Assembly (NCBI RefSeq): GCF_034043515.1
Contig: NZ_CP138214.1
Coordinates: 4,712,001-4,776,000 of the forward strand
Source of the DNA: Pseudomonas sp. MUP55
GTDB taxonomy: Bacteria; Pseudomonadota; Gammaproteobacteria; Pseudomonadales; Pseudomonadaceae
Length of the DNA: 64,000 nt
Direction of reading: 5' to 3'
The position numbers were made by a program, and so were the translations under genes. The notes under the pieces were generated by a model. It ran no database searches. It was not told the origin of the DNA and saw nothing but the letters and a program-made list of their open reading frames with translations. The number at the start of each line of letters is the position of its first letter. The first letter of the stretch is position 1. Positions 1 to 64,000 of this stretch are shown one piece after another.

Positions 1-575
1 TGCGCTCCCAGCGCCTGAACCAGATCACCCACGAACCGCACACCAAGCTCGACGCGCTGGTCAAAGCCCACGCCCCGTTTGAAACCCAGGCCAACTTCGC
101 CCGCTTCGTGGTGGCGCAGTACCTGTTTCAATCGGAATTGGTCGCGCTGTACAACGATGCCGAACTGAACCAGATCATCCCGGACCTGGCCCAGCGTTGC
201 CGCGCAGAGGCCGCCAGACTCGACCTGGGCGACCTCGACACCGACGTGCCTGCACCGGTTGCCGGTGCCGTGAACAACCCCGGCCGCGCCGAGGCCCTGG
301 GCTGGCTGTTCGTCTCCGAAGGCTCCAAACTGGGCGCTGCCTTCCTGATCAAACGTGCCGTGGGCCTGGGCCTGAGCGAAACCTTCGGTGCCCGCCACCT
401 GGGCGAGCCGGAGGGCGGGCGTGCCGAAGGCTGGAAACGCTTCACCCGCACCCTCGATGCGATGCAACTGAGTGCCGAAGAGGAAGCGGCCGCGGAGAAA
501 GGTGCGGTCGATGCGTTCGTACGCTTCACCGTATTGCTGGAACAGGCGTACGCTAGCGCCCCTGAACTGGCCTGA
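1..575 (+). CDS. Biliverdin-producing heme oxygenase, C-terminal part (5' end outside window)
   Basis: The frame is open from base 3, so the gene begins upstream of the window and about 190 residues are present. The product should open heme to biliverdin, CO and iron in the cytoplasm. The first visible residues include THEPHTKLD, which fits the proximal-histidine helix of bacterial PigA/HemO-type oxygenases. Further on, GWLFVSEGSKLGAAFL matches the glycine-bearing distal helix of that family. The usual family length is about 200 residues, so only a few N-terminal residues are missing. It ends at a TGA (573-575) just before a REP doublet. HemO-type or phytochrome-linked BphO-type cannot be settled without the upstream neighbour. 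Confidence 0.85.
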   Translation, partial: RSQRLNQITHEPHTKLDALVKAHAPFETQANFARFVVAQYLFQSELVALYNDAELNQIIPDLAQRCRAEAARLDLGDLDTDVPAPVAGAVNNPGRAEALGWLFVSEGSKLGAAFLIKRAVGLGLSETFGARHLGEPEGGRAEGWKRFTRTLDAMQLSAEEEAAAEKGAVDAFVRFTVLLEQAYASAPELA

Positions 576-596
576 GCCCCAACTTAAACGCGATCC

Positions 597-689
597 AATG
601 TGGGAGGGGGCTTGCTCCCGATGGCGGTGTATCAGTCAACGAATCTATTACTGACCCACCGCCATCGGGAGCAAGCCCCCTCCCACATT
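597..689. repeat. REP doublet (inverted pair)
   Basis: Two copies of a palindromic unit (AATGTGGGAGGGGGCTTGCT and its reverse complement) face each other across a 27-nt spacer. Each continues into CCGATGGCGGTG or its complement. It sits between the heme oxygenase stop and the YbaN-family gene, the usual intergenic position for REP elements. Confidence 0.93.
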
Positions 690-741
690 CAGACCGCATT
701 TCAATGCTGACTTTTTTGTTGCTCCCAACCTTGCACACACC

Positions 742-1143
742 ATGACCCGCAAACTCCAATCCACCTCTAAAATCGCGCAGATCCTGTACGGCCTGCTGGC
801 CTACGTCAGCCTGGGGATCGGCCTGGTGGCGATTGTCATACCGGGTTTGCCCACCACCGAATTCATCCTGCTGGCCGCCTGGGCCGCCACTAAAAGCTCA
901 CCACGCCTCAGCGCCTGGCTGGAAAACCACCGCCTGTTCGGACCCATCCTGCTCAACTGGCGCAATGGCAAGATCATCGCGCGCCGGGCCAAAGTCAGCG
1001 CCACCGTGAGCATGCTGCTGTGCGCCGCGCTGATGCTGGTGATGCTCGACCATGGCTGGCCGATCTACCTGGCAATCGCCGGCATGAGCCTGGGCAACCT
1101 GTGGATCTGGTCGCGCCCCGAGCAGCTCGCACGCCCCGTATAA
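742..1143 (+). CDS. YbaN family (DUF454) inner-membrane protein
   Basis: A 133-residue protein with about four hydrophobic segments: residues 15-35, a proline-rich [14 protein letters not shown] stretch at about 37-50, then two near the C-terminus. The pattern with the P-G-L-P-T-T-x-F signature is typical of the DUF454/YbaN family, whose biochemical role is unknown. A central segment reading [19 protein letters not shown] is also characteristic. It follows a heme oxygenase gene, but the REP doublet between them makes cotranscription uncertain. Confidence 0.88.
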
Positions 1144-1277
1144 CGCTGCGTGCAGGCGCCTACCGCTCATCGGCTGTTACTCATGAATTGATTTGTTACG
1201 CCGATGTTTCAGACATGGCGCCGAACGGACTTGGCACTTTTGCGTGCTTCTCAACAAGTCCATTCGTGAGTGAACCT

Positions 1278-3416
1278 ATGTTCGACACCCTCTCCATCCG
1301 CTTGAAAATCGTGCTGCTGTCCGGCCTCTGCCTGCTAGGCGTGATTGCACTGGTGGTCGGCATCAACATCTACAACACCAACCAGAACGACCAACTGGTC
1401 AGTGACTCAAGCTCACGAATGCTGACGGCCAGCGTAGAGCAGCTGCTGCAAGCCAAGGCGGCGGAACAGGCCGTGCAGTTGCAGAAGACCTTCAATGAAA
1501 ACCTGCTGGTGGTCACCGCCCTCGCCGACCAGGTCAAAGACCTGCGCAACCTCGCAGCCAAGCGTTCCCTGGAAGCCGGAGCCCTGCGCGAAGAACTCAA
1601 CCAAAGCGTAAAAACCGCCTTTGACCGCAACACCAAGGTGTTGGGCATCTGGCTGTCGTTCGAACCCAACGCACTGGATGGCAAGGACAGCGAATTCGTT
1701 GACGACAAGGCACGCGTCTCCAACGAGAAAGGCCGCTTCTCCAGCTACTGGAGCCGGGCCGGCGGCGAAAGCCTGAACACGATCATGGTTGAAGATGACC
1801 TGACGAAAACCTCCCTCAACCTCAGCGGCACGCCCTACAACATTTGGTACACCTGCCCACGAGACACACGTGCCACCTGCCTGCTGGACCCGTACGAAGA
1901 CACGGTGGCCGGCAAGCCCGTGCTGATGACCACCATCTCCCAGCCTTTGATCGTGGACGGCAAGGTGATCGGCGTGGTCGGTGTGGACATCGCCCTCAAC
2001 GCCCTGCAAGCCGTCACCGATGCGGCTCAGAAAGACCTGTTCAACGGCGCTGGGCATTTGGAAGTGCTGTCCAGCACCGGCCTGATCGCCGCCTACAGCG
2101 GTGAACCGGCGCGTGTGGGCAAGAACCTGATCGACACCCTTGGCGCCGAAGGCAAAGAGATCGTGCAACTGCTCGCCAGTGATCGCCCGATGATCCGCGA
2201 ACAGGACGAGACCATTCGCGCCGTGTACCCCGTCAAGCCGATTGCCGACGCCAAATCCTGGGGCGTCGTGATCAAGCTGCCCAAGGCCGTGATGCTCGCC
2301 GATAACGTCAAGCTGCAAGCGGTGCTTGACGACGCGCAGGCCACAGGCACCCTCAAAGCCTTGCTGGTCGCGGCGGCCGCCGGCCTTGTCGGCCTGCTGC
2401 TGATCTGGCTGACCGCCACCGGCGTGACCCGCCCGATCAACAGCGTGGCGGCCATGCTCAAGGACATCGCCAGCGGCGACGGCGACCTCACCCAACGCCT
2501 GGCCTATGCCAAAAAAGACGAACTGGGCGAGCTGGTGAACTGGTTCAATCGCTTCCTCGACAAGCTGCAACCGACCATTGCGCAGATCAAGCAGAGCATC
2601 ACCGAAGCGCGCGGCACGGCCGACCAGTCCTCGGCCATTGCGCGCCAGACCAGCGAAGGCATGCAGGTGCAGTTCCGCGAAATCGACCAGGTGGCCACCG
2701 CGTCCAATGAAATGAGCGCCACCGCCCATGACGTCGCCAACAGCGCCTCCAACGCCGCCAGCGCGGCACGCGGCGCGGACCAGTCGGCACGCGAAGGCAT
2801 GTCGATCATCGAACAAAGCACCCGCGACATCACCACCCTGGCCGAGGAAGTCAGCAAGGCGGTGGGCGAAGTCGAGGCGCTGGCCGTCAACAGCGAACAG
2901 ATCGGTTCGGTCCTGGAAGTGATCCGCAGCATTGCCGAACAGACCAACCTGCTGGCGTTGAACGCGGCAATCGAAGCGGCACGTGCCGGAGAAAGCGGGC
3001 GCGGCTTTGCCGTGGTGGCCGATGAGGTGCGCAACCTGGCCAAACGCACCCAGGATTCGGTCGAGGAAATTCGCCTGGTGATCGAACGCATCCAGAGCGG
3101 CACCCGCGGCGTGGTGGCGAGCATGCACTCAAGCCAAAGCCAGGCCCAGAGCAATGCCGGGCAGATCCATCAGGCCGTGCAGGCGCTGGGCAAGATCAGC
3201 GACGCGGTGACGGTGATCAGCGACATGAACCTGCAGATCGCCAGCGCCGCCGAACAGCAAAGCGCAGTGGCTGAAGAGGTCAATCGCAACGTCTCGGCGA
3301 TCCGCACCGTGACCGAAACCCTCACCGGCCAGGCCACCGAGTCGGCGGCCATCAGCAGCCAGCTCAATGCCTTGGCCAGCCAGCAGATGAAGTTGATGGA
3401 TCAATTCAAGGTCTGA
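1278..3416 (+). CDS. Methyl-accepting chemotaxis protein with periplasmic dCache domain
   Basis: A 712-residue transmembrane chemoreceptor. Transmembrane segment 1 is at about residues 11-31. A long periplasmic region follows (about 35-355) that reads like a double Cache ligand-binding domain, including a conserved [10 protein letters not shown] strand. Transmembrane segment 2 is near 361-383, then HAMP and the cytoplasmic signalling domain. The signalling hairpin tip is unmistakable ([19 protein letters not shown], then [15 protein letters not shown]). The ligand cannot be read from sequence. The ATG at 1278 is chosen because the transmembrane segment follows directly. An in-frame GTG at 1266 is possible, and the frame stays open further upstream. 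The last residues are duplicated in DNA just downstream (3486-3514). Confidence 0.95.
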
Positions 3417-3431
3417 ATAACACCACACCTC

Positions 3432-3466
3432 AATGTGGGAGGGGGCTTGTCCCCTCCCACAGTTGG
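3432..3466. repeat. Compact REP palindrome lacking the normal spacer
   Basis: CAATGTGGGAGGGGGCTTGT runs straight into CCCCTCCCACAGTTG, so the two arms of a REP doublet appear collapsed into one short palindrome after the chemoreceptor stop. It resembles an internal deletion derivative of the full doublets elsewhere in the window. Confidence 0.8.
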
Positions 3467-3485
3467 AGTACCGCTTAGACTCCCG

Positions 3486-3514
3486 GTCAGCCAGCAAGTG
3501 AAGTTGATGGATCA
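3486..3514 (+). repeat. Duplicated fragment of the chemoreceptor 3' end
   Basis: These 29 bases match 3375-3403, inside the last codons of the chemoreceptor, at 26 of 29 positions. In the same frame the copy reads SQQVKLMDQ against SQQMKLMDQ in the gene. Each copy is followed within about 30-40 bases by a REP unit. It is a gene-end remnant, not a functional gene. A slipped or REP-mediated tandem duplication, or a lost paralogous receptor gene, could explain it. Confidence 0.75.
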
Positions 3515-3541
3515 GCGGAATATCTGGAAACAGCACAGGCC

Positions 3542-3637
3542 CAATGTGGGAGGGGGCTTGCCCCCGATGGCGGTGTGTCAGCCACAAATAAGCCAGCTCA
3601 CCCACCGCTATCGGGGGCAAGCCCCCTCCCACATTGG
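3542..3637. repeat. REP doublet (inverted pair)
   Basis: Facing copies of CAATGTGGGAGGGGGCTTGC, continuing into CCCCCGAT, and their complement, separated by about 35 nt. It lies between the duplicated chemoreceptor fragment and the convergent nitroreductase gene, where it could also act as a bidirectional terminator. Confidence 0.93.
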
Positions 3638-3649
3638 CTCGCTTTAACC

Positions 3650-4213
3650 TTACAGACCGGTCCAGGCCTGGACGAACGCTGTCAGGTCTTCCTTCGGCGC
3701 AGTGCGCGGCGGGTTCTGTGGGGTGCCCAGGTAGAGAAAGCCAATCACTTCCTCGCCAGCTGCCAATCCCAGGCCTTTGGCGACGTGGGCCGAGTAGGAC
3801 AATTCACCCGTGCGCCACACCGCGCCAATCCCTTGGGCATAAGCCGCCAGCAGAATGCCATGGGCCGCGCAGGCGGCTGCCAGCAATTGTTCGGATTTGG
3901 GCACCTTGAAGTGCTCCTGCAGGCGAGCAATCACCACCACCACCAGTGGCGCACGCAGCGGGCCGTTCTGGGCCTTGTCGATCACGGCTTGCGGGGCATC
4001 GGCATCGTGCAGGCGGGCGGCTTCGGCCAACAGTGTGCCCATCTGCTCACGGGCGGCACCTTCCACGGTGAGGAAACGCCACGGGCGCAACTGGCCGTGG
4101 TCGGGCGCACGCATGGCGGCGGCGAACAGCACGTCGCGCTGCTCCTGGGTCGGTGCCGGTTCGAGCAAACGCGGCACGGAAACACGGTTGAGCAAAGCGT
4201 CGAGAGCCTGCAT
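3650..4213 (-). CDS. Nitroreductase family protein, YdjA-like
   Basis: A 187-residue flavoprotein of the FMN-dependent nitroreductase superfamily, expected to transfer hydride from NAD(P)H to nitro or other substrates as a cytoplasmic dimer. The N-terminal RVSVPRLLEPAP followed by AAMRAPDHGQLRPWRF is the FMN phosphate-binding region of the YdjA subgroup (RAPDH, LRPWRF). The C-terminal GFLYLGTP strand is also typical. The length equals that of YdjA. The start at 4213 is backed by a strong AGGAGG ribosome site. It is divergent from the lipoprotein operon beginning at 4353. The physiological substrate is unknown. Confidence 0.9.
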   Translation of the reverse strand: MQALDALLNRVSVPRLLEPAPTQEQRDVLFAAAMRAPDHGQLRPWRFLTVEGAAREQMGTLLAEAARLHDADAPQAVIDKAQNGPLRAPLVVVVIARLQEHFKVPKSEQLLAAACAAHGILLAAYAQGIGAVWRTGELSYSAHVAKGLGLAAGEEVIGFLYLGTPQNPPRTAPKEDLTAFVQAWTGL

Positions 4214-4352
4214 TGGCCACCTCCTGAAAAAAATGTGCGGTCATTCTAGCGGAATGAATCGGCAGGCCACCAAACGATAATTGCTCTTATTCAAACCGCC
4301 CCGCCCTGTTAGACTTTGCGACCACCTTTTTCGCCCCCGTTCAGGAAACTCG

Positions 4353-5792
4353 ATGTTCCGTTCGCTACTTCACCTGTGCGCAGCATTGATGGCCCTGGGC
4401 CTGACCGCCTGCGACGACGCCCCTCGGTTTACCCAGGCCGAGCCGGGTGAAGCGCGCGCCGGCGGTGCCACAACGGTGAACAAGCGTGACCAGAATGCGT
4501 TTTCCCTGCCCTCGGCCAACCTGGCGCCCACCCGCCGCCTGGACTTCAGCGTCGGCAACAGTTTCTTTCGCAGCCCCTGGGTGATCGCGCCCTCCACCAC
4601 CACCGCACGGGACGGCCTGGGCCCGCTTTTCAATACCAACGCCTGCCAGAACTGCCATATCAAGGACGGCCGCGGCCATCCACCGCTGGCCGACGCGCCC
4701 AATGCCGTGTCGATGCTGGTCCGCCTGTCGATCGCCCCGCCTGTTACCGAAAAGGAGCCTTACGCCAAACTCATCGAGCAACTTGGCGTAGTGCCAGAGC
4801 CGGTGTACGGCGGGCAATTGCAGGACATGGCCGTGCCTGGCGTGGCCCCGGAAGGCAAGGTGCGGGTCGATTACACACCGGTCAACGTCCGGTTCAAGGA
4901 CGGTACGGTGGTGGAGTTGCGCAAGCCCGACCTGCAGATCACCCAGCTCGGCTATGGCCCGATGCACCCTGACACACGTTTTTCTGCGCGCATCGCTCCG
5001 CCGATGATCGGCCTGGGGCTGCTCGAAGCCATCAGCGATGCCGACATCCTGCGCAACACCGACCCGAAGACGGCGGACAGCGAAGCCATCATCGGCAAGG
5101 CGAATCAGGTGTGGGACGACGCCGAGCAAAAAACCGTGCTCGGGCGGTTCGGCTGGAAAGCCGGGCAACCCAACCTCAATCAACAAAATGTTCACGCGTT
5201 CTCTGGTGATATGGGCCTCACCACCTCCTTGAGACCCTTCGATGACTGCACCGACGCCCAGGTCGCCTGCAAACAGGCCCCCAACGGCAACGGCCCCAAT
5301 GGCGAGCCGGAAGTCAGCGACAACATCCTGCGCCTGGTGCTGTTCTATACGCGCAACCTCGCCGTGCCGCTGCGCCGTGACGTCAACGCGCCGCAGGTGC
5401 TGGCCGGCAAGAACCTGTTCTACCAGGCCGGCTGCCAGGGCTGTCACAAGCCGACATTCACCACGGCCACCAACGCCGCCGAACCTGAACTGGCCAACCA
5501 GGTGATCCGCCCCTACAGCGATTTGCTGCTGCATGACATGGGCGAAGGGCTGGCCGACAACCGTACCGAATTCAAGGCCGGTGGCCGCGACTGGCGTACC
5601 CCGCCGTTGTGGGGCATCGGCCTGACGCAAGCCGTCAGTGGTCACACCCAGTTCCTGCATGACGGCCGCGCCCGCAACCTGCTCGAAGCCGTGCTCTGGC
5701 ATGGCGGGCAAGCACAAGCGGCGCAGCAGCATGTGTTGTCATTCAATGCCGAGCAGCGCGCCGCGTTGCTGGCGTTCCTGAATTCTCTATAA
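4353..5792 (+). CDS. Di-heme oxidoreductase-like lipoprotein (DUF1111)
   Basis: A 479-residue protein with a lipoprotein signal ending LGLTAC (Cys20), so it should be anchored in the envelope and face the periplasm. Two c-type heme sites are visible: CQNCH at residues 98-102 and CQGCH at 361-365. The spacing fits the DUF1111 family, distantly related to di-heme peroxidases. It heads a three-gene set with an imelysin lipoprotein and a DUF1513 protein, an arrangement found in several Pseudomonas and often linked to iron. Upstream, GATAAT at about 4276-4281 and a following TATTC loosely resemble half of a Fur box. That match is too weak to call. Confidence 0.9.
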   Translation: MFRSLLHLCAALMALGLTACDDAPRFTQAEPGEARAGGATTVNKRDQNAFSLPSANLAPTRRLDFSVGNSFFRSPWVIAPSTTTARDGLGPLFNTNACQNCHIKDGRGHPPLADAPNAVSMLVRLSIAPPVTEKEPYAKLIEQLGVVPEPVYGGQLQDMAVPGVAPEGKVRVDYTPVNVRFKDGTVVELRKPDLQITQLGYGPMHPDTRFSARIAPPMIGLGLLEAISDADILRNTDPKTADSEAIIGKANQVWDDAEQKTVLGRFGWKAGQPNLNQQNVHAFSGDMGLTTSLRPFDDCTDAQVACKQAPNGNGPNGEPEVSDNILRLVLFYTRNLAVPLRRDVNAPQVLAGKNLFYQAGCQGCHKPTFTTATNAAEPELANQVIRPYSDLLLHDMGEGLADNRTEFKAGGRDWRTPPLWGIGLTQAVSGHTQFLHDGRARNLLEAVLWHGGQAQAAQQHVLSFNAEQRAALLAFLNSL

Positions 5793-5823
5793 GCTTTGCC
5801 CCAATTACAGAAGGGAGCTCGAC

Positions 5824-6888
5824 ATGTTCCGTCCCAAGTTGTTGTTCACCAGCCTGGCCGCCCTCGCCCTCGGCGCCTGCTCGCCCCAGGACCCGCAAGC
5901 GGTGACCTCGGCGGCCATCGCCAAGCAAGTCATCCTGCCGACCTACAGCCGTTGGGTTGAAGCCGACCGCCAACTGGCCGTGAGCGCCCTGGCCTACTGC
6001 CAGGGCAAGGAAAGCCTGGACACCGCCCGCGCCGACTTCCTCCACGCGCAAAAAGCCTGGGCCGAGCTGCAACCGCTGCTGATCGGCCCGCTGGCCGAGG
6101 GCAACCGTGCCTGGCAGGTGCAGTTCTGGCCGGACAAGAAGAACCTGGTAGGCCGCCAGGTCGAGCAACTGGTTGCCAGCCAGCCACAGATCGACGGCGC
6201 CGCCCTCGCCAAATCCAGCGTGGTGGTGCAAGGCCTGTCGGCCTACGAATATATCCTCTACGACGCCAAGCCTGACGTTGCCGACGCAGCCCAGAAAGCC
6301 CGGTACTGCCCGCTGCTGATCGCCATCGGCGAGCGCCAGAAAGCCCTGGCCGAAGAGATCCTGGCCAGCTGGAACAGCACCGATGGCATGCTGGCGCAGA
6401 TGACCAAGTTCCCGAACCAGCGCTATGCCGATTCCCACGAAGCCATCGCTGACCTGCTGCGCGTGCAAGTGACCGCTCTGGACACCCTGAAGAAAAAACT
6501 CGGCACGCCGATGGGCCGCCAGACCAAGGGCATCCCGCAACCGTTCCAGGCCGATGCCTGGCGCAGCCAGTCGTCCCTGCAAAGCCTGGAAGCCAGCCTC
6601 GCGGCGGCCCAGACCGTTTGGGTGGGCGTGGACAACAAAGGCTTGCGCGGCCTGCTGCCGGCCGATCAGAAAGCCCTGGCCGAGAAGATCGACGCCGCGT
6701 ACGCCGCGTCGCTGAAACTGTTCGCCAGCAACCAGCGTTCCCTCAACGAACTGTTGAACGATGACGCCGGGCGCCAGCAACTCAACGATCTCTACGACAG
6801 CCTCAACGTGGTCCATCGCCTGCATGAAGGCGAGCTGGCCAAGGCGCTGGGGATCCAACTGGGCTTCAATGCCAACGACGGTGACTGA
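5824..6888 (+). CDS. Imelysin-family (peptidase M75 fold) lipoprotein
   Basis: A 354-residue lipoprotein (signal with LALGAC, Cys19) of the imelysin family. This four-helix-bundle group of outer-membrane or periplasmic proteins is tied to iron uptake and includes P. aeruginosa IcmP and the EfeO M75 domain. The family signature GxHxxE is represented by GLSAYE at residues 137-142, so the histidine is replaced by serine while the glutamate is kept. Peptidase-like metal binding through that motif is therefore doubtful. A GGGAGC ribosome site lies just before the start. The stop overlaps the start of the next gene by one base, so the two are translationally coupled. Confidence 0.88.
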   Translation: MFRPKLLFTSLAALALGACSPQDPQAVTSAAIAKQVILPTYSRWVEADRQLAVSALAYCQGKESLDTARADFLHAQKAWAELQPLLIGPLAEGNRAWQVQFWPDKKNLVGRQVEQLVASQPQIDGAALAKSSVVVQGLSAYEYILYDAKPDVADAAQKARYCPLLIAIGERQKALAEEILASWNSTDGMLAQMTKFPNQRYADSHEAIADLLRVQVTALDTLKKKLGTPMGRQTKGIPQPFQADAWRSQSSLQSLEASLAAAQTVWVGVDNKGLRGLLPADQKALAEKIDAAYAASLKLFASNQRSLNELLNDDAGRQQLNDLYDSLNVVHRLHEGELAKALGIQLGFNANDGD

Positions 6889-8003
6889 TGATGCTCAGGC
6901 GACAGGCTTTGGCGATTGGCAGCGTGCTGCTCAGCGCACTCACGCTGGGTGGCTGGACGCTGTCCAAAGGTAATGGCGCTTCACAAACCAAGCATGGCCC
7001 GTTGCTGCTGTCGGCGCGCGATGATGCCGACGGCAAGCACTACGCCGTAGGTTATCGCCTGGACGGCAAGCAGGTGTTCGCCACCCAGGTCGGCCAGCGC
7101 TGCCACGACATCATCAACCACCCGACGCTGCCGATTGCGCTGTTCGTCGCCCGTCGTCCGGGCACCGAGAGTTACCTGGTCGACCTGCGTGATGGCGCGC
7201 TGCTGCAAACCATTACCTCCAACGCCAACCGCCACTTCTATGGACACGCCGTGATCCACAAAGACGGTGAATGGCTGTACGCCACCGAGAACGACACGTC
7301 CGACCCCGGCCGTGGTTTGCTCGGGGTGTACCGGTTCGAAGGCGAGCGGCTGGTGCACAGCGGGGAACTGTCGACCCATGGCATCGGCCCGCATCAGGTG
7401 TCATGGATGCCCGATGGCGAAACCCTGGTGGTGGCCAACGGCGGCATTCGCACCGAGGCCGAAAGCCGCGTGGAGATGAACCTCAATGCCATGGAACCGA
7501 GCCTGGTGCTGATGCACCGCGACGGCAGCCTGATCAGCAAGGAAACCCTGGGCCAGCAGATGAACAGCGTGCGCCACATGGGGATCGCCAGCGATGGCAC
7601 CATCCTCACCGGGCAGCAGTTCATGGGGCCGTCCCAGGAGCGTTCCGAGTTGCTCGCGATCAAGCGGCCGGGCCAGCCGTTCGTGGCCTTCCCGGTGGCC
7701 GATGAGCAGTTGCAGGCGATGGGTCACTACACCGCCAGCGTTGCGGTGCACAGTGAGCTGCGGCTGGTGGCGCTGACAGCGCCGCGCGGCAACCGGTTCT
7801 TTATCTGGGACATGGACAGCGGCGAACTGCGCCTGGATGGGCCCTTGCCAGACTGTGCCGGTGTGGGCGCGGTGGCCGATGGGTTTGTCGTGACGTCAGG
7901 CCAGGGACGCTGCCGGTTCTACGATTGCCGCCAGGAAAAATTGCTCGCGCAGCCGCTGGAATTGCCGGCGGGTTTTTGGGATAACCACCTGCATCTGGTC
8001 TGA
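6888..8003 (+). CDS. DUF1513 family beta-propeller-like protein, probably exported
   Basis: A 371-residue protein. The N-terminus MMLRRQALAIGSVLLSALTL has a twin arginine before a hydrophobic stretch, which suggests Tat export. The body has WD/NHL-like repeated blocks typical of DUF1513 (for example GHAVIHKDGEWLYATEND and STHGIGPHQVSWMPDGETL), so a beta-propeller fold is likely. No function is established. The ATG overlaps the imelysin TGA by one base and a terminator follows, so this is the last gene of the DUF1111-imelysin-DUF1513 operon. The grouping suggests a periplasmic redox or metal-handling role; that is inference. Confidence 0.88.
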   Translation: MMLRRQALAIGSVLLSALTLGGWTLSKGNGASQTKHGPLLLSARDDADGKHYAVGYRLDGKQVFATQVGQRCHDIINHPTLPIALFVARRPGTESYLVDLRDGALLQTITSNANRHFYGHAVIHKDGEWLYATENDTSDPGRGLLGVYRFEGERLVHSGELSTHGIGPHQVSWMPDGETLVVANGGIRTEAESRVEMNLNAMEPSLVLMHRDGSLISKETLGQQMNSVRHMGIASDGTILTGQQFMGPSQERSELLAIKRPGQPFVAFPVADEQLQAMGHYTASVAVHSELRLVALTAPRGNRFFIWDMDSGELRLDGPLPDCAGVGAVADGFVVTSGQGRCRFYDCRQEKLLAQPLELPAGFWDNHLHLV

Positions 8004-8019
8004 TTCCCGATTGCAAAAA

Positions 8020-8046
8020 AAAGGGCCTCGCATCGCAAGGCCCTTT
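8020..8046. terminator. Bidirectional rho-independent terminator
   Basis: AAAGGGCCT and AGGCCCTTT form a stem flanked by an A-run on the left and closing T residues on the right. It separates the converging DUF1513 gene and the small membrane protein gene and could serve both strands. Confidence 0.8.
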
Positions 8047-8064
8047 CCGGGGGTTTCAATCGTT

Positions 8065-8292
8065 TCAACTTTGCGGCCTCATCGCCTGAGACATCCCGAA
8101 CATGAACAAAAGCAGCTCATGATCGGGTTTGGCCGCCACACTGACCTTGGCGACACGGGGCAGCAGGCATTGCCCACCGCCCTGCACCGCACTGAGTACC
8201 TGTGTGCGAGGCTGTTCCCAGGCGGCCAGGGCCAGGGCTGCAACGCCCAGTGCCCCAACCAGGAACAAACCTCGTGCTATTTCTAGCTTCAT
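8065..8292 (-). CDS. Small hypothetical membrane or exported protein
   Basis: A 75-residue protein with one strong hydrophobic segment (about residues 8-27), either a signal anchor or an uncleaved signal, followed by a short basic and hydrophobic tail containing one Cys. I do not recognise a family. The start ATG overlaps the wapQ stop (ATGA), so it should be translated by coupling to wapQ and be the last gene of the methyltransferase-wapQ operon. That position suggests an envelope role. A longer frame extends upstream inside wapQ, but the coupled start is favoured. Confidence 0.6.
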   Translation of the reverse strand: MKLEIARGLFLVGALGVAALALAAWEQPRTQVLSAVQGGGQCLLPRVAKVSVAAKPDHELLLFMFGMSQAMRPQS

Positions 8293-9008
8293 CTGCTTAA
8301 ACCCTTGATAGCGCTGCCAAACGCCGTCTCGTAAAAGTAGCTGAGTTTTTTCCAGTCGGTATCGTTCCACGACGAATGGCGGCGCAATTGCAGCATGTCA
8401 TGGGAGGCGGCCCGATAAGCGGTCAGACGCTGACGGCATTTTTCAAAGTCCAGCAGTGCCACCTCCACGTTCACCGCATCAGCCTCGCCGGTAACCCGTA
8501 CGAAGATATGCTTGATGTACAGGCAACCATGCTGCCAGCGCCCCTTGTGCATGCGCGCCAGGGTGCCGGCCAGTTCCTTGAGCACGCGCTCATGCACCTC
8601 TTCACCGTATTGCTCACGGCCGCCGGCGGCGTACCAGTTTTCAATCTCGTCGAAACCGTCCAGCGAAGCGGTGACCAGCAAGGCCTTCCACTGATGCTCC
8701 GGGTCGCGCCGCGCCTCGCAGAACACCAACTCCGGCACGCGTACATCCAGCAAGCGCAGGCCCTTGAGGGCATCGCGCTCACGCAACACGGTCGGACGTC
8801 CGAACGGATGCAACCAGCTGCGGTAGATGTGTCCGGTCTGACGCTTGCAATAGAGCAAGCGCCCATTGGGACTGACCACCCGCTGCACGCCACTCTCACC
8901 GCCACGCCGACGATTGGGCTCTTCAACCCATTCACCCTGCTGGCGCCAGAAAAAATCAAATCGTTCTTCGGGAGCTACATGACTGCCTACTACGCACTCA
9001 ACTGCCAT
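8289..9008 (-). CDS. wapQ: LPS core kinase, InaA/WaaP family (WapQ)
   Basis: A 239-residue protein of the Kdo/WaaP lipopolysaccharide-kinase family, expected to phosphorylate sugars of the LPS inner core on the cytoplasmic side. Family features are the glycine-poor N-terminal lobe with LLYCKRQ (the kinase lysine), the catalytic loop region LARMHKGRWQHGCLYIKHIF, and ALLDFEKCR, the DFG-like metal site. A GAGGTAACAGG ribosome site sits right before ATG 9008. In P. fluorescens the genes downstream of colRS are a methyltransferase (orf222) and wapQ, exactly as here. Four bases separate the two genes. Confidence 0.9.
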   Translation of the reverse strand: MAVECVVGSHVAPEERFDFFWRQQGEWVEEPNRRRGGESGVQRVVSPNGRLLYCKRQTGHIYRSWLHPFGRPTVLRERDALKGLRLLDVRVPELVFCEARRDPEHQWKALLVTASLDGFDEIENWYAAGGREQYGEEVHERVLKELAGTLARMHKGRWQHGCLYIKHIFVRVTGEADAVNVEVALLDFEKCRQRLTAYRAASHDMLQLRRHSSWNDTDWKKLSYFYETAFGSAIKGLSR

Positions 9009-9012
9009 CCTG

Positions 9013-9693
9013 TTACCTCTTACGCAATACATAAACTCGCCACATGGCGTAGAGCGGCATGAAGTCCAGAGACTCCTGAACTCGGAAACCGGCCTGCTCA
9101 AACTCTGCCTCGACAGTAGCAGCCGGTAACACAAACCGGTTTTGGTAACCTTCTTGCTCACCTTTCTTACGACGACGCACTTCGGCGCGCTTACGCTTCC
9201 AGGCCTTGAAATTGCCATCCACCCAGAGCGAGATAATCACGCTGTCGCGGGTAACACGTTGAAACTCACGCAGTATTGTCATTCTGTGCGCAGGGTCACC
9301 GATGTGGTGCATCAAGCGCATGCAGAAAATACTGTCGACCGAATTATCTGGCAGATCGATATCAAAGGCGGAGGTCTGCAAAGGGCGTACCCGTTTCACC
9401 ACTTCCGCCGGTTGCGCCACCGTAGCGACTTTCAACATCGATGCCGAATTGTCGGCCCCGATAATCACGCGGTTGGGTTTCTCGGCCAACAACGGCCAGA
9501 ACCGACCGGCGCCACACGGCAGGTCGAGCACCAGGCCCGGCTCACCGGCCATGGCCAGCGCACCGCGCGCCAGTTGCTCGTCGCGCTTGTGGGACAACCG
9601 GCGAGCCAGATTGTCCTGATGCTTGAGCAAATATTGCTGCGCGTGTTGATCGTCGTACTTTTCTGAAAATTCCAACTTGATCGGGGAAGGCAT
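9013..9693 (-). CDS. Class I SAM-dependent methyltransferase (orf222-type, downstream of colRS)
   Basis: A 226-residue methyltransferase with the SAM-binding motif LVLDLPCGAGRF (about residues 54-65), the acidic loop GADNS and the post-motif LPDNSVDSIFCMRLMHHI. The substrate is unknown. The gene is first in an operon with wapQ and a small membrane protein, and downstream of colS on the same strand. The 188-bp gap holds its own promoter with a candidate ColR box. In P. fluorescens this pair supports outer-membrane integrity and root competence. That is literature knowledge, not something read from the sequence. Confidence 0.88.
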   Translation of the reverse strand: MPSPIKLEFSEKYDDQHAQQYLLKHQDNLARRLSHKRDEQLARGALAMAGEPGLVLDLPCGAGRFWPLLAEKPNRVIIGADNSASMLKVATVAQPAEVVKRVRPLQTSAFDIDLPDNSVDSIFCMRLMHHIGDPAHRMTILREFQRVTRDSVIISLWVDGNFKAWKRKRAEVRRRKKGEQEGYQNRFVLPAATVEAEFEQAGFRVQESLDFMPLYAMWRVYVLRKR

Positions 9694-9735
9694 CTTACGT
9701 CTCCGGTAACTGATGCCTACAACCCTATGCAGCGA

Positions 9736-9776
9736 ACTGTGATGAACAAGTCAACTGATTGTGAAAAACTTGTCCT
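9736..9776 (-). promoter_or_regulatory. Candidate ColR-dependent promoter of the methyltransferase-wapQ operon
   Basis: On the minus strand, GGACAAGTTTTTCAC (9775-9761) contains the TTTTTCAC core of the published ColR box, with the upstream A-C pair also conserved. A -10-like CACAGT starts 19 nt later (9741-9736), and the methyltransferase ATG is 67 nt after the box. The promoter before the sulfatase gene on the other side of colRS has the same geometry. Confidence 0.65.
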
Positions 9777-9881
9777 GTCTAATCTCATACATTTCAAGAC
9801 TTTACAGAAACATTCAGTAGCACCGGGCCATCTTCGCTGAAAAGAACGCAACGTGCAGCAGCAAACTGACAGACTGAACGG

Positions 9882-11162
9882 TCAGGTTTTGACCCGGCCC
9901 AGTTCGACATGAAAACGGCAGCCATTGGGCTCCATGGTGCTCAACGTCACGCTCCAGCCCTGGCTTTCACAGATACGCTGCACCAGCGACAAACCGAGCC
10001 CCAAGCCGTCGCCGCGCTTCTCGCTGCCGCGCACGAACGGCTCGAACATCGCCTCACGCTTGTCTTCAGGAATGCCCACACCGGAGTCCTCCACCACAAA
10101 GCCGCTCGGCTCCAGGGTGAGGCGGATGAAGCCCTGCTCGGTGTAATGCAGTGCATTGCGCAACAGGTTGCCCATTACGGCGTGCAGGAAGGTGGTGTTA
10201 TAGCGCGTGTCCAGCGGGTTGCCAGGGCAATAGATCAACGCCAGGCCCTTCTGCTCGATGGGCCCGCGCCAGATCCCGAGCAGGTCCTCGGCGACCTGTG
10301 TCAGGTTGACCTGGGCCGACATGGCGGCGTCGTCATGCTTGGCGCGGGCCAGCATCAGGAAAGTCTGTACCAGTTCGCGCATTTCTTCACAGGCCCGGGC
10401 GATACGCAGGACCTGGTTGCGACCCCGTTGATCGATAGCCGGGTTCTCCAGCAACAGCTCGCAGGAACTGGCCAGCACCATCAGCGGTGTGCGCAGTTCA
10501 TGGCTTACGTCGCTGGTAAACAGCTGTTCGCGAGACAGCGCCTGGCGCAGGCGACCCAGCGTGGCATCGAACGCCACCGCCAACTCGCCCACTTCGTCGG
10601 CCGCATAATCGGGTGCCAATGGCGGTGCAAGTCCCAGCAGTTGATCGCGATGGCGCACCTGACGCGCCAGCCGTACCACCGGCGCCATCACCTTGCGCGC
10701 CAGCACCCAGCCGAGAAACACCGCCAACGCCAGGCTGAGCACGAAGCCCACCAGCACTACGGCAAACAGCACGCGCTCGCGCTCTTCGAAATCGCTCTGG
10801 TCCTGCAGCAGCACATAGCGCCGGCCATCGATCACTTCGACCATGGCGTGGTACGACAGCGACTCGCGAAACACTTCATGAAAGCCTGGGTCCAGATGGC
10901 GCAAGTCCTTGGGCAGCTCGAAATCGCCGGGGCCACCGCTGAAATAGAACAGCTGGTCAGGCTCGGGGCGGTGTCGCCAGTCCTCCATGCTGTCCATCAA
11001 CAGCAGGCGTTGCAGATCGCCGCCCAGGCCCGCCGAAATCAGCTTCTCTTCCACCAGGTGCACCGTCGCGACGATGCCCATGGCGAAGGCCCCCGCCACC
11101 AACGCGCTCATCAACGCAAAGGCGATGATGATCCGTTGGGCAAGGCTTTGCTTAAACTCCAT
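9882..11162 (-). CDS. colS: Sensor histidine kinase ColS
   Basis: A 426-residue membrane kinase: transmembrane segments at about residues 11-33 and 131-153, a roughly 95-residue periplasmic sensor, HAMP, a dimerisation/phosphoacceptor helix with SHELRTP (His221), and an ATPase domain with DSGVGIP and GLGLGLSLV. The sensor carries E38, E96 and an E126-E-R-E129 (ExxE) pair, plus H35, D57 and H105. As I remember it, these positions are implicated in Fe(III)/Zn sensing by P. putida ColS. The start is placed at MEFKQS, which overlaps the colR end by 11 bp. It phosphorylates ColR. Confidence 0.93.
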   Translation of the reverse strand: MEFKQSLAQRIIIAFALMSALVAGAFAMGIVATVHLVEEKLISAGLGGDLQRLLLMDSMEDWRHRPEPDQLFYFSGGPGDFELPKDLRHLDPGFHEVFRESLSYHAMVEVIDGRRYVLLQDQSDFEERERVLFAVVLVGFVLSLALAVFLGWVLARKVMAPVVRLARQVRHRDQLLGLAPPLAPDYAADEVGELAVAFDATLGRLRQALSREQLFTSDVSHELRTPLMVLASSCELLLENPAIDQRGRNQVLRIARACEEMRELVQTFLMLARAKHDDAAMSAQVNLTQVAEDLLGIWRGPIEQKGLALIYCPGNPLDTRYNTTFLHAVMGNLLRNALHYTEQGFIRLTLEPSGFVVEDSGVGIPEDKREAMFEPFVRGSEKRGDGLGLGLSLVQRICESQGWSVTLSTMEPNGCRFHVELGRVKT

Positions 11163-11835
11163 CACGGCCCTCGGCCAGGCGATAACCCACACCGTGCACC
11201 GTTTGCAGCAGCGGCTTGGCGAAGGGCTTGTCGATCACTTGGCGCAATTGGTGAACGTGGCTGCGCAGGCTGTCGCTGTCCGGGCAATCGTCGCCCCACA
11301 AGGCTTCTTCGAGGATTTCGCGGCGCAATACGTGCGGGCTTTTCTGCATCAACACCGCCAGCAGCTTCAGGCCGACCGGGTTGAGTTTGAGCAGGCGCCC
11401 TTCGCGCGTGACCTCCAGGGTATCGAGGTCGTAGTTCAGGTCGCCCACCTGCAAGGCACGACGCCCGCCACCCTGGGCACGGCGCAGCACCGCTTCGATA
11501 CGCGCGGCCAGTTCGGACAAGGCAAACGGCTTGAGCAGGTAATCATCGGCCCCGGACTTGAAGCCCTGCAGCCGGTCGTCCAGCTGGTCGCGGGCGGTGA
11601 GCATGATCACCGGCGTGTCGCGGCGCGCGTCTTCGCGCAGGCGTTTGCACAGGGTGTAGCCATCGATGCCCGGCAGCATGATGTCGAGCACGATCAAGTC
11701 GTAGTGCTCGGTAGCGGCCAGGTGCAGGCCCGACAAACCGTCCTGCGCACAGTCCACTGTGTAGCCTTTTAGCCCCAGGTAGTCGGCCAGGTTGGCCAGA
11801 ATATCGCGGTTGTCTTCAACCAGTAAAATTCGCAT
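11152..11835 (-). CDS. colR: Response regulator ColR (OmpR/PhoB family)
   Basis: A 227-residue regulator. The receiver domain has the acidic pocket near E7-D8, phosphoacceptor D51 (LIVLDIMLPG), LTA and KPF. The OmpR-type winged helix is at about 125-225 (SDSLRSHVHQLRQVID). Position next to colS, and colS followed by the methyltransferase-wapQ pair, identify it. It is expected to activate membrane-homeostasis genes during metal excess and envelope stress. Its stop codon lies within colS. Candidate target boxes are found on both sides of the pair. Confidence 0.93.
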   Translation of the reverse strand: MRILLVEDNRDILANLADYLGLKGYTVDCAQDGLSGLHLAATEHYDLIVLDIMLPGIDGYTLCKRLREDARRDTPVIMLTARDQLDDRLQGFKSGADDYLLKPFALSELAARIEAVLRRAQGGGRRALQVGDLNYDLDTLEVTREGRLLKLNPVGLKLLAVLMQKSPHVLRREILEEALWGDDCPDSDSLRSHVHQLRQVIDKPFAKPLLQTVHGVGYRLAEGRDGV

Positions 11836-11952
11836 GGGCAGTGTCTCCGTACGCGGTAACGGCCGTGTTGGCTCGCGCAGCTTAAGGCCAAGTGTCGCTC
11901 AGGGATAGACCCGCAGGGCCCGTCGATAAAGGTTTTCAACTGATTATTCAGC

Positions 11953-11993
11953 TGAACGAGTTTTTCACTATAGCTTCACAAACTGACTACAGT
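11953..11993 (+). promoter_or_regulatory. Candidate ColR-dependent promoter of the sulfatase gene
   Basis: TGAACGAGTTTTTCAC (11953-11968) has the TTTTTCAC core of the ColR box preceded by the conserved A-C. TACAGT (11988-11993) begins 19 nt downstream as a likely -10, and the start codon at 12036 is 67 nt after the box. All three distances equal those of the methyltransferase promoter. Confidence 0.62.
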
Positions 11994-12035
11994 GTCAGCG
12001 TGAAGATCGCCCCCATTGATAAAAGGACATTGGAC

Positions 12036-13985
12036 ATGGGTTTTCCAAAAACCGCGCCTATGCGCTATTTGCTGTTGATAACCGGCACCTGGCTGGTTGT
12101 GTTCCTGCTCACCCGCAGCGTGCTGCTCATCACTCACCTGGATGAGGTGAGCGGCAACCTGCTGCCGGTGTTCGGCGTGGGGTTGCTCTACGACCTCGGT
12201 TTCCTGGCCTATGCGGCGCTGCCGCTGGGGCTGTACCTGTTGCTGTGCCCGCCTGCCCTGTGGCGCCGCCGCGGTCACCGCTGGTTCCTGCAAGGGCTGC
12301 TTACGGTAAGCCTGTTCGCGATGCTGTTCACCTCGGTGGCCGAATGGCTGTTCTGGGATGAATTCGGCGTGCGCTTCAACTTTATCGCCGTGGATTACCT
12401 GGTGTATTCCGACGAGGTGTTGAACAACCTGTTGGAGTCCTACCCCATCGGCAAGCTCCTCAGCCTGCTGGCGATGCTCGCGCTGATCCTCAGCGTGGTA
12501 CTGCGCAAGCCTTTCAACGCGGCAATCGCCGCGCCTTTGCCGGTGCTGCGTGGCCGCTTGGTGAGTGCCCTGGCGTTGCTGGTGGTCGCCGGCCTCAGTC
12601 TGCAGTTGATCAGCCAGGACAGCCCGCGCACCCAAGGCGGCAACGCGTACAACAACGAGCTGGCCAGCAATGGCCCTTATCAGTTCTTTGCCGCGTTCCG
12701 TAACAACGAACTGGACTACACACAGTTCTATAAAAGTCTGCCAACCGAGGTGGTCGCGAAGCAACTGCGCGCCGAACTCAGTGAGCCTAATGCGCGCTTC
12801 GTCGACCAGGACCCACTGGATATCCGCCGCGCCATCACCAACCCCGGCACGCTGCGCAAACCCAATATCGTGCTGGTCACCATCGAGAGCTTCAGCGCCA
12901 AATACATGGGCAGCAACGGCGATGAGCGCAACCTCACGCCCAACCTCGATGCGCTGCGCAAACAGAGCCTGTTCTTCAATAACTTCTACGCCACCGGTAC
13001 GCGTACCGACCGAGGCCTGGAAGCCATCACCCTGGCGATTCCCCCGACGCCCGGGCGCTCGATCGTCAAGCGCATCGGCCGCGAAAGCGGTTTCGCCAGC
13101 CTGGGCCAGCAGCTCTCCGCGATTGGCTACGACAGCGTGTTCGTCTACGGCGGGCGCGGCTATTTCGACAACATGAACGCGTTTTTCAGCGGCAATGGCT
13201 ACCGCGTCGTCGACCAGAGCAGCGTGCCCGAAGCGGAAATCTCGTTCAAAAATGCCTGGGGCATGGCCGACGAGGACCTCTACAAACAAACCCTGAAACT
13301 GGCCGACGCCGACTACGCCAAGCAGCAGCCGTTCCTGCTGCAATTGATGACCACCTCCAACCACCGTCCCTACACCTACCCGGACGGGCGTATTGATATC
13401 AAATCCGGCAAGGGCCGCGACGGCGCGGTGAAATACACCGACTACGCCATCGGCCAGTTCCTCGACGCCGCGCGCCAGAAGCCCTGGTTCGATAACACGA
13501 TCTTCGTATTCGTCGCCGACCACACCGCCGGCAGCGCAGGCAAGGAAGACCTGCCCATCACCAACTACCAGATACCGCTGTTCATCTATGCACCCAAGCT
13601 GATCGACGCCCGAGAAAACGCGCAACTGGCCAGCCAGATCGACCTGGCGCCCACGCTGCTGGGCCTGATCAACCTGAGCTACGAATCAACGTTCTTTGGC
13701 CGCAACCTGCTGCAGGACAATCCGCTGCCACCGCGGGTGGTGGTCGGCAACTACCAGCACCTGGGCCTGTTTGACGGGACCAACCTGGCGATCCTCAGCC
13801 CGCGCAAAGGCCTGCGTCGCCATGACCAGGCGCTGGGTGACAGCCAGGAACTGCGCGTGGGCAGCGATGACCCGTTGATCCAACGGGCCATCACTTACTA
13901 CCAGGCCGCCAGCTATGGCTACAAACAACAACTGCTGAGCTGGAGAGCCCCCAAGGAAGAGGCCCCAGCCCTGAGCACACGCTAA
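12036..13985 (+). CDS. LTA synthase-like sulfatase-fold membrane enzyme
   Basis: A 649-residue protein with about five N-terminal transmembrane helices (roughly residues 8-190) followed by a periplasmic sulfatase/alkaline-phosphatase fold. NIVLVTIESFSAKYMG near residue 280 holds the metal-binding Glu, YATGTRTDRGLE the likely nucleophilic Thr, and FVADHTAGS a metal-binding Asp-His pair. Such enzymes transfer phosphoglycerol or phosphoethanolamine from phospholipid to envelope glycans or lipid A. In a Gram-negative the true acceptor is uncertain. It is divergent from colR, has a ColR-like box, and is followed by a terminator and a PAP2 gene. AAAGGAC precedes the chosen ATG; the frame is open further upstream. 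Confidence 0.87.
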   Translation: MGFPKTAPMRYLLLITGTWLVVFLLTRSVLLITHLDEVSGNLLPVFGVGLLYDLGFLAYAALPLGLYLLLCPPALWRRRGHRWFLQGLLTVSLFAMLFTSVAEWLFWDEFGVRFNFIAVDYLVYSDEVLNNLLESYPIGKLLSLLAMLALILSVVLRKPFNAAIAAPLPVLRGRLVSALALLVVAGLSLQLISQDSPRTQGGNAYNNELASNGPYQFFAAFRNNELDYTQFYKSLPTEVVAKQLRAELSEPNARFVDQDPLDIRRAITNPGTLRKPNIVLVTIESFSAKYMGSNGDERNLTPNLDALRKQSLFFNNFYATGTRTDRGLEAITLAIPPTPGRSIVKRIGRESGFASLGQQLSAIGYDSVFVYGGRGYFDNMNAFFSGNGYRVVDQSSVPEAEISFKNAWGMADEDLYKQTLKLADADYAKQQPFLLQLMTTSNHRPYTYPDGRIDIKSGKGRDGAVKYTDYAIGQFLDAARQKPWFDNTIFVFVADHTAGSAGKEDLPITNYQIPLFIYAPKLIDARENAQLASQIDLAPTLLGLINLSYESTFFGRNLLQDNPLPPRVVVGNYQHLGLFDGTNLAILSPRKGLRRHDQALGDSQELRVGSDDPLIQRAITYYQAASYGYKQQLLSWRAPKEEAPALSTR

Positions 13986-13990
13986 TCAAA

Positions 13991-14024
13991 AAAGTCCCGT
14001 ACAGGTGAGTACGGGACTTTTTTT
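13991..14024 (+). terminator. Rho-independent terminator after the sulfatase gene
   Basis: AAAGTCCCGTAC and GTACGGGACTTT form a 12-bp stem with a 6-nt loop, followed by a T-run (18 of the last bases are T-rich). It ends only 14 bases before the PAP2 start codon, so the two genes are probably only partly cotranscribed. Confidence 0.88.
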
Positions 14025-14037
14025 GCCAAGGTTCGTC

Positions 14038-14757
14038 ATGAATCCCCCCGCCTCTCTTCCCGTTTCAAAACCGCTGAATTTCTGGCTGTGTCTGGGCCTG
14101 CCTGCCGGCGCTGCACTGGCCTTGCTGCTGCTGCAGCTGACCTCGCTGGACATGGACCTGGCCAAGCGTTTCTACGACGCCGAGCAGGGCGGTTTCATCG
14201 GCCGCTACAGCTTTTTTCTCGAAGACATCCTGCATGACCGGGCCAAGCAACTGGTGATCCTGTTCTCGGTACTGGCGATCCTCGGGCTGGTCGGCAGTTT
14301 CATCCTGCAGCGACTCAAGCCTTATCGCCGCGAGCTGGTGTGCCTGGTGCTTTCCCTGGGATTGGCGACGGCCTATGTGGCGCCATTGAAAACCGTCACC
14401 GCCGTGCAATGCCCGTGGAGCCTCAAGGAATTCGGCGGCCAGGAGACCTACAGCGAACTGCTCAGCCCTCGCCCGCCTACCGACAAGCCTGGGCGCTGCT
14501 GGCCGGGCGGGCATGCGGCGACCGGGTTTGCCTTGTTCGCCTGGTTCTTTGCACTGCGCGATCGCCGGCCACGCATGGCGCGCAACGCCTTTATCTTTGC
14601 GGTGGCCTTGGGCAGCGTCTTTTCCGTCAGCCGCATGCTGCAAGGGGCGCACTTTTTTTCCCACAATGTGTGGACGGCAATCTTCTGCTGGTTGATCTGC
14701 CTGGGCCTGTATTGCCTGCTGCTGTACCGGCCATTGAGGACCGCTTCTCCCGTTTGA
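14038..14757 (+). CDS. PAP2-family membrane phosphatase
   Basis: A 239-residue protein with about six transmembrane helices. The PAP2 motifs appear in a variant form: KTVTAVQCPW (usual KxxxxxxRP), CWPGGHAATGF (usual PSGH) and SRMLQGAHFFSHNVW (usual SRxxxxxHxxxD, here ending in His). This variant, with C-P-W, PGGHA and HFxSHN, recurs in one PAP2 subgroup, so it is a family feature and not decay. The substrate could be undecaprenyl-pyrophosphate, phosphatidylglycerol-phosphate or lipid A. The sulfatase-type transferase and ColR/ColS nearby favour envelope lipid modification. Confidence 0.88.
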   Translation: MNPPASLPVSKPLNFWLCLGLPAGAALALLLLQLTSLDMDLAKRFYDAEQGGFIGRYSFFLEDILHDRAKQLVILFSVLAILGLVGSFILQRLKPYRRELVCLVLSLGLATAYVAPLKTVTAVQCPWSLKEFGGQETYSELLSPRPPTDKPGRCWPGGHAATGFALFAWFFALRDRRPRMARNAFIFAVALGSVFSVSRMLQGAHFFSHNVWTAIFCWLICLGLYCLLLYRPLRTASPV

Positions 14758-14779
14758 CGGCTTGCGCAGCGCCCATAAA

Positions 14780-14813
14780 AAACCCCGCCTGCATCGCTGC
14801 AGGCGGGGTTTTT
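14780..14813. terminator. Bidirectional terminator between the PAP2 gene and groEL
   Basis: AAACCCCGCCTGCA and TGCAGGCGGGGTTT form a perfect 14-bp stem with a TCGC loop, flanked by A-run and T-run. It lies between two converging genes and can end transcription from both. Confidence 0.92.
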
Positions 14814-14834
14814 CAGTAGCCGGGTAAGGCTGGC

Positions 14835-16493
<1,659 letters not shown>

Positions 16494-16530
16494 TTAAATA
16501 CTTTGGAGTAAACGGGAAAATGAGCGGGAA

Positions 16531-16824
16531 TCAGTCTTCCAGTACGGCGAGAATTTCGTTCTCAGCCATTACCAGCAAGTCTTCGCCGTCGACTTTCACA
16601 GTGTTGCTGCCGGAGTAAGGGCCGAAAACAACCTTGTCACCCACTTTCACGGCCAGCGCACGTACTTCACCGTTTTCCAGGGCCTTGCCTGGGCCTGCAG
16701 CCAGAATCACACCGTGGTTGGCTTTTTCAGCAGCCGAACCTGGCAGGACGATGCCGCCAGCGGTTTTCTTTTCTTCTTCACTGCGACGGATGACGACGCG
16801 GTCATGCAGAGGACGAAGCTTCAT
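16531..16824 (-). CDS. groES: Co-chaperonin GroES (10 kDa)
   Basis: 97 residues, full length, with [14 protein letters not shown] at the start, the mobile loop [15 protein letters not shown], and the VVFGPYSG strand of the GroES fold. It caps the GroEL ring. It is the first gene of groESL, with a GGAGA ribosome site 9 nt before the ATG. A 140-nt 5' leader and a heat-shock promoter lie upstream. Confidence 0.99.
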
Positions 16825-16992
16825 TGTCGATCTCTCCTAATTGTGTTTTTCATCGGCCGGTATCAATTCCGGCGGGTTAAATTCCGGCGGTGCCGGTCGC
16901 GGTTCGCTGGGCGAGCCGCGGAAGTCTGTCTAGTGTCACCACCAGAAACCTTGCGGTGACCGTTACATAAGGGCGCCCAGGCTTATTACAAG
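16825..16992 (-). promoter_or_regulatory. groESL sigma-32 promoter and 5' leader
   Basis: On the minus strand, CTTGTA (16992-16987), a 13-nt gap and CCCTTATG (16973-16966) resemble the RpoH consensus CTTGAA-N13/14-CCCCATNT. The 140-nt leader that follows contains a direct repeat of GCCGGAATT and GC-rich arms. A conserved RNA structure called Pseudomon-groES is described upstream of groES in pseudomonads, and this leader is the corresponding location. I did not model the fold. Confidence 0.7.
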
Positions 16993-17037
16993 GGGCAGCG
17001 AATGAAATTTTTTGTGTCTGCTCGAGGGTAAATGCAA

Positions 17038-17059
17038 CACGGCACCCGCAGGTGCCGTG
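17038..17059 (-). terminator. Hairpin after fxsA
   Basis: CACGGCACC and GGTGCCGTG form a 9-bp stem with a CGCA loop directly downstream of the fxsA stop on the minus strand. The T-tail is poor, so efficiency is uncertain. Confidence 0.55.
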
Positions 17060-17071
17060 CCAGTGCAGCGG

Positions 17072-17548
17072 TTATTTGCTGTCGCGGTGTTCGAACTCGC
17101 CTTCGATCACATCGCCTTCACGCCCCAGGGGCTGGCGCGGGGCCGGGCCACCGCGGGATTGCAGATCGTCGGCAAAGGCGCGCTGGCGCAGGGCCGCTTC
17201 TTCGGCGCGCTGGCGCATCTTGCCCGCCAGCAGTTTACGGGTAACCGGCAGCAGCATGACCAAGCCGACCACGTCGCTGATAAAGCCGGGCAGGATCAAC
17301 AGGCCACCGGCCAGCGCCATCATCAGGCCTTCGAGCATGGTCTGGGCGGGCAGTTCGCCGCGGTTCAGGCTGTCACGGGCACGCAGCGCCGTGGCCAGGC
17401 CGGCGACGCGCAGCACCAGAACGCCGAGCATCGAGCCGAGAATGATCAGCAGCAGTGCCGGGAAAAATCCGATCGCACCGCTGACTTGAACGAATACGAA
17501 CAGCTCCAGCACCGGGAACAAGAGAAAAAGCAGCAAAAAAGGGCGCAT
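17072..17548 (-). CDS. fxsA: FxsA family cytoplasmic membrane protein
   Basis: A 158-residue protein with several hydrophobic segments in the first 110 residues (MRPFLLLFLLFPVLELFVFV, then ALLLIILGSMLGVLVLR, and LLILPGFISDVVGLVMLLP) and a charged tail. This is the FxsA pattern, named for suppression of F exclusion of phage T7 in E. coli. Its normal role is not known. The ATG at 17548 follows a GAGGAACC ribosome site. A TTG at 17563 would add five residues and is less likely. It is next to groESL, as in other pseudomonads. Confidence 0.92.
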   Translation of the reverse strand: MRPFLLLFLLFPVLELFVFVQVSGAIGFFPALLLIILGSMLGVLVLRVAGLATALRARDSLNRGELPAQTMLEGLMMALAGGLLILPGFISDVVGLVMLLPVTRKLLAGKMRQRAEEAALRQRAFADDLQSRGGPAPRQPLGREGDVIEGEFEHRDSK

Positions 17549-17614
17549 CAAATGGTTCCTCAACGCAAGAATGCCTTGCTAGTCCACCTTAGATGACGTC
17601 GCCTTTTCGTGAAT

Positions 17615-18346
17615 TCAAGCGCTAACGTCTGATTTTTTCGGCCAGATCTCGGCGTGAGCCAATGAAACCAGGGCTTCGCGCACTTGTGTCGGCGTGTTGC
17701 AGGACTCGGCAAACGGCAACCAATGCAGGGACTGGCCGATGCGCAGGTGCATGCCTTCGCTGTCGATACCCACCAGGTGTGCCGGTTCGGTCTTCGGTAA
17801 ACCGGCGAGGTCGACGTAATGGGCGATGGCCTTGGCGTGATCGCTGTTCATGTGCTCGATCATGCTGTGCTCGGCCTTGCCCGCGAACGGATTGGCCAAG
17901 GTGATCTGGTCGACCCAGTGAATCGCGCCAAACCCACCGATATACCGGTGGCGCACCGGCTGAAGTACCCAGAAATCGAAGTCGTGGGCCTTGTGGTAGT
18001 TGGCCGACTCGGGGAAGTAGCGGTAGTAGCGCTCGGCGGCGGCTTCGATGGCAGCGGCGTCCTCCAGCTTCTCGGCTTGCGCCAGGTAGGTCAGGCGCCC
18101 CACGGCCTGTACGTCGTCGGCCTCGCGTTCACCGACCAGCAGCGAGCACTTGGGGTCTTTTTGCAGGTTATGGGTGTGCTGGGCGATGCGACTGATCAGG
18201 ATCAGCGGGCGACCGTGCTCGTCGAGGCAGTACGGCACGACCGAACCGAAGGGAAAACCGGGCATGGCTTTGGACAGTGTGGCCAAGGCCCCACGGTACT
18301 CCTTGAGCAACAGCTCTCGGGCGTTGCTGGCAACGTGCGCGCTCAA
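17615..18346 (-). CDS. HugZ-like protein (split-barrel FMN/heme-binding fold plus DUF2470)
   Basis: A 243-residue protein. The N-terminal pyridoxamine-phosphate-oxidase-like split barrel (GALATLSKAMPGFPFGSVVPY, then ILISRIAQHTHNL) is followed by a DUF2470 domain (MIEHMNSDHAKAIAHYVDLAG). This matches the HugZ/HutZ group tied to heme utilisation, though many members bind flavin or have no known role. The start is placed at TTG 18346 because CAGGAGT precedes it by 7 nt and it gives the usual family N-terminus. A longer frame with ATG at 18376 lacks a ribosome site. Confidence 0.87.
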   Translation of the reverse strand: MSAHVASNARELLLKEYRGALATLSKAMPGFPFGSVVPYCLDEHGRPLILISRIAQHTHNLQKDPKCSLLVGEREADDVQAVGRLTYLAQAEKLEDAAAIEAAAERYYRYFPESANYHKAHDFDFWVLQPVRHRYIGGFGAIHWVDQITLANPFAGKAEHSMIEHMNSDHAKAIAHYVDLAGLPKTEPAHLVGIDSEGMHLRIGQSLHWLPFAESCNTPTQVREALVSLAHAEIWPKKSDVSA

Positions 18347-18447
18347 TGTATGACTCCTGGTTGTTTCGCCGCCCATGGCATATGGGAATGGATCTCAACA
18401 CAAGGTAATCAATATCCGCGCAGGTTGCCAGAGCACTCGGTGCGGCG

Positions 18448-19455
18448 TTACCAGGCCACGCCAAAGCCTGCGGTGTAACGGGTCTTGCTCAGGCTGCTGT
18501 CGGAGTCGCCGCTGATGACGTCGCGCTCCGCCTTGAGATTGAGCGAGGCCCATTCGGTGACCTTGTAGCGCAGGCCCATCTCGGCATCCAGGGCATAGTC
18601 AGCCGGGCCGTCGAGAGGCTTGCCCAGCTCGCCGTTGGTGAAGAATTCCACGGTCTTGCCCACCAGATAGCGGTTGTAGTTCCACTTCATGGCCAGGGAA
18701 TAGAAGTTGTCCTTGCCGCCATCGGCGTATTCGTAATCGGTGCGGTTGACCAGCGAGCCGAGGGAAAACGCGCCCAGCTCGTCGTCCCAGAACTGATAGC
18801 CCGGGCCGGTACCGACGGTGCGCTGGCGTGCCAGGTCTTCGACCTTGTCGCGCTTGTAGGTCAGGCGGCCCTGCCAGAACCAGTGCTCGGTGATAAAGCG
18901 GTCCAGGTCGTATTCCAGGGACCAGTTGTCGGTGGTGGTGACGTCGTCCTGGAACTCGCGGTTGTATTCGCCCTTGCCGGTATGGCGCCACTGGCCGTGA
19001 CGGGCCGAGGTCTTGAAGTCGACGTCATAGTCGTTGGTGTCTTTGTCGGCGCGCTTGTAGTCCAGCGCCAGGTCGACGTTGCCCTTCCAGACCAGGTCCT
19101 CGATCACAGGCTTGGGCTTGATGATCTGCTGGATGCTGGCCAGGTCCACGGTCTTGGGCGCTTCGCCGTTGGCCAGTACGACCTTGCCATCTTCGGCAGG
19201 CTTGAGGGACTTGGCCTTTTCACCGCTGTAGGCGTCCTGCTTGACCAGCAGTTCCTGGTCGCTCTCCAGGGTTTTGACCTGCTTCCAGTCCACCGGGATC
19301 GAGCCGCCGTAGCTGGTCTGGATCAGCAGTTTGCCGCCGTCGAAGACTTTGATCTTGCCGGTCAGGCGATCACCGTTCTTCAACCAGACGGTGTCGGCGA
19401 GCAAGGGCGTGGAGGCACTGAGAACAGCGAGGCACAGCAGGGTTCTGGACAACAT
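18448..19455 (-). CDS. DUF481 outer-membrane beta-barrel protein
   Basis: A 335-residue protein with a cleavable signal (MLSRTLLCLAVLSASTPLLA), a small beta domain (DTVWLKNGDRLTGKI, about 23-75) and a C-terminal DUF481 barrel with alternating strands that ends in an aromatic residue (FGVAW), as outer-membrane proteins do. This is the YdiY-like 'salt-induced outer membrane protein' family. Its function is unknown. It is divergent from the alkyltransferase-like gene, and the shared 154-bp gap holds an inverted-repeat cluster. Confidence 0.88.
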   Translation of the reverse strand: MLSRTLLCLAVLSASTPLLADTVWLKNGDRLTGKIKVFDGGKLLIQTSYGGSIPVDWKQVKTLESDQELLVKQDAYSGEKAKSLKPAEDGKVVLANGEAPKTVDLASIQQIIKPKPVIEDLVWKGNVDLALDYKRADKDTNDYDVDFKTSARHGQWRHTGKGEYNREFQDDVTTTDNWSLEYDLDRFITEHWFWQGRLTYKRDKVEDLARQRTVGTGPGYQFWDDELGAFSLGSLVNRTDYEYADGGKDNFYSLAMKWNYNRYLVGKTVEFFTNGELGKPLDGPADYALDAEMGLRYKVTEWASLNLKAERDVISGDSDSSLSKTRYTAGFGVAW

Positions 19456-19517
19456 AAGCAGATACGGGGCTCGGGGTTGGCGAAAAGAAGGGGCTATCGT
19501 CGTAGATAGCCTGAACT

Positions 19518-19550
19518 GACTCAACTATTTATAGTGAGTTCAATACTCAC
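19518..19550. promoter_or_regulatory. Inverted-repeat cluster between divergent genes
   Basis: GTGAGT-TCAAT-ACTCAC (19534-19550) is a 6-bp-arm palindrome. Another ACTCA, in reverse orientation to GTGAG, lies about 14 nt before it. Three half-sites in a divergent promoter region look like an operator. No regulator can be named. Confidence 0.4.
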
Positions 19551-19609
19551 CGCCAAGTTTACAGACGTTTCTTACAAAAACACCGACGTTCTCAACGGAT
19601 AGCCTCACA

Positions 19610-19963
19610 GTGAATACACCTGCCGACACCCCGCAGAGCCCCGCCGACATGCGCCGCACCGCGCTTTACTTGACGTTGGCGCAAGTGCCGCCAGGTTGCG
19701 TGGTGAGCTACGGCGAATTGGCGCACCTGGCAGGCTTGGGCCGTGCCGCGCGCTGGGTGGGGCGTACCTTGAGCCAGCTACCGGGGGACACTCGCCTGCC
19801 CTGGCATCGGGTGTTGGGTGCCGGCGGTCGGATAAGTCTGCCGGTGGGCAGTGCCTCAGGTGACGAGCAACGTGCGCGTTTACGTAGAGAAGGTGTCACT
19901 ATCCTGAACAATCGCGTTGATATTCAGCGTCATGGCTGGCGCCCGGTAGAGCACAGCGGTTAG
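19610..19963 (+). CDS. Alkyltransferase-like protein (ATL, MGMT family without catalytic Cys)
   Basis: A 117-residue protein with the DNA-binding half of O6-alkylguanine-DNA alkyltransferase: GCVVSYGELAHLAGLGRAARWVG, with the helix-turn-helix and arginine finger. The methyl-acceptor motif PCHR is PWHRV at residues 64-68, so tryptophan replaces the reactive cysteine. Such ATL proteins (E. coli YbaZ, yeast Atl1) bind O6-alkylguanine and hand it to nucleotide excision repair without dealkylating it. A GTG start at 19610 gives the usual length. It is divergent from the DUF481 gene, and ampG follows 43 bp later. Confidence 0.92.
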   Translation: MNTPADTPQSPADMRRTALYLTLAQVPPGCVVSYGELAHLAGLGRAARWVGRTLSQLPGDTRLPWHRVLGAGGRISLPVGSASGDEQRARLRREGVTILNNRVDIQRHGWRPVEHSG

Positions 19964-20006
19964 AGTGCGCGCTTTGTTTCCGCAAATCTGAGGCAGACTC
20001 CAGCCC

Positions 20007-21539
20007 ATGCCCCGTAAAACCTGGCGCGCCGCGCTCGCCGCCTATGCCAGCCCCTCGACGTTAGTGCTGTTGTTGCTCGGTTTCGCTGCCGGCCTGCCTT
20101 ATATGTTGGTGTTCTCGACGCTTTCCGTGTGGCTGCGTGAGGCGGGTGTTGCCCGCGAGACCATCGGTTATGCAAGCCTGATCGGGCTGGCCTACGCCTT
20201 CAAATGGGTCTGGTCGCCGCTGCTCGACCAATGGCGCCTGCCGTTGCTCGGTAAACTCGGGCGCCGGCGTTCCTGGCTGGTGCTTGCCCAGTCGCTGGTG
20301 ATCCTCGGATTGATCGGCATGGGCTTTTGTGACCCGCAAAAACACCTGTCCTGGCTGATTGCTATTGCCGTTGTCGTTGCCTTCGCGTCGGCCACCCAGG
20401 ACATCGCGGTCGATGCCTACCGCCTGGAAATTGCCGACGACAGCCGCCAGGCCGCCCTCGCCGCCAGCTACATGTCCGGTTACCGCATCGCCGCCCTGCT
20501 CGCCACGGCCGGTGCGCTGTTCTTTGCCGAAGGCTTCGGTTCCACCGGTTTCAACTATAAACACTCGGCGTGGACCGGCACTTACGTGCTGTTCGGCGTG
20601 TTGATGGTGCCGGCACTGCTCACCACCCTGTTCATGCGCGAACCCAACGTGCCGCTGCGCACCCAGCTGCAGGCCGGGCGCTACAGCTTCGTGCATCAGT
20701 TGGTGTCGGTGTTCGTGTTGATCGTGCTGCTGGTGTCGGTGCCGGCGATGTTTACCCAGCTGTACAACACCGATTTCGCCAGCGTGCTGTTCCAGGGCGT
20801 AAGCCTGTGGGAACTGCTGATGGAAGACCGCGCATTCCTGCGGGCCATCCTTTATATCCTGCTCACCAGCCTGTGCCTCTCGGCCATGGGCCGCCGTGGC
20901 CTGGCGCCGGTGCTGACGCCGGTCAACGACTTTATCCTGCGCTACCGCTGGCAGGCGTTGCTGCTGCTCGGGTTGATCGCCACCTACCGCATGTCCGACA
21001 CGGTCATGGGCGTGATGGCCAACGTGTTCTATATCGACCAGGGCTTTACCAAGGACCAGATTGCCGGGGTCAGCAAGATCTTCGGCCTGATCATGACCCT
21101 GCTTGGCGCCGGCATGGGCGGCCTGTTGATCGTGCGGTTCGGTATTCTGCCGATCCTGTTCATCGGCGGCGTGGCCTCGGCCGGCACCAACCTGCTGTTC
21201 GTGATGCTCGCCGACATGGGCCCCGACCTGCAGATGCTGATCGTCACCATTTCCCTGGATAACTTCAGCTCGGGCCTGGCCACGTCGGCGTTTGTCGCGT
21301 ACCTGTCGAGCCTGACCAACCTCAAGTTCTCCGCCACCCAGTACGCGCTGCTCAGCTCGATCATGCTGTTGCTGCCGCGCCTGATCGGCGGCTATTCCGG
21401 GGTGATGGTGGAGAAGTTCGGCTATCACAACTTCTTCATGATCACCTGCCTGCTGGGTGTGCCGACGCTGTTCCTGATTGCCTTGCACTGGTTCCAGGAG
21501 AACCGGCGCATTCGGTTGAATCCGCCACAGGAAGACTGA
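20007..21539 (+). CDS. ampG: AmpG-family muropeptide permease (MFS)
   Basis: A 510-residue inner-membrane protein with 12-14 transmembrane helices. The N-terminus PSTLVLLLLGFAAGLPYMLVFSTLSVWLREAGV and the cytoplasmic loop FKWVWSPLLDQW match AmpG, the proton-driven importer of GlcNAc-anhydroMurNAc peptides for cell-wall recycling. Loss of AmpG lowers inducible AmpC beta-lactamase. Pseudomonads can have a second paralogue (AmpP), so the exact orthologue needs comparison. It is close to groESL, as ampG is in P. aeruginosa. It ends just before a REP doublet. Confidence 0.87.
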   Translation: MPRKTWRAALAAYASPSTLVLLLLGFAAGLPYMLVFSTLSVWLREAGVARETIGYASLIGLAYAFKWVWSPLLDQWRLPLLGKLGRRRSWLVLAQSLVILGLIGMGFCDPQKHLSWLIAIAVVVAFASATQDIAVDAYRLEIADDSRQAALAASYMSGYRIAALLATAGALFFAEGFGSTGFNYKHSAWTGTYVLFGVLMVPALLTTLFMREPNVPLRTQLQAGRYSFVHQLVSVFVLIVLLVSVPAMFTQLYNTDFASVLFQGVSLWELLMEDRAFLRAILYILLTSLCLSAMGRRGLAPVLTPVNDFILRYRWQALLLLGLIATYRMSDTVMGVMANVFYIDQGFTKDQIAGVSKIFGLIMTLLGAGMGGLLIVRFGILPILFIGGVASAGTNLLFVMLADMGPDLQMLIVTISLDNFSSGLATSAFVAYLSSLTNLKFSATQYALLSSIMLLLPRLIGGYSGVMVEKFGYHNFFMITCLLGVPTLFLIALHWFQENRRIRLNPPQED

Positions 21540-21550
21540 TACGACTCAGT

Positions 21551-21645
21551 CAATGTGGGAGGGGGCTTGCTCCCGATAGGGGTGTGTCAGTCAGTGCATC
21601 TGACACTGACACATCGCTATCGGGAGCAAGCCCCCTCCCACATTG
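21551..21645. repeat. REP doublet (inverted pair)
   Basis: CAATGTGGGAGGGGGCTTGC with CTCCCGAT and its complement face each other across about 35 nt between ampG and proS. Confidence 0.93.
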
Positions 21646-21756
21646 GATCTCCCACAGTCAGTCAGATCCCCGCGCAATGTCACGCCTGTACTCCAGCAGC
21701 AACCGCCCGTACAATCCCAAGTCATTTCAAGTCCAAGCAACCGACAACGGCCTACC

Positions 21757-23472
21757 ATGCGTACCAGTCAATATTTGCTCGCCACACAGAAAGAAACGCC
21801 TTCCGACGCGGTTGTGATCAGCCATCAGCTGATGCTGCGCGCCGGCATGATCCGCAAGCTGGCCTCTGGCCTGTACACCTGGCTGCCCATGGGCTTGAAG
21901 GTGATGCGCAAGGTCGAAGCCATCGTTCGTGAAGAAATGAACGCCGCCGGCTCTCTGGAAGTGTTGATGCCGAGCACTCAACCGGCTGAACTGTGGCAGG
22001 AATCCGGGCGCTGGGAAGAGTACGGCCCCGAGCTGCTGCGCTTCAAGGACCGTCACGGCCGCGACTTCTGCGCAGGTCCCACCCATGAAGAAGTCATCAC
22101 CGACCTGATGCGCAACGAGTTGAGCAGCTATAAGCAGTTGCCGCTGAACCTGTATCAGATCCAGACCAAATTCCGTGATGAAATCCGCCCACGCTTCGGT
22201 TTGATGCGCGGCCGTGAATTCATCATGAAAGACGCCTATTCGTTCCACGCGGACCAGGCTTCCCTGCAGGCGACCTACGACCGCATGCACCAGGCCTACT
22301 GCAATATCTTCACGCGCCTGGGCCTGAAATTCCGTCCGGTTGAAGCGGACAACGGCTCCATCGGCGGTGCCGGCTCCCACGAATTCCACGTGCTGGCCGA
22401 GTCCGGCGAAGACGATATCGCGTTCAGCAACGGTTCGGACTACGCGGCGAACATCGAAAAAGCCGAAGCCATCCCACGGGAAACCTCGCGTCCAGCCCCG
22501 ACGCAGGAACTACGCCTGGTCGATACCCCAGACACCAAGACCATCGCGGCCCTGGTGGAAAAATTCAATCTGCCGATTGAAAAGACCATCAAGACCCTGA
22601 TCGTGCGCGCCGAAGAAGAAGGCAAGCTGATCGCTCTGGTGATCCGTGGCGACCACGAGCTCAACGAAATCAAGGCCGCCCAGCAACCTGGCGTGGCCAG
22701 CCCGCTGGTCATGGCCACCGATGCCGAACTGCGTGACGCCATCGGCGCCGGCGCCGGTTCCCTCGGCCCGCTGAACCTGCCGCTGCCGATCATCATCGAC
22801 CGCTCGGTCGAGCTGATGAGCGACTTCGGTATCGGCGCGAACATCGACGACAAGCACTACTTCGGCGTGAACTGGGAACGCGACCTGCCGGTTCCGACCG
22901 TGGCCGACCTGCGCAACGTCGTGGCCGGCGACCCGAGCCCGGACGGCAAGGGCACCCTGGAGATCAAGCGCGGCATCGAAGTCGGGCACATCTTCCAGCT
23001 GGGCAACAAGTACAGCAAAGCGATGAAGTGCGAAGTGCTGGGCGAGAACGGCAAGCCGATCACCCTGGACATGGGCTGCTACGGCATTGGTGTGTCCCGT
23101 GTGGTCGCCGCCGCCATCGAGCAGAACAACGACGAGAAAGGCATCATCTGGAGCGACGCCCTGGCACCGTTCCAGGTGGCGCTGGTGCCGTTGCGCTACG
23201 AAACCGAGCAAGTGCGCGAAGCCACCGACAAACTGTATGCCGAACTGACGGCTGCCGGTTTTGAAGTGCTGCTCGATGACCGGGACAAGAAAACCAGCCC
23301 GGGCATCAAGTTCGCCGACATGGAACTGATTGGCATCCCCCACCGCATCGTGGTCAGTGACCGCGGTCTGGCCGATGGCAATCTGGAATACAAGAGCCGG
23401 ACCGAAGCCCAAGCCCAACCGTTGCCGGTGGCTGACGTGCTGTCTTTCCTTCAGGCGCGTATTCGTCGCTGA
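21757..23472 (+). CDS. proS: Prolyl-tRNA synthetase
   Basis: 571 residues, the usual length of bacterial ProRS with an inserted editing domain. Class II motif 2 ([21 protein letters not shown]) and motif 3 ([17 protein letters not shown]) are present. The central insertion (about 220-400) is the YbaK-like editing domain that hydrolyses Ala-tRNA(Pro). A C-terminal anticodon-binding domain follows. It charges tRNA(Pro) in the cytoplasm. The ATG at 21757 ([18 protein letters not shown]) matches the standard N-terminus. The frame is open further upstream but not used. Confidence 0.98.
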
Positions 23473-23492
23473 AAACCAGATCAAGAGAAGTC

Positions 23493-24446
23493 ATGTTCAA
23501 GCGAAACACCAGAGCCCTGGGGGGCGCCGCCTTGTGCGGCGCCCTGCTGGTCAGCGGCTGCGCCAACCAGATGTCGCAACGCAGTGAGCACGAGGAGCGG
23601 GTCGAGCGTAAGTTGCTCGACCACAGCCTGCAGATCGATGTAGGCGAGCCCAAAGTGCTGGAGCTGCCGCAACGTCGGGTTCGGATTCACGAGCAGAAGA
23701 CCTTCGAAGTCACCGAATTCGAAGTCACCCGGCGTTACGACCGCTACACGCCCTATCAGCCCTGGCGCAAACTCTATGAGATGCCCCTGGGTGCCGTGGC
23801 CCTGGTGGCCGGCGCGGGCGCCAACGTGGTGAACATCTTCGCCCTCGGCAACCTGCCTGCCAGCATGACGCGCGATTGGCTGAGCTATGGCGTGGACGGC
23901 ATCAACCCGTTCATGAACGTGCAATCCCACGGCCGTGCGCAACAGAACCTCGCGGGTATCGATGAAGTCCAGCGTGACAAGCGCCTGGAATATTCAAGCC
24001 TGCCCTGGAGCGAACGCCCGGTGCAGGTCACCGCTGGCAGGCAGACCCATGACCTGACCACCGACCGCGACGGCGTGCTGCGCCTGAACCTGCTGGACAG
24101 CCCGTTTTCCGAGCAGGACCTCAACCGCGTCACCACCTTGAAGATCAGCGTGGAAGACGGCCAGGACGATGTGCACACCGACTCGACCCTGGCAATCAGC
24201 AACACCCTGCGCAGCAAATTGCTGGAAGCCCACGGCCTGATTTTCGACGACCTCGAGGACGATGAAGTGAGCCAGTGGGTGCACCGGGTCAAGCGCCTCT
24301 CGGAGCTGGGCCTGGAAGAAGAAGCCAGCGAGCTGGAACAAAGCCTGATCGAACTGACGCGCAATGATCCGGAGTTGCAGCAGGAGTTTTTGCAGGCCCT
24401 GGCCAAGGATGCAGGGCGGTTGGTGGCAGACCCAGGGGCACGCTGA
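23493..24446 (+). CDS. Hypothetical lipoprotein
   Basis: A 317-residue protein with a lipoprotein signal (ALLVSGCAN, Cys24). The mature part begins with a charged helix (SEHEERVERKLLDH), has one internal hydrophobic stretch around residues 92-112 (PLGAVALVAGAGANVVNIFAL), and ends in a strongly acidic helical region (LEEEASELEQSLIEL). I do not recognise a named domain. It starts 20 bp after proS in the same direction and may be cotranscribed. A REP doublet follows. Confidence 0.8.
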   Translation: MFKRNTRALGGAALCGALLVSGCANQMSQRSEHEERVERKLLDHSLQIDVGEPKVLELPQRRVRIHEQKTFEVTEFEVTRRYDRYTPYQPWRKLYEMPLGAVALVAGAGANVVNIFALGNLPASMTRDWLSYGVDGINPFMNVQSHGRAQQNLAGIDEVQRDKRLEYSSLPWSERPVQVTAGRQTHDLTTDRDGVLRLNLLDSPFSEQDLNRVTTLKISVEDGQDDVHTDSTLAISNTLRSKLLEAHGLIFDDLEDDEVSQWVHRVKRLSELGLEEEASELEQSLIELTRNDPELQQEFLQALAKDAGRLVADPGAR

Positions 24447-24469
24447 GTTCTCAAAATTTTCCGCAGATC

Positions 24470-24564
24470 AAATGTGGGAGGGGGCTTGCCCCCGATAGCG
24501 GTGTGTCAGTGTCAGGTGTACTGACTGACACATTGCAATCGGGGGCAAGCCCCCTCCCACATTT
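24470..24564. repeat. REP doublet (inverted pair)
   Basis: AAATGTGGGAGGGGGCTTGC with CCCCGATAGCGG and its near complement, located between the converging lipoprotein and dinB genes. Confidence 0.93.
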
Positions 24565-24593
24565 TTATCTGTTACATTTTTTTAATCCCGGTT

Positions 24594-25652
24594 CTACCAG
24601 GCAAACTCCAGCTGTTCATTACCGCTGCGCAAATCCAGCAACCTCACCCCAATCCCCAGCAACCGCACCGGTTTTCCACCACGGTTGAACGCCTGGGTCA
24701 TCAGCTGTTGATAACTTTCCAGGTCCCGCCCTGCCCCCGCCTGCTCCAGGGTGGTTTGGGTAAAGTCATGAAACTTGACCTTCACGAACGGCTTGCCTGC
24801 GCGGTAGCTGCTGTCGATTCGCGCCATGCGCCCGGCCAGGGTTTCCATCAGCTCAGGCAGCTTCGCCAGGCAGCTGGAAAGGTCCGGCAGGTCCACATCG
24901 TAGGTGTTTTCCACACTGAGGGACTGCCGCCGACTGTCGTTGTGCACCACCCGATCATCGATCCCACGGGCGAGGCTCCAGAGCCGTTCACCAAAACTGC
25001 CGAATTCGCGCACCAGCGCCAGCTTGTTCCAGTCACGCAATTGCAGGCAGTCCTCGATGCCCAGCCGCGCCAGCTTGTCGGCGGTGACCTTGCCGACCCC
25101 GTGCAATTTGCTTACCTGCAACTGGGAGACGAACGCTTCGACCTGGTCCGGGGTAATTACAAACAGGCCGTTGGGCTTCTTCCAGTCGCTGGCGATCTTG
25201 GCCAGAAACTTGTTGGGCGCCACGCCGGCAGACACGGTGATATGCAATTGGTTGGATACGCGCCGGCGGATGTCCTGGGCGATGCGCGTGGCACTGCCGC
25301 CAAAGTGCGGGCTGTCGGAGACATCGAGGTAGGCCTCATCCAGCGACAAGGGCTCGATCAAGTCGGTGTAGTCGCGAAAGATCGTCTGGATTTCCTTCGA
25401 CGCCTCTTTATAGGCGTCAAAGCGCGGCTTGACGATGGTCAGGTCCGGGCACAACTTCAACGCGTGACGGGATGACATCGCGGAGCGCACCCCGTAGGCC
25501 CGCGCCTCGTAATTGCACGTGGCGATCACGCCCCGCCGATCTGCCGAGCCGCCGACTGCCAGGGGCTTTTGCGCCAGGCTCGGGTCGTCGCGCATCTCGA
25601 TGGCGGCGTAGAAGCAATCACAGTCGACGTGGATGATTTTGCGCTGCGTCAT
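24594..25652 (-). CDS. dinB: DNA polymerase IV (DinB, Y-family)
   Basis: 352 residues, the normal length. The N-terminal IIHVDCDCFYAAIEM holds the first catalytic Asp, and PLSLDEAYLDVSD the Asp-Glu pair. A thumb with helix-hairpin-helix (LHGVGKVTADKLARLG) and a little-finger domain follow. It is an error-prone translesion polymerase that associates with the sliding clamp. The ATG at 25652 (MTQRKIIHVDCD) is the standard start. A perfect CTG-N10-CAG LexA box lies 46 bp upstream, so SOS induction is expected. Confidence 0.97.
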   Translation of the reverse strand: MTQRKIIHVDCDCFYAAIEMRDDPSLAQKPLAVGGSADRRGVIATCNYEARAYGVRSAMSSRHALKLCPDLTIVKPRFDAYKEASKEIQTIFRDYTDLIEPLSLDEAYLDVSDSPHFGGSATRIAQDIRRRVSNQLHITVSAGVAPNKFLAKIASDWKKPNGLFVITPDQVEAFVSQLQVSKLHGVGKVTADKLARLGIEDCLQLRDWNKLALVREFGSFGERLWSLARGIDDRVVHNDSRRQSLSVENTYDVDLPDLSSCLAKLPELMETLAGRMARIDSSYRAGKPFVKVKFHDFTQTTLEQAGAGRDLESYQQLMTQAFNRGGKPVRLLGIGVRLLDLRSGNEQLEFAW

Positions 25653-25697
25653 ATAAACGGGGTGTGGATCAACGGGTGCCCAGTATCGCATTCACCC

Positions 25698-25713
25698 CTG
25701 TATATAGCACCAG
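25698..25713. promoter_or_regulatory. LexA (SOS) box upstream of dinB
   Basis: CTGTATATAGCACCAG has the CTG-N10-CAG frame and the TATATA-rich left half of the gammaproteobacterial LexA operator. It is 46 bp from the dinB start codon, where it can overlap the promoter. Confidence 0.85.
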
Positions 25714-25889
25714 TAGTTTGAATCTTCCATCTGAGCGGTAGGAAATATCGCTGATGAATGTATTTTCTCAATCGAATTCAGTCTTCCAATAGAGCTGAAA
25801 GCCTCTGCCTGACTGGCTTCGCGCCCTTCAAGCGCTTGTCTCGGAGCGCTAACCGCTTGAAGCACAAGCGCTTTTTTTCGGTTTCCGGG

Positions 25890-25917
25890 TTGACACGCTC
25901 GCGTTCCTCTGTAGAAT
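25890..25917 (+). promoter_or_regulatory. Promoter of the first initiator tRNA gene
   Basis: TTGACA (25890-25895), a 16-nt spacer and TAGAAT (25912-25917) form a strong sigma-70 promoter. The tRNA 5' end is 13 nt after the -10, so the precursor leader is very short. A downstream ACAGA precedes the tRNA, as in the second copy. Confidence 0.85.
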
Positions 25918-25930
25918 GCCGACACACAGA

Positions 25931-26007
<77 letters not shown>

Positions 26008-26024
26008 AACATCAAACATCAAAC

Positions 26025-26052
26025 AAGGCTACTCGAAAGAGTGGCCTTTTTT
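26025..26052 (+). terminator. Terminator of tRNA-fMet copy 1
   Basis: AAGGCTACTC and GAGTGGCCTT pair (one G-T wobble) around a GAAA tetraloop, followed by a run of T. Confidence 0.9.
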
Positions 26053-26080
26053 GTGCGCGCCTGTTTTTACCCCTCCGCCT

Positions 26081-26180
26081 TGTAGGAGCGAGCTTGCTCG
26101 CGAAAGACGTCAAGATACCGCTGGCTACCTGAAGCGCTTCGTTATCGTTGGCGTTCTTCGCGAGCAAGCTCGCTCCTACA
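26081..26180. repeat. REP doublet of a second family
   Basis: TGTAGGAGCGAGCTTGCTCG, followed by CGAA, and its exact complement form a 100-nt inverted pair between the two tRNA-fMet cassettes. The core (GAGCGAGCTTGCTCGCG) differs from the GTGGGAGGGGGCTTGC family that dominates the window. Confidence 0.93.
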
Positions 26181-26246
26181 ATGGGCGGTGCCAAGGCCTT
26201 GATTTTGAATAAATCACACTAATTTGAGCCATCGGCTCATTAACGG

Positions 26247-26274
26247 TTGACACCTCGGCGCTGGACTGTAGAAT
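26247..26274 (+). promoter_or_regulatory. Promoter of the second initiator tRNA gene
   Basis: TTGACA (26247-26252), 16-nt spacer, TAGAAT (26269-26274), with the tRNA starting 13 nt later. Hexamers and spacing equal those of copy 1, while the spacer sequence has diverged. Confidence 0.85.
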
Positions 26275-26286
26275 GCCGCCCACAGA

Positions 26287-26363
<77 letters not shown>

Positions 26364-26373
26364 AACATCAAAA

Positions 26374-26402
26374 AAGGCTACTCGAAAGAGTGGCCTTTTT
26401 TG
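26374..26402 (+). terminator. Terminator of tRNA-fMet copy 2
   Basis: The same AAGGCTACTC-GAAA-GAGTGGCCTT hairpin and T-run as after copy 1, so the duplicated unit includes its own terminator. Confidence 0.9.
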
Positions 26403-26642
26403 TATCCGGTGAAAAAGTTCTTCTGAAACAATGGCATGGCATCTTTCATGAAACCGTAGACGGTTTGTAGAGTCCATCTCATTGCACGCTATGCTCAGTG
26501 CTCAAGCACTACCCTCTACGACCAATGGCCGCAGTCGCCGCACTCGGTGATCCGCGTTAATATTTGTAATTATTTTGTCCATAGGGATTGGTAACTTGGC
26601 TGGATACCTCCATCCTGTCGCGCACAATCCACGAGGTGATTG

Positions 26643-29285
26643 ATGCGCGCCAACTCGTCTGAACCACAAGACACCGTCACAGCGGAACAACCGATCCCTC
26701 CCACCCGTTTGCGTTGGCTGGATCTGTTGAGCAAATACCGTCAGCCCATCGGCCTGGCCGTCACGCTGCTGCTGTTTGCCATTGCCTTGATCGCCTGTCG
26801 GCACCTGTTGCTGGAGCTCGACCTTTACGCCCTCCACGACTCGATCCTGGAGGTGCCTAAACCGGCCTTGCTCGGTGCATTTGCGGCAGGGGTGGCCGGC
26901 TTCATCATTCTGTTGGGCTACGAATTTTCCGGCGCACGCTATGCCGGTGTGAAGCTGCCCGCCAAGACCCTGGCCCTGGGGGGCTTCACCGCCTTCGCCA
27001 TCGGCAACGCGATTGGCTTGTCGATGCTCTCGGGCGGTTCGGTGCGCTACCGTTTATACGCACGTCACGGCATCGGCGCTTCGGAAGTCGCCCACATGAC
27101 CGTGTTCGCCAGCCTGGCGCTGGGTTGTGCGCTGCCGCCACTGGCTGCATTGGCCACGCTGAGCAACTTGCCGGCGGCCTCGACCTACCTGCATTTGCCG
27201 CAAAGCCTGCTCGGTGGGGTCGCCGCCGCGGTGCTGCTGCTGTCGGCCATGCTGTGCATCGGTATCTACCGCCGTCGCCTGCCGGAGCAGCCTTACCCGG
27301 ATAACCTGCTGGTCAAGGTCGGGCGTCGCACCCTGCGCCTGCCTGGCCGTCGCTTGACGTTCCTGCAGTTGATCATCACCGCACTGGACGTCGCCGCTGC
27401 GGCAGGCGTGCTTTATATGCTGCTGCCAGAAGCTCCGCCCTTCGGCCCGTTCCTGTTGGTGTACCTGCTGGCCCTGGCCGCCGGCGTGCTCAGCCACGTA
27501 CCGGGCGGCGTGGGGGTTTTCGAAGCGATCCTGCTGGCGGCCTTCGCCGACAAGCTCGGCGCCGCGCCACTGGCGGCCGCGCTGCTGCTGTACCGCATGA
27601 TCTATGTGGTGTTGCCGCTGTTGATCGCCTGCATCTTTCTGCTGGTCAACGAGGCCCAGCGCCTGTTCCAGACTCAGCAAAGCCTGCGGGTCGCCTCGGG
27701 CCTGGCGGCACCGGTGCTGGCCGTACTGGTTTTTTTGTCAGGCGTGGTCCTGCTGTTTTCCGGCGCCACGCCGGAGATCGATTCACGCCTGGAAAACATT
27801 GGCTTCCTGATTCCCCACCGCCTGATTGACGCTTCGCACTTCGGTGCCAGCCTGATCGGCGTGCTGTGCCTGTTACTGGCCCAGGGCCTGCGTCGACGTT
27901 TGTCGGCCGCCTGGATGCTGACCATGGTGTTGCTGCTGGTCGGCGCCCTGCTCTCACTGCTCAAGGGCTTCGACTGGGAAGAAGCCAGCCTGATGACCAT
28001 GACCGCCGTGCTGCTGGCGATCTTCCGACGCTCGTTCTACCGCGCCAGCCGCTTGACCGAACTGCCGTTCTCGCCGCTGTACCTGGTGGCCAGCGTGTGC
28101 GTGCTGGGTGCGTCGATCTGGCTGCTGCTGTTCGCCTATCAGGACGTGCCCTACAGCCATCAACTCTGGTGGCAGTTCACCCTCGATGCCAACGCCCCGC
28201 GCGGCCTGCGCTCATTGCTGGGTGCCGCCGTATTGCTGGTGATCGTGTCGCTGACCTGGCTGCTGCGTACCGCGCGCCCGGTGATCCATCTGCCAACCCC
28301 GGAAGAACTCGAGCGCGCCTCCAAAATCCTGATGGCGTCTTCGCAACCCGATGGTGGCCTGGCGCTGACCGGCGACAAGGCGTTGCTGTTCCACCCCAAC
28401 GACGAAGCCTTCCTGATGTATGCCCGTCGCGGGCGCAGCCTGGTGGCCTTGTACGATCCGATTGGCCCGACTCAACCGCGCGCCGAGATGATCTGGCAGT
28501 TCCGCGACCTCTGCGACATCCACCACGCACGGCCAGTGTTCTATCAAGTACGCGCCGAGAACCTGCCGTACTACATGGACATCGGGCTCACCGCGATCAA
28601 GCTGGGCGAAGAAGCCCGTGTCGATCTGAAACGCTTTGACCTGGAAGCCAAGGGCAAAGAAATGAAGGATCTGCGCTACACCTGGAACCGTGGCACCCGG
28701 GACGGCCTGTCCCTGGAAATCTGCGAACCGGGCACGGCGCCGATGGATGAATTAAAAGTTATCTCGGACGCCTGGCTAACCGGTAAGAATGTGCGCGAGA
28801 AAGGCTTCTCCCTGGGCCGCTTCAGCGACGACTACCTCAAGCACTTTCGTATCGCGATCATTCGCTTCGAAGGGCGACCGGTGGCCTTTGCCAACCTGCT
28901 CGAGACGTACAACCATGACCTGGCCAGTCTTGACCTGATGCGCGCCCACCCGGACGCGCCGAAGCTGACCATGGAGTTCATGATGGTCGGTCTGATTCAA
29001 CATTATAAGAACCACGGCTACGCCCGCTTCAGCCTCGGCATGGTGCCGTTGTCGGGCCTGCAACCACGGCGTGGCGCGCCACTGACCCAGCGTCTGGGCT
29101 CGATGGTGTTCCGCCGTGGCGAGCAACTGTATAACTTCCAAGGTTTGCGCCGCTTCAAAGACAAGTTCCAGCCTGACTGGGAACCCCGTTATATGGCCGT
29201 GCCCGCAGGACTTGATCCGCTGGTGGCACTGGCCGACACCGCCGCCCTGATCGCGGGCGGCTTGACTGGATTGGTGAAACGCTGA
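26643..29285 (+). CDS. mprF: MprF: phosphatidylglycerol aminoacyl-transferase/flippase
   Basis: An 880-residue inner-membrane protein. About 14 transmembrane helices (residues 35 to about 545) form the flippase part. The C-terminal cytoplasmic DUF2156 domain (about 550-880; SQPDGGLALTGDKALLF, LMYARRGRSLVALYDPIGP, FMMVGLIQHYKNHGYARFSLGM) transfers an amino acid from aminoacyl-tRNA to phosphatidylglycerol. In P. aeruginosa the product is alanyl-PG and it lowers susceptibility to cationic peptides and some drugs. Here the amino acid is inferred only. ATG 26643 follows GAGGTG. Its stop overlaps the next start. Confidence 0.95.
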   Translation: MRANSSEPQDTVTAEQPIPPTRLRWLDLLSKYRQPIGLAVTLLLFAIALIACRHLLLELDLYALHDSILEVPKPALLGAFAAGVAGFIILLGYEFSGARYAGVKLPAKTLALGGFTAFAIGNAIGLSMLSGGSVRYRLYARHGIGASEVAHMTVFASLALGCALPPLAALATLSNLPAASTYLHLPQSLLGGVAAAVLLLSAMLCIGIYRRRLPEQPYPDNLLVKVGRRTLRLPGRRLTFLQLIITALDVAAAAGVLYMLLPEAPPFGPFLLVYLLALAAGVLSHVPGGVGVFEAILLAAFADKLGAAPLAAALLLYRMIYVVLPLLIACIFLLVNEAQRLFQTQQSLRVASGLAAPVLAVLVFLSGVVLLFSGATPEIDSRLENIGFLIPHRLIDASHFGASLIGVLCLLLAQGLRRRLSAAWMLTMVLLLVGALLSLLKGFDWEEASLMTMTAVLLAIFRRSFYRASRLTELPFSPLYLVASVCVLGASIWLLLFAYQDVPYSHQLWWQFTLDANAPRGLRSLLGAAVLLVIVSLTWLLRTARPVIHLPTPEELERASKILMASSQPDGGLALTGDKALLFHPNDEAFLMYARRGRSLVALYDPIGPTQPRAEMIWQFRDLCDIHHARPVFYQVRAENLPYYMDIGLTAIKLGEEARVDLKRFDLEAKGKEMKDLRYTWNRGTRDGLSLEICEPGTAPMDELKVISDAWLTGKNVREKGFSLGRFSDDYLKHFRIAIIRFEGRPVAFANLLETYNHDLASLDLMRAHPDAPKLTMEFMMVGLIQHYKNHGYARFSLGMVPLSGLQPRRGAPLTQRLGSMVFRRGEQLYNFQGLRRFKDKFQPDWEPRYMAVPAGLDPLVALADTAALIAGGLTGLVKR

Positions 29286-30565
29286 TGATTCGACGCTCCT
29301 GGCGGTATGTATTGGCCTTTGTGGTGCTGCTTGCGCTGATCCTGGGCGGCGGCTACTGGTACTGGAACCGCCCTGCCCCGCAGCCGACCCTGGAGCAATT
29401 GCCCCAGGCCGACGGCTCAGTCATGACCCGCGTGACCCCGGCCAGCACGGCGAAAGCCCGCGTGGCGGTGGCCGCGATGGCCGACGAAACCCTCACCGAC
29501 AGCCAGCTGATCGCCTTGAGCCAGGGCGGCTCGGCACAGATCGTCCAGGTGGTCTTGCCCAAGGAAGACTGCAAACTTCAGGAACAAGCCCTGCAAGGCG
29601 CCCTGGCCCAGCTTAAAGGCTCGGCGACCCTGGTCAGCGGCATCGGCCCTGGCGCGGCGCTTGCCTGGCGCTGGCTGGCCACCCAGAACGACGACAAGGC
29701 CAACGCCATCTCCGTCGGCTTCGCCCTGAAACAGGAAGGCTGCAACGACCCGCTGCCGAAAACCGCCGCCCATGGCAACTGGCTGGTGGCCTGGAACGAC
29801 AACCCTGACGATGAAAGCGCCAGTTTCGTACGCGACACACCGCGTGCCACCACCAGCATCAGCGATTACGACATTCATTACCCGCAGGTCCTGAACAACG
29901 AGTTGCGCAAGCAACTGGTGGGTTCGGACAACGGCGGCCTGGCGATTCCAGTAGTGGAGGTGCCAGCAGGCCAGGCCAAGGACACCGTGACCCTGTTCCT
30001 CTCCGGTGACGGCGGCTGGCGCGACCTTGACCGCGACGTGGCGGGCGAGATGGCGAAGATCGGCTATCCGGTGGTCGGCATCGACACCCTGCGCTACTAC
30101 TGGCAGCACAAGAGCCCGGAACAGAGCGCCAAGGACCTTACTGAGCTGATGCAGCACTATCGGCAGAAATGGGGCACCAAGCGCTTCGTGCTGACCGGTT
30201 ACTCATTCGGCGCCGACGTACTGCCGGCGATCTACAACCGCATGCCGGCAAACGAGCAGCAACGGGTCGACGCGATCATCCTGCTGGCCTTCGCCCGCAC
30301 CGGCAGCTTTGAAATTGAAGTGGAAGGCTGGTTGGGCAACGCCGGCAAAGAAGCCGCCACCGGCCCGGAAATGGCCAAGCTGCCCGCGGACAAGGTGGTG
30401 TGCATCTACGGCGCCGAGGAAGTCGACGAGAGCGGCTGCACCGACAAGACCGCCGTGGGCGAAGCCATGAAACTGCCTGGCGGGCATCACTTCGATGAGA
30501 ACTACCCGGCGCTGGCCAAGCGCTTGGTGGATATCATCGTCAAGCACCAGGCCAAAGCCGAGTAA
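29285..30565 (+). CDS. AcvB/VirJ-family hydrolase, probable aminoacyl-PG hydrolase
   Basis: A 426-residue periplasmic protein with a single N-terminal membrane anchor (about residues 7-26). The C-terminal half is an alpha/beta-hydrolase of the VirJ/AcvB family: TLFLSGDGGWRDLDR (oxyanion region), FVLTGYSFGADVLP with nucleophile Ser in GYSFG, and HHF near the end for the catalytic His. Its ATG overlaps the mprF TGA by one base, so the two are coupled. In P. aeruginosa the equivalent partner of the alanyl-PG synthase (PA0919) hydrolyses alanyl-PG. The same role is likely here: resetting lipid charge. Confidence 0.88.
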   Translation: MIRRSWRYVLAFVVLLALILGGGYWYWNRPAPQPTLEQLPQADGSVMTRVTPASTAKARVAVAAMADETLTDSQLIALSQGGSAQIVQVVLPKEDCKLQEQALQGALAQLKGSATLVSGIGPGAALAWRWLATQNDDKANAISVGFALKQEGCNDPLPKTAAHGNWLVAWNDNPDDESASFVRDTPRATTSISDYDIHYPQVLNNELRKQLVGSDNGGLAIPVVEVPAGQAKDTVTLFLSGDGGWRDLDRDVAGEMAKIGYPVVGIDTLRYYWQHKSPEQSAKDLTELMQHYRQKWGTKRFVLTGYSFGADVLPAIYNRMPANEQQRVDAIILLAFARTGSFEIEVEGWLGNAGKEAATGPEMAKLPADKVVCIYGAEEVDESGCTDKTAVGEAMKLPGGHHFDENYPALAKRLVDIIVKHQAKAE

Positions 30566-30580
30566 GTAATACACAAAACC

Positions 30581-30675
30581 CAATGTGGGAGGGGGCTTGC
30601 TCCCGATAGCGGTGGGTCAGTCCTATCAACAGTGACTGACACTCCGCCATCGGGGGCAAGCCCCCTCCCACATGT
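30581..30675. repeat. REP doublet (inverted pair)
   Basis: CAATGTGGGAGGGGGCTTGC and a facing copy CGGGGGCAAGCCCCCTCCCA between the converging hydrolase and recJ genes. The arms differ slightly (CTCCCGAT against ATCGGGGGC). Confidence 0.93.
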
Positions 30676-30693
30676 GTATTGCAGTGTCTGGAT

Positions 30694-32403
30694 CTAACGC
30701 GGTTCGATATGCGCAATCATCAGCTGCACCGTTTCATTGCCGCGATACTCGTTCACATCCAGCTTGTAGGCCAATTCCACCCAGCGCACCGTCGGGTTCG
30801 GCCAGATTTCGCGGTCTACGCCAAACGCGATGCCATCGAGCTTCACTGACCCGCATTCGCTCTTGAGCACCACCTTCAGGTGCCGTTCACCCACCACCCG
30901 CTGCTCCACCAACTGGAACACGCCGTGAAACAACGGCTCGGGAAAGTGCTGACCCCAGGGGCCGGCATGGCGCAGTGCGCGGGCCAGTTCCAGGTGGAAC
31001 TCTTCCACCGCGAGGGTGCCGTCGGTGAGCAGGCGACCGGTGAGGTCTTCCTCGCGCAGTTGCCGACGCACTTCGGCATCAAAGGCTTGGGCAAACAAGG
31101 GGAAATTCGCTTCGGGCAGTGTCAGCCCCGCCGCCATCGCGTGCCCACCGTACTTGGCGATCAGGTTGGGGTGCTGGCTGGCGACCACCGCCAGCGCGTC
31201 ACGGATGTGAAAGCCTTGTACCGAACGCCCGGAGCCCTTGAGCAGGCCATCACCGGCATCGGCAAACGCGATGGTGGGACGGAAATAGCGCTCTTTCATG
31301 CGCGACGCCAGGATCCCGATCACCCCTTGGTGCCACTCCGGGTCGAACAGGCACAAGCCGAACGGCATCGACTCCACCGGCAAATCCTTGAGTTGCGCCA
31401 GGGCCTCGCGCTGCATGCCTTGTTCGATGGACTTGCGGTCCTGGTTCATGCCGTCCAGTTGCGCAGCCATTTCCCGCGCCGCGGCGATGTCCGAGGTGAG
31501 CAGGCATTCGATGCCCAGGCTCATATCGTCCAGGCGTCCGGCGGCATTGAGCCGTGGGCCGAGGATGAAGCCAAGGTCGGTGGAGGTGATGCGGGCGTGG
31601 TCGCGCTTGGCCACTTCCAGGATCGCCTTGATCCCCGGGCGCGCACGGCCGGCGCGGATACGTTCCAGCCCCTGATGCACCAGGATGCGGTTGTTGGCGT
31701 CCAGCGGCACCACGTCGGCGACGCTGCCCAGGGCCACCAGGTCGAGCAGCTCGCCAATGTTCGGCTGCGGGCTGCTGTCGTACCAGCCCAGGCTGCGCAA
31801 GCGCGCACGCAGGGCCATCAACACGTAGAAGATCACGCCCACGCCGGCCAGCGCCTTGCTGGGGAATTCGCAGCCTGGTTGGTTCGGATTGACGATCGCA
31901 TCCGCCGCCGGCAGTTCATCGCCCGGCAAGTGGTGATCGGTGACCAATACCTTCAGCCCCGCCGCCTTCGCCGCGGCCACGCCCTCGACGCTGGAGATAC
32001 CGTTGTCCACGGTGATCAGCAACTGCGGCTCGCGCTGCAGCGCCACCGCGACGATCTCCGGCGTCAGGCCGTAGCCATACTCGAAACGGTTGGGCACCAG
32101 GTAATCGACATGGGCGGCACCGAGCAAACGCAGGCCCAAAGTGCCGACGGTGCTGGCAGTGGCGCCGTCGGCATCGAAGTCACCGACGATCAGGATACGC
32201 TGACGCTGCTCCAGCGCCGTCACCAGCAGGTCGACGGCGGCATCGATGCCCTTGAGCTGCTGATAGGGGATCAAGCGCGCCAGGCTCTTGTCCAGTTCAG
32301 CTTGCGATTGCACCCCGCGTGCGGCGTAGAGACGGGTCAGCAGCGGCGGCAATTCACCGAGAAATGGCAGGACGGCGGGCAAGGGACGGGGATCAATACG
32401 CAT
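30694..32403 (-). CDS. recJ: Single-stranded-DNA-specific exonuclease RecJ
   Basis: 569 residues. The DHH phosphoesterase motifs are clear: ILIVGDFDADGATASTVG, LLITVDNGISS, VLVTDHHLPGDELP and LVALGSVADVVPLD. The DHHA1 region is GSGRSVQGFHIRDAL and KYGGHAMAAGLTL. RecJ degrades single-stranded DNA 5' to 3' in recombination (RecF pathway), mismatch and base-excision repair. The ATG at 32403 (MRIDPRPL) is chosen; the frame is open upstream. It is the first gene of a long block syntenic with P. aeruginosa recJ-purL. Confidence 0.97.
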   Translation of the reverse strand: MRIDPRPLPAVLPFLGELPPLLTRLYAARGVQSQAELDKSLARLIPYQQLKGIDAAVDLLVTALEQRQRILIVGDFDADGATASTVGTLGLRLLGAAHVDYLVPNRFEYGYGLTPEIVAVALQREPQLLITVDNGISSVEGVAAAKAAGLKVLVTDHHLPGDELPAADAIVNPNQPGCEFPSKALAGVGVIFYVLMALRARLRSLGWYDSSPQPNIGELLDLVALGSVADVVPLDANNRILVHQGLERIRAGRARPGIKAILEVAKRDHARITSTDLGFILGPRLNAAGRLDDMSLGIECLLTSDIAAAREMAAQLDGMNQDRKSIEQGMQREALAQLKDLPVESMPFGLCLFDPEWHQGVIGILASRMKERYFRPTIAFADAGDGLLKGSGRSVQGFHIRDALAVVASQHPNLIAKYGGHAMAAGLTLPEANFPLFAQAFDAEVRRQLREEDLTGRLLTDGTLAVEEFHLELARALRHAGPWGQHFPEPLFHGVFQLVEQRVVGERHLKVVLKSECGSVKLDGIAFGVDREIWPNPTVRWVELAYKLDVNEYRGNETVQLMIAHIEPR

Positions 32404-32467
32404 ACGGTGGGGATAACTTCTCACTGATACAACGGTTGAACGACAATTCAAAACGCTATGAAGATCA

Positions 32468-32561
32468 AATGTGGGAGGGGGCTTGCTCCCGATAGCGGTG
32501 GGCCAGTCACACCATCATTGGCTGACACTCAGCTATCGGGAGCAAGCCCCCGCCCACAGAT
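32468..32561. repeat. REP doublet (inverted pair)
   Basis: AATGTGGGAGGGGGCTTGCT and the facing AGCAAGCCCCCGCCCACAG (one substitution, CGCCC for CTCCC) between the recJ start and the yaeQ stop. The right arm abuts the yaeQ stop codon. Confidence 0.9.
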
Positions 32562-33104
32562 TCAATCACGCCCGCCCACCAGCCATTGCAGTTGCACTTC
32601 ATGCTGGCCACGGTCGTCGGTGACGAAGATCGTGCCTTCGCTGATCATCACATCCCACTTGATCACGCGAGGCATGTCCTTGGCCAGGGTCTCGAGGATC
32701 TCCTGGGGCACGGCGGCGATGTGGACGTTTTTCAGGTTGTTGGCCACCGGCACAACCTTGCCTTCCCACACGCGCAGGCTGCCATAGGCCAGCAGGCTGG
32801 TGCGTTCGGTACGGCGCGAACACCAGGTCAGACGGTCTGCATCCGGCTGGCCGACTTCGATCCAGTGCAACACCCGATCATCCAGGCTCTTTTCCCACAG
32901 GGCCGGCTCGTCGACGTCCGACAAGCCACGGCCGAACGCCAATTGCTCGTTGTACCAGAGGGCGTAGGCCAGCAGGCGCACGGTCATGCGTTCTTCGGTT
33001 TCCGAAGGGTGGCGGGCGATAGTCTGTTTGACGCTCTCGTACACCGAACGGTCGAGGTCGGTGAGGTTGAGTTCGAATTTGTAGGTCGTGGACGGCTGGG
33101 CCAT
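32562..33104 (-). CDS. yaeQ: YaeQ family protein
   Basis: A 180-residue protein matching YaeQ along its length: STTYKFELNLTDLDRSVYES at the start, then YALWYNEQLAFGRGLSD and DVMISEGTIFVTDD. YaeQ has a PD-(D/E)XK-like nuclease fold. It was once reported to compensate for loss of RfaH, but a firm function is lacking. It is on the same strand as recJ, with a REP doublet in between, and its stop codon is directly next to that REP arm. Confidence 0.93.
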   Translation of the reverse strand: MAQPSTTYKFELNLTDLDRSVYESVKQTIARHPSETEERMTVRLLAYALWYNEQLAFGRGLSDVDEPALWEKSLDDRVLHWIEVGQPDADRLTWCSRRTERTSLLAYGSLRVWEGKVVPVANNLKNVHIAAVPQEILETLAKDMPRVIKWDVMISEGTIFVTDDRGQHEVQLQWLVGGRD

Positions 33105-33250
33105 GAACGGGCTTCTAAAGACAAGGAAAGGCGGCCAGTCTAACCGATGGCGAGGCCATTGAACGAATACTGCGCGGCATCCCCCTTATCCCTGGGACGG
33201 CGGCCTGTGTTAAAAGGCAACACCACTGCCCCATGCATGTAAGGATTCCC

Positions 33251-34450
33251 ATGTCGCCCAACGCCAAACCGCTTGCAGGCCTGAAAGTCATCGAACTCGG
33301 CACGTTGATCGCCGGCCCGTTTGCCTCGCGGATCTGCGCGGAGTTCGGCGCCGAGGTGATAAAGGTCGAATCCCCCGACGGCGGCGACCCATTGCGCAAA
33401 TGGCGCAAGCTGTACGAAGGCACCTCGCTGTGGTGGTTCGTGCAGGCGCGGAACAAGCAGTCGCTGACCCTCAACCTCAAGCACCCCGAGGGCCTTGCGA
33501 TCCTCAAGCAGTTATTGGCCAACGCCGACATCCTGATCGAAAACTTCCGCCCCGGCGTGCTGGAAAAGCTCGGCCTGAGCTGGGAAACCCTGCACGCACT
33601 CAACCCCCGCCTGGTGATGGTGCGCCTCTCGGGCTTCGGCCAGACCGGGCCGATGAAAGACCAGCCGGGCTTTGGCGCGGTGGGCGAGTCCATGGGCGGC
33701 TTGCGCTACATCACCGGCTTTGAAGATCGCCCGCCCGTGCGCACCGGGATTTCCATCGGAGACTCGATTGCGGCGTTGTGGGCGGTGATCGGCGCGCTGA
33801 TGGCGCTGCGTCATCGCGAGGTCAACGGTGGCCTGGGCCAGGTGGTGGATGTGGCGCTGTACGAAGCCATCTTTGCCATGATGGAAAGCATGATCCCCGA
33901 GTTCGACGTGTTCGGCTTTATTCGCGAACGTACCGGCAACATCATGCCCGGTATTACCCCCTCCTCGATTCACACCAGCGCGGACGGCAAACACGTGCAG
34001 ATCGGCGCCAACGGCGATGCGATCTTCAAGCGCTTCATGGCCGCCATCGGCCGCGACGACCTGGCGAGCGACCCGGCGCTGGCCAGCAATGATGGGCGTG
34101 ACAGCCGCCGCGACGAGCTCTACGGGGTGATCGACCGCTGGGTCAGCGGCCTGCCGCTGGAGCAGGTCATGGCGCAACTGAACGCGGCCCAAGTGCCCGC
34201 CAGCCGCATCTACAGTGCCGAAGACATGCTGGGTGACCCGCAATTTTTGGCCAGGGAGATGTTCCTCAGCGCCCGGTTACCGGGCGGCAAGGATTTTAAA
34301 ATGCCGGGCATCGTGCCCAAACTGTCGGACACGCCAGGCAGTTGTGAATGGGTGGGGCCGCAGTTGGGCGAGCACAACACTGTGGTGCTCAGCGCCCTGG
34401 GTTATGACGCGCCAGCCATCGCCCGCTTGCGTGCGGACGGCGCGATCTGA
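33251..34450 (+). CDS. CaiB/BaiF family class III CoA-transferase
   Basis: A 399-residue protein with the class III CoA-transferase layout. The N-terminal LAGLKVIELGTLIAGPFAS and AEFGAEVIKVE, then LTLNLKHPEG, FRPGVLEKLGL, and the nucleotide/CoA region with the likely catalytic Asp in VSGFGQTGPMKDQPGFG-type sequence (here RLSGFGQTGPM). It moves CoA between carboxylic acids; the substrate cannot be read from sequence. A TAAGGATT ribosome site precedes ATG 33251. It is divergent from yaeQ, has a hairpin terminator after it, and appears to be a single-gene unit. Confidence 0.9.
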   Translation: MSPNAKPLAGLKVIELGTLIAGPFASRICAEFGAEVIKVESPDGGDPLRKWRKLYEGTSLWWFVQARNKQSLTLNLKHPEGLAILKQLLANADILIENFRPGVLEKLGLSWETLHALNPRLVMVRLSGFGQTGPMKDQPGFGAVGESMGGLRYITGFEDRPPVRTGISIGDSIAALWAVIGALMALRHREVNGGLGQVVDVALYEAIFAMMESMIPEFDVFGFIRERTGNIMPGITPSSIHTSADGKHVQIGANGDAIFKRFMAAIGRDDLASDPALASNDGRDSRRDELYGVIDRWVSGLPLEQVMAQLNAAQVPASRIYSAEDMLGDPQFLAREMFLSARLPGGKDFKMPGIVPKLSDTPGSCEWVGPQLGEHNTVVLSALGYDAPAIARLRADGAI

Positions 34451-34482
34451 GGGCGTGTCGCGCCAAATTCCAGGCAAAAAGA

Positions 34483-34514
34483 AACCCCGAGGAGTGGGGA
34501 GACAACTCGGGGTT
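34483..34514 (+). terminator. Hairpin downstream of the CoA-transferase gene
   Basis: AACCCCGAG and CTCGGGGTT pair over 9 bp with a 14-nt loop, ending in TTAAA. It begins 33 nt after the stop codon. The T-run is short. Confidence 0.6.
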
Positions 34515-34633
34515 AAACGTGATCTACAAAGACCAGTACAACAAGCCACAAACACCGGAGCACAATGTTTGCTCTTGCTGTTAAAACCTCTGACAGAGCG
34601 AAATGTAGGAAGGTTCCGAAGAAAAATAATTCT

Positions 34634-34918
34634 TCACGCCAGCGCGCCGCTGCGTGTCCGGGCAGCGTTGCGCAAGGCGGCGGTGACCGAGGGTTCCACG
34701 CGCCCTTCGGCGATTTTAATGTCGCGAAGCAGGCAATCCACCACATCCACCAACGCGCGTTTGTCGGTCAGTTGCGCGCGGTCGAAGTCGCGCTCCACCA
34801 CAATGGCGCCACCGGGGTTCTTCACGGAAACCAGGCACTCGCCCTGCACACCAGCAGGCGTCAGCGAAACTTGATAAGGGCTCAGCGCTTCGCTGAGCAA
34901 TAGATTGATACTTTCCAT
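34634..34918 (-). CDS. DUF3509 small protein
   Basis: A 94-residue protein that begins MESINLLLSEALSPYQVSLT, the conserved start of DUF3509, a family confined largely to Pseudomonas. The rest (LVSVKNPGGAIVVERDFDRAQL) is a compact alpha/beta pattern with no catalytic signature. Its function is unknown. It is a single-gene unit: the CoA-transferase terminator lies on one side, and a 207-bp gap separates it from the divergent LuxR-type regulator. A GTG 12 bp upstream is a weaker start. Confidence 0.85.
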   Translation of the reverse strand: MESINLLLSEALSPYQVSLTPAGVQGECLVSVKNPGGAIVVERDFDRAQLTDKRALVDVVDCLLRDIKIAEGRVEPSVTAALRNAARTRSGALA

Positions 34919-35125
34919 CTCGATCACCACTCAATCATTCGAAAAAGGTTCGAAAAACAAAAACGTCACGAAGGTGCTGACATTCAAGTGACCTGTGCTC
35001 AAAGCAGAAAGTTCGACCTTTTATGTAGGAAGCCGCCTGAGTCGATCAAGCATGCACGGCAAAGATGACAGAGAGAAAACATGCGCTGACAGGCTAGAAT
35101 CCCTGGATTATCCCGGGAGCCTGCC

Positions 35126-35746
35126 TTGAAAGCCGCGTTTGAACCGCCATTGCGCGTCGTGCTTGCCGACGACCACCCGATCTTCCTGATTGGTTTGCGC
35201 GCTGTGCTCGAGCGTGACGAGCACGTGCGCATCGTCGGTGAAGCCAACTCGCCGCAGGCCCTTAACGCGTTGCTGCAACACTGCGCCTGCGACGTGCTGG
35301 TGACCGACTTCATGATGCCGGCCGAACCCCAGGCCGACGGCCTGCGCTTGATCGAGCACCTGCGCCGGCACCATCCGGACCTGCCCATCGTGGTGGTGAC
35401 CATGCTCAATAACGCCGGTTTGTTTCATTCGATCCTGGCCTTGGGCGTCATGGGCCTGCTGAGCAAGGCCAGCCTGGCCGATGAGTTGCCGCAGGCCATC
35501 CGCCAGGCGCTGAGCCTGGCCGGACAAGCCAGCGGCGATGGCGCGCACGCCCAGGAACCGCTGTCACCGCGCGAACTGGAAGTGATTCGCCTGCTGGCGG
35601 GCGGCATGACGGTGGGCGAGATCGCCGCACACCTGCATCGCAGCAAGCAGACCGTCAGTGCGCAAAAGGTCAGCGCCATGCGCAAGCTGGGCCTGGGCAA
35701 CGACGCTGCGCTGTTTATCTACGTACAGGAACACGGGCTGGCGTAG
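35126..35746 (+). CDS. NarL/FixJ-type (LuxR-family) response regulator
   Basis: A 206-residue regulator. The receiver domain has the acidic pair D15-D16, phosphoacceptor D61 (VLVTDFMMP) and the KAS lysine near 118. The C-terminal LuxR helix-turn-helix is at about 142-200 (LSPRELEVIRLLAGGMTVGEI, then HRSKQTVSAQKVSAMRKLG), resembling the RcsB-like class. The start is TTG 35126, backed by GGGAGC 6 nt upstream. No kinase gene is adjacent. Its 3' end overlaps the converging REC-EAL gene by 32 bp, so the two messages are antisense to each other over their last codons. Confidence 0.9.
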   Translation: MKAAFEPPLRVVLADDHPIFLIGLRAVLERDEHVRIVGEANSPQALNALLQHCACDVLVTDFMMPAEPQADGLRLIEHLRRHHPDLPIVVVTMLNNAGLFHSILALGVMGLLSKASLADELPQAIRQALSLAGQASGDGAHAQEPLSPRELEVIRLLAGGMTVGEIAAHLHRSKQTVSAQKVSAMRKLGLGNDAALFIYVQEHGLA

Positions 35747-36959
35747 CCTGGAAGGCGAGCCATCGGCGAAGCGCCTCGGGGTCCATGGGCGGCGCGATGA
35801 AACAACCCTGCAGCCAGGCCGCGCCGAGTTCGCTCACGGCATGATAGTCAGCCGCGCTTTCTACACCGGTAACCACCACCGCGACGTTCAGGCGAGCAGC
35901 CATGCTCATGGCACCCGCCACCACGGCCGCCCTGCGATCGTCATTGGCCATGCCGCTGGCAAACGCTGGGGGGATTTTCAGTTCGGTAAAGGGCAGCTCC
36001 AGCAGCTGTTGCAGGCTGGTGCCGCCCAGGCCGAAGTCGCCAATGGACAGCTGGCACCCCAGCATGCGCAGGCGCAACAAGCCGGTGAGATGAACGCTGT
36101 CGGCTTTGAGGCGTGAAGCTTCCACCAGCTCCAGGGTCAGGCTGTGGGCCGGCACCCGATGCAGTTGCAGCAGGCCTTGCAACACTTCAGGAAAGTGCGC
36201 GCGCTCCAGCATCCGCGCGGGGATATTCACCGCCACCGGCAACGCCTGTCCCGTCTCGCCCATGACCTGGCCAGCCAGTCCGAGGGTTTGCTCCAGCACA
36301 TGCCAGGTAAAGGCTTCTTCCATGCCGGCAAATTCCAGCACGGGTAGAAAGTCGTCGGGCAGCAGCGGTTCACCGGCCGGCAATTGCCAGCAGGCCAACG
36401 CCTCTACACCTTGCAAGGCTCCCGCCTGATCGACGATGGGCTGGTACCAGACCCTGCCACACCGCGCGATGGTGTCCTGGCTGACGTCCGCCGAGGGCGG
36501 CAACGGCTCGCTGTCGCTCACGCCCAGCAAGTCGCGTACGCGCCCCCAGGACAGCGCCGTCGGCCCCGGGCGCAGCAGCGCCTGGCAATCGGTCAGGATC
36601 TGCCCGATCAGCGCTGCCGAAGCGGGCTTGGGCAGGCATGCCAGCACGTGCAGACCCAACTGCCGCGCCATGTTCGCGACGCCTTGCAGTACGTCAGGCT
36701 CAGCGTTACTGAGCAAAACCAGCACCTGAGTCAGGCGGCGTTCGGCCAATTCGCGGATCAATTCCAGACAGTCGCCCTGCTCCAGGTACAGATCACACAG
36801 CGCGATATCCACCGGGCCCTTGCTGCCCAGGGATTGGCGCGCCGTGTCGACGTTTTCGGCGGTCAACACATTGAACACGCCGTTGGCATTGAGCATCTGG
36901 TGCAGGGCCATCAGTCGAAACGGGTTGTCTTCGAGGATCAGGACATTGAGAGATCGCAT
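35715..36959 (-). CDS. REC-EAL protein with a degenerate phosphodiesterase site
   Basis: A 414-residue protein with an N-terminal receiver domain (E10-D11, phosphoacceptor D56 in LCDLYLE, K111 in LPKP) and a C-terminal EAL domain (about 165-400). The EAL motif is kept (E186-A-L), as are N245 and E277/E280. However, the usual DDFG is GDFG (G307) and the usual E-G-V-E is T-G-V-E (T364). These positions hold a metal ligand and the proposed general base in active enzymes such as RocR. It probably binds c-di-GMP poorly or only as a sensor. It overlaps a LuxR-type regulator tail to tail. Confidence 0.9.
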   Translation of the reverse strand: MRSLNVLILEDNPFRLMALHQMLNANGVFNVLTAENVDTARQSLGSKGPVDIALCDLYLEQGDCLELIRELAERRLTQVLVLLSNAEPDVLQGVANMARQLGLHVLACLPKPASAALIGQILTDCQALLRPGPTALSWGRVRDLLGVSDSEPLPPSADVSQDTIARCGRVWYQPIVDQAGALQGVEALACWQLPAGEPLLPDDFLPVLEFAGMEEAFTWHVLEQTLGLAGQVMGETGQALPVAVNIPARMLERAHFPEVLQGLLQLHRVPAHSLTLELVEASRLKADSVHLTGLLRLRMLGCQLSIGDFGLGGTSLQQLLELPFTELKIPPAFASGMANDDRRAAVVAGAMSMAARLNVAVVVTGVESAADYHAVSELGAAWLQGCFIAPPMDPEALRRWLAFQATPARVPVRR

Positions 36960-37017
36960 GGGCCTTGGAGTCGGTGCTGGGAAGAGTCCGGCAGCATAGT
37001 CAACTACCACAATGGGT

Positions 37018-37041
37018 CACATAGGACGTGTCCTAAATGTG
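37018..37041. promoter_or_regulatory. Palindrome upstream of the REC-EAL gene
   Basis: CACAT-AGGAC-GT-GTCCT-AA-ATGTG is an imperfect 24-bp palindrome with the core TAGGAC-GT-GTCCTA. It lies about 60 bp before the REC-EAL start and has no T-run, so it is more like an operator than a terminator. It overlaps the stop codon of a doubtful 46-codon frame. Confidence 0.45.
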
Positions 37042-37173
37042 CCCATCCAGATAAGGCTGCAAATCGCGCCGGAACAGTTTGAAGGGCAGGCTGACGGCAG
37101 CCAGGCTGGCAGGCACCTGGGCAAGCAGCAGTGCGCACACCAGTCTCGCTATCCATTGAATCAAAACATGCAC
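37033..37173 (-). CDS. Possible 46-residue membrane peptide
   Basis: A GTG-started frame (VHVLIQWIARLVCALLLAQV at the start) has an AGGA ribosome-like sequence about 10 nt upstream. The product would have one hydrophobic helix followed by a basic tail (FKLFRRDLQPYLDGHI). It fits a single-span small protein, but it has no known family and the only support is composition. The 354-bp gap between the REC-EAL gene and thrC has nothing else coding. Confidence 0.3.
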   Translation of the reverse strand: MHVLIQWIARLVCALLLAQVPASLAAVSLPFKLFRRDLQPYLDGHI

Positions 37174-37273
37174 CGATTGGGTCCTTGGCTGGCGGGGATC
37201 GCCCCAGCAAGTATGGCTCGCCAGAATGAGAAAGCGACGGGCTTGGTCTATTGCAAAAGCGCTACCTGGCTGC

Positions 37274-37305
37274 GGCTGCCCGAGCAGCGAATGCCTCGGG
37301 CAGCC
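37274..37305 (-). terminator. Hairpin after thrC
   Basis: GGCTGCCCGAG and CTCGGGCAGCC form a perfect 11-bp stem with a 10-nt loop, 8 nt past the thrC stop. On the minus strand it is followed by GCGCTTTTGC, a weak T-tail. Confidence 0.65.
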
Positions 37306-37313
37306 TGTGTCGA

Positions 37314-38723
37314 TCAGAGCGGTTTGCCGCGATTGCCATGCTGGCTGACAAACGCCTGCACCGTCTTCAGATCGTTGGCCAACACCGTGCAACGCTCTTC
37401 GCGCTCGAACAGATCAGCCAGGTGCTCCGGCAGTTGCAGGGCCTTGCCCACGCCAGCCTTTTCCACCGCTTCGGGGAATTTGACCGGGTGCGCCGTACCC
37501 AGGATCACCATCGGGATATCCAGGCTGCGACGGCACTCGCGGGCGGCCTTCACACCAATGGCGGTGTGCGGGTCGAGCAGCTCGCCGGTCTGGGCATACA
37601 CCTCAGCAATGGTTTCGCAGGTCTGCGCGTCGTCCACCGCCAGGGAGTCGAACAGCTTGCGGGTTTCGGTCCAGCGCTCTTGCTCCACGCTGAAGCCGCC
37701 CCCTTGCTTGAAGCTGTTCATCAGTTCGGCCAGCGCCGCGCCGTTGCGACCGTGCATGTCGAACAGCAGGCGTTCGAAGTTCGACGAGACCATGATGTCC
37801 ATCGACGGCGACAGCGTGGCGTGCAGGGTTTCCTTGACGTACTGGTTGCCGCTCATGAAGCGGTGCAGGATGTCGTTGCGGTTGGTCGCGACAATCAACT
37901 GGTTGATCGGCAGGCCCATGTTGCGCGCCAGGTAGCCGGCGAAGATGTCGCCGAAGTTGCCGGTCGGCACCGAGAACGACACCGAACGCGCCGGGCCGCC
38001 CAACTGCAGGGACGCGTGGAAGTAGTAGACGATCTGGGCCATGATCCGCGCCCAGTTGATCGAGTTCACCGCCACCAGGCGCGTGCCCTTGAGGAAGCTC
38101 TGGTCGGCGAAGCTGTTCTTGACCATTTCCTGGCAGTCATCGAAGTTGCCTTCGATGGCGATGTTGTGGATGTTCTCACCGAACAGGGTGGTCATCTGGC
38201 GACGCTGCACCTCCGACACACGCTTGTGCGGGTGCAGGATGAAGATGTCGACGTTTTCGCAGTGCTTGCACCCTTCGATGGCCGCCGAGCCGGTATCGCC
38301 GGACGTAGCGCCGATGATCACCACGCGCTCGCCGCGCTTCTCCAGCACGTAGTCCAGCAGGCGGCCGAGCAGTTGCAGGGCAAAGTCCTTGAACGCCAGG
38401 GTCGGGCCGTGGAACAGCTCAAGCACCCACTCGTTGCCGTTCAACTGGCGCAGCGGAGCAATGGCGCTGTGGGAGAACACGCCGTAGGTTTCTTCCAGGA
38501 TCTTTTTGAAGTCCGCGTCCGGGATGCTGCCGGTGACGAACGGGCGCATCACCCGGAACGCCAGCTCGTGGTACGGCAGGCCGGCCCAGGAAGCGATTTC
38601 CTCCTGGGTGAAGCGTGGCAGGTTTTCCGGCACGTACAGGCCGCCGTCGGTGGCAAGGCCTGCCAGCAGAACGTCTTCGAAATTCAGGGCCGGTGCCTGG
38701 CCGCGGGTGCTGATGTAACGCAT
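37314..38723 (-). CDS. thrC: Threonine synthase
   Basis: 469 residues, the length of the longer (class with N-terminal extension) ThrC found in pseudomonads. The PLP lysine region is FHGPTLAFKDFALQLLG, and the phosphate-binding loop GATSGDTGSAAIEG is clear. It converts O-phosphohomoserine to threonine in the cytoplasm. The N-terminus MRYISTRGQAPALNFEDVLL is standard. It follows hom on the same strand, with a 103-bp repeat-containing gap, so the two likely form the hom-thrC threonine unit. Confidence 0.98.
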   Translation of the reverse strand: MRYISTRGQAPALNFEDVLLAGLATDGGLYVPENLPRFTQEEIASWAGLPYHELAFRVMRPFVTGSIPDADFKKILEETYGVFSHSAIAPLRQLNGNEWVLELFHGPTLAFKDFALQLLGRLLDYVLEKRGERVVIIGATSGDTGSAAIEGCKHCENVDIFILHPHKRVSEVQRRQMTTLFGENIHNIAIEGNFDDCQEMVKNSFADQSFLKGTRLVAVNSINWARIMAQIVYYFHASLQLGGPARSVSFSVPTGNFGDIFAGYLARNMGLPINQLIVATNRNDILHRFMSGNQYVKETLHATLSPSMDIMVSSNFERLLFDMHGRNGAALAELMNSFKQGGGFSVEQERWTETRKLFDSLAVDDAQTCETIAEVYAQTGELLDPHTAIGVKAARECRRSLDIPMVILGTAHPVKFPEAVEKAGVGKALQLPEHLADLFEREERCTVLANDLKTVQAFVSQHGNRGKPL

Positions 38724-38740
38724 AGGGGCAAACCTTCGGT

Positions 38741-38824
38741 TTGAGCTGCAAGCTTTAAGCTACAAGCTGCAAGTGAGAGCAGATCTGCTTTTACTTGTAG
38801 CTTGTAGCTTGGCGCTTGTCGCTT
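38741..38824. repeat. AGCTACAAGC-type inverted repeat between hom and thrC
   Basis: The left part has AGCTGCAAGCTTTAAGCTAC followed by AAGCTGCAAG. The right part has its approximate complement ACTTGTAGCTTGTAGCTTGG followed by CGCTTGTCGCTT. The 7-8-nt word AAGCTnCA recurs in tandem inside each arm, so the element is both an inverted and a short-period repeat. I have seen similar sequences in other pseudomonad intergenic regions, from memory only. It would form a long hairpin in the hom-thrC message. Confidence 0.75.
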
Positions 38825-38826
38825 AA

Positions 38827-40131
38827 TTAATTTAGATGTTCGACACGAATGCGAACGACCGGGCCAACTACGCCCTGCAGGGCTTCCAGGGCGGCGATCG
38901 CATCGTTGATATGCTGCTCAAGCACGCGGTGGGTCAGCAGGATCATCGGCACCTGGCCGTTCTGCTCCTCGACTTCCTTCTGCATGATCGATTCGATGTT
39001 GATCCCGCGCTCGGACAGGATGCTGGCCACCTGGGCCAACACGCCCGGATGATCCTGGGCCTGGATGCGCAGGTAGTAGGCGCTTTCGCAGGCTTCGATC
39101 GGCAGGATCGGGTGCGCCGACAGCGAGTCCGGCTGGAAGGCCAGGTGCGGCACGCGGTTTTCCGGGTCGCTGGTCATGGCGCGAACCACGTCCACCAGGT
39201 CGGCGATCACCGAGGAAGCGGTCGGCTCCATGCCGGCACCGGCGCCGTAGAACAGGGTGGAACCGGCGGCGTCACCGTTTACCATCACCGCGTTCATCAC
39301 GCCATTGACGTTGGCGATCAGGCGGTCGGCCGGGATCAGCGTCGGGTGCACGCGCAGCTCGATACCGGCCGGGGTGCTGCGCGCCACGCCGAGGTGCTTG
39401 ATGCGGTAGCCCAGGGCTTCAGCGTAGTTCACGTCGGCGGTGGTCAGCTTGGTGATGCCTTCGGTGTAGGCCTTGTCGAACTGCAGCGGGATACCAAAGG
39501 CGATGGACGCCAGAATGGTCAGCTTGTGAGCCGCGTCGATGCCTTCCACGTCGAAGGTCGGGTCGGCTTCGGCATAACCCAGGGCCTGGGCTTCGGCCAG
39601 CACGTCTTCGAACGTACGGCCCTTTTCGCGCATTTCGGTGAGAATGAAGTTACCGGTGCCGTTGATGATGCCGGCCACCCAATTGATGCGGTTGGCGGAC
39701 AGGCCTTCACGAATCGCCTTGATCACCGGGATACCGCCGGCCACCGCCGCTTCGAACGCCACGATCACGCCCTTCTCACGCGCCTTGGCGAAGATCTCGT
39801 TGCCGTGCACGGCGATCAGCGCCTTGTTGGCGGTGACCACATGCTTGCCGTTCTCGATGGCCATGAGCACCAGCTCACGGGCCACGGTGTAGCCGCCTAC
39901 CAGCTCGATGACAATATCGATTTCAGGGTTGGTGGCCACGGCGAACACATCGTTGGTAATCGTAATACCGGTCGTTTCGAACTGAGGCTTTGGCGAACGC
40001 GTGGCAATTTGCGCCACTTCAATTTCGCGCCCTGCACGGCGGGAAATTTCTTCAGCGTTACGCTGAAGTACGTTGAAGGTGCCGCCACCGACGGTCCCTA
40101 ACCCACAGATGCCTACTTTGACCGGTTTCAC
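38827..40131 (-). CDS. hom: Homoserine dehydrogenase
   Basis: 434 residues. The NAD(P)-binding VGICGLGTVGGGTFNVL, the catalytic GIINGTGNFILTEM and FDVEGIDAAHKLTILA, and a C-terminal ACT domain (LRIQAQDHPGVLAQVASIL) identify the monofunctional, threonine-regulated enzyme. It reduces aspartate semialdehyde to homoserine. The start is GTG 40131, preceded by GGGGAG at a 7-nt spacing. An ATG 15 bp upstream has that ribosome site inside its own codons and is unlikely. Confidence 0.97.
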   Translation of the reverse strand: MKPVKVGICGLGTVGGGTFNVLQRNAEEISRRAGREIEVAQIATRSPKPQFETTGITITNDVFAVATNPEIDIVIELVGGYTVARELVLMAIENGKHVVTANKALIAVHGNEIFAKAREKGVIVAFEAAVAGGIPVIKAIREGLSANRINWVAGIINGTGNFILTEMREKGRTFEDVLAEAQALGYAEADPTFDVEGIDAAHKLTILASIAFGIPLQFDKAYTEGITKLTTADVNYAEALGYRIKHLGVARSTPAGIELRVHPTLIPADRLIANVNGVMNAVMVNGDAAGSTLFYGAGAGMEPTASSVIADLVDVVRAMTSDPENRVPHLAFQPDSLSAHPILPIEACESAYYLRIQAQDHPGVLAQVASILSERGINIESIMQKEVEEQNGQVPMILLTHRVLEQHINDAIAALEALQGVVGPVVRIRVEHLN

Positions 40132-40206
40132 TGAAGAACTCCCCATGAAACGGCCGACTCAAGGTCGGCCGTGGAACACAGCCGCACAACGGCGGCTCTC
40201 AATTAA

Positions 40207-40232
40207 TGACCCGCCGACGGTTCGGCGGGTCA
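40207..40232 (-). terminator. Hairpin between dsbC and hom
   Basis: TGACCCGCCGA and TCGGCGGGTCA pair over 11 bp around a 4-nt loop, 28 nt past the dsbC stop and 76 nt before hom. An AT-rich stretch (TTAATTG) follows on the minus strand. It may reduce readthrough into hom. Confidence 0.6.
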
Positions 40233-40260
40233 TGCTCGTCAAAGGCTCGACGATTAATGC

Positions 40261-40992
40261 TTACTTGGCACCCAGTGCCAGTTTGGCAACTTGTGGCGCC
40301 GGCTGGTAGCCCGGAATCACTTGGCCGTCGGCCAAAACGATAGCCGGTGTACCGTTCACGCCGATGGACTGGCCCAGGGCGAACTGCTTGGAAACCGGGT
40401 TGGCGCATTTGGCCGCCTTGATTTCCTTGCCGTCGACCATCTTGTCCATGGCCGCTTTCTTGTCGGCCGAGCACCACACTGCCTGCAACTGCTCGTCACC
40501 CGGCGAGCCCAGGCCCTGACGCGGGAACGCCACGTAGCGTACTTCCACGCCCAGCTTGTTCAGCGCAGGCACTTCGGCGTGCAGCTTGTGGCAGTACGGG
40601 CAGGTGGTGTCGGTGAATACGGTGATGTGGGTCTTGGTTTCGCCGATGGCCGGGTACACCACGGTTTCAGCCACCGGAATGCCGTTGATCAGCTTGGACA
40701 CGCCCAGGCGTTCGGCTTTCTCGGTCAGGTTGACCGGCTTGCCGTCCTTCAACTGGAACAGGTAGCCCTGAACGATGTACTGGCCGTCGGCGCTTGCGTA
40801 CAGCACGCGGCTGCCCTTGAGCTTGACTTCATACAGGCCGGCCATGGGGCTGGCGCTGATGCTTTCGATAGGCGTGTCGAGCTGCAGATTGACCAGGCTC
40901 TTGCGAATGGCCTGCTCGGCCGCATCATCGGCGACGACAAAGGTGGAAACCAACGCAATGGCTGCGGCGGCAATAATCTGGGTCAAGCGCAT
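40261..40992 (-). CDS. dsbC: Thiol:disulfide interchange protein DsbC
   Basis: A 243-residue periplasmic protein with a signal peptide (cleavage likely after FVVA, residue 21), an N-terminal dimerisation domain and a thioredoxin fold with active site CPYC at 131-134 (VFTDTTCPYCHKLHAE). A cis-proline is in NGTPAIVL. It isomerises wrong disulfides in exported proteins and is kept reduced by DsbD. ATG 40992 follows AGGAGTTCCC. The frame stays open upstream towards xerD but that part is not coding. Order xerD-dsbC-hom-thrC is as in P. aeruginosa. Confidence 0.96.
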   Translation of the reverse strand: MRLTQIIAAAAIALVSTFVVADDAAEQAIRKSLVNLQLDTPIESISASPMAGLYEVKLKGSRVLYASADGQYIVQGYLFQLKDGKPVNLTEKAERLGVSKLINGIPVAETVVYPAIGETKTHITVFTDTTCPYCHKLHAEVPALNKLGVEVRYVAFPRQGLGSPGDEQLQAVWCSADKKAAMDKMVDGKEIKAAKCANPVSKQFALGQSIGVNGTPAIVLADGQVIPGYQPAPQVAKLALGAK

Positions 40993-41131
40993 GGGAACTC
41001 CTGAAGGCAGATACAGGGACGGGTGCAGGTACGCCGATTGGAAACTGGGAGTGTGACCGTCGCCTTTGAACCGGCAAAGCCTACCACAGTTGGGCCGCAG
41101 GGCAGCCCGTAGCCGGGTAAATTGGGATTTT

Positions 41132-42028
41132 TCAGCCGCGCGGATGGTGCCTGGCGTGCATATCCTGCAAGCGCGCCCGTGCCACGTGGGTGTAAATCTG
41201 GGTGGTGGACAAGTCACTGTGCCCCAGCAACATCTGCACCACACGCAAATCCGCGCCGTGGTTGAGCAAGTGCGTGGCGAATGCATGGCGCAGGGTGTGA
41301 GGCGACAGTGTCTTGCCGATCCCGGCCACCTTGGCCTGGTGCTTGATGCGGTGCCAGAAGGTCTGCCGGGTCATCTGCTCACCGCGCAGGCTGGGAAACA
41401 GCACATCACTGGGACGGCCACCGAGCAGTTCGTGGCGCGCATCACGCATGTAACGCTCGACCCACACAATCGCCTCCTCCCCCATCGGCACCAGGCGCTC
41501 CTTGCTGCCCTTGCCCATCACCCGCAGCACGCCCTGACGCAGGTTGACCTGCTCCAGGGTCAGGCTGATCAACTCGGTCACTCGCAATCCGCAGGCATAC
41601 AGCACTTCCAGCATGGCGCGATCACGCTGGCCGATGGCTTCGCTCAGGTCGGGCGCGGCGAGCAAGGCATCCACGTCGGCTTCCGACAGGGATTTGGGCA
41701 GTGGCCGCCCCAGCTGGGGCATGTCGATTTGCAGGGTGGGGTCGACCGCGATGAGTTTTTCCCGCAGCAGGTAGCGATAAAAGCCACGCACGCCGGAGAG
41801 AAAGCGCGCCGTGGAACGCGGTTTGTAGTTCTGCTCCAGGCGCCAGGCCAGGTGATCGAGGATCAGCTCCCGACCAGCATTGATCAGCTCGAGGTTTTTT
41901 TCCTGCAACCAACCATTGAACAGCGCCAAGTCGCTGCGATAGGCATGGCGGGTGTTATCTGACAGGCCCTTTTCCAACCAGAGGGCGTCAAGGAAGCGGT
42001 CGATCAGGGGGTGGTCAATGGCGGGCAT
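41132..42028 (-). CDS. xerD: Site-specific tyrosine recombinase XerD
   Basis: 298 residues, the exact length of E. coli XerD. The catalytic residues are visible at R149 (CGLRVTEL), K173 (GKGSKE), H244 and R247 (SPHTLRHAF), H270 (LLGHSDLSTTQ) and the nucleophile Y279 (IYTH). The N-terminal SAM-like core-binding domain begins PLIDRFLDALWLEKGLSDNT. With XerC it resolves chromosome dimers at dif under FtsK control. It is the housekeeping recombinase, not an integrase of a mobile element. Confidence 0.98.
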   Translation of the reverse strand: MPAIDHPLIDRFLDALWLEKGLSDNTRHAYRSDLALFNGWLQEKNLELINAGRELILDHLAWRLEQNYKPRSTARFLSGVRGFYRYLLREKLIAVDPTLQIDMPQLGRPLPKSLSEADVDALLAAPDLSEAIGQRDRAMLEVLYACGLRVTELISLTLEQVNLRQGVLRVMGKGSKERLVPMGEEAIVWVERYMRDARHELLGGRPSDVLFPSLRGEQMTRQTFWHRIKHQAKVAGIGKTLSPHTLRHAFATHLLNHGADLRVVQMLLGHSDLSTTQIYTHVARARLQDMHARHHPRG

Positions 42029-42106
42029 AGAGGCTCAGGCGATTGAAGGTGGTGTGCGATGGATGCTATCGCAGGTAAGCCAGCGTCCACAGGGACAATG
42101 CGTCCC

Positions 42107-42134
42107 AATGTGGGAGCTGGCCTTGCCTGCGATG
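42107..42134. repeat. Solitary REP-like unit
   Basis: AATGTGGGAGCTGGCCTTGC followed by CTGCGATG is a single unit related to the Pseudomonas REP families, but its core (GAGCTGGCCTTGCCTGCGATG) differs from the main family here. No facing partner is present in the 125-bp gap between the thioesterase and xerD. Confidence 0.65.
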
Positions 42135-42153
42135 ACCACAACTCGGTTTCAGA

Positions 42154-42567
42154 TCAATCGACAAACCCAGGCAGCACTGGCACCGGGCGCTTGTCGGGGT
42201 CGATTGCGACAAAGCTGAACACGCCCTGGATCGCCCGCTCACGGCCATCGGCGCTCATGCTTTCCACAAACACTTCCACTTCTACCTTGAGGCTGGTGTT
42301 ACCGACTTTGATCACGCGACCGATCAACTCAACGATGGAACCGGCCGGGATCGCGTGATTGAAGTCGATGCGGTCGGTGGAGACCGTCACCAGCGGCAAT
42401 CGGCAGAAGCGCGTGGCGGTGATGAACGACACTTCGTCCATCCACGCCAGCGCTGTGCCGCCGAACAAGGTGTTGTGGTGGTTGGTGGTCGGCGGGAACA
42501 CGGCCTTGGTCACGTGAGTCACGGACAAGTCGGTGCGGCGCTGGATTTCTTCGAGGCGGGTGGTCAT
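42154..42567 (-). CDS. Acyl-CoA thioesterase (hotdog fold)
   Basis: A 137-residue protein of the YciA-like acyl-CoA thioesterase group: PPTTNHHNTLFGGTALAWMDEVSFITATRF holds the helix with the catalytic Asp/Glu region, and VTVSTDRIDFNHAIPAGSIVELIGRV the following strands. It hydrolyses acyl-CoA to free acid and CoA. The chain preference is unknown. The ATG at 42567 gives the usual N-terminus (MTTRLEEIQRRTDLSV). It lies beyond the rplS terminator and is transcribed alone. Confidence 0.9.
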   Translation of the reverse strand: MTTRLEEIQRRTDLSVTHVTKAVFPPTTNHHNTLFGGTALAWMDEVSFITATRFCRLPLVTVSTDRIDFNHAIPAGSIVELIGRVIKVGNTSLKVEVEVFVESMSADGRERAIQGVFSFVAIDPDKRPVPVLPGFVD

Positions 42568-42602
42568 GGACAAATACCGGGGATTGGGCAAATTTCAGGC
42601 AC

Positions 42603-42630
42603 AAAAAAGCAGCCCGTAGGCTGCTTTTTT
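42603..42630. terminator. Terminator of the rpsP-rimM-trmD-rplS operon
   Basis: AAAAAAGCAGCC and GGCTGCTTTTTT pair over 12 bp around CGTA. On the minus strand, the T-run is part of the stem end. It lies 20 nt past the rplS stop. Confidence 0.9.
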
Positions 42631-42649
42631 CTGCATCGGGAAGCTGGAC

Positions 42650-43000
42650 TTAAGCCAGTTTTTCCTTGATGCGAGCTGCTTTACCGGACAGGTCACGCAG
42701 GTAGTACAGCTTGGCTTTGCGTACGTCACCGCGACGTTTCACAGCCATGCTGTCGATTTGCGGGCTGTAGGTCTGGAAAGTACGCTCTACGCCAACACCG
42801 TTGGAGATTTTACGAACAGTGAAAGCACTGTTCACACCACGGTTACGCTTGGCGATTACCACGCCTTCGAACGCTTGCAGACGCGAACGGTCGCCTTCCT
42901 TCACTTTCACCTGAACGACAATGGTGTCGCCCGGGGCAAAGGTAGGGATCTCTTTGGTCATCTGCTCTGCTTCGAGTGCAAGGATGATTTTGTTAGTCAT
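42650..43000 (-). CDS. rplS: 50S ribosomal protein L19
   Basis: 116 residues, full length. [33 protein letters not shown] and the C-terminal [22 protein letters not shown] are diagnostic. It sits at the 30S-50S interface. It is last in the conserved rpsP-rimM-trmD-rplS operon, with AGGAG before the ATG. Confidence 0.99.
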
Positions 43001-43045
43001 GCTGTGCTCCTAAGGTAAGTCAATGGACCTACCATCGATACGTTG

Positions 43046-43798
43046 TTAACTATCGTCCCGCGCGAGGATGTATTCCTCGAGCAGCTTCTTCTCTTCTCCA
43101 GAAAGCGAGCGGCTTTCCAGAAGATCGGCGCGTCGTTCATAGGTCCGACCAAGGGACTGCTGTAAACGCCAACGCCGGATGTGTGCGTGATTGCCACTTA
43201 GCAATACGTCGGGAACACGCTGATCCGCATACACCTCCGGACGGGTGTAGTGCGGGCAATCCAGCAAACCATCCGTGAAGGAATCTTCCTCCGCAGAGTC
43301 CGCATGCCCTAAAGCTCCAGGCAGCAGTCGTGTAACCGCATCTATCAGGACCATCGCCGGCAGCTCGCCGCCAGACAGGACATAGTCCCCAATCGACCAC
43401 TCTTCATCGACATGAGCTTCAATAAAACGCTCGTCAATGCCTTCATAGCGACCGGCAATCAGGATAAGTGCTTCCTCATTCGCCAGTTCGCGTACCGCAG
43501 CCTGTTTCAGCTGACGGCCTTGAGGGGACAGGTAAATTACCTTCGCCTTCTCCCCGGCGGCTGCCTTGGCCTCAACCAACGCGTCTTCCAGGGGCTTGAT
43601 CTTCATCACCATGCCCGGGCCACCGCCAAATGGGCGATCGTCCACAGTGTGATGTCGATCCGTCGTGTAGTCTCGCGGGTTCCAACAGGTGAGCTGCAAC
43701 AGCCCCTGTTTCACCGCCCGACTGGTGATGCCGTACTCGCTGATGGCGGAAAACATCTCGGGAAACAAACTGATCACTTCAATGCGCAAATTAGCCAC
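43046..43798 (-). CDS. trmD: tRNA (guanine-N1-)-methyltransferase TrmD
   Basis: A 250-residue SPOUT methyltransferase that makes m1G37 in tRNAs with G36, which prevents frameshifting. The trefoil-knot region ([38 protein letters not shown]) and [19 protein letters not shown] are hallmarks. The start is GTG 43798, giving [15 protein letters not shown]. The frame is open into rimM, but the GTG lies 3 nt past the rimM stop and matches the family N-terminus. Confidence 0.97.
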
Positions 43799-43800
43799 GC

Positions 43801-44337
43801 TTAGAAGTCCGCGTCCCATTCCACCTTCATCTCGCCCGCTGCCAGGTCGACGGCCAACACGCACTGCCCGGTATAGGGCAACAGGCGTTCGCGATCATCC
43901 AGGCTGCCAGCGCAAGGCTTGACCACCATTACATCATTGGCGCCGGTTTCCAGAAGATGATCGATTTTCCCGAGCAATTGCCCCAGTTGATCAATAACCT
44001 TCAGACCTTCCAGCTGGTACCAGTAGTACTCGCCGTCGGTCAATTCAGGGAACAGGTTGCGCGGCACGCAGATCTCATAACCAGCCAGAAGACGAGCTTC
44101 TTCACGATCATCAAGACCCTTGAGCTTCGCGACCAGGAACTTGTCGCTCCCGCGTCCACTGACCAGCTCGACCTGTTTCACGCTACCTTCGCGCTTGAGC
44201 GTCCAGGTTTTGTACTGCAACAGGTTTTCAGTCGGATCAGTAAAGGAATACACCTTCACTTCGCCGCGAACGCCATGAACAGAATAAATCTTGCCGATAA
44301 CGATCAAATCATCAGCAACAGTCGGCGTCGCGTTCAT
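43801..44337 (-). CDS. rimM: Ribosome maturation factor RimM
   Basis: 178 residues. The N-terminal barrel [23 protein letters not shown] and the PRC-barrel domain with [15 protein letters not shown] identify RimM, which binds S19 and helps mature the 30S head. It is second in the rpsP operon, with 5 bp before it and 2 bp after it. Confidence 0.98.
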
Positions 44338-44342
44338 ATTGC

Positions 44343-44594
44343 TCAGGCTGCGGCCTTAGCCGAGTCCTTCAACAACTTGGCAACACGCTCAGAAGGCTGT
44401 GCACCAACGCTCAGCCAGTAGGCTACGCGCTCTTGGTTCACGGACAGGCGGACTTCTTGACCACGAGCGATCGGGTTGAAGAAGCCAACTTGTTCCTTGT
44501 GAGAGCCGTCACGTGGGTTGCGGCTGTCAGTTACGGTCAAGTGGTAAAACGGGCGCTTTTTGGAGCCGCCAAGGGCAAGACGGATTGTTAGCAT
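44343..44594 (-). CDS. rpsP: 30S ribosomal protein S16
   Basis: 83 residues, full length: [20 protein letters not shown] and [12 protein letters not shown] are the S16 signatures. It is an early-binding 30S protein and the first gene of its operon. Confidence 0.99.
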
Positions 44595-44666
44595 GTGAAC
44601 ATCGTTCCTGTAGTCGGTGCTGCAAATCTAAATGCACAGCGGGCATAGGTGCCCGAAAGGCCGCAT

Positions 44667-44694
44667 ATTCTAAGGAATATCCGGACTTTTGCAA
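44667..44694 (-). promoter_or_regulatory. Promoter of the rpsP operon
   Basis: On the minus strand TTGCAA (44694-44689), a 16-nt spacer and TAGAAT (44672-44667) lie about 70 bp before rpsP. Other hairpin-prone sequence between this and ffh (44760-44840: CCGCCAACGGCGG, GAGCGCAAGC-TGG-GCTTGCGCTC) may stop ffh transcription. Confidence 0.65.
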
Positions 44695-44845
44695 ATGTCT
44701 TTTTCTGGCGCCTATCAGCGTGCCATTCAGATCTGCTATAGAGCCGTCGGTTAAAACGGCAGGTCAGCGCCCGCCAACGGCGGGTTTGCTGGAGATCCCA
44801 CATCCCTGTGGGTCGGAGCGCAAGCTGGGCTTGCGCTCGAATACT

Positions 44846-46222
<1,377 letters not shown>

Positions 46223-46456
46223 GCGCGATCCTTTCAGGCCCTATTCAACGAAATGCATTGGTAGACCGAGGTAATGGCAGCCCAGGCTGTGGTAAATCGC
46301 TATTAAAAACAGCGCTCGGCGAGCCTGCGGCGTGGGCAGGTCGCGGATTATAGCGAAGACTGCGCCCGTGCACACCCGCTGTCTGGCCCGGGAGTCTTTC
46401 GTGCAGCGCAGGTGTGTGCCAAACTCAGCGCCTTTCGGGCTTGTCTCTCAGGATTT

Positions 46457-47269
46457 ATGCTCCCTTTGTCACCCAGTTTGCTACCCAGTCTCGCCGCCGC
46501 CATCTTGTATGCCGCTGCGACCCTCTATCAGGGCACTCGTCTGGCCCAAGGCGCCAAAGCGGACAAACGTCTGCTGACAGGCCTTGGCGTGCTCGCCCTG
46601 CTGGCCCATGCCGCCAGCCTGTTTACCCATTTGATGACCCCGGTCGGCCTGGGCCTGGATTTTTTCAGCGCCGCCAGCCTGATCGCGGCCGCCGTGATCG
46701 CGCTGACACTGCTGGCGTGCTACCGGATTCCGGTCGAGAACCTGCTCGTCCTGCTGTTCCCGCTGGGGATGCTCACGGTGCTGCTGGCGCAATTCGCGCC
46801 CACCGGCACCGTTCAGGTGATCGATGAAGAACCGGGCATCCTTGCGCACATCCTGCTGTCGATCCTTGCCTACGGCATGTTCACCATCGCGGTGTTCCAG
46901 TCGCTGCTGGTGCTGCTGCAGGACCACCAGCTCAAGCACAAGCACCCGTCCGGGCTGATCAAGAACTTCCCGCCGCTGCAAACCATGGAAAGTCTGCTGT
47001 TCGGCTTTCTATGGGCCGGCTGGACCTTGCTGTCGCTGTCGCTGATTTCCGGCTGGCTGTTCGTCGAGAACCTGTTCGCCCAGCATCTGGTGCATAAAAC
47101 CCTGCTGGCCTGCCTGGCCTGGGTGGTGTTCAGCGTATTGCTGTGGGGCCGCAACCGCCTCGGCTGGCGTGGACACAAGGCCATCCGCTGGACCCTGGCC
47201 GGTTTCTGCCTGCTGATGCTGGCCTATTTCGGCAGCAAGCTGGTCCGCGAATACATCCTGCATATCTGA
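46457..47269 (+). CDS. CcsA/YpjD-like cytochrome c assembly family membrane protein
   Basis: A 270-residue protein with eight transmembrane helices. The segment PGILAHILLSILAYGMFTIAVFQSLLVLLQDHQLK and the later AGWTLLSLSLISGWLF resemble the CcmC/CcsA family, including His residues that bind heme in true cytochrome c assembly proteins. The YpjD subgroup next to ffh has no proven role in cytochrome maturation. CAGGATTT precedes ATG 46457. Next to a CorC-like gene 12 bp downstream, so they are likely cotranscribed. Confidence 0.88.
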   Translation: MLPLSPSLLPSLAAAILYAAATLYQGTRLAQGAKADKRLLTGLGVLALLAHAASLFTHLMTPVGLGLDFFSAASLIAAAVIALTLLACYRIPVENLLVLLFPLGMLTVLLAQFAPTGTVQVIDEEPGILAHILLSILAYGMFTIAVFQSLLVLLQDHQLKHKHPSGLIKNFPPLQTMESLLFGFLWAGWTLLSLSLISGWLFVENLFAQHLVHKTLLACLAWVVFSVLLWGRNRLGWRGHKAIRWTLAGFCLLMLAYFGSKLVREYILHI

Positions 47270-47281
47270 CTGGCGGCGATC

Positions 47282-48520
47282 ATGGACAACTTGCCCCTTG
47301 GGCCGATGCTCGCCGTAATTGCCCTGCTGATTTTATGGGCAGCGCTGTTTACCGCCATCGAAGCCGCACAACAACACCTGCTGGCCCTGCGCCCCGGCAC
47401 CCGCCAGGGCGACAAGGCCGCCGCACGCCTGAGCTTCCCGCGCCACAGCCTGATCCTGTGCAACAGCCTGTGCCGCGCAGCCGTCGTCATCCTGTGCACG
47501 CTGCTGGCGATTTATGCCTGGGCGCAGAACGGGCCATGGCTCGGCTGGCTGATCTCCTGCGGGTTGCTGCTGATTCTCGCCGACTACCTGCCCCGTGCCG
47601 TGGCGACTCGCTATCCGCAGCCAATACTGGGCTTTGGCAATGCCCTGCTGGGGGTGCCGCTGAAAATTCTCTACCCCGCGGCCTGGTTGCTCAATGGCAT
47701 CAGCCTGATGTTGCTGCGCCCGTTCGCGCGCAAGCCTGGCATGGTGAAAAAGAGCGACGAACCGTTGTCCGATCACGACGACGAACCGCACCATGACGCC
47801 GACGAAGAGCACAGCCCCGGCATGCCCGGCATCCATGCCCTGGACAACATCACCGTCAACGACATCCTGGTGCCGCGCAGCGAAGTGGACGGCATCAACC
47901 TGGATGACCCGATCGAAGACATTATCGAGCAACTGCGCGCGTCCCAGCGCACGCGGTTGCCGGTGTTCCACAGCGATATCAACCAGGTCGAAGCGGTGCT
48001 CAATACGCGGCAGATCCAGCATCTGCTGCCCGACGCCAGCCTGACCAAGGAAGCGCTGCTGGCCGCCTGCCACACCCCCTACTTCGTGCCGGAAAGCACG
48101 CCTTTGCAGCTGCAATTGTTGAATTTCCATAAACAGCAGCGACGCCTGGGCATGGTGGTGGACGAGTACGGCGAAGTGCTGGGCATCGTTACCCTGGAAG
48201 ACATCCTGGAAGAAATCGTCGGCGAATTCGAAAGCGATCAGGCTGTGGATAACCCGCACATCGAAGCCCAGCCCGATGGCCGCTACATCATCGACGGCGC
48301 AGCCTCGATCCGCGAGCTGAACAAGAGCCTGGGCTGGCACCTGCCCAGCGACGGCCCCAAGACCCTCAATGGCCTGGTGACCGAAGCGCTGGAGACCATC
48401 CCGGACTGCGCGGTATGCCTGAAAATTGGACGCTACCGCCTGGAAATCCTCGAGACCGAGGACAACCGGGTGAGCAAGGTACTGATCTGGCATACCAGCC
48501 ACGTGCCTGTCGCCATCTGA
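47282..48520 (+). CDS. CNNM/CorC-HlyC family membrane protein with CBS domains
   Basis: A 412-residue protein with a DUF21/CNNM transmembrane domain (about 1-145), two CBS domains (about 195-320, NDILVPRSEVDGINLDDPIEDI and VDEYGEVLGIVTLEDILEEIVGEF) and a C-terminal CorC_HlyC domain. Members affect Mg2+ or Co2+ transport or resistance. Which ion is moved here is unknown. An acidic, His-rich linker sits around residues 158-178 (SDHDDEPHHDADEEH), a plausible metal-binding loop. Confidence 0.92.
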   Translation: MDNLPLGPMLAVIALLILWAALFTAIEAAQQHLLALRPGTRQGDKAAARLSFPRHSLILCNSLCRAAVVILCTLLAIYAWAQNGPWLGWLISCGLLLILADYLPRAVATRYPQPILGFGNALLGVPLKILYPAAWLLNGISLMLLRPFARKPGMVKKSDEPLSDHDDEPHHDADEEHSPGMPGIHALDNITVNDILVPRSEVDGINLDDPIEDIIEQLRASQRTRLPVFHSDINQVEAVLNTRQIQHLLPDASLTKEALLAACHTPYFVPESTPLQLQLLNFHKQQRRLGMVVDEYGEVLGIVTLEDILEEIVGEFESDQAVDNPHIEAQPDGRYIIDGAASIRELNKSLGWHLPSDGPKTLNGLVTEALETIPDCAVCLKIGRYRLEILETEDNRVSKVLIWHTSHVPVAI

Positions 48521-48543
48521 CTTCCTGAACAACACCTATTCCA

Positions 48544-48636
48544 AATGTGGGAGGGGGCTTGCCCCGATGGCAGAGTGTCAGTCACTGTACTTGCTGGCTG
48601 ATACACCGCCATCGGGGGCAAGCCCCCTCCCACACT
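48544..48636. repeat. REP doublet (inverted pair)
   Basis: AATGTGGGAGGGGGCTTGCC and the facing GGGGGCAAGCCCCCTCCCAC between the CorC-like and MFS genes. The left unit has one C fewer (CCCCGAT) than the right. Confidence 0.92.
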
Positions 48637-48659
48637 TTGTTCTGCGGCGCTCCAACCAC

Positions 48660-48689
48660 TTGTTGTATGTTCAAAGCCCTTCCTATAAT
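48660..48689 (+). promoter_or_regulatory. Possible promoter of the MFS gene
   Basis: TTGTTG (48660-48665), an 18-nt spacer and TATAAT (48684-48689) give a decent sigma-70 promoter. The start codon is 187 nt further on. The leader is GC-rich with no other clear feature. Confidence 0.5.
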
Positions 48690-48875
48690 CGGACGGCTTA
48701 CCCAAGCCCCGCCCGACCGCGTGCTACCCGCACCCAGCGTGTCCAGGCACCGTTTCACCATGTCCGACCGGTGTTTGCTCCCATCCCGAGCCGCCCCGCG
48801 TATAACCCTGATCCATGGGTGTTCGACCAATAATAATCCGCGTCCAAACGCGCAATGACCGTCAGGGATACCTCC

Positions 48876-50186
48876 ATGAGCACCACGTATAACGAGGCCG
48901 CAACCGCCGCCCCGACCAACTCGACGGCCCGCGTGGCGACCGCGAGCATCGTCGGCACCGCCATCGAGTTCTACGATTTCTATATCTACGCCACGGCTGC
49001 GGCACTGGTCATCGGCCCGGTGTTCTTCCCGCAGACGTCCGGTACTGCGCAGATGCTGGCGTCGTTCCTGACCTTCGGCATCGCCTTCATCGCACGCCCG
49101 CTGGGTTCGGCACTGTTCGGCCACTTTGGCGACCGTATCGGCCGCAAGTCGACGCTGGTGGCCTCCCTGCTGCTGATGGGCGTGTGTACCACGCTGATCG
49201 GCTTGCTGCCCGGCTACGACAGCATTGGCGCCTGGGCGCCGATTCTGTTGTGTGTATTGCGCTTCGGCCAAGGCCTGGGACTGGGCGGGGAATGGGGCGG
49301 TGCGGCATTGCTGGCCACCGAGAACGCCCCCAAAGGCAAGCGCGCCTGGTTCGGCATGTTCCCGCAACTGGGTCCCTCGATTGGGTTCCTGGCGGCCAAC
49401 GGCTTGTTCCTGATCCTGGCCATGAGCCTGAACGACGAGCAGTTCCGCAGTTGGGGCTGGCGCATCCCGTTCATCCTCAGCGCGGCGCTGGTAATGGTAG
49501 GCCTGTATGCGCGGCTCAAGCTGCACGAGACGCCAGTATTCGCCAATGCCGTGGCCCACGAAAAACCGGTGAAGGTGCCACTGGTGGAGCTGTTCAGCCA
49601 ACACTGGCTGCCGGTGCTGCTGGGCGCCGCGTCGATGGTAGTGTGCTATGCGCTGTTTTATATCACCACGGCGTTTTCCCTGAGCTACGGCGTGTCGACC
49701 CTCGGCTACAGCCGCGAAACCTTCCTCGGCCTGTTGTGCTTCGCGGTGCTGTTCATGGGTCTGGCGACACCCTTGGCGGCGTTGGCCAGCGACCGCTACG
49801 GGCGCAAGCCGGTGCTGATTGTCGGCGCGGTCCTGGCGATTCTGTCTGGCTTTACCATGGAGCCGCTGCTCACCCACGGTTCGACCTGGGCCGTGGCGCT
49901 GTTCCTGGCGCTGGAGTTGTTTCTGATGGGCGTGACCTTCGCGCCGATGGGTGCGCTGCTGCCGGAACTGTTCCCGACCCGCGTGCGTTATACCGGTGCT
50001 TCAGCGGCGTATAACCTGGGCGGTATCGTAGGAGCCTCGGCGGCACCGTTCTTCGCGACCAAGCTGGTGGCGATGGGCGGGCTGAGTTATGTCGGTGGGT
50101 ATGTGTCGGCGGCGGCGTTGCTCAGCCTGATTGCTGTGCTGTGCCTGAAAGAGACGCGGGATAATGATTTGAACAGGGTGGCCTGA
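48876..50186 (+). CDS. MFS transporter, metabolite:H+ symporter (MHS) family
   Basis: A 436-residue protein with 12 transmembrane helices. The motifs ASIVGTAIEFYDFYIYATAAA and FGHFGDRIGRKSTLVASLLLMG (loop 2-3 signature GxxxDRxGRK) and LGLGGEWGGAALLATENAP are typical of the ProP/KgtP/ShiA-like MHS family. The substrate is likely an organic acid, betaine or similar, but cannot be fixed. ATG 48876 follows CAGGGATACC. It lies alone between REP doublets. Confidence 0.9.
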   Translation: MSTTYNEAATAAPTNSTARVATASIVGTAIEFYDFYIYATAAALVIGPVFFPQTSGTAQMLASFLTFGIAFIARPLGSALFGHFGDRIGRKSTLVASLLLMGVCTTLIGLLPGYDSIGAWAPILLCVLRFGQGLGLGGEWGGAALLATENAPKGKRAWFGMFPQLGPSIGFLAANGLFLILAMSLNDEQFRSWGWRIPFILSAALVMVGLYARLKLHETPVFANAVAHEKPVKVPLVELFSQHWLPVLLGAASMVVCYALFYITTAFSLSYGVSTLGYSRETFLGLLCFAVLFMGLATPLAALASDRYGRKPVLIVGAVLAILSGFTMEPLLTHGSTWAVALFLALELFLMGVTFAPMGALLPELFPTRVRYTGASAAYNLGGIVGASAAPFFATKLVAMGGLSYVGGYVSAAALLSLIAVLCLKETRDNDLNRVA

Positions 50187-50190
50187 CAGG

Positions 50191-50269
50191 CCGCTATCGG
50201 GGGCAAGCCCCCTCCCACATTTGAAATGTATTCACAGTTCAATGTGTGGGAGGGGGCTTGCCCCCGATG
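50191..50269. repeat. REP doublet, opposite arrangement
   Basis: CCGCTATCGGGGGCAAGCCC comes first and AATGTGTGGGAGGGGGCTTG second, so the CCGAT ends point outward instead of inward. The pair lies between the MFS gene and purT. Confidence 0.9.
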
Positions 50270-50272
50270 CTT

Positions 50273-51454
50273 TTACAGCTCTACCACAACAGCCTGGGAA
50301 GCACGGGTCGCCTTGGCCCGAGCTGCGTCAATCGACTCATCCCGCGCCAACGCCACGCCCATGCGGCGCTGGCCGTTCACTTCTGGCTTGCCAAACAGAC
50401 GCAACGCCGTGTCCGGCTCGCTCAATGCGGCGCCCAGGTTGGCGAACGCCGTCTGGGTCGACTGCCCTTCCACCAGAATCACCGCCGAGGCCGACGGCCC
50501 GAACTGACGGATCAATGGAATCGGCAGGCCGAGGATGGCGCGCGCGTGCAGGGCGAACTGCGATAAATCCTGGGAAATCAGGGTTACCAGGCCGGTGTCA
50601 TGCGGGCGCGGCGACACTTCGCTGAACCACACTTGATCACCCTTGATGAACAGCTCCACGCCAAACAGACCACGGCCACCCAGGGCTTCGGTCACTGCTT
50701 TGGCGACGCGCTCGGATTCGGCCAGGGCAATCGGGCTCATGGCCTGGGGCTGCCAGGATTCCTGGTAGTCGCCCTTCTCCTGACGGTGGCCGACCGGCGC
50801 GCAGAAGGTGGTGCCGCCGATGTGGCGCACGGTCAGCAGGGTGATTTCGTAGTCGAAGTCGATAAAGCCTTCGATGATCACCCGCCCCTTGCCGGCGCGC
50901 CCGCCTTCCTGGGCGTAATCCCAGGCTTTGCGCACGTCGTCGGCGCTGCGCAGCAGGCTCTGGCCCTTGCCCGAGGAACTCATCACCGGCTTGACCACGC
51001 AAGGGAAGCCCAGGTCCTGCACGGCCTTGCTGTAGTCCTCGAAGGTGTCGGCGAAGTGGTACGGCGAGGTCGGCAGGTCCAGCTCTTCGGCGGCCAGGCG
51101 ACGGATGCCTTCACGATTCATGGTCAGCGAGGTGGCGCGCGCGGTCGGGATCACGGTGAAGCCTTCGGCTTCCAGCTCGACCAGGGTCGCCGTGGCGATG
51201 GCTTCGATTTCCGGCACGATGAAGTGCGGCTTCTCCGCCTCGATCACGGCGCGCAACGCGGCGCCATCGAGCATGTTGATCACATGGCTACGGTGCGCAA
51301 CCTGCATGGCCGGCGCGTTGGCGTAGCGATCCACGGCAATCACTTCAACGCCCAGGCGTTGCAGTTCGATTACCACTTCCTTGCCCAGCTCACCGCAGCC
51401 ACACAGCAAAACGCGGGTCGCGGTTGGCGACAATGGAGTTCCGATTCGGGTCAT
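50273..51454 (-). CDS. purT: Formate-dependent GAR transformylase PurT
   Basis: 393 residues. ATP-grasp enzyme: [21 protein letters not shown] (N-terminal Rossmann-like), [13 protein letters not shown] (glycine-rich ATP loop), [17 protein letters not shown] and [13 protein letters not shown] (metal ligands). It makes formyl-GAR from GAR, formate and ATP, an alternative to PurN. CTGAGGACC precedes the ATG. It follows a REP doublet. Confidence 0.98.
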
Positions 51455-51523
51455 CTCAGGTCCTCAGGGGAGCGGATCAGGGGGAGAAAGGCCGGCATTT
51501 TACATGAACTGCGAAAATTGGCC

Positions 51524-51991
51524 TCAGTTGGCGACGGTGCGCCGGCGGATGCGCCAGGCCATGACCAGCCACACCACGGTGACGCCGGCGAACTTCGACA
51601 CCAGCGCAGTGCCCGCCACGGCCGGCGTCAGGGCACCGATCAGGCCAAAGAAGATAAAGGTGTCGAGGGGAATGCTCAGCGCCGAACTTATCCACAGGCG
51701 ATCGTGCAGCGGACGCCGGGTAATGCTGAACACCAGCCAGTCGATGCATTCGGACACCGCAAAGGCCGTGGCGCTGGCCAGGGCGATGGACGGATCGGAG
51801 GTGATATAGGACAGCACCAGCGCGGCCAGCATGGCGATGATCGCGCCGTGGCCGAAGCGGGTTTGCACCATGTCGCGCAGGATAAACACCAGGCCGCCCC
51901 AGGCGGACCAGATGACGTCCAGGTGGGGGGCGGTGGAAAAGGCGAAGTTGATCAGCACGACGCTGCTGATGTAGGCGATCAGGAAAAACAT
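51524..51991 (-). CDS. VUT (YhhQ-like) family putative vitamin/precursor transporter
   Basis: A 155-residue membrane protein with about five helices (MFFLIAYISSVVLINFAF, LALASATAFAVSECIDWLVF, SIPLDTFIFFGLIGALTP). The D-x-x-x-F pattern and the helical core match Pfam Vut_1, whose best-known member YhhQ imports 7-cyano-7-deazaguanine for queuosine. It is shorter than YhhQ (about 220). The start is ATG 51991; the frame is open further back across a REP, which is not coding. No riboswitch could be recognised upstream. Substrate unproven. Confidence 0.8.
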   Translation of the reverse strand: MFFLIAYISSVVLINFAFSTAPHLDVIWSAWGGLVFILRDMVQTRFGHGAIIAMLAALVLSYITSDPSIALASATAFAVSECIDWLVFSITRRPLHDRLWISSALSIPLDTFIFFGLIGALTPAVAGTALVSKFAGVTVVWLVMAWRIRRRTVAN

Positions 51992-52042
51992 GCAGGATGG
52001 ACCTGTGGGTAAGATTTGGAAATGTGTTGTCTGGGAGGGCCT

Positions 52043-52120
52043 CATCGGGGGCAAGCCCCCTCCCACACTTGAATGTGTTCACAGATCAAAATGTGGGAGG
52101 GGGCTTGCTCCCGATAGCGG
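52043..52120. repeat. REP doublet, outward arrangement
   Basis: CATCGGGGGCAAGCCCCCTC then AATGTGGGAGGGGGCTTGCT, ending CCCGATAG. The CCGAT ends point outward, as in the pair at 50191. It separates the DUF1289 gene from the VUT gene. Confidence 0.9.
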
Positions 52121-52124
52121 TTTA

Positions 52125-52340
52125 TCAAACACTCAAGTTCTTGGGTGTCATCCACACCAACCCACTCGCCACCGCCCGCTCATGACACAACCCCAACACC
52201 ACCCGACGTTCGGCGTTGTTCATGCGGCTCCAGCGCGTAATCTCTTCCACGGTACGCTGGCATCCGGTGCAGATATCCTCATCATCCAGCGCGCAAATGC
52301 TCACGCACGGCGAGGCGACGGGACGTTCAACCGCGCTCAT
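52125..52340 (-). CDS. DUF1289 small cysteine protein
   Basis: A 71-residue protein. [31 protein letters not shown] has the four-Cys pattern C-x3-C-x7-C-x2-C of DUF1289, a small Fe-S- or Zn-binding-like domain of unknown role. It starts at an ATGA overlap with the stop of the gamma-carbonic-anhydrase-like gene, so the two are coupled. It is a frequent operon partner of that gene in pseudomonads. Confidence 0.9.
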
Positions 52341-52861
52341 TCTGCCTGCTCAACCAGGTCCCGCGCGTACCGCTGCGCGTTATGCACATAGTGCGCGGCG
52401 CTGGCTTCGAGCATGCGCTTCTGCGCTTCGGTCAGCTCGCGCACCACCTTGCCCGGCGAGCCCATCACCAGCGAGCCGTCGGGAATTTCCTTGCCTTCGC
52501 CGATCAGCGAGTTGGCGCCGATGATGCAATGCTTGCCGATCTTGGCGCCATTGAGGATCACCGCGTTGATGCCAATCAGGCTGTAGTCGTCGACGGTGCA
52601 GCCATGCAGCATGGCGTTATGGCCGATGGTCACGCCGGTGCCGAGGGTCAGTGGGTAGCCCATGTCGGTGTGCATCACGCTGCCGTCCTGCACGTTGCTG
52701 TTCTTGCCGATCAGGATCAGCTCGTTGTCGCCACGCAACACCGCGTTGAACCACACGTTGGCGCCCTCCTCCAGCTTGACCTTGCCCACCAGCGTGGCAT
52801 TGGGTGCCACCCAGCTGTGTGGATGGGTCTCGACGCTGGCATCGCCCAAGCGGTATTTCAT
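52337..52861 (-). CDS. Gamma carbonic anhydrase family (PaaY/YrdA-like)
   Basis: 174 residues of left-handed beta-helix hexapeptide repeats (for example [21 protein letters not shown] and [16 protein letters not shown]). Three metal-binding histidines are plausible (H64 in VMHTD, then GHNAMLHGC). The family includes YrdA and the phenylacetyl-CoA-linked thioesterase PaaY. Enzymatic carbonic anhydrase activity is often absent. GGGAAA precedes the start. Confidence 0.93.
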
Positions 52862-52896
52862 GGTTTTCCCTCACGGCTCGCCATTCAAGCGATGGC

Positions 52897-53499
52897 TTAG
52901 ATATTGATGAAGCTCTTGGGTGGCTGGTGCAGGCTGATCTGCGCATCGTCATAGAGCAGATTGATCAGCTCCACGATCATGATTGCCGTCAGGCCCCAGA
53001 TCTTGTATTCGCCGAACCTGTAGCTTGGCACATACCAACTGCGGCCCTGGTAGTCGATGCGGTGGGTGTGCTCGCGGGGATCCTGGCGGAAGAAATCCAG
53101 CGGGACGCTGAAGACAGCGGCAATTTCGGCGTCGTTGGCCAGGTATTCGACGTAATCCGGGATCACGCCCACGTAAGGCGTTACGCGGATGCCGTGCAGG
53201 GAGATCAGCGGGCTCAGCGGCCCGATCACTTCGACCAGCCCCGGCGGCAGGCCGATTTCTTCCTCGGCTTCGCGCAGGGCGGTGAAGATCAGGTCCGGGT
53301 CTTCGGGGTCGCGGCGCCCGCCGGGAAAGGCCACTTCGCCACCGTGGGTCGACAGGCCGCTGGCGCGCAGGGTCAGGATCAGCTCGGGTTCGTCACTGCG
53401 GGTAATCGGTACCAGCACCGCGGCCTCGGGGAAACGCCCGTCGGTCTCCAGGGTATGAGGGGTGTGATTGCTTACCCGGCGAAGTAGCTCGTCCAGCAT
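52897..53499 (-). CDS. CoA pyrophosphatase (Nudix, NudL-type)
   Basis: A 200-residue Nudix hydrolase. The UPF0035-type signature ILTLRASGLSTHGGEVAFPGGRRDPEDPDL precedes the Nudix core ALREAEEEIGL. NudL-type enzymes cleave CoA and derivatives to phosphopantetheine and 3',5'-ADP. The Nudix box spacing is the longer form found in this family. It is divergent from the next Nudix gene, with 146 bp between. Confidence 0.93.
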   Translation of the reverse strand: MLDELLRRVSNHTPHTLETDGRFPEAAVLVPITRSDEPELILTLRASGLSTHGGEVAFPGGRRDPEDPDLIFTALREAEEEIGLPPGLVEVIGPLSPLISLHGIRVTPYVGVIPDYVEYLANDAEIAAVFSVPLDFFRQDPREHTHRIDYQGRSWYVPSYRFGEYKIWGLTAIMIVELINLLYDDAQISLHQPPKSFINI

Positions 53500-53645
53500 G
53501 AGTCATCTCGGTCTGTTGGCTACCTTGCATCATGCACCAAAGCGGGCAGGCGCCCAAGCCCAAAACCGCTGGCATGTCGCTAAACGACAACTTGCAGGGC
53601 CCTGCCCGCCACGCCAAGATAGGCCCACTCTCCAGGAACCCCAGC

Positions 53646-54194
53646 ATGAACTTCTGCAGCCAGTGCGGTAAACCGGTTACCCAACGCATTCCCGAAGGCG
53701 ACGCACGTCTGCGCTATGTCTGCGACCACTGCTCGACCATCCACTATCAGAACCCCAATATCGTCGCGGGTACCGTACCCGTGTGGGGCGACAAGGTGCT
53801 GCTGTGCCGCCGCGCCATCGAACCGCGCCTGGGTTACTGGACCCTGCCCGCAGGCTTTATGGAAAACGGCGAAACCGTGGAACAGGCCGCCATGCGCGAG
53901 ACGCTGGAAGAAGCCTGCGCCCGCGTGCGCAACCTGAGCATCTACACCCTGATCAACGTGCCGCACATCAGCCAGGTGCATATCTTCTATCGCGCCGAGC
54001 TGGTCGACCTGGACTTCGCCGCCGGCATCGAAAGCCTGGAAGTGAAACTGTTCGCTGAAGCCGATATCCCTTGGTCCGAGCTGGCTTTCCGCACGGTCGG
54101 GCGTACCTTAGAATGCTTCTTCGTCGACCGCCGGCAACAGCTGTTCCCGGTACGCAGCGAGTCCGTGCCACCGCTGTCCAAGCCCGCCCAATAA
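53646..54194 (+). CDS. Nudix hydrolase with N-terminal zinc ribbon
   Basis: A 182-residue protein. An N-terminal zinc ribbon (MNFCSQCGKPV and YVCDHCSTIHY; four Cys) is followed by a Nudix domain with GFMENGETVEQAAMRETLEEACARV, which keeps the G-x5-E-x7-RE-x2-EE-x-(x) frame. This is the nudix_N_2 arrangement, related to NADH pyrophosphatases and ADP-ribose-type hydrolases. The exact substrate is unknown. The start is ATG 53646; the longer open frame begins before the zinc ribbon and is unlikely. Confidence 0.88.
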   Translation: MNFCSQCGKPVTQRIPEGDARLRYVCDHCSTIHYQNPNIVAGTVPVWGDKVLLCRRAIEPRLGYWTLPAGFMENGETVEQAAMRETLEEACARVRNLSIYTLINVPHISQVHIFYRAELVDLDFAAGIESLEVKLFAEADIPWSELAFRTVGRTLECFFVDRRQQLFPVRSESVPPLSKPAQ

Positions 54195-54231
54195 CAAGCC
54201 GGCCAATCGTCGCCAAAGGGAAATCGTTTCA

Positions 54232-54735
54232 ATGCGTTGGTTGCTTGCTCTTATCTGTCTGTCGTTCGCTGCCCTGTCCTCGGCCTCCACGGTGGAAACA
54301 CTGGGCGGCAAACCCGTCGAAAAAGTCCTGGTGCTCAAATCCGCCCACCAACTGCAGCTGATCAACGACGGCAAGCCCCTCAAGACCTATCGTATTTCCC
54401 TGGGCAAGAACCCCAAGGGCCACAAGCTGATGGAGGGCGACCGACGCACGCCGGAGGGCTTCTACTGGATCGACTGGCGCAAGACCAGCGAGCGCTTCAA
54501 CCTGGCCATGCACATTTCCTACCCCAACATCAGCGACGCCGCCCGCGCCCGCCGCGAAGGGGTGAAACCGGGCAGCATGATCATGATCCACGGCACCCCG
54601 GACACCGAGGACTACCCGGAACAGTGGTTCCACACCCTGGACTGGACCGACGGCTGCATCGGCATGCGCAATGTGGACATGCGTGAGGTCTGGGGCCTGG
54701 TCAAGGACGGCACGCTGATCGAGATTCGGCCGTGA
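54232..54735 (+). CDS. L,D-transpeptidase family protein (YkuD fold, YafK-like)
   Basis: A 167-residue protein with a signal peptide (MRWLLALICLSFAALSSA). The YkuD core: MIMIHGTPDTEDYPEQWF with the catalytic His, and DWTDGCIGMRNVDMREV with the catalytic Cys in the TDGCIGMRN variant of SxGCIRM. Periplasmic enzymes of this family cross-link or cleave murein peptides; DpaA/YafK-type members release Braun lipoprotein. It starts 37 bp after the Nudix gene, with AGGGAAA upstream. Confidence 0.9.
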   Translation: MRWLLALICLSFAALSSASTVETLGGKPVEKVLVLKSAHQLQLINDGKPLKTYRISLGKNPKGHKLMEGDRRTPEGFYWIDWRKTSERFNLAMHISYPNISDAARARREGVKPGSMIMIHGTPDTEDYPEQWFHTLDWTDGCIGMRNVDMREVWGLVKDGTLIEIRP

Positions 54736-54849
54736 TCCTCGACCGCTCGTAAAATAATTCGAAAATATTTCCTGCCCCGAGCAGCGCTTGCCGGTGAATA
54801 CCAGTTCACCGCGCGGGCTGCGCCGTTCTGCGCGCCATAAAGACCTCTC

Positions 54850-54866
54850 TAATACCACTTGATACA
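54850..54866 (-). promoter_or_regulatory. Candidate NagR operator 1
   Basis: On the minus strand TGTATCAAGTGGTATTA, the inverted partner of operator 2. The shared AAGTGGTATTA 11-mer is exact. It lies about 70 bp upstream of the promoter. Confidence 0.6.
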
Positions 54867-54916
54867 GGGCACCGTTACGGCGCCCTGAAACCAGTGCGCG
54901 CACCGTTTTGGTTGCA

Positions 54917-54945
54917 TTGACATGGTATTTAAGTGGTATTAATTT
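54917..54945 (+). promoter_or_regulatory. nagR promoter with overlapping operator 2
   Basis: TTGACA (54917-54922), 17-nt spacer and TAATTT (54940-54945), 51 nt before the nagR ATG. The spacer is filled by TGGTATTTAAGTGGTATTA (54923-54941), two TGGTATT half-sites 11 bp apart. A GntR/HutC-type repressor bound there would block RNA polymerase, so autoregulation by NagR is expected. Confidence 0.72.
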
Positions 54946-54995
54946 CCGCCCATACCGGGCGACAACACTCCAATAATGCATCGGAAACCTGACAG

Positions 54996-55754
54996 ATGAA
55001 TCCCATCCAGGCCTTGCGCCCCGACGACAAACAATCCACGCCGTTGTACCTGCAATTGGCGCGCAAGCTCGAAGCGGCGATCCATGCCGGTCAGTGGACG
55101 TCCGAGCAAGCCCTGCCCTCGGAACGCGCACTCAGCGAACAGTTGAGCATTTCTCGAGTGACTGCCCGCAAGGCGCTGGAAGTCCTGTTCGAACAAGGCC
55201 TTATCCGTCGCAGCCAGGGCTCCGGCACCTTTATCACGCCACGCCTGGAACAGCCGCTGTCGCGCTTGTCGGGGTTCAGCGAGATGCTGCGTCTGAAGGG
55301 CTTTGTGCCGGGCTCCCAGTGGCTGGAGCGCGACATCACCCCACCAACCCATGAAGAACTGATCCGCCTGTGCCTGTCGACCAATGACAAAGTGGCGCGC
55401 CTCAAGCGCCTGCGCAAAGCCGACGACACGGTCATGGCCATTGAAATGACCGCCGTCCCCGCCTCGGTGCTGCCACAGCCCCAGGCCCTGGGCAGTTCGT
55501 TGTATGAATACTTCGAAAGCATCGGCAAGCCCATCGTCCGCGCGCTCCAGCATGTACAGGCGATCAACGCCTCGGACGAATTCGCCAAGCTGGTGGGCAT
55601 CGCCCCCGGCACCGCCATGCTGCTGATGACCCGCGTGGGCTACACCGCCGACAACACGCCGATTGAAATCACCGACACCTACTGCCGCAACGACTACTAC
55701 GACTTCGTCGCAGAGCTGCGCCGCCATGATTATTCCGCCGAACTGCGAATCTAG
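54996..55754 (+). CDS. nagR: GntR/HutC-family regulator of GlcNAc catabolism (NagR/NagQ)
   Basis: A 252-residue repressor. The N-terminal winged helix (QSTPLYLQLARKLEAAI, LPSERALSEQLSISRVTARKALEVL, GSGTFITPR) is followed by a UTRA effector domain (about 90-250, LSRLSGFSEMLRLKG). It heads the nag operon and probably senses a GlcNAc phosphate. It should bind the two operators upstream. P. aeruginosa has an equivalent regulator at the same place. Confidence 0.93.
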   Translation: MNPIQALRPDDKQSTPLYLQLARKLEAAIHAGQWTSEQALPSERALSEQLSISRVTARKALEVLFEQGLIRRSQGSGTFITPRLEQPLSRLSGFSEMLRLKGFVPGSQWLERDITPPTHEELIRLCLSTNDKVARLKRLRKADDTVMAIEMTAVPASVLPQPQALGSSLYEYFESIGKPIVRALQHVQAINASDEFAKLVGIAPGTAMLLMTRVGYTADNTPIEITDTYCRNDYYDFVAELRRHDYSAELRI

Positions 55755-55764
55755 AGAACTGCCC

Positions 55765-56851
<1,087 letters not shown>

Positions 56852-56871
<20 letters not shown>

Positions 56872-57874
56872 AGAGGCCCTGGCCTCCTGTGACGCCGTCG
56901 CGGCGCAACTGCAACGCCTGGAGCCGATGCTGGAAGAAGTCGCCGGTCGCCTGCGCCGCCAGCCGCCACAAGTGGCGATGACCGTCGCCCGTGGCAGCTC
57001 GGACCATGCCGCCAGCTATTTCGCCTACCTGGCCATGCAACACGTGGGGATTCCGGTGGCGTCGCTGCCGATGTCGGTGGTGACGCTGCTGCAGGCACCG
57101 TTGAAGGTCAGCGGCCAGGTTGCGTTTGGTTTCTCCCAGTCGGGGCAAAGCCCGGACCTGGTCAACAGCCTGCGCCTGCTGCGCAAGCGCGGGGCCTTGA
57201 GCATCTCGATGGTCAACGCCGAAGAGTCGCCGCTGGAAGCTGCCTGCGAGTTTCACGTGCCGTTGTGCGCCGGGCCGGAACTGAGCGTGGCCGCCACCAA
57301 GAGCTTTATCGCCACCCTCAGCGCCAGCGCGTTGCTGGTCGGCCACTGGAACCAGGAAGCCGACCTGCTGCACGCCTGCCAGGCGCTGCCCGAGGGCCTG
57401 CGCGACGCTGCCAAACAGGATTGGCACACCGCAATCGAGGCCCTCAAAGACAGCCAGCGCCTGATGGTGATCGGCCGTGGCGCCGGTTTTGCCATCGCCC
57501 AGGAAGCCGCGCTCAAGCTCAAGGAAACCTCGGCGATCCAGGCCGAAGCCTTCAGCAGCGCCGAAGTGCGCCATGGGCCGATGGCCTTGATCGACGAAGA
57601 CTACCCGTTGCTGGTGTTCGCCCCACGTGGCGCCGAACAGGCCGGTCTGCTGACCCTGGCCGCCGATATGCGCCAGCGCGGCGCCCGCGTGTTGCTGGCC
57701 GCGCCGGACGACATTGCCGAACGCGACCTGACCTTAAGCCGCGCCGAACACCCAAGCCTGGACCCGATCCTGGCGATCCAGAGCTTCTATGTAATGGCCG
57801 CAGGCCTGGCGGTGGCGCGTGGGATGAACCCCGATCAGCCACGTCACCTGAGCAAAGTCACTCGCACTCACTGA
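56852..57874 (+). CDS. SIS-domain glucosamine-6-phosphate deaminase-like enzyme (NagB-II type)
   Basis: A 340-residue protein with two SIS domains related to the isomerase half of GlmS: VARGSSDHAASYFAYLA, GFSQSGQSPDLVNSLRLLR and ELSVAATKSFIATL, then VIGRGAGFAIAQEAALKLKETSAIQAEAFS and RHGPMALID. NagB-II enzymes convert GlcN-6-P to fructose-6-P and ammonia. Start is taken at TTG 56852 with AAGGAG 6 nt upstream, overlapping the nagA end by 20 bp. ATG 56864 is the alternative. Confidence 0.9.
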
Positions 57875-57895
57875 GTCGAGTGCCGTGTTTTCCTG

Positions 57896-60424
57896 ATGAG
57901 TACCGTGCCCATGTCCAACAACAATAACCGACTGACCCTTAGCGCCCCCTTGACTGGGCCGGTGCTGGCCCTGGGCAATGTCCCGGACGAAGTGTTCGCC
58001 AGCGGCGCCATGGGCGACGGTATTGCCATCGATCCGTTGAACGACTGCCTGCATGCGCCGTGTGATGGGGTGATCATCCACGTCGCCCGCACCGGGCATG
58101 CGCTGACCCTGCGTGCCGACAACGGCGCGGAGATACTGATGCACATCGGTATCGACACCGTTGAGCTCAATGGCGAAGGCTTTGCCCTGCTGGTCAAGGA
58201 AGGTACACGGGTGAGCCAGGGCCAGGCGCTGGTGCAATTTGATCTGGACCGCATTGCGCGCCAGTGCAAGAGCCTGGTGAGCCTGATCATTCTGACCAAC
58301 AGCGACCGTTTCGAACTGACGCCCTGCCCGCTCGGCACGGTCAAGGTCGGGGAGCCATTGATGCAGGTGGCGTTGCGTTCAGCCGCCCCTGTTCAAGCGG
58401 CTGTGGATAACTCCAGCGCCGAAGCCCGCGCCAGCGTACGCATCACCCACCGTGGCGGTTTGCATGCGCGCCCCGCGGCGCTGATTCGCAAGACCGCCCA
58501 GGGTTTCAGCAGCCAGTCGCAGCTGCATTTCGGTGACAAATCGGCAGCCTGTGACAGCCTGATTGGTTTGATGGGATTGGGCATTGGCGAAGGTGACGAG
58601 GTGCGTGTCAGCTGCCGTGGCAGCGATGCCGACGCGGCTTTGCACGCGTTGATCGCGGCGCTGTCCGTGGCGGTCAGCGAAGAACATCACGCCCCCGTGG
58701 CGGCGGCTGCGCCACGTCGCGCCAGTGTGGAGGCCGATGTGTTGCAAGGCGTTTGTGCAGCGCCCGGCCTGGTGTGTGGACCGTTGTTCCGCTTGACTGG
58801 CGTCGAGCTGCCCGAAGACACCGGCAACCATTCGGCCAGCGAGCAAACCCAACGTCTGGACGCGGCACTGGAGCAGGTGCGCGGGGAAATCCGCAGCACC
58901 CTGGACCAGGCCCGCCAACGCAAGCACGTCGAGGAAGAAGAGATCTTCGCCGCCCACCTCGCCTTGCTGGAAGACCCGGCCCTGCTGCAAGCGGCTGCCG
59001 GCGCCATTGCACAGGGCAGCGCCGCGACCCACGCCTGGCGTGATGCGATCCAGGCCCAGTGCGCGGTATTGCTGGCGCTGGGCAAGCCCTTGTTTGCCGA
59101 ACGCGCCAATGATCTGCGCGACCTGCAGCAGCGCGTGCTGCGGGCGCTGCTGGGCGAAGCCTGGCACTTCGAATTGCCCGCCGGCTCGATTGTCAGCGCC
59201 CATGAACTCACCCCCTCCGACCTGCTGCAACTGAGCGAACAGCAGGCCGTGGGGATCTGCATGGCCGAAGGCGGCGCCACGTCTCACGTGGCCATTCTGG
59301 CGCGGGGTAAAGGCTTGCCCTGTGTGGTGGCGCTGGGCGCGGCGGTGCTTGATGTGCCCCAAGGCCAGCGCGTGGTGCTGGACGCCGCCAATGGCCGCCT
59401 GGAGCTGGCCCCCAGCGACGCGCGCCATGCCCAGGTGCATCAGATTCGCGACGCGCAGAAGGTGCGCCGCCATCAGCAACAGGCCCAGGCCCAATTGCCG
59501 GCATGCACCACCGACGGCGTGAGCATTGAAATCGCCGCCAACGTTGCCTCCAGCGCCGAAGCCCAGCTGGCCTTTGAAAACGGCGCCGATGGCGTCGGCC
59601 TGTTGCGCACCGAGTTTCTCTTCGTCGACCGCCGCACCGCGCCGGACGAACAGGAACAGCGCCAGGCCTACCAAGCCGTGCTGGATGCCATGGGCGACAA
59701 GTCCGTGATCATCCGCACCATCGACGTGGGCGGCGACAAGCAACTGGACTACCTGCCGCTGCCCGTCGAAGCCAACCCGGTGCTGGGCCTGCGCGGTATC
59801 CGCATGGCCCAGGTACGCCCGGAACTGCTCGACCAGCAACTGCGCGCCCTGTTGCAGGTCAGCCCGCTGCAGCGTTGCCGCATCCTGCTGCCGATGGTCA
59901 GCGAAGTGGATGAACTGCTGCAGATCCGCCAGCGCCTGGAGCAATTGTGCACGGAGCTGGGGCTGGCCCAGCGCCCCGAACTGGGGGTGATGATCGAAGT
60001 GCCCGCCGCCGCGCTGATGGCGGAACAACTGGCCGAGCATGCGGACTTCCTGTCCATCGGCACCAATGACCTGTCGCAGTACACCCTGGCCATGGACCGC
60101 GACCACGCGGGCCTCGCCGCACGCGTCGATGCGCTGCACCCGGCCTTGCTGCGGCTGATCGCCCAGACCTGCGCCGGCGCGGCAAAACACGGGCGCTGGG
60201 TCGGCGTGTGTGGCGCCCTGGCCTCCGACCCCTTGGCCACGCCCGTGCTGGTCGGCCTGGGCGTCAGCGAGCTGTCGGTGAGCCCGCCGCAGATCGGCGA
60301 AATCAAGGACCGCGTCCGCCACCTGGACGCGGCGCAATGCCGGCAACTGAGCCAGGGCCTGCTCAACCTGAGCAGCGCCAAGGCCGTTCGCCAAGCCTGT
60401 CAACACCACTGGCCGCTGAGCTGA
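57896..60424 (+). CDS. nagF: Fused PTS protein EIIA(Glc-like)-HPr-EI
   Basis: 842 residues carrying three PTS domains in order. EIIA of the glucose type is at about 15-150, with phosphorylated His83 (ILMHIGIDTVELNG). HPr is at about 178-265, with His190 (GGLHARPAALIRK). Enzyme I is at about 285-842, with His464 (GGATSHVAILARGK) and the PEP site (GADGVGLLRTEFLF, ETELGVMIEVPAAA-like GVMIEVPAAALMA, SIGTNDLSQYTLA). It carries phosphate from PEP to NagE, making this PTS self-contained. Between the SIS deaminase and nagE. Confidence 0.95.
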   Translation: MSTVPMSNNNNRLTLSAPLTGPVLALGNVPDEVFASGAMGDGIAIDPLNDCLHAPCDGVIIHVARTGHALTLRADNGAEILMHIGIDTVELNGEGFALLVKEGTRVSQGQALVQFDLDRIARQCKSLVSLIILTNSDRFELTPCPLGTVKVGEPLMQVALRSAAPVQAAVDNSSAEARASVRITHRGGLHARPAALIRKTAQGFSSQSQLHFGDKSAACDSLIGLMGLGIGEGDEVRVSCRGSDADAALHALIAALSVAVSEEHHAPVAAAAPRRASVEADVLQGVCAAPGLVCGPLFRLTGVELPEDTGNHSASEQTQRLDAALEQVRGEIRSTLDQARQRKHVEEEEIFAAHLALLEDPALLQAAAGAIAQGSAATHAWRDAIQAQCAVLLALGKPLFAERANDLRDLQQRVLRALLGEAWHFELPAGSIVSAHELTPSDLLQLSEQQAVGICMAEGGATSHVAILARGKGLPCVVALGAAVLDVPQGQRVVLDAANGRLELAPSDARHAQVHQIRDAQKVRRHQQQAQAQLPACTTDGVSIEIAANVASSAEAQLAFENGADGVGLLRTEFLFVDRRTAPDEQEQRQAYQAVLDAMGDKSVIIRTIDVGGDKQLDYLPLPVEANPVLGLRGIRMAQVRPELLDQQLRALLQVSPLQRCRILLPMVSEVDELLQIRQRLEQLCTELGLAQRPELGVMIEVPAAALMAEQLAEHADFLSIGTNDLSQYTLAMDRDHAGLAARVDALHPALLRLIAQTCAGAAKHGRWVGVCGALASDPLATPVLVGLGVSELSVSPPQIGEIKDRVRHLDAAQCRQLSQGLLNLSSAKAVRQACQHHWPLS

Positions 60425-60450
60425 AAACAACAAGAATAGGGAGACACGCC

Positions 60451-62148
60451 ATGTACCAACATTTCATCGAAGGCCTGCAACGCCTGGGCCGCGCCCTGAT
60501 GCTGCCGATTGCGATCCTGCCGATCGCCGGCCTGTTGCTGCGGCTGGGCGACACCGACCTGCTCAACATCGCGGTGATGCATGATGCCGGGCAGGCGATC
60601 TTCGCCAACCTGGCGCTGATCTTCGCCATCGGCATCGCCGTCGGCTTTGCCCGCGACAATAACGGTACCGCAGGCCTGGCCGGGGCAATCGGCTACCTGG
60701 TGATGATCTCCACGCTCAAGGTGATGGACACGTCCATCAACATGGGCATGCTCGCCGGTATTGCCAGCGGGCTGATGGCCGGCGGGCTGTACAACCGCTT
60801 CAAGGACATCAAGCTGCCGGAGTACCTGGCGTTCTTCGGCGGGCGGCGCTTCGTGCCGATTGTCACAGGGTTTTCCGCGGTGGGCCTGGGGGTAATCTTC
60901 GGCCTGATCTGGCCCCCGATCCAGCACGGCATCAACAGCTTCGGCGTGTTGCTGATGGAAAGCGGCAGCCTGGGCGCGTTCGTGTTTGGCGTGTTCAACC
61001 GCCTGCTGATCGTCACCGGCCTGCACCACATCCTCAACAACATGGCGTGGTTTGTGTTTGGCAGCTTTACCGACCCGGTAACGGGCGCGGTGGTCACCGG
61101 CGACCTGACCCGCTACTTCGCCGGCGATCCCAAAGGCGGCCAGTTCATGACCGGCATGTTCCCGGTGATGCTGTTCGGCCTGCCGGCCGCGTGCCTGGCC
61201 ATGTACCGCAACGCCCTGCCGGAGCGGCGCAAAGTGATGGGCGGGATTTTTCTGTCGATGGCGCTGACTTCGTTTTTGACCGGGGTGACGGAGCCGATTG
61301 AATTTGCGTTCATGTTCCTCGCGCCGTTTCTGTACCTGATCCACGCTGTGCTGACGGGCCTGTCGATGGCCGTCACCAATATGTTGAATATCCACCTCGG
61401 GTTTACCTTCTCCGGTGGGTTTATCGACATGGTGCTGGGTTGGGGCAAGTCCACCAATGGCTGGCTGGTGTTCCCGGTTGGCCTGGCTTACGCGCTGATC
61501 TACTACTCGGTCTTCACCTACTGCATCCGCCGCTTCAACCTGAAGACGCCGGGTCGGGAAGATATCCAGGTGGCACAGGCCGAGGTGATGACGGATAACC
61601 AGCGGGCAACCGCTTATATCCAGGCGTTGGGCGGTGCGCAAAATCTGCTGAGTGTGGGGGCTTGCACCACACGTCTGCGCCTGGACATGGTGGATCGCAA
61701 CAAGGCCATCGACAGTGAATTGAAAGCGTTGGGCGCCATGGCGGTGGTTCGTCCTGGCAATGGCGGAAGCCTGCAGGTGGTGGTCGGGCCGATGGCCGAT
61801 AGCATTGCCGATGAGATCCGCCTGGCCATGCCTTCGTTTGTCGCCCGTGCGCCTGCGGCGGTGGCGCCTGTGGATAAGCCGGTGGCGGTGGATGTGCAGG
61901 AGGCCGGGAAATGGCTGAGCGCGTTGGGTGGTCGCGCGAATGTGCGCCAGCTGGAAGCGGTGGCGATGACCCGTTTGCGGGTGGAATTGGCGGACGACTC
62001 GGGGTTGTCCGAAGCGGACCTGACCGCGCTGGGTTGCCAGGGTGTAAGCCAGCTGGACAGCGGGGTTTGGCACCTGTTGATTGGCGACACGGCGTCTGGG
62101 CTCGGTGAAGCACTGGAGCGGCTGGTCTCTCGCCCAATCAACGCCTGA
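60451..62148 (+). CDS. nagE: PTS N-acetylglucosamine permease EIICB (NagE) with a second, cysteine-less EIIB
   Basis: A 565-residue protein. The EIIC glucose/GlcNAc domain (about 1-365; ALMLPIAILPIAGLLLRLGD, GLHHILNNMAWF, TGVTEPIEFAFMFLAP) moves the sugar across the inner membrane. EIIB follows with the phosphorylated Cys405 (VGACTTRLRLD). After a Pro/Ala/Val linker a second EIIB-like domain (about 488-560) has VAMTRLRVELA, with Ala505 in place of the Cys. GGGAGACACGCC precedes ATG 60451. Confidence 0.94.
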   Translation: MYQHFIEGLQRLGRALMLPIAILPIAGLLLRLGDTDLLNIAVMHDAGQAIFANLALIFAIGIAVGFARDNNGTAGLAGAIGYLVMISTLKVMDTSINMGMLAGIASGLMAGGLYNRFKDIKLPEYLAFFGGRRFVPIVTGFSAVGLGVIFGLIWPPIQHGINSFGVLLMESGSLGAFVFGVFNRLLIVTGLHHILNNMAWFVFGSFTDPVTGAVVTGDLTRYFAGDPKGGQFMTGMFPVMLFGLPAACLAMYRNALPERRKVMGGIFLSMALTSFLTGVTEPIEFAFMFLAPFLYLIHAVLTGLSMAVTNMLNIHLGFTFSGGFIDMVLGWGKSTNGWLVFPVGLAYALIYYSVFTYCIRRFNLKTPGREDIQVAQAEVMTDNQRATAYIQALGGAQNLLSVGACTTRLRLDMVDRNKAIDSELKALGAMAVVRPGNGGSLQVVVGPMADSIADEIRLAMPSFVARAPAAVAPVDKPVAVDVQEAGKWLSALGGRANVRQLEAVAMTRLRVELADDSGLSEADLTALGCQGVSQLDSGVWHLLIGDTASGLGEALERLVSRPINA

Positions 62149-62150
62149 CC

Positions 62151-62205
62151 GATCGTTCCCACGCTCTGCGTGGGAATGCCGCCCCGGACGCTCCGCGTCC
62201 CGCCG
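62151..62205. repeat. Third REP-like family (CGTTCCCACGCTCTGCGTGG)
   Basis: Two short palindromes in a row: CGTTCCCACGCTCTGCGTGG followed by GAATG, and GGACGCTCCGCGTCC. This pattern is common at gene ends in Pseudomonas. It begins 3 nt after the nagE stop and may act as its terminator or as an mRNA stabilising hairpin. Confidence 0.85.
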
Positions 62206-62265
62206 TTGCGTAAAAGTGACGCGAGGTCGGCGCCAGGGTTTAGAGAAGTAGTGGCTTTGCTGGCC

Positions 62266-62353
62266 TCATCGGGGGCAAGCCCCCTCCCACAGTTGACCGC
62301 ATTGCCAAGTCCGGCACGGATCTAAAATGTGTGTGGGCTTGCTCCCGAATGGG
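62266..62353. repeat. REP pair with one decayed arm
   Basis: The left unit (CATCGGGGGCAAGCCCCCTC then CCACAG) is intact. The right unit (AATGTGTGTGGGCTTGCTCC) has lost the GAGGG block. It lies before the DUF6124 stop. The arms point outward. Confidence 0.75.
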
Positions 62354-62355
62354 TT

Positions 62356-62619
62356 TTAACTGGCGCTGGAAGAGTTAAGTTCGGGCACCTCGTTCAAGTC
62401 CAACACCCGATCCACCATTAACTGAATACCCTCCAACATCCGGCAAATCGCCAAAACAACATCACGCTGTGCGCCAGCGACTTGAAATGCCAGATGACTT
62501 GTTAGCGCCTGCACCGAAGCAATGTCCTGCGAGGCATTGGCGAGTAAGGTTTCGTTATCGATACTGAGTCGGACGCTGAATAGCTGATCGGACGGGGGGT
62601 TTGGGCTGTCTTTGATCAT
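62356..62619 (-). CDS. DUF6124 family small protein
   Basis: An 87-residue protein of a Pseudomonas-restricted small family (DUF6124, resembling DUF3077). A variable N-terminus with prolines precedes a helical core (NETLLANASQDIASVQALTSHLAFQVAGAQ, then DVVLAICRMLEGIQLMVDRVLD). The helical pattern suggests a dimerising coiled protein with no enzymatic motif. AGGAG lies 9 nt before the ATG. It has an unusually elaborate 5' leader with its own promoter. No operon partner. Function unknown. Confidence 0.75.
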   Translation of the reverse strand: MIKDSPNPPSDQLFSVRLSIDNETLLANASQDIASVQALTSHLAFQVAGAQRDVVLAICRMLEGIQLMVDRVLDLNEVPELNSSSAS

Positions 62620-62641
62620 GGTAAAACTCCTGAAGAATAGG

Positions 62642-62770
62642 AGCTGCCAGCATCACTTGCAGATGATGGGTGGCAGCTGTGCGCGGGTCTGCAAGACCGA
62701 GTCAGAAGCACCTCGGCAGACCCAAAGGTCTCCCGCGCACAGCCACCAGAACACGATGACCATGAAAAGC
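62642..62770 (-). promoter_or_regulatory. Structured 5' leader of the DUF6124 gene (candidate cis-regulatory RNA)
   Basis: On the minus strand GCTGTGCGCGGG (62743-62732) pairs exactly with CCCGCGCACAGC (62687-62676), closing a domain that contains AGACC-TTTG-GGTCT and a CCGAG/CTCGG hairpin. A second hairpin, AGCTGCCA (62678-62671) with TGGCAGCT (62649-62642) and an inner CATCA/TGATG stem, lies just before the ribosome site. The strand GCTGCCACC can pair with GGTGGC (62747-62742) next to the first stem, or with TGGCAGC downstream, so two folds compete. This is the layout of an attenuator or translational switch. Confidence 0.65.
62653..62763 (-). CDS. Possible 36-residue leader peptide inside the DUF6124 leader
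   Basis: An ATG-started frame on the minus strand runs through the whole first RNA domain and stops inside the second hairpin. It begins MVIVFWWLCAGDLWVCRGAS and is rich in Trp (3) and Cys (3). If translated, a ribosome would melt one stem and stall or end within the other. Against it: the likely transcription start is only about 7 nt upstream, leaving no room for a ribosome site, so it would have to be leaderless. Treat as a hypothesis. Confidence 0.3.
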   Translation of the reverse strand: MVIVFWWLCAGDLWVCRGASDSVLQTRAQLPPIICK

Positions 62771-62791
62771 GCCACGATTATAGCGGCGCTT
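62769..62791 (-). promoter_or_regulatory. Promoter -10 of the DUF6124 unit inside an inverted repeat
   Basis: A perfect TATAAT (62782-62777, minus strand) lies between AGCGCC and GGCGCT arms (about 62769-62791). The corresponding -35 (TGTTAG at 17 bp) is poor, so an activator or repressor acting at the arms is plausible. Confidence 0.55.
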
Positions 62792-62927
62792 CCGAGCTTC
62801 TAACATTATTTCGGCGGGCTTGCAGTCCCGGTCGCTGAATTGGCAGCGACTGGCGAAGGTTAGGTGTGCGAGTTCCGAGGGACAACCTGAAAGGTTTGTC
62901 GGAAAGGTCTGAGGCGCCTGTATGGAC
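62792..62927. other. Unassigned structured region upstream of the DUF6124 promoter
   Basis: 136 bp with no gene. GTCGCTG and CAGCGAC (62831-62850) form a 7-bp stem. GACAACCT and AGGTTTGTC form another with one bulge, around 62881-62900. In one plus-strand frame a stop-free stretch ends VRCASSEGQPERFVGKV. I cannot assign a role. It may be a second RNA or part of a repeated unit that includes the leader. Confidence 0.4.
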
Positions 62928-63013
62928 GCCATCGGGGGCAAGCCCCCTCCCACATTGGACTGCATTCCAAAGCTGGAACTCGGTCAACTGTGGGAGGGGG
63001 CTTGCCCCCGATG
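62928..63013. repeat. REP doublet, outward arrangement
   Basis: GCCATCGGGGGCAAGCCCCC then CAACTGTGGGAGGGGGCTTG ending in CCCCCGATGAGGCC, with a 35-nt spacer. It lies between the DUF6124 control region and the NIF3-like gene terminator. Confidence 0.92.
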
Positions 63014-63030
63014 AGGCCCTGACGGCCAAC

Positions 63031-63066
63031 AAAAAACCCGCTGGCCAAACTGGCCCAGCGGGTTTC
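63031..63066 (-). terminator. Terminator of the purL-NIF3-like unit
   Basis: AAACCCGCTGG and CCAGCGGGTTT pair around a short GC-containing loop. On the minus strand the left A-run becomes a T-run. It lies 21 nt past the stop of the 103-residue gene. Confidence 0.9.
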
Positions 63067-63086
63067 TTGTGTTTACAGCCAGCGCA

Positions 63087-63398
63087 TCAAAAATCCGCCA
63101 GCTGCCACACCTCATACGCCGGTGTTTCGTACGGATGGCTGAGTTTGAGCGCGGCCACCACAGCCACGATCAACTCATCCGCCACCACCAGCTCAACCTT
63201 CCATTCTTCAACCACTTCAACCTGGCCCACCTGCCCGATAAACGGCTGGCTGCCGTCCAGCGCGCGGAATTGGCCCTGGCCCAGCACTTGCCAGGCACAG
63301 CTGTCGTAGCTGCCGATGCGCCCGCCGCCGGCTGTGAAGACGGCGGTTTTCACCGTCTCCACGTGGCTGTCGGGTACGAAGAAGGCGAGCTTGTACAC
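63087..63398 (-). CDS. NIF3/YqfO C-terminal-domain-like protein
   Basis: A 103-residue protein starting MYKLAFFVPDSHVETVKTAV and containing GGGRIGSYDSCAWQ and a final SHPYETPAYEVWQLADF. This is the CutA-like domain inserted in YqfO/NIF3 proteins, here as a stand-alone gene. Its function is unknown. The GTG start lies 3 nt after the purL stop, so it is translationally coupled to purL. Confidence 0.9.
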   Translation of the reverse strand: MYKLAFFVPDSHVETVKTAVFTAGGGRIGSYDSCAWQVLGQGQFRALDGSQPFIGQVGQVEVVEEWKVELVVADELIVAVVAALKLSHPYETPAYEVWQLADF

Positions 63399-63401
63399 GC
63401 C

Positions 63402-64000
63402 TTAGTTCACCCACACGCGCGCGTTGCGGAACATGCGCATCCAGGCGCCGTCTTCGTTCCACTCTTCCGGGCGCCACGAGTTCTGCACAGCACGGAACAC
63501 GCGCTCCGGGTGCGGCATCATGATGGTCACGCGGCCGTCGCGGCTGGTGAGGCCGGTGATCCCGCGCGGCGAGCCGTTCGGGTTGGCCGGGTAGGTCTCG
63601 GTGACCTTGCCGTGGTTATCCACAAAGCGCAGGGCCACGGTGCCGGACAGGTCGGCTTCGAGCAGTGCTTCTTCGCTGGCGAACTCGGCATGGCCTTCAC
63701 CGTGGGCGATGGCGATCGGCATGCGCGAACCGGCCATGCCTTGCAGGAAGATCGAATTGGATTCCTGCACCTGCACCATGGCGACGCGGGCTTCGAACTG
63801 CTCGGAACGGTTACGCACAAAGTGCGGCCAGAACTCGCTGCCCGGGATCAGTTCGCTGAGGTTGGACATCATCTGGCAACCGTTGCACACACCCAGGGTG
63901 AAGCTGTCGTTGCGCTCGAAGAAGCCCTGGAACGCATCGCGGGCACGGCTGTTGAACAGCGCCGACTTGGCCCAGCCTTCACCGGCACCCAGTACGTCGC
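63402..64000 (-). CDS. purL: Phosphoribosylformylglycinamidine synthase PurL, C-terminal part (5' end outside window)
   Basis: About 199 residues of the C-terminal glutaminase domain of the large PurL (about 1300 residues). [12 protein letters not shown] carries the catalytic Cys, and [10 protein letters not shown] and MMPHPERVF the His-Glu pair. It provides ammonia for conversion of FGAR to FGAM in purine synthesis. The rest lies beyond the window's right edge. The NIF3-like gene follows 3 nt after its stop, and a terminator ends the unit. Confidence 0.98.

Follow-up and report, generated by a model that had tools for sequence, protein, structure and literature searches.

The leader of a small DUF6124 gene on the minus strand of the window, the 64-kb stretch of DNA analysed here, is a full-length C4 antisense RNA accompanied by an a1b1 element, and not a novel class of RNA. 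Its identity, its complementarity to the gene's own leader and its joint change with that target make it probable that the whole forms a chromosomal C4 antisense unit, in which C4, once excised, would block the translation of its own gene.

A C4 antisense RNA in the leader of a DUF6124 gene

All parts of the unit lie on the minus strand. A predicted promoter (62857..62885) combines a −35 box TTGTCC (62885-62880), a 17-nt spacer and a −10 box TAACCT (62862-62857), with coordinates read from the sequence. The Rfam family c4-a1b1 (RF03163), the upstream targets of C4, matches over its full length at 62863-62811 with 52.8 bits against a cut-off of 46.7. The a1 segment, CTGCAAG (62819..62825, also read from the sequence), is complementary over 7 bp to segment a′ of C4, and b1, TTAGAAGC (62796..62803), is complementary to loop b′ with one G-U pair; b1 was assigned by eye because the automatic search favoured a different 11-bp match within the same stretch. 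Between a1b1 and C4, the sequence and its folding reveal a hairpin followed by a U run (62765..62791), which resembles an intrinsic terminator and the end of isrK. An isrK match (RF01394, 62850-62762) spans the region from a1b1 to this hairpin; its 37.4 bits fall below the cut-off of 50 and do not place the locus in that family. C4 itself (RF01695) follows at 62753-62666, with 70.6 bits against a cut-off of 45 and model positions 1-87 of 87. Its loop b′, GCTTCTGA (62702..62709), forms 8 bp with the Shine-Dalgarno (SD) region, and its segment a′, CTTGCAGA (62688..62695), forms 8 bp with a2, TCTGCAAG (62656..62663), in the leader 5′ of the gene. A helix search placed a2 and also b2, TCAGGAGT (62626..62633), which holds the SD site, and gave a combined a+b score of 37. 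The gene (62356..62619) encodes 87 aa and matches PF19619 with 87.4 bits (cut-off 27); its neighbours in the window are, on our own reading of the proteins, presumably a phosphotransferase-type ORF and the C-terminal end of purL.

The reading of this region as a regulatory leader RNA, put forward in the initial annotation, is borne out by the sequence. The structural features it described are all present: the perfect 12-bp closing stem, formed by GCTGTGCGCGGG and CCCGCGCACAGC, lies within a 17-pair closing helix of the Rfam fold, two inner hairpins follow, and the 3′ strand of C4 (AGCTGCCACC) can alternatively pair with TGGCAGCT, immediately 5′ of the SD. The 181-nt leader folds at −85.5 kcal/mol, compared with −60.4 (sd 3.96) for 200 shuffles, none of which equals it (z −6.34). 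The initial annotation placed the feature at 62642-62770. C4 falls within this span, whereas the SD target at 62626-62633 and the upstream half of the unit, extending to about 62885 with the promoter, a1, b1 and most of the terminator, lie outside it. The annotation's statement that no class had been described gives way to the Rfam assignment, C4 with a1b1. An undescribed riboswitch was rejected on that assignment and on the inner loops, which are variable and matched to the target; none of the five Rfam matches in the window belongs to a riboswitch family.

Covariation was examined in 41 C4 copies from two genomes. Helix cells of the closing stem and hairpin 1 are paired in 98.9% of cases, against 28-47% in slid controls. 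Compensatory changes in the stem, which the initial annotation had named as evidence to look for, are found at 8 of 17 closing-stem pairs, and together with 5/5 pairs of hairpin 1 they bring the pairs changed on both sides to 13 of 22, a number reached by 0/500 shuffles; hairpin 2 was omitted from this count because of its variable loop length and a shifted alignment register in this part. Since a conserved promoter pattern lies upstream of the stem, the sequence gives no sign of the transcription start downstream of it that had been named as evidence against the leader.

Two further observations concern the window. A Pseudomon-groES leader RNA (93 bits in Rfam) lies at 16856-16966 on the minus strand, and a long inverted repeat at 62922-63020, between the C4 unit and the next gene, draws sub-threshold matches to microRNA families.

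A family of C4 units in one genome

The genome of the window is complete (5.95 Mb, one contig) and contains 20 C4 copies, all above the Rfam cut-off. At E 1e-3, a1b1 has 19 matches, 18 of them directly upstream of a C4 and 5 reaching the family cut-off. With 16 matches to DUF6124 and 5 to DUF3077, the genome has 19 distinct loci of these families, and by position C4 lies upstream of 17 of them, in agreement with the earlier suggestion that the leader belongs to a dispersed RNA family preceding such genes; the loci without an upstream C4 match are near C1:1231573 and C1:3626613. The other three C4s (L005, L012 and L015) precede small ORFs of a different type, and the two that were tested, at L012 and L015, have no Pfam match. 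Neither C4, a1b1, DUF6124 nor DUF3077 was found in 14 control genomes. One a1b1 match, at C1:2749036-2749084 (minus strand; 36.0 bits, below the cut-off), has no C4 match nearby and is possibly a lone decoy.

The layout of the units is regular. An ATG lies 44-55 nt 3′ of C4 in 20/20 loci, preceded by an SD-like motif in all except L015 and L016 (18/20), and the ATG adjacent to b2 directly opens a frame of 70-121 aa in 16/20. At L001 and L002, a short leader ORF (24 and 52 aa, respectively) precedes the DUF3077 gene. L005 (C1:5483476) and L006 (C1:5057767) have matched C4 and target, but the frames opened by the b2-adjacent ATG span no more than 39 and 28 aa, respectively; the two copies may therefore be broken, or arranged in some other way. 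L004 (C1:3754108) and L010 (C1:3754886) are neighbouring units encoding near-identical proteins with different b′ and SD sequences, as if a recent duplication had been followed by divergence in specificity.

The promoter pattern TTGnnn-16..18-TAnnnT is found 5′ of C4 at 14/20 loci of this genome and 14/19 of a second genome, G083, compared with 1.2/20 in shuffles; at L003, L004 and L010 it appears, by eye, just beyond the stretch searched. A 20-nt element, GGACGTTTCCGAGANAATCC, occurs seven times in the genome at up to two mismatches, each time before a C4 unit (L003, L004, L008, L010, L013, L014 and L018; positions C1: 837244, 2553749, 3753979, 3754757, 5130562, 5205222 and 5922077), with no occurrence of the backward-read control. 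It is absent from the window unit, and its placement suggests a regulator shared by this subset.

Each C4 is matched to the leader of its own gene

The a′ and b′ parts of C4 and the leaders of the genes were cut at fixed offsets, and the score was the best contiguous helix. For the genome of the window, b2 was located from the start codon, whose approximate position was set by hand; across genomes, all pieces were fixed relative to C4, which left the ranks in the first genome unchanged. There, the sum of a′ and b′ is best with the locus's own leader in 20/20 cases (L015 tied). For a′ alone, the own a2 comes first in 20/20, with 16 ties because C4 copies share a′ classes, and for b′ alone the own SD region comes first in 16/20. 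The observed totals, for a′ or for b′, were reached by 0/20000 permutations.

Other genomes show the same preference. In G083, the own target is best in 18/21 loci by the sum, 14/21 by b′ alone and 7/21 by a′ alone (0/10000 permutations), this set comprising 20 of the 21 listed C4s and one extra copy found in L085. It is best in 9/14 loci of G465, a genome of the sister genus (0/10000), in 5/6 of G418 and G390 (28/10000) and in 14/15 C4 loci of phages and other families, and is not preferred at 3/21 loci of G083 and 5/14 of G465. Among viral contigs, 108 of 114 pattern matches were usable, and the own target is best in 67/108, a count that near-identical contigs probably lower. One G083 locus, L080, has lost its C4 target: a palindromic repeat-like stretch takes its place, with no ATG in range. 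It was kept in the own-target ranking and dropped from the comparisons of viral targets and competing pairing.

Against shuffled targets, the score of 37 at the window locus was reached by 22/10000. Loci beating at least 99 of 100 shuffled targets number 20/20 in the genome of the window, 17/21 in G083, 8/14 in G465, 4/6 in G418 and G390, 15/15 among phage and other-family loci, 10/11, 14/15 and 22/24 in three sets of QslA loci (see below) and 92/108 among viral contigs. Complementarity alone cannot tell action in trans from a long-range fold in cis.

Joint change of C4 and its target at the window locus

When 398 genomes of the genus were searched with the protein of the window gene (E 1e-25), 30 gave a match, and 30 loci were compared. 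A C4-type stem precedes the gene in 20 of these relatives, and a simple stem search did not find C4 in the other 10. By motif search, purL lies within the 1.5-kb flank of 6/20 C4-bearing relatives, the window included, and 14 are without it. The a′/a2 pair is kept as CTTGCAG/CTGCAAG in 15/20; the remaining five have another a′ and may be paralogues. At purL-linked loci, b′ and b2 change together, with the combinations GCTTCTGA/TCAGGAGT, TTTCTGGTG/CACCAGAGG, CTGGTGGGA/TCTCACTAG and TTCCTAACAA/TTGTTAGGAG, and a further joint change, GATGCTCCTT/GAGGAGCATT, is seen away from purL. This joint change of b′ and the SD region under a constant a′/a2 is the strongest evidence for selection on the pairing. 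It is countered by the 8/20 relatives in which the longest contiguous b′/b2 helix is only 6 bp.

Proposed mechanism and alternatives

Citron and Schuster in 1990 and Hartmann in 1995 are said to have written the founding papers on C4. In phage P1, RNase P cuts C4 from a longer transcript, and b′ partly occludes the ribosome site of the phage's own antirepressor gene, ant (PMC5320573, PMC12197685); between P1 and P7, a′ confers specificity, a difference of 4 nt stopping cross-action (PMC5320573). Because the parts known from P1 are found here in the same order, we infer that the translation of DUF6124 is blocked by its own C4 and that a1b1 serves as a decoy. Transcription would start upstream of a1b1, at around 62850, and part of it would end at the isrK-like terminator, with read-through giving C4 and the DUF6124 message. 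C4 would then be excised from the leader, as by RNase P in P1, and fold, after which pairing of a′ with a2 and of b′ with the gene's own SD would prevent translation as in the phage. C4 would also bind to the upstream a1 and b1 copies, which would probably serve to tune or titrate it, and on the unprocessed RNA the competing stem would act as a fork between C4 folding and an a2 hairpin. Expression of DUF6124 would then require that C4 be in short supply or titrated away.

The main regulator could instead be the upstream RNA and not C4, if the short a1b1 transcript opened the SD on the read-through mRNA in the manner of IsrK, whose locus has the opposite sign in that the short RNA activates (PMC4825925). 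This known mechanism, the layout of a1b1 and terminator, the sub-threshold isrK match and the above-threshold isrK matches found 5′ of 13/15 C4s in phage and other-family loci all point in its direction. We nevertheless regard it as unlikely, given that the window match stays below the isrK cut-off and that, across the 20 loci of its genome, the locus-specific pairing of b′ is stronger with b2 than with the a1b1 stretch. Against the C4 reading itself, the pairing of b′ with b1 is weak overall in this genome (544/20000 permutations).

The design of an attenuator or riboswitch, as proposed in the initial annotation, would mean a metabolite-driven leader with two folds that acts in cis and is never a free RNA. 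The competing pairing on which this proposal drew is real and partly conserved: it scores 17.6 against 16.0 for other loci in the genome of the window (27/5000 permutations), 16.7 against 14.5 in G465 (4/5000) and 19.0 against 14.4 in phage and other-family loci (0/5000), and is not clearly above other loci in G083 (15.8 against 15.1, 405/5000, L080 excluded). As it exceeds the level of other loci in phages and other families, in the sister genus and in this genome alike, it gives the impression of an inherited trait of C4 leaders and not of a ligand switch. No conserved core of the ligand type was seen in the C4 copies; the inner loops are hypervariable among copies and are instead complementary to the SD region of the downstream leader, and the RNA matches C4 and no riboswitch family, all of which makes a cis-acting switch quite improbable.

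In phages, C4 belongs to the immunity system of P1 and P7 (PMC5320573, PMC12197685). Chromosomal C4s might silence incoming antirepressors, or their titration by these might free the small protein, and one G083 copy (L085) does fit the target of phage vB_Pae_U10 (L132) better than its own (43 against 38). Such a role in phage defence appears very improbable: when 40 chromosomal C4s were compared with 108 viral targets, there was no excess of double matches over permuted a′/b′ (p 0.6-1.0) in a permutation test that is coarse, the cut-outs having included stem bases. That the unit is a functionless, decaying prophage remnant is scarcely credible, despite the phage origin of C4, the persistence of phage-like short leader ORFs (that of L002 resembles phiAH14b), the short frames of L005 and L006 and the lost target of L080, since the window unit lies near purL (found in the 1.5-kb flank of 6 of the 20 C4-bearing loci, the window's own among them, and not of the other 14), its gene has no PHROGs family, and C4 and target still change together.

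Relation to known systems

The closest known system is the C4-icd-ant operon of P1 and P7, which shares the RNA fold, the a1b1 element upstream and the complementarity of a′ and b′ to the following gene's leader and SD; the short leader ORFs at L001, L002 and several qslA-like loci recall its icd. It differs from the present units, which are chromosomal, occur in many copies per genome and are followed by DUF6124 in place of an antirepressor or icd, as found in P1/P7 immI. A chromosomal counterpart is known from Acinetobacter baumannii AB5075, whose Group 1 sRNAs are C4-derived: 21 C4-like RNAs with varying a′ and b′ lie on one chromosome, and RNA-seq shows RNase P-like processing. Their target genes are not named in the text examined, in contrast to the matched gene behind each copy here (PMC5320573). 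IsrK-orf45-anrP of Salmonella Gifsy-1 (RF01394) shares an upstream terminated short RNA, a read-through message and alternative folds near the ribosome site; there, however, the short RNA activates, and the window falls below the isrK cut-off. The CI RNA of P4, with seqA and seqC, is likewise a processed RNA that pairs with two sites, one on its upstream and one on its downstream side, but acts through transcription termination on replication genes (PMC4825925).

C4 and c4-a1b1 have themselves already been published (PMC2864571). In three fluorescens strains, Silby in 2009 described 18, 28 and 9 copies of R178, a 101-bp repeat known from SBW25 that contains 11-bp inverted repeats (PMC2718517), and we would guess that this repeat may correspond to the present C4 loci. 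The open-access literature searched, in which subscription journals are mostly absent, yielded no paper linking C4 to DUF6124, DUF3077 or qslA, nor matched targets of chromosomal C4s. C4 is familiar as an immunity RNA of phages, and its chromosomal copies here come with targets, unlike those in the examined text on A. baumannii (PMC5320573). They provide about 20 natural antisense-target pairs per cell for testing the specificity of antisense RNAs.

The DUF6124 protein of the window matches no PHROGs family. Its predicted structure is a helical hairpin of two helices, for which Foldseek gives no significant or informative match. Its most likely role, by analogy with phage antirepressors and the QslA-family proteins under C4, would be that of a small helical protein which blocks some regulator by binding to it. 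In the open-access literature searched, the names DUF6124 and DUF3077 were found only in one paper, where a DUF3077 gene is among the mutations of a furfural-tolerant P. putida (PMC9630843), and the link to C4 offers a handle on both families.

Distribution and downstream genes

Of 298 genomes surveyed in the genus, 275 have C4, 274 of them above the cut-off; as no more than 14 candidates were scored per genome, the copy numbers in this survey are lower bounds. Across the order, it was found in 29/194 genomes (that of the window included), mostly with 1-3 copies outside the family, G312 having 6 and G467 4. The locus analysis left aside 29 loci from other genomes of the genus survey (L042-L070), and the Rfam runs on loci left aside L119, L121-L124 and L126-L130.

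The genes 3′ of C4 vary with the host. They are mostly DUF6124- or DUF3077-like in the genome of the window and in G083. Bro-N, a domain of phage antirepressors and BRO proteins, follows C4 at L074 of G083 (38.2 bits) and L091 of G465 (25.8 bits, cut-off 25.6), with a match below the cut-off at L099 (19.3); by eye, other copies in G465 and G418 resemble these loci, and leader ORFs, Bro-N-like and other phage-type proteins lie downstream of C4 in phages and other families. Conceivably, and we put this forward tentatively, the phage immunity RNA C4 has become in Pseudomonas a genome-wide system of about 20 antisense switches with mutual specificity, every one of them controlling a small anti-regulator of its own from the DUF6124, DUF3077, Bro-N or QslA family.

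QslA-family genes behind C4

A C4-linked gene of G465 matches PF18226, the LasR antiactivator QslA, with 31.5 bits (cut-off 25). QslA (PDB 4ng2) has no detectable profile similarity to DUF6124, with hhalign probabilities of 0.1 and 0.3; what they share is the same layout under C4, seen at QslA-family genes of other Pseudomonadaceae. In the genus of the window, C4 lies upstream of 11/20 QslA loci, including all 7 that score above 130 bits; of the nine without C4, eight score 46-52 bits and one (L254) 92. A second set from the genus, the best matches to the solved QslA, has C4 upstream in 12/12, three of these loci coming from genomes already in the 20-locus set. The sister genus (25 genomes) has it upstream of 15/15 QslA loci in 11 genomes, two of them G465 loci already included in the matching above, and C4 pairs best with its own target in 12/15. 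The best identity to QslA is 44% in the 398 genomes of the genus and 60% in the 25 of the sister genus, P. aeruginosa not being among them, and at the three closest loci, with 60, 58 and 55% identity to 4ng2, the SD of qslA itself is part of the C4 target.

A scan of named genomes by stem search located C4 398-404 nt upstream of 24/27 QslA loci, in a set that may repeat species of the others and has one record labelled as a cyanobacterial MAG, probably a contaminant. The a′/a2 helix is at least 7 bp long in 23 of the 24, and between orthologues a change in a′ is accompanied by one in a2. Many of these loci have a short leader ORF in between, like icd in P1.

QslA is a LasR-binding protein that sets the quorum threshold (PMC5767178, PMC13043044), and it also acts on MvfR (PMC6068238); C4 is not mentioned in the examined text of these three papers. 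The sequences suggest that C4 is a hitherto unsuspected layer of control on QslA-family quorum-sensing brakes, and the switch at these loci, if true, would act on the quorum-sensing threshold. Two loci with a QslA domain, L263 and L264, bear a radC RNA motif nearby in addition to C4.
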